A DNA stretch of 12,914 nt from Nitrospiraceae bacterium (GTDB lineage: Bacteria; Nitrospirota; Thermodesulfovibrionia; Thermodesulfovibrionales; UBA9159), in assembly GCA_003453735.1 (NCBI GenBank), contig DMNE01000457.1, forward strand, positions 1 through 12,914, in the 5' to 3' direction. Under the pieces are notes generated by a model that did not search any database, was not told where the DNA came from, and saw only the letters and a list, made by a program, of their open reading frames with translations. The position numbers and the translations under genes are program-made. Each line of letters starts with the position of its first letter. Within the stretch, counting starts at the first letter, position 1. Of the stretch, positions 1 to 12,914 are shown piece after piece.

Positions 1-217
1 CCGCTCTATCCTGAATTATTCCCTCCATCCAGAGAGTCAGCTTCCTGTTGACACTCTTGGCAGCATCACTGCTAAAGACACCTATGACCTGCAGATACCG
101 CCGGTTAGTAAGAGACCGGTGCGCCTTCACTATCCCCTTGCGGTCCCACTTCCGCAGGGTTATCACGGATCTGCCTATCAGCTTCCCAAATTCACGCGGG
201 GGATATATATTCTTCAT
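1..217 (-). CDS. IS607-type transposase/serine recombinase, N-terminal fragment (cut by window edge)
   Basis: The minus-strand frame is open from an ATG at 217 to the left edge (72 codons, no stop). Residues 5-41 (YPPREFGKLIGRSVITLRKW, then RKGIVKAHRSLTNRRY) form a MerR-type winged-helix DNA-binding domain of the kind found at the N-terminus of IS607-family TnpA, including the typical ending T-N-R-R-Y. In full-length relatives a linker follows, then a serine-recombinase domain with a Y-x-R-V-S-S motif. Here the text VFSSDAAK (residues 47-54) follows almost at once. That could be a shortened and altered version of the motif in which the arginine is missing. The protein may therefore be an internally deleted, inactive copy, or simply a divergent one; the missing remainder prevents a decision. 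No Shine-Dalgarno sequence is visible ahead of the ATG. The gene lies directly downstream of trpB2 on the same strand. Confidence 0.6.
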   Translation of the reverse strand, partial: MKNIYPPREFGKLIGRSVITLRKWDRKGIVKAHRSLTNRRYLQVIGVFSSDAAKSVNRKLTLWMEGIIQDRA

Positions 218-271
218 AGAAATATTGTAAAACACAAAAAAAGTTTTTTCGATATCTATTAATTCCTCCCT

Positions 272-1627
272 TCATCCGATAACGGGAAGTCTTGCCAGAG
301 ACTCCTTGATCATTTCATCTGGATATACGTAATCCTCGAGCTTTCCCGAAAGATAGTCTGCATAAGCCGTGAGGTCAAGATAGCCATGACCGCTCAGGCT
401 AAACAGTATGGTCTTCTCCTTCCCTTCTTCCTTGCTTTTTACTGCTTCATCTATTGCGGTAACTATGGCATGGGCACTCTCGGGAGCAGGTATGATGCCC
501 TCCGATCTTGCAAACTTAACCGCGGCATCAAACACTGCCGTCTGTCCGCATGCCACAGCCTCTATGAGTCCGTCATGGTAAAGCTGACAGAGAAGTGGCG
601 CGTCAGCATGATAGCGCAATCCGCCGGCATGGATCCCGGGAGGCATGAAGTCATGCCCCAGTGTATACATCATAAGCAGAGGAGTGAGTCCGGCGGTATC
701 ACCAAAATCGTACCTAAACTCCCCTTTTGTGAGGGTGGGGCAGGATGTCGGCTCTACAGCGATTACCCTTAATTCCTTGCCATGGATCTTGTCCCGAAGG
801 AATGGAAAACTGATCCCTGCCAGATTGCTTCCCCCGCCGCAACTTCCGATGATAATATCGGGAGAACCCCCGATGAGCTCAAACTGTTTTTTCGCTTCCA
901 GCCCGATAACCGACTGGTGTATCAATACGTGGTTTAAAACAGAACCGAGGGCATAGTTGGTATCGTTGTGGGTCGCCGCATCTTCAACAGCCTCTGAAAT
1001 CGCTATGCCGAGACTGCCCGGGCATTCAGGGTCTGCCTCGAGGATCTTTCTCCCCGAATTCGTAACCGTCGAGGGACTCGGATGGACAGTAGCTCCCCAT
1101 GTCTCCATAGCTATCCTCCGATATGGCTTCTGGTTATAACTCACCCTCACCATATATACCGTCACCTCAAGCCCGAAGAGACTCCCGGCAAGGGCCATGG
1201 AGGAACCCCACTGTCCTGCACCGGTCTCTGTTGCTATCCGTTTAATGCCTGCCTGCTTATTATAGTATGCCTGGGGTATGGAGGTGTTTGGCTTGTGGCT
1301 GCCAGCAGGGCTCACTCCTTCATACTTATAGTAAATCTTTGCCGAGGTTCCCAACGCCTTTTCGAGCCTGTGGGCCCTGAAAAGAGGCGCCGGCCTCCAG
1401 AGTGTGTATATGTCGAGCACTTCTTCCGGTATATCGATCCATCGTTCGGTCGAGACTTCCTGTCCAATGAGGGCCATAGGAAATATAACAGATAGGTCAC
1501 CGGGGCCTATAGGCTGTTTTGTGCCGGGATGCAGAGGAGGTTTCGGCAGATTCGGCATATCGGCCATTATATTGTACCACTGCCGCGGTATTTCTCTGTC
1601 AGGGAGAACTACCTTTGTTTCCTTCAT
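272..1627 (-). CDS. trpB2: Tryptophan synthase beta chain, TrpB2 type
   Basis: This is a PLP-dependent enzyme of 451 residues that condenses indole with L-serine to give tryptophan in the cytoplasm. The length and the long N-terminal extension mark the TrpB2 subfamily; ordinary TrpB1 is about 400 residues. The PLP lysine is K112 in GSHKPNTS, the catalytic glutamate is E134 in ETGAGQWG, and the PLP phosphate loop is GSCGGGSN at 261-268. SLSGHG at 410-415 is the C-terminal cofactor-contacting motif. A Shine-Dalgarno GGAGG lies 6 bases before the ATG. The gene starts 28 bases after the trpC stop, so the two form a trpC-trpB2 unit. TrpB2 enzymes often work without the classical TrpA contact and can act in indole salvage; no trpA is next to it here. 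Family assignment is very secure; the physiological role is inferred. Confidence 0.93.
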
Positions 1628-1655
1628 AACAACCTCCGATCTTCCATATGAATTT

Positions 1656-2441
1656 TTACGCTGATATTCTCAATTCGTCTATTTTTGCGCCGATATCCAT
1701 TGCTTCCATGAGAGAGGTGCCGATAAGCACGGCGTCTATCCCTGCATGCTCCAGTCTCACCACATCGTTCCTCGTCTTTATTCCGCTTTCGCTTACCGAA
1801 ATCTTGTCAGAGGGTATCTCTTTTTTCAGCAAAAACGTGGTATTTATGTCGACTGCGAGGGTATTCAGATCCCGGTTGTTTATCCCTATGATGCCAGCAT
1901 CCAGATTCAGGGCCTTCTCCAACTCATCGTGATTGTGCACCTCAAAGAGGACTGAGAGATGGAGTTCCCTGCTGAGATGGAGGTATTCTTCGGCCTGGGC
2001 CCCTTCGAGCAATGCTGCTATAAGTAAGAGGGCATCCGCGCCACCTGCTCCCGATTCATAGATCTGATATTCATCAAAGATAAAGTCTTTTCTCAATATG
2101 GGTTTGGCTACCGTTTGCTTAACAGGGAGGATAAAGTTCAGGTTGCCTGAAAAGAAATCCTCCTCGGTTATCACCGAGACGGCATCCACGGCCTTTTCCT
2201 GATATATTCTGGCTATCTTCAGCAAATCCAGATTCTCTCTGATGATTCCCCGCGACGGCGATGCCTTCTTGATCTCCGCGATAAATTTAATCCGTTCCCC
2301 ACTGCTCTTGATAGCCTTGGTAAAGTCCCGGGGTTCCTCCATGTCCAGAATTCGCGATTTAAGTTCATGCAGAGGTATCTTTCCCTTTGCATAATCAAGC
2401 CGCTCCCGCTTTTTCTCTACTATCTTCGTCAGAATCGACAT
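1656..2441 (-). CDS. trpC: Indole-3-glycerol phosphate synthase
   Basis: This 261-residue TIM-barrel enzyme converts CdRP (1-(o-carboxyphenylamino)-1-deoxyribulose 5-phosphate) to indole-3-glycerol phosphate in tryptophan synthesis. Length and all expected catalytic signatures fit: [10 protein letters not shown] at 56-65 (E56, K58), RKDF at 117-120 with the general-acid lysine K118, E167 in LFEVHN, INNRDL at 187-192, SESG at 217-220, and the phosphate-binding GTSLM near 241. It is a single-domain protein, not fused to TrpF. The ATG at 2441 is the natural start for the family ([15 protein letters not shown]). It has no Shine-Dalgarno; instead a promoter-like -10 ends 6 bases upstream, so the mRNA may be leaderless. 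It heads a short trpC-trpB2 unit and is divergent from murJ. Confidence 0.95.
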
Positions 2442-2447
2442 TATTGA

Positions 2448-2477
2448 ATTTTAAGGCAATTACCCAAAATAATGCAA
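2448..2477 (-). promoter_or_regulatory. Candidate sigma70-type promoter of trpC-trpB2
   Basis: Read on the minus strand, TTGCAT (2477-2472) and TAAAAT (2453-2448, five of six bases of the -10 consensus) are separated by 18 bases. Transcription would be expected to begin about seven bases after the -10, which falls on the A of the trpC start codon. The -35 is weak (three of six), so the call rests on the -10 and the spacing. Confidence 0.4.
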
Positions 2478-2539
2478 TGAACTGCGTTACAAGAGGAGGG
2501 GTGAGTGTGGTCCAACAGGGTGTCCGGTCTCAATAGTTA

Positions 2540-2548
2540 TGATATAAT
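2540..2548 (+). promoter_or_regulatory. Extended -10 promoter of murJ
   Basis: TGATATAAT is a perfect extended -10 (TGn followed by TATAAT), which can work without a good -35; none is visible. The predicted transcription start is near 2555, only about three bases before the murJ ATG at 2558, leaving no room for a Shine-Dalgarno. Confidence 0.55.
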
Positions 2549-2557
2549 TGCGCTGCA

Positions 2558-4132
2558 ATGGATACACGCAGGAGAATAGCCAAGGCAGCCGGTGTCATGT
2601 CCTTTGCGACTTTCATCAGCAGGGTTCTCGGCTTCGCACGGGACATGATATTCGCGGTTTATTTCGGGGCGACCGGGCTTTCAGATACTTTCTTTGCAGC
2701 TTTCAAAATTCCCAATCTGCTGCGAGAGCTTTTTGCAGAAGGCTCTATGTCATCCGCCTTTATCCCCGTATTGACGGAATACCGCCAAAAACAGGGAGAA
2801 GCCGAAGCCGAGCGCCTCGTCAAAATAACCTTTTCCTTTATCGTTATTGTTGTTGGACTGATATGTCTTATCGGAATCATTTTCTCCCCCGCCATCGTTA
2901 CTATCATTGCCCCGGGGTTCTTACGTTCTCCGGAAAAATTCTCCCTCACAATCCGACTGACAAGGATCATGTTTCCGTTCCTCTTGTTCATAAGTCTCGC
3001 TGCGCTGGTAATGGGTTCTCTGAACACGAAAAAAGTCTTCTTTATTCCCGCAATCGCGCCTGCGATGCTCAACATAACGCTTATTGTGAGCATCGTCTTT
3101 TTTGAATCGACGGCGAGACAGCCCATTATCGTAGCAGCCATAGGAGTTCTTGCAGGAGGTTTTGTTCAATTTGCCTTTCAGCTCCCTTCGTTCTTCAAGA
3201 ACAACTACCGCCTCGGGTTTGACACCGGCTTCCGTCACCCCGGACTCAAACGGATGTCACTTCTTCTCATACCTGCCACCCTTGGGTTAGCGGTAAACCA
3301 GATAAATATCGTCGTCAGTAACATCCTTGCCTCATATCTTCTGCCGGGCAGCATCACCTATCTGTATTATTCAATGAGACTCATCCAGTTCCCTATAGGC
3401 ATCTTTGGAGTGGCGATGGGGATGGCGGTCCTGCCCGCGTTATCTGAGCATGCGGTAAGGGGGGAGATGGACAAGCTCAGGGAAGATTTTTCCTTTGCTC
3501 TACGACTCCTTTTCTTTATCACTGTCCCGTGCATGGCAGGGCTGATCGCATTGCGGGAACCGATCGTAAGTACGCTCTTTCAGAGAGGGGCCTTCGATTT
3601 CCATGCGACGATCGGGACAGCCGATGCGCTGCTTTTTTATTCCCTAGGCATATGGGCCGTTGTCGGCGTGCGTGTCGTCACTGCGACATTCTATTCTCTG
3701 CAGGATACCAGAACGCCGGTCAAGGTTGCGGTTACCGCTATGACCACGAATATCGTTATGAGTGTTACTCTGATGGGACCGCTCAGGCACTCTGGGTTAG
3801 CTCTTGCAAATGCCATTGCCTCTATGGTCAACTTCCTGCTCCTCTTTTATTGTTTGCGGAAACGGTTGGGCCGTATCGATGCAAGGAGGATCATCCGGTC
3901 CTTTTTCAAGATATGCAGTGCCGCAATCTTGATGGGTGTTTCAGGCTGGCTTGCCCTCAGGGGGGGAATATGGGAATTATCGGGAAGACTCATTGAGAAA
4001 GCGCTTTATCTTTCGGGGGCTGTCGCGCTCTGTCTGATCATCTATCTTGGCATCTGTTTTCTTCTCAGAAGTGATGAGTTCTACTATATCTATGACATAA
4101 TAAGGAAAAGGCGCAGGGGGGAGCAGCAATGA
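2558..4132 (+). CDS. murJ: Lipid II flippase MurJ (MviN family)
   Basis: This is a polytopic inner-membrane protein of 524 residues, the usual MurJ length, with about 14 hydrophobic helices by eye. It flips the peptidoglycan precursor lipid II to the periplasmic face. Hallmarks of the MOP-superfamily MurJ cavity are visible: SRVLGFARD at 21-29 (R22 and R28), the D43 of GLSDTFFAAF, IPNLLRELFAEG at 51-62 (R56), and YSMRLIQFPIGIFG near 271-284 (R274). These correspond to the essential arginines and aspartate of the E. coli protein. The ATG at 2558 gives the standard N-terminus, with an amphipathic lead and then helix 1; later starts would remove conserved sequence. No Shine-Dalgarno precedes it. 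The stop overlaps the next ATG (ATGA), so the MBL-fold gene is probably translationally coupled. Confidence 0.95.
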   Translation: MDTRRRIAKAAGVMSFATFISRVLGFARDMIFAVYFGATGLSDTFFAAFKIPNLLRELFAEGSMSSAFIPVLTEYRQKQGEAEAERLVKITFSFIVIVVGLICLIGIIFSPAIVTIIAPGFLRSPEKFSLTIRLTRIMFPFLLFISLAALVMGSLNTKKVFFIPAIAPAMLNITLIVSIVFFESTARQPIIVAAIGVLAGGFVQFAFQLPSFFKNNYRLGFDTGFRHPGLKRMSLLLIPATLGLAVNQINIVVSNILASYLLPGSITYLYYSMRLIQFPIGIFGVAMGMAVLPALSEHAVRGEMDKLREDFSFALRLLFFITVPCMAGLIALREPIVSTLFQRGAFDFHATIGTADALLFYSLGIWAVVGVRVVTATFYSLQDTRTPVKVAVTAMTTNIVMSVTLMGPLRHSGLALANAIASMVNFLLLFYCLRKRLGRIDARRIIRSFFKICSAAILMGVSGWLALRGGIWELSGRLIEKALYLSGAVALCLIIYLGICFLLRSDEFYYIYDIIRKRRRGEQQ

Positions 4133-4755
4133 TTATCAGGAGTTTAGTGGTCGGGCCGTTGCAGGCGAACTGTTTCATTATAGGGGACGAGAAATCGAGA
4201 AAGGCTATTGTCATAGACCCGGGGGATGAGCCTGACATAATTACGAAAGTGGTGGACAAGGAACGTCTCACTGTGGAGTATATTTTCTGCACCCACGCAC
4301 ACTTTGACCACGTGGGGGCGGTACCTGACTTGAAGAAAATCAGCCACGCAAAGATAGTCCTTCACAGGGATGAGCTAGAGATTTACTCTGCCGCGAAGGA
4401 TATGGCAGCTGTGTGGGGCTACGATCTGGATCCTCTCCCGACACCGGACTTGCTTGTTACTGACGGGGAGGAGATAAAAATCGGTTCACTCACGTTCACC
4501 GTGCTGCATACTCCTGGACACAGTCCCGGCGGGATGTGCCTTTTCGGTCAGGGCGTCGTCATTACCGGGGATACGCTTTTTGCCGGTGCGGTGGGACGGA
4601 CGGATTTCCATGGCGGAGACATGAAGAAACTGAAACAGTCGTTCGACAGACTCATGTCGCTTCCCCCTGATACGAAGGTTCTTACCGGGCATGGCCCGGA
4701 CTCCACCATAGCGAGGGAACGGTCAGAAAATTTCTTTCCCAAATTATTTACTTGA
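4129..4755 (+). CDS. MBL-fold metallohydrolase, glyoxalase II-like
   Basis: This 208-residue cytoplasmic metallo-beta-lactamase-fold hydrolase has the full two-metal site of the glyoxalase II/YcbL group: T-H-A-H-F-D-H at 55-61 (H56, H58, D60, H61), H131 in TPGHSPGG, D148 in ITGDTLF and H188 in TGHGP. Its size and lack of a C-terminal substrate-binding domain match the short YcbL-like proteins rather than classical GloB (about 250 residues). The natural substrate is therefore uncertain: a thioester of the hydroxyacyl-glutathione type or another small ester. The GGGGGGAG ribosome binding site lies inside the end of murJ, and the genes overlap by four bases. The stop codon TGA is embedded in the -35 of the next promoter. 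Confidence 0.85.
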   Translation: MIIRSLVVGPLQANCFIIGDEKSRKAIVIDPGDEPDIITKVVDKERLTVEYIFCTHAHFDHVGAVPDLKKISHAKIVLHRDELEIYSAAKDMAAVWGYDLDPLPTPDLLVTDGEEIKIGSLTFTVLHTPGHSPGGMCLFGQGVVITGDTLFAGAVGRTDFHGGDMKKLKQSFDRLMSLPPDTKVLTGHGPDSTIARERSENFFPKLFT

Positions 4756-4780
4756 CAAACATCTCATTTACTGGCATATT
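4752..4780 (+). promoter_or_regulatory. Sigma70-type promoter of the RRM-protein gene
   Basis: A perfect -35 TTGACA (4752-4757) and a -10 CATATT (4775-4780, four of six) are 17 bases apart, with an upstream TGG that gives an extended -10. The -35 overlaps the stop codon of the MBL-fold gene. The expected transcription start is near 4787, which leaves an untranslated leader of about 110 nt. Confidence 0.6.
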
Positions 4781-4818
4781 TACCTAATCATGGTGTCAGT
4801 CTAACAGGTATCAGCGGG

Positions 4819-4891
4819 TTCCTGAAAAATCTTAGATTAATTTGGGTACCCCTAACCCAAGGCAATAGCCTTGGGATTTTATTTTCAGGAG
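4819..4891 (+). promoter_or_regulatory. Structured mRNA leader with ribosome-site-masking stem, candidate RNA switch
   Basis: The leader of the RRM gene contains three nested or competing pairings. Stem P1 joins TCCTGAAAA (4820-4828) with TTTTCAGGA (4882-4890): nine Watson-Crick pairs, extended by a T-G pair at 4819/4891. Its 3' arm covers most of the AGGAGG ribosome site (4887-4892). Inside it, TTGGGT (4842-4847) can pair with ACCCAA (4855-4860). Alternatively CCCAAGGC (4856-4863) pairs with GCCTTGGG (4868-4875) around an AATA loop. The two inner stems share CCCAA and cannot form together. Such mutually exclusive folding next to a masked ribosome site suggests control of translation, by temperature or by the RNA-binding protein itself. 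The pairings are read directly; the function is inferred. Confidence 0.5.
4856..4885 (+). terminator. Intrinsic-terminator-like hairpin in the RRM-gene leader
   Basis: An eight-base-pair perfect stem (CCCAAGGC/GCCTTGGG, four-base loop) is followed at once by ATTTTATTTT. It lies downstream of the gene's own promoter and only 11 bases before the start codon, with the ribosome site after the U-tract. It is therefore better read as an attenuator within the leader than as the end of the murJ operon, although it could also stop read-through from murJ. Confidence 0.4.
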
Positions 4892-4896
4892 GAAGG

Positions 4897-5217
4897 ATGG
4901 GCACAAAACTTTACGTAGGAAACATTTCCTTTCAAGCGTCAGAAGATGACCTGAAAGACCTCTTTTCAAAAGCAGGAGAGGTTGTATCGACAAAAATGAT
5001 CACGGACGCTGCAACCGGCAGGTCCAGGGGATTTGCTTTTGTCGAGATGAGTTCCGATTCCGAGGCACAGAAAGCGATCACGCTGCTGAACGGCACCAGT
5101 TTCCTGACGAGGAATATCGTTGTCAGCGAGGCAAAACCTCAGGAAAAACGGGAGAGGGGACCAAGAGACAGAGAGCGGGAAGGTTTTGGCAATAGACGCC
5201 CGGGAGGAAGGAGATAG
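4897..5217 (+). CDS. RRM-domain RNA-binding protein
   Basis: This 106-residue protein has a single RNA recognition motif. RNP2 is LYVGNI at 5-10 and RNP1 is RGFAFVEM at 44-51, with the aromatic residues needed for RNA stacking (Y6, F46, F48). Residues 82-106 form a basic arginine/glycine/glutamate-rich tail ending in GNRRPGGRR, like the glycine-rich tails of cyanobacterial Rbp and other bacterial RRM proteins. Several bacterial members are cold-induced or bind mRNA; the target here is unknown. The AGGAGG ribosome site is four bases before the ATG and lies in a stem of the structured leader. The gene is monocistronic: its stop is one base from the stop of the convergent DUF89 gene. Family assignment is certain, cellular role open. 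Confidence 0.92.
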   Translation: MGTKLYVGNISFQASEDDLKDLFSKAGEVVSTKMITDAATGRSRGFAFVEMSSDSEAQKAITLLNGTSFLTRNIVVSEAKPQEKRERGPRDREREGFGNRRPGGRR

Positions 5218-5218
5218 T

Positions 5219-6088
5219 CTAGTCTTTTCTTTTCACTGCCAATCTGGATTTTGACAGAATCATAGAGCCAGGAGACAAGCCCAGTTCTTTTGAAACCACA
5301 TCACATTTGGCCTGAAAAAGGTAGAATATTACCTTTTCCAGATCGGATACGGTCTCAAAATTTCCCTGTCCCTTGCTTATGATGAGCGGTGCCTGGCTGT
5401 ATTTCTGCTGGAAACCAGGGGATGTCCACTCAAGGATGGTTCCCACTGCATCCGAGCCGTTATCAACGACCTCGCAAATCTCAGTGAGAGATGTTTCGAG
5501 GGCATCCTCGTAAGTGCAATCGTTGATGATCGCTGAACCTTTTACGACGGCCGTCACTTTCTTACCAAAGGACTGTATGGTCTCAATAAGGATTCTATCG
5601 AAGACTATCTCACCTGCATTATCGAGAAGATAAAGTATTTCTGCTGCATCACTGAGAGCAGACCTGAAAGATCGATAGTCCTCCACTGCAAAGGGGTTAT
5701 TTAATGCCCTTTCTATAGTTCCTTCAATATCAATCGATGTGAATATCCCGAAGTCAATAACATTCCCGGCAACGGCAAGGCGTGAAGCCGTCAGTAAAGG
5801 ATCCGGACTATCCTGAACGAATCCCTTCAGGGACGGGTAGAGCTTGAGGGCTATCTGATTGTATTCTGACTTTATCCCTCGAAAGGGATCTTTCTGTAAT
5901 AAGCGCCTTATCTTTCTGTGGATGAATGTGGTTACATAAGCCGGTGGCTTCGAAGTATCGACGTTCTGGATATCTTCGAGGACAGCTTTCAGTATCTGCT
6001 CCTGAACCGTCCTATCTTTTGAGCCATGCCTCAGGGCTATGAGAGACTGCCGCAAGAAACACGGGAAACAGTCAAGATGAACTCTCAC
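5219..6088 (-). CDS. DUF89/ARMT1-like damage-control phosphatase family protein
   Basis: This protein of 289 residues belongs to the DUF89 (COG1578) family of metal-dependent phosphatases, archaeal/bacterial subtype. Visible signatures are the N-terminal LDCFPCFLRQ (CxxC at 7-10), the metal-binding LLDNAGEIVFD at 154-164 (D156, N157), IINDCTYEDA at 187-196 (D190), SKGQGNFE at 238-245 and the final AKCDVV near 260. Characterised DUF89 proteins remove phosphate from damaged or surplus sugar and cofactor phosphates (metabolite damage control). The start is GTG at 6088, with AAGGA upstream; GTGA overlaps the purE stop. The coupling to purE hints at a phosphoribosyl-type purine intermediate as substrate, which is inference only. 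Confidence 0.82.
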   Translation of the reverse strand: MRVHLDCFPCFLRQSLIALRHGSKDRTVQEQILKAVLEDIQNVDTSKPPAYVTTFIHRKIRRLLQKDPFRGIKSEYNQIALKLYPSLKGFVQDSPDPLLTASRLAVAGNVIDFGIFTSIDIEGTIERALNNPFAVEDYRSFRSALSDAAEILYLLDNAGEIVFDRILIETIQSFGKKVTAVVKGSAIINDCTYEDALETSLTEICEVVDNGSDAVGTILEWTSPGFQQKYSQAPLIISKGQGNFETVSDLEKVIFYLFQAKCDVVSKELGLSPGSMILSKSRLAVKRKD

Positions 6089-6579
6089 AAGTCCTTCAGC
6101 GCCTCAGCCTTCTTATTCACTTCGGCAGCCATTCGCTGCCTGTAAGCCAGTAGTTTTTTTACGATATTTTTATCCTGCCTGCCGATGATCTGAGCAGCAA
6201 GTATAGCAGCATTCTTTGCGCCAGCCTTTCCCACAGCCATGGTGGCAACGGGAACGCCGGGGGGCATCTGGACAGTGCTGAGAAGAGAATCGAATCCCAG
6301 AAGCGGAGACGAGCTTATCGGAACACCGATCACTGGCAGTATTGTATGTGATGCAAGGACACCCGCGAGATGAGCTGCCGCCCCGGCTGCCCCGATAATC
6401 ACATCTATCCCCCTCTTTTCAGCCTCAATAGCGAGGGTGATAACGCGTTCCGGTGTCCTGTGAGCAGAGGCTATCGTCATCTCATAGGGAATCCCAAACT
6501 CCTTGAAGATATTCTCTGCCTCCTGCATGACAGGCAGATCGGACTCACTTCCCATGACCATTAACACCCGGGGTCTCAT
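6085..6579 (-). CDS. purE: N5-carboxyaminoimidazole ribonucleotide mutase (class I PurE)
   Basis: The 164-residue cytoplasmic enzyme moves the carboxyl group of N5-CAIR to give CAIR in de novo purine synthesis. Substrate-binding motifs are GSESDLPVM at 10-18, SAHRTPER at 38-45 (H40, the catalytic histidine) and GAAGAAAHLAGV at 63-74. GVPISSSPLLGFDSLLSTVQ near 85-104 completes the active site. The pattern matches class I PurE, which needs PurK, not seen in this window. An upstream in-frame GTG at 6609 would add ten residues, but the ATG at 6579 is preferred because of an ideal Shine-Dalgarno and the family N-terminus. It lies 129 bases after purD and overlaps the DUF89 gene by four bases. Confidence 0.95.
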   Translation of the reverse strand: MRPRVLMVMGSESDLPVMQEAENIFKEFGIPYEMTIASAHRTPERVITLAIEAEKRGIDVIIGAAGAAAHLAGVLASHTILPVIGVPISSSPLLGFDSLLSTVQMPPGVPVATMAVGKAGAKNAAILAAQIIGRQDKNIVKKLLAYRQRMAAEVNKKAEALKDL

Positions 6580-6583
6580 ATCA

Positions 6584-6588
6584 CCTCC
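6584..6588 (-). promoter_or_regulatory. Ribosome binding site that fixes the purE start
   Basis: GGAGG (part of GGAGGTGA on the minus strand) sits four bases before the ATG at 6579. It falls inside the optional longer reading frame from GTG 6609, which has no comparable site, so the shorter protein is the likely product. Confidence 0.75.
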
Positions 6589-6708
6589 GTCGGACAAACA
6601 ATTAATCACAGAAAAACACTGAGGTTAACGAGAAGACAACAAAGCTTTGCTCTTTCTCAAAACAATTCTCTGCCCTTTTCCGTATCTCGGTGTCGATGCT
6701 TTTCTTTC

Positions 6709-7989
6709 TTAGTCCCTTGGTCGCTTCAGCGCCCTGTCAGCAATATCCTTCCGGTAGTGCATGCCTTCAAATTGGATCTTTTCTACCGCCCTGTATGCTT
6801 TTTCTTTTGCGCTTCGTATATCGGCCCCCAGGGCTGTGACGCCGAGCACTCTTCCGCCGGATGTCACCAAGGTACCATTATGAAAAGCCGTCCCCGCATG
6901 AAATACAAGGACGTCATTGTCCTTTTTCAATTCATCAAGTCCCGTTATCACCTTGCCCTTCTCATACGTCCCCGGGTAGCCTTTCGAGGTGAGGACAACA
7001 CAGACGGCGGACTCGGGCTTCCATCGGATCTCCAATTCGCTCAGTTTTCCATCGATCATGGCAAGGGCAATATCAACCAGGTCAATATCCAATCGAGACA
7101 GCACTGGCTGCGTTTCGGGGTCTCCCAGTCGGCAATTAAACTCAAGCACATACGGGACACCATTCTTTATCATGACGCCTGCATAGAGGACACCGTGATA
7201 GTTCACACCCTCGGCCTTTAAGCCTCTCATGACAGGCCACATGACCTTCTCCATGATCATCGCCTCCATATTTTTTGTGATTACCGGTGCCGGGCTATAT
7301 GCACCCATCCCGCCCGTGTTCGGTCCCTTATCATCATCAAAGATCCTCTTGTGGTCTTGGGAAGATGCCATAGGTACGACGGTCTTACCGTCAAAAAATG
7401 CCATGACGGAAGCCTCCTCCCCCTCAATGCATTCTTCAACCACAATCCGGTTACCGGCCTCACCGAAAGCCCTCTCCTTCATAATAAGCCGCACGGCGCT
7501 GATCGCTTCCTCCACCGTATTTGCCACAAATACGCCCTTCCCTGCAGCGAGACCATCTGCCTTGATAACAATGGGCGCCCCTTTCATCCTGACATAATCC
7601 TCGGCCGGGGAGGAAGATGTAAACGCTCTGTACTCTGCAGTGGGAATCCCGTACCTCCTCATAAAATTCTTCGCAAAAATCTTGCTCGACTCTAATTGGG
7701 CAGCTTCCCTGTTCGGACCAAGTATCTTTCTGCCCTCCTTCTGGAAGGCATCAACAATGCCCCTCGAAAGAGGTTCTTCAGGGCCAACGATGGTGAGGTC
7801 AATCCATTCGTATTTAACAAAATCTATGAGTGCATCAAATTTGTCGGAGCCCACGTCGATGCACTCGGCGAGCTCGGCAATCCCCGCATTCCCGGGAGTA
7901 CAGTATATCCTGTCCATATGGCTGGACCGTGACAGCTTCCATACAATGGCATGCTCCCTTCCGCCGCCCCCGATAACAAGAATTTTCAT
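6709..7989 (-). CDS. purD: Phosphoribosylamine-glycine ligase (GAR synthetase)
   Basis: This 426-residue ATP-grasp enzyme joins glycine to 5-phosphoribosylamine, the second step of purine synthesis. Visible motifs in order: GGGGREHA at 7-14 (N-terminal domain), VGPEEPL at 68-74, the ATP-binding KADGLAAGKGV at 143-153, QDHKR at 211-215, PNTGGMGAYSP at 223-233 and the metal-binding EFNCRLGDPETQ at 283-294. Length matches stand-alone bacterial PurD, with no PurM or PurN fusion. Its ATG overlaps the stop of the upstream protoglobin-PsiE gene by one base (TAATG), with GAGGGGATA as ribosome site, so translation of the two is probably coupled. Confidence 0.96.
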   Translation of the reverse strand: MKILVIGGGGREHAIVWKLSRSSHMDRIYCTPGNAGIAELAECIDVGSDKFDALIDFVKYEWIDLTIVGPEEPLSRGIVDAFQKEGRKILGPNREAAQLESSKIFAKNFMRRYGIPTAEYRAFTSSSPAEDYVRMKGAPIVIKADGLAAGKGVFVANTVEEAISAVRLIMKERAFGEAGNRIVVEECIEGEEASVMAFFDGKTVVPMASSQDHKRIFDDDKGPNTGGMGAYSPAPVITKNMEAMIMEKVMWPVMRGLKAEGVNYHGVLYAGVMIKNGVPYVLEFNCRLGDPETQPVLSRLDIDLVDIALAMIDGKLSELEIRWKPESAVCVVLTSKGYPGTYEKGKVITGLDELKKDNDVLVFHAGTAFHNGTLVTSGGRVLGVTALGADIRSAKEKAYRAVEKIQFEGMHYRKDIADRALKRPRD

Positions 7990-8882
7990 TATCCCCTCAT
8001 CTCAGTCTTTACCGCAAGCCAGTAAACGACCCCGGTAACAAAGATCGCAGCTATCAGATAATAGATCTTCTCCGGTGACTCTTTCTGAAGCGTAGCAATC
8101 ATGGTTTCCCGGATAAAAGCTACAAGGGCAACCCCGACAAAAACGCTAATATGGAACTTTCCTCCCTTGAGATGATCGATCTCCGTGTTCATCAGCTCTA
8201 TCACAATCCAGAGTATCAATATAGAACCGAGCGACGTAATGATAGCATGTTCGAGATCTCCTGTCAGAAAATTTTGCACCGCATGAACCAAGAAATAGAC
8301 TACCCCAATCGATAATCCGATCAAGGCTAGAATAAGGACGAAGTTCATCCCCTTGGAAAAAGCCTCAGAGAAACTGATCAGGACATTCTTCACATGATAG
8401 GCACCGGAATAGGTCCTCAGCTCCTCTTCAATATAAGAAGAGGTGATGACATCAAGATTGATATCGAGTATTTTTTCGACAGCGATGATCGATTTTGCTC
8501 GTTCTTCGGAATCCTCTATGGCCTGATTGAGGACGCCGACACAATAGTTCCTGACAATATTCACCGCCCGGTTCATATAATGAGCCTCCACAAGGAACCT
8601 TACATGCGTCTGTCCTATCTTGATCAGTCTTTCGTAATACTGGCTACCATAATTGCCGGAAAAGAGATCGAGAAACCATTTTTTCTGTGAACCGAAGACA
8701 TGGCTCTTCCTCTTTTCTTCATCAAAGAATCTCGCGGTATCCGCCGTCATGATCATCCACGAGTGCAGTGCGTCCATAGCACCATCCATATTCGCTTCGG
8801 CAATTTCCTTCAGAGAACGGAGTCGCTGCTCGTCCTCCTCGGTGAAATTATAATGCCGCTTTATCTCTTTAAAGGACCGCAT
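7989..8882 (-). CDS. Protoglobin-PsiE fusion membrane protein (putative heme-based sensor)
   Basis: This 297-residue protein has two parts. Residues about 10-160 resemble a protoglobin / globin-coupled-sensor domain: HNFTEED-like entry, TARFF at 49-53, KKWFLDLFSGNYG at 67-79, then IKIGQTHVRF with H93 at the expected proximal heme-ligand position. Residues 178-293 contain four membrane helices (about 180-200, 213-231, 244-260, 274-291) and match the PsiE (phosphate-starvation-inducible E) family. The soluble domain should face the cytoplasm. The function of PsiE is unknown; a role in sensing O2, NO or CO and passing a signal to the membrane part is inferred. The gene begins 5 bases after the IMP cyclohydrolase stop with no clear Shine-Dalgarno, and its stop overlaps the purD start, so it belongs to the purine unit. 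Confidence 0.75.
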   Translation of the reverse strand: MRSFKEIKRHYNFTEEDEQRLRSLKEIAEANMDGAMDALHSWMIMTADTARFFDEEKRKSHVFGSQKKWFLDLFSGNYGSQYYERLIKIGQTHVRFLVEAHYMNRAVNIVRNYCVGVLNQAIEDSEERAKSIIAVEKILDINLDVITSSYIEEELRTYSGAYHVKNVLISFSEAFSKGMNFVLILALIGLSIGVVYFLVHAVQNFLTGDLEHAIITSLGSILILWIVIELMNTEIDHLKGGKFHISVFVGVALVAFIRETMIATLQKESPEKIYYLIAAIFVTGVVYWLAVKTEMRG

Positions 8883-8887
8883 AAGGC

Positions 8888-9481
8888 TTAATGATACTTC
8901 ACTTTGTTGAGATACTCTGCAATGACGGCGTCATATCGGGCAGTATGGGCAAATACCTTTCTTGCCAGATTGAATTTTCTCTCCCTGCTGAGGTCTCCCC
9001 GAGATGACTTCATTTCTGCGATTATAGATGAGTAATCATCGGGATCGACCACAACAGCCACATCCTGAAAATTCTTGGATGCAGCCCTCAGCATTGCGGG
9101 GCCGCCGATATCGATGTTCTCAATAGCCTCTTCAAACGTAACCGTTTGTTTCGAGATGGTCTCTTCGAACGGATAGAGGTTCACAACGACCATATCTATC
9201 AGCTTGATGCCTTGTTCTTCCATGTCCTCCATGTCCTTGGGATTGCTCCGCCTTGACAGGAGGCCTCCGTGGATCTTCGGATGGAGTGTCTTGAGTCTGC
9301 CGTCGAGCATCTCGGGGAATCCAGTATAATCAGATACTTCGATCACAGGGATGCCAGCCTCACGGAGGATCTTTGCAGTCCCTCCCGTTGACAAAATCTC
9401 AATTCCCATTGCCGAGAGAGTTCTTGCAAAATCTACAACCCCTCTCTTGTTCGAAACGCTGATGAGTGCCCTTTTTATCAT
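8888..9481 (-). CDS. purH: IMP cyclohydrolase, stand-alone PurH N-terminal domain
   Basis: The 197-residue protein is the IMP cyclohydrolase half of PurH, which closes the ring of FAICAR to IMP, the last purine step. Motifs: SVSNK at 8-12, STGGT at 31-35, [13 protein letters not shown] at 61-73, NLYPF at 101-105, NIDIGGPAM at 122-130 and AASKN at 133-137. Residues equivalent to the catalytic K66, Y104, D125 and K137 of vertebrate enzymes are present (K64, Y103, D124, K136). It stops after [11 protein letters not shown], exactly at the domain border. The AICAR formyltransferase half, about 320 residues in ordinary PurH, is absent, and the next gene is unrelated. This looks like a genuine split enzyme rather than a broken gene. 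AAGGAGG lies seven bases before the ATG. Confidence 0.9.
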
Positions 9482-9575
9482 GATACAGCCTCCTTAAAAA
9501 CATATGCAGTCCGGTTGTTTGCTTCTTCCCGCTTATAAAGGCCACTGCTCTTCCTTTGCCATTTTCTGGATGTCA

Positions 9576-10451
9576 TCATAGAGTCCCCAGGGCTTTATAC
9601 AGCCCTGTTACCAGTTCAGCAATCTTTTTATAATCAAGGGTTTCAGGGGTATCAGTCGGACCGTGGTAGTTCGGATTCCGGTAAAAAGCGGTATCGGTGA
9701 CCATAAAAGCAGGATAGCCGAATTTCCAGAAACTGCGGTGATCCGAGAAGTCCACTCCGGGAATAATTGAAACCGCGTTCAGGGATTCCAGAGGCAGGGA
9801 GGATACAGAGGTAAAGGAACGCTTAAGTTTATTGGTGAAAGACCGTGATGCTATGTTTCCGACAAAGGCGATGTAATTGCCTGTGTCGGGGTAGAACCAT
9901 CTGAAAATAGAAAAGGGATAGTACTGGCAGCCGCTCCGATCACAATAATAACCGAGCATTTCGAGACAGATCATACCGACAACGCGTATGCCCTCATCTT
10001 TAAGACTCTTTGCATAGACGTGGCTTCCCATTCTGGATGTCATGAAAACAGGGGGTTCCTCCAGACTGAAGGCTACAAAACGCACAGTCCGCTGAAGCGG
10101 ACGCAGGGCGGTAAGCCTTGCCAACTCAAGAAGACCCGCAACACCGCTTGCATTGTCATCTGCACCCGGCGTGCCTATAACCGTATCATAATGCGCACCG
10201 ATAACGACTATGCCATCTTTTGCGTCTTGAGAGCTTTTCACCTCTGCAATTACATTGTGGTATGTGTCACTTTTGTAAGAAAAAGGTTGCCTTTTCACAG
10301 AACAGCCGTATCCGTCGAACCTTTTCTCGATAAAGTCGGCAACCAACGTGAGTTCCTTCAAATCGAGATAGCTCCTTTCACCGATGTCTTGAGAAAGATA
10401 TTGAACCGTTGCTATGAGATTTGATTGTACGTTCTCCATGTCTTCTTCCAC
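9576..10451 (-). CDS. M28-family zinc metallopeptidase
   Basis: This 291-residue protein has the M28 aminopeptidase fold with a two-zinc site: GAHYDT at 86-91 (H87, D89), GADDNASG at 96-103, SLEE at 129-132 (the glutamate pair that acts as base and ligand), E164 in CLEMLGYY and H263 in NYHGPTDTPETLDY. A D-F-S-D-H segment at 234-238 is typical of the family. No signal peptide is seen, so it should act in the cytoplasm on peptides. The start could be GTG at 10451 or ATG at 10439 (removing four residues); both have only modest ribosome sites. It is the first gene after the promoter at 10520-10548 and precedes the purine genes on the same strand, with 94 bases to purH. The substrate cannot be told from sequence. 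Confidence 0.85.
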   Translation of the reverse strand: MEEDMENVQSNLIATVQYLSQDIGERSYLDLKELTLVADFIEKRFDGYGCSVKRQPFSYKSDTYHNVIAEVKSSQDAKDGIVVIGAHYDTVIGTPGADDNASGVAGLLELARLTALRPLQRTVRFVAFSLEEPPVFMTSRMGSHVYAKSLKDEGIRVVGMICLEMLGYYCDRSGCQYYPFSIFRWFYPDTGNYIAFVGNIASRSFTNKLKRSFTSVSSLPLESLNAVSIIPGVDFSDHRSFWKFGYPAFMVTDTAFYRNPNYHGPTDTPETLDYKKIAELVTGLYKALGTL

Positions 10452-10519
10452 AACCTTTTAACCCTGTGCAATGCTTACCTATGCCGGAACCAAGAATACG
10501 GCATATATTCATTGCCATA

Positions 10520-10548
10520 AGTATAAGGGATAACATCCACGGGATCAA
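10520..10548 (-). promoter_or_regulatory. Sigma70-type promoter of the peptidase-purine unit
   Basis: On the minus strand, TTGATC (10548-10543, four of six) and TATACT (10525-10520, five of six) are exactly 17 bases apart. The expected transcription start is near 10513, giving a leader of about 60 bases to the M28 gene. No comparable promoter was noticed between the following genes except possibly in the purD-purE gap, so this one may drive the whole run to the DUF89 gene. Confidence 0.5.
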
Positions 10549-10665
10549 GAGGCAGCTGACTATCGAATCTTTCTCTCTCCAGAGAATATCAGAAATCCGC
10601 TCTTTCGCACCGGCAATGCTGGAACAATCATGATGAAAAAAGAGCCCGGAGACCCGGAAGTGTTT

Positions 10666-10671
10666 TATAAT
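10666..10671 (+). promoter_or_regulatory. Candidate -10 element for birA-coaX-galT
   Basis: A perfect TATAAT lies about 66 bases before the birA ATG, in the divergent gap between the peptidase and birA. No good -35 is found at 15-19 bases upstream and there is no TGn extension, so the call is tentative. The 286-base gap also holds the opposite promoter at 10520-10548. Confidence 0.35.
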
Positions 10672-10737
10672 AGACAATACGTAAGGCGAACATTGTGTGA
10701 GGCACTGAACTCATGGCAGCAGTCACCATAGGATCGC

Positions 10738-11511
10738 ATGGAAAGGTTAACGGAGTTCATAAGGAGAAAAGCCGGCAGAAATCTCATATCCCTCGAGACT
10801 GTTGACTCCACAAACACGCTCGCCATGGAGCTGGGAGAAAAAGACGCCATCCATGGAACAGTGGTAATTGCTGACAGTCAGAAAAAGGGGAAGGGAAGAC
10901 TCGGCAGAGTATGGGTGTCACCTCCGAGCGTCAATATATATATGAGTGTGATCCTCAGGCCTGTCATGAAGCTCACGGATGGAACGCTTCTGACTATTAT
11001 GGCTGCAGTGGCCTGCTGCAGAGCCTTGAGAGATGCTACAGGGCTTCAGGTCACCATCAAATGGCCCAATGACCTGATGGTTGCCGACAAGAAATTGGGG
11101 GGAATCCTCACCGAGACGAAATCAAGGGGGGAAAGGATCGTTTTTGCAGTTATCGGTACCGGGATTAATATCAACTCGGGCAGAAAAGATTTCCCTCCTG
11201 ATGTGAGGGAAACTGCAACGTCCGTAAAGATAGAAACCTCGGAGGAATATTCGAGAGCCGTCCTCATTGCCGGCATACTCGATAAAATGGAGTACTGGTA
11301 TGGCATCCTCTTTGAGAAGGGCAGGAAACCGGTCCTCCAAGAGTGGCGAAACCTTACTTCAACACTGGGCAGAGATGTCAAGGTCACCGTCGGTGAAAAG
11401 ACGTTTGTCGGTATCGCAGAAGATGTCGATGACGAAGGCATGTTATTGTTGAACCTACATACAGGCGGGGTCAGGCGTATAGCCGCGGGCGACCTTACGG
11501 TCCTGAGATAA
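10738..11511 (+). CDS. birA: Biotin-[acetyl-CoA-carboxylase] ligase, no DNA-binding domain
   Basis: This 257-residue cytoplasmic enzyme activates biotin with ATP and attaches it to the carrier lysine of acetyl-CoA carboxylase. Motifs: DSTN at 23-26, the biotinyl-AMP loop GKGRLGRVW at 51-59 (a G-K-G variant of the usual G-R-G), KWPNDL at 108-113, GGILTE at 121-126 and GTGININ at 140-146. A C-terminal SH3-like domain begins near 209 (LGRDVKVTVGE, AGDLTVL). The winged-helix repressor domain of E. coli BirA is missing, so this is the class I type, which does not itself regulate biotin genes. AGGA lies four bases before the ATG. It is 56 bases upstream of coaX. Confidence 0.93.
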   Translation: MERLTEFIRRKAGRNLISLETVDSTNTLAMELGEKDAIHGTVVIADSQKKGKGRLGRVWVSPPSVNIYMSVILRPVMKLTDGTLLTIMAAVACCRALRDATGLQVTIKWPNDLMVADKKLGGILTETKSRGERIVFAVIGTGININSGRKDFPPDVRETATSVKIETSEEYSRAVLIAGILDKMEYWYGILFEKGRKPVLQEWRNLTSTLGRDVKVTVGEKTFVGIAEDVDDEGMLLLNLHTGGVRRIAAGDLTVLR

Positions 11512-11567
11512 GCGGGGGGAAAAATGAAAGCCGAGGACGTGCTTTTTTCTGATCGGAGAGGCAGGCG

Positions 11568-12344
11568 ATGCTCCTTGCTCTAGATATAGGTAACTCCTCA
11601 ATACATATAGGACTTTTTTCTGGTACAGTTCTTCAAGGGAGGCTTAAAATTCCTACCCACCCACTGAGAAACGCCCATGAGTATCGGGATGTTATCGGGG
11701 CGTTCTTAGCAAAACACAACGTAGAGAAGCCACTGCGTGGGATTATTATATCCTCTGTGGTCGCGGAACTGCAGGATGTCCTGAATCATATTGCAAAAGG
11801 GTTAAGCGCACGCGAGCCTGTGAACGTAAGTGCCTCTTTAAATACGGGATTACATTTCTTTGTCGAAAAGCCTGATGAACTCGGTGCGGACAGAGTCGCC
11901 AATGCCGTTGCAGCACGGGATATATTCGGGGAACCGGCTCTGGTGGTGGATTTTGGCACGGCAACGACCCTCAGTGCTATCAAGGACGGCGGGTTTGTAG
12001 GAGGAGCAATCTTTCCGGGCGTTGTGCCGATGGTCGAATCTCTTAGCAGGACCACATCGAAGCTTCCCCGTTTAGATGTCAATTTATTGGCATCTCGGCA
12101 GTCTCCTCTTGCCGCCACTGGAAAAGACACGACTAAGTGCATCATTTCTGGTATTATATATGGTACCGTTGGCGGGGCCGAAAGGCTTATCAGAGAGATG
12201 GAGAGAGAACTGGGCTGCGCTTTTAAGGTTGTAATCACGGGTGGGAATGCGGCCTTTCTTTCTGGCTTTATACAACAAGACTTCTCGCTTGAGCCTGATC
12301 TGACCCTGCATGGTCTCCGGTTGATTTTTGAGAGGAACGCCTGA
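11568..12344 (+). CDS. coaX: Type III pantothenate kinase
   Basis: This 258-residue enzyme phosphorylates pantothenate, the first step of coenzyme A synthesis. It has the ASKHA fold with DIGNSS at 6-11 (phosphate loop, D6), GADR at 106-109, DFGTATT at 128-134, GGAIFPG at 145-151, TGGNA at 224-228 and the closing LHGL at 248-251. Length is typical of the family. The ATG at 11568, with GGAGAGG upstream, gives the canonical MLLALDIGN start. The gene follows birA, a frequent pairing in bacteria. Its stop overlaps the next ATG by one base (TGATG), which suggests coupled translation of the GalT-family gene. Confidence 0.95.
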   Translation: MLLALDIGNSSIHIGLFSGTVLQGRLKIPTHPLRNAHEYRDVIGAFLAKHNVEKPLRGIIISSVVAELQDVLNHIAKGLSAREPVNVSASLNTGLHFFVEKPDELGADRVANAVAARDIFGEPALVVDFGTATTLSAIKDGGFVGGAIFPGVVPMVESLSRTTSKLPRLDVNLLASRQSPLAATGKDTTKCIISGIIYGTVGGAERLIREMERELGCAFKVVITGGNAAFLSGFIQQDFSLEPDLTLHGLRLIFERNA

Positions 12345-12914
12345 TGTATGAACTGAGAAAAGATCCCTTGCTCGGCAGATGGGTGGCCGTCACACACCAG
12401 TCAAAAGCCCCCGAAGAATACGATGTCTCTTCAGAAAAAATGAACGAGACCACCTGTATTCTGTGCCCCGGCAGAGAGAAGGAGACGCCTCATGAAATAG
12501 CGAGGGATACCAAAGACGGAAAGTGGCTGTCGAGGGTCATCCCTAATTTCAATCCCGTTTTCCAGATAGAGGGGGAGCTTGGGAGAAAGGGCGTCGGCAT
12601 GTATGATAAGATGAACAGTGTCGGGGCAAACGAGATAATCATAGAAACCCCTGAGCACAATAAAAGGCCCGAGGATGTGGGGATTGAGCAGGTCCTGAGG
12701 GTTATCAGAACGTACAAAGAGAGGGTGTCCGACCTCGAAAGAGACCCGAGACTGCGATCTATATTGATATTCAAGAATTCAGGAAAGGGTGCTGGGGCGA
12801 TACATACGCACCCTCATACAGAAATCGTTGCAACGCCGATCATCCCTAAGCGGATCAAAGAAGAACTGGATGGCGCAAGACAATACTATGAATATAAAGA
12901 GCGGTGTATCTTCT
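12344..12914 (+). CDS. galT: GalT-family nucleotidyltransferase, 5' part (cut by window edge)
   Basis: The frame is open from ATG 12344 to the right edge (190 codons). The protein begins YELRKDPLLGRWVAV, the standard start of galactose-1-phosphate uridylyltransferases in the HIT superfamily. Zinc-site residues are C38 and C41 in CILCPG, H105 in ETPEHNK and H156. The nucleophilic histidine is H158 in IHTHPHTE. In classical GalT this stretch reads H-P-H-x-Q; here the glutamine is E160. The product may therefore be a GalT-like enzyme with another nucleotide or sugar partner (for example an ADP-sugar or Ap4A-type phosphorylase) rather than a true Leloir-pathway GalT. The start overlaps the coaX stop by one base. 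The family is certain; the exact reaction is not. Confidence 0.85.
   Translation, partial: MYELRKDPLLGRWVAVTHQSKAPEEYDVSSEKMNETTCILCPGREKETPHEIARDTKDGKWLSRVIPNFNPVFQIEGELGRKGVGMYDKMNSVGANEIIIETPEHNKRPEDVGIEQVLRVIRTYKERVSDLERDPRLRSILIFKNSGKGAGAIHTHPHTEIVATPIIPKRIKEELDGARQYYEYKERCIF

Follow-up and report, generated by a model that had tools for sequence, protein, structure and literature searches.

A conserved terminator-like hairpin marks the leader of an RRM protein gene as a candidate transcription attenuator in Thermodesulfovibrionales

The RRM locus and its relatives

The window analysed here, positions 1–12,914 of contig DMNE01000457.1 from a Nitrospiraceae bacterium of the order Thermodesulfovibrionales, encodes a 106-aa RRM protein that scores 103.6 bits on NCBIfam NF058537 ('RNA-binding regulator'; cut-off 100). 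On the same strand, a metallo-beta-lactamase-fold gene ends upstream at position 4755, and ~100 nt beyond this end lies a terminator-like hairpin, P3, followed by a U-tract and the ribosome-binding site (Table 1). As judged from the position of a sigma-70-like promoter, transcription of the RRM gene would start near 4787, and the 5′ arm of a long-range pairing, P1, would thus be part of the transcript. The promoter pattern TTGACA-N16–18-CATATT is kept in 24 of 24 leaders from three families of the order (f1, f2 and f11; these and the other f labels used below are anonymous family labels), and under a looser pattern a promoter resembling it precedes 17 of 20 leaders in f13 and 10 of 17 in f10. 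A by-eye glance at the RRM leader also picked out a leader-peptide candidate at 4790–4804 (ATGGTGTCAGTCTAA).

Table 1. Coordinates of features in the RRM leader and of a related gene row elsewhere in the same genome
Feature	Position	Strand	Remarks
Sigma-70-like promoter	4752–4780	+	TTGACA 4752–4757, 17-base spacer, CATATT 4775–4780, TG before CATATT
Upstream hairpin PA (GGGT/ACCC, CCTGAA/TTTGGG, AATC-TTA-GATT)	4816–4851	+	covariation; excludes P1
P1, 5′ arm TCCTGAAAA	4820–4828	+	no double-changed pair in 7 close relatives
Small hairpin TTGGG/CCTAA, abutting P3 in the P1 fold	4842–4855	+	minimum-energy fold of 4787–4896, 37 °C
Terminator-like hairpin P3, CCCAAGGC-AATA-GCCTTGGG	4856–4875	+	folding, conservation in 29 sequences, detector
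U-tract ATTTTATTTT	4876–4885	+	strongly conserved in alignment A2
P1, 3′ arm TTTTCAGGA	4882–4890	+	overlaps U-tract and AGGA of ribosome site
Ribosome-binding site AGGAGG	4887–4892	+	one base past U-tract
RRM protein gene, 106 aa	4897–5217	+	PF00076, E 6e-22; NF058537
RRM paralogue	9205–9510	–	genome G000 (that of the window), contig C166
rpsU	9011–9196	–	genome G000, contig C166
DEAD-box helicase gene	8066–8875	–	genome G000, contig C166

Protein searches for the RRM protein gave matches in 42 genomes when 61 genomes of the order were searched (E ≤ 1e-3), and in 114 genomes when the search was widened to 176 genomes of the order (E ≤ 1e-15). From part of the matching loci, 129 in number, leaders were extracted, 122 of which have a recognised start. 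The orthologue in each genome is the best-matching RRM gene, assigned by best match alone, and 29 leaders of such genes make up alignment A2. In both f7 genomes, tRNA-Sec genes (RF01852) lie near the RRM gene (L025, 187–280; L028, 278–371).

A hairpin and U-tract before the ribosome site

Single folds of this leader give P3 a pair probability of 0.99–1.0 across 5–65 °C. Alignment A2 displays a block common to families f1, f2, f7, f8 and f11, which reads roughly CCCAGGGC-loop-GCYYTGGG-ATTTTATTTT-(N)GGAGG-start. A simple detector (stem, loop and T-rich tail) reported a terminator-like hairpin for 29 of the 30 leaders that precede best-matching RRM genes (f1 7/7, f2 16/16, f7 2/2, f8 3/4, f11 1/1). 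Over every RRM leader with a recognised start the count is 44 of 122, whereas shuffled sequences gave 20 of 610. Over the 29 sequences, 91.4% of P3 cells are paired, a value reached by none of 500 shuffles, and six cells are double-changed, as many as in a single shuffle out of 500. The number of pairs with a double change (three of eight) is not special, being reached by 40 of 500 shuffles and by slid versions of the stem, and within the f2 alignment no P3 pair has a double change. RNAalifold places P3 in both the 29-sequence and the f2 alignments; on the seven f1 leaders it picks the 4816–4851 hairpin but not P3, in whose place the 3′ arm of P3 is paired to the U-tract and ribosome site.

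A hairpin this close to the start codon is rare in other genes. Seven relatives were surveyed over 400 kb: of 362 genes, 10 carry one that ends at most 40 nt from the start; seven of these are RRM genes, and the rate among the other genes is 3 of 355. A strict script run over the same 400 kb (L210–L229) called 16 strong intrinsic terminators, i.e. few, and at least five of them are RRM leaders as judged by the tail.

The hairpin is likewise rare in families f13 (2/20) and f10 (1/17), and the three leaders in question belong to a second kind described below. By eye, f13 leaders (e.g. L136, L138, L142 and L144) carry hairpins such as TATCCTG...CAGGA or TTCTG...CAGAA that have no terminator tail. 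In L172, L188, L205 and L034, a CCGC...GCGG hairpin with a T-run was seen by eye upstream of the RRM gene, which may represent a third kind of leader terminator or a property of the preceding gene.

In agreement with the sequence-only reading, which knew of no riboswitch class that the leader would fit, the window has no Rfam match at gathering score; the best weak match within 4700–5000 scores 15 bits where 75 are required, and a known riboswitch or leader family was rejected. We built a covariance model, R1, comprising hairpin, tail and ribosome site from 29 seed leaders. Over 176 genomes, its top 29 matches are its own seed RRM leaders (E ≤ 1.4e-8), followed by a gap to 1.3e-5, and over 395 genomes of the phylum all matches outside the order have E-values of 6e-5 or weaker. 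Of 19 weaker non-RRM places that were fetched, 11 sit just downstream of a cobalamin riboswitch (RF00174), and the remaining eight have no Rfam match. Examples of the former read ATCCTCAGGGC-loop-GCTCTGAGGATTTTTTATTTTAGGAGG and precede thiC-like, cobU-like (names given by eye from translations) and other genes. These riboswitch terminator platforms, from the same bacterial order, share with the RRM leader the arrangement of hairpin, U-rich tract and a GGAGG that precedes the start codon; unlike them, the RRM leader has neither an Rfam aptamer match nor an antiterminator pairing.

The same conserved block might instead act at translation: the RRM protein would land on the hairpin and the AU-rich stretch and block ribosome binding, with termination incidental. 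We regard such an operator as unlikely, though several observations are in its favour. AUUUUAUUUU is strongly conserved, and most f13 leaders inspected by eye show a hairpin without a terminator tail. Moreover, AB-Elavl is described as preferring AU-rich probes (PMC9313427), and RbpB as favouring AU-rich sequences, often near the Bacteroides ribosome site, with a binding site in its own mRNA (PMC11697453). The U-tract of the window begins with an A and is interrupted by another, a feature that could have marked an RRM-specific signal. Yet A-interrupted U-tracts occur in 11 of the 16 strong terminators of the 400 kb and also in the cobalamin-riboswitch terminators, which speaks against the operator, and this candidate signal was rejected.

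Upstream pairings and temperature

From the letters alone, the leader had earlier been read as a possible three-state RNA switch in which P1 would cover the ribosome site and an inner stem (TTGGGT at 4842–4847 with ACCCAA at 4855–4860) would compete with P3, a self-complementary segment at 4844–4851 adding a further option. All of these pairings exist, and the letters, including GGGTACCC at 4844–4851, are as then given. What stood of this observation is the conserved leader terminator; the switch built upon it did not.

P1 covers the AGGA but not the whole of the AGGAGG at 4887–4892. The expected conservation and compensatory changes did not appear: pairing of any kind between the upstream leader and the U-tract plus ribosome site reaches p ≤ 0.05 in 2 of 28 leaders, about chance level (L004, p = 0.022; L025, 0.03; the window's own sequence, 0.06; L028, 0.116), and no compensatory change was found. 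For the window, dinucleotide shuffling of the upstream leader yields equally good pairing in 6% of cases. Among the seven close relatives, 78.6% of P1 cells are paired, compared with 77.2% after a one-column slide, and double changes number zero.

The inner stem fared no better as a competitor of P3. Its cells are paired in 54.8% of cases, 15 of 500 shuffles being as high and two slid versions equal, and at none of the temperatures computed does its pair probability rise above 0.0. Furthermore, 44% of upstream-leader shuffles pair with the 5′ arm of P3 as well as or better than this stem does, and a competing antiterminator of any kind is significant in none of the 29 leaders (p ≤ 0.05). The inner stem was accordingly rejected as an antiterminator.

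The predicted partner that suits the 5′ arm of P1 better than P1 itself is PA, a hairpin left unnamed in the sequence-only reading. Double-sided changes occur at 7 of its 14 pairs and 81.3% of its cells are paired, in statistics from seven sequences with the structure taken from one of them; each measure is equalled in 2 of 500 shuffles, and versions with slid partners score lower on all of them. The small hairpin that abuts P3 in the P1 fold has a counterpart in the near relative L004, where TCGGG/CCCGA stands in its place; as a real part of the leader it is a weak, model-derived candidate. As a whole, the stretch 4787–4910 folds mildly better than its shuffles (z = –1.82; 7 of 200 as good).

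Temperature was a further element of the earlier interpretation, in which the leader might be a thermosensor. When 4787–4896 is folded alone, the probability of P1 is 0.0, 0.29, 0.80 and 0.85 at 5, 25, 37 and 55 °C, respectively, so that cold would open P1. Adding 14 or 64 coding bases lowers it to 0.31 or 0.25 at 37 °C, with 0.77 or 0.83 at 55 °C, and thereby shifts the rise to 45–55 °C. In computed folds of the 29 leaders at 5, 20, 37 and 55 °C, exposure of the ribosome site rises in some, falls in others and stays flat in yet others. Given these mixed trends, no conserved thermosensor, i.e. no temperature-dependent exposure of the ribosome site shared among the 29 leaders, is seen in the computed folds.

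It is thus very improbable that P1 and the inner stem form a three-state switch, or a thermosensor, by which the ribosome site is hidden. P1 does comprise nine pairs here and ten in L004, with similar pairing in L025 and L028, and it opens in the cold in this leader alone, but the chance-level frequency of such pairing, the near-equality of its slid version, the control-level inner stem and the want of a common temperature trend all speak against it. Of the earlier interpretation, the part that retains support is the attenuator.

Probable attenuation and a possible RNA-related regulon

That P3 is a mere terminator of the metallo-beta-lactamase-fold gene, which lies on the same strand and has a co-directional counterpart in 7 of 7 f1 loci, is highly unlikely and was rejected: the RRM promoter sits between the end of this gene and the hairpin, and the hairpin persists where the upstream ORF lies on the opposite strand (f7 2/2, f8 3/3, f11 1/1, f2 9/15). 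In 15 of 28 loci, the first ORF encountered upstream lies on the opposite strand (ORFs of at least 80 aa with unrefined starts, a few of them doubtful), and in these the hairpin cannot serve that neighbour. In the window, P3 could nonetheless additionally end transcripts of the co-directional upstream gene.

Together with the cobalamin-riboswitch layout, the opposite-strand neighbours indicate that the hairpin is associated with the RRM transcript, where it looks like an attenuator platform. As far as sequence can tell, the attenuator option has in its favour a conserved terminator-like hairpin, a conserved promoter upstream of it, and an arrangement like that of the order's riboswitch terminators, the terminator lying between promoter and start codon. 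A mutually exclusive antiterminator, significant in 0 of 29 leaders (p ≤ 0.05), is usual but not universal in attenuators that use intrinsic terminators. That all 29 leaders leave the control step without one is a point against attenuation. So are the rarity of the hairpin in f13 and f10 despite their similar promoter, the ordinary number of P3 pairs with a double change, the RNAalifold choice on the f1 leaders and a U-tract that starts with, and is broken by, an A. On balance, we consider it fairly probable that the RRM leader is a transcription attenuator with a trans-acting input.

Under this model of attenuation, RNA polymerase would start near 4787 and first make the hairpin 4816–4851, before meeting the intrinsic terminator (4856–4885) directly ahead of the ribosome site. 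A fraction of the RNAs would stop there, yielding a leader RNA of ~95–100 nt, and others would continue into the RRM gene. Because no conserved competing antiterminator was found, readthrough would be set in trans, the input being either a protein that acts on the nascent leader or polymerase conditions. Since bacterial RRM proteins bind AU-rich RNA, the RRM protein itself would be the first candidate for feedback on its own leader, and such autoregulation is possible.

Several known systems bear comparison. Protein-dependent choice at a terminator, as proposed here, is known from CspA-family antitermination, TRAP, Bgl/Sac and PyrR; these are described as using an antiterminator or anti-antiterminator (PMC4347634), none of which is conserved in the RRM leader. 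Cyanobacterial rbp genes, which are likewise RRM genes, have cold-regulated 5′ UTRs that contain conserved boxes, whereas excerpts of their description, with which we compared by account rather than by sequence, mention no terminator (PMC9333190). The cspA thermoregulator (RF01766) resembles our case in occupying the leader of a small RNA-binding-protein gene; in contrast, it has no match in the window, and its temperature-dependent exposure of the ribosome site has no shared equivalent here. In one relative (L148, 1–281), an RRM gene is closely preceded by a cspA thermoregulator element that scores 100 bits.

A second leader motif precedes other RRM genes of the order. It consists of an AACUUUURRAGUU hairpin followed by the terminator CCYCRGAGACUUURAAAGYCYCYGRGG-UUUUUUU, with examples in L154, L204, L173, L209, L031 and others, and, by coordinates, many of the genes behind it have rpsU next downstream. 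This motif is more sharply conserved than the RRM-leader terminator: in 18 sequences, 88.3% of cells are paired and 14 cells are double-changed (5.6 in shuffles), each value being matched by none of 500 shuffles. Four pairs have a double change, but 219 of 500 shuffles attain this number as well, and double-changed cells number 13 in one slid version. No Rfam family matched the motif above gathering score in the loci scanned.

A covariance model of it, R2, matched 43 places at E ≤ 1e-3, the 18 seeds included, spread over 40 of the 176 genomes. By coordinates, 36 of these lie directly before RRM genes; the other seven comprise two before RRM genes, three before DEAD-box helicase genes and two before bS21 genes, among which family models confirmed one helicase and one bS21. 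Over 395 genomes of the phylum, R2 added five places outside the order, four with RRM genes and one with a bS21-like gene (two of the RRM genes and the bS21-like gene were identified by eye).

In the genome of the window itself, an RRM paralogue, rpsU and a DEAD-box helicase gene follow one another in a row (Table 1), an order that recurs by coordinates in three further genomes (G001, G004 and G005). By-eye inspection of 15 helicase leaders revealed a terminator hairpin in three (L357 and L358 of f7, L359 of f11); when 24 helicase loci were searched, R2 matched one of these three leaders, weakly (E 0.017), and R1 none of the loci. Promoter-proximal terminators of other sequence also precede RRM, bS21 and helicase genes.

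By extension, the RRM protein, bS21 and a CshA-like helicase might form one regulon throttled by promoter-proximal terminators, with the RRM protein or the helicase acting in trans on nascent leaders without an RNA antiterminator. The leader of the window would then be the solo-RRM branch, and the second motif, with its tandem hairpins that both have an ACUUURRAGU-like core, would serve the rest. This proposal is speculative and unlikely.

Among the papers listed in searches of an open-access library, no title or abstract opening describes an attenuator of a bacterial RRM gene. To our knowledge, little is known about the control of bacterial single-RRM proteins or about the RNAs they bind. The conserved leader terminator offers a defined target of ~110 nt for direct testing of feedback, and the second motif, found before genes for RRM proteins, bS21 and helicases, would join three genes of RNA and ribosome biology in one attenuation-controlled regulon.
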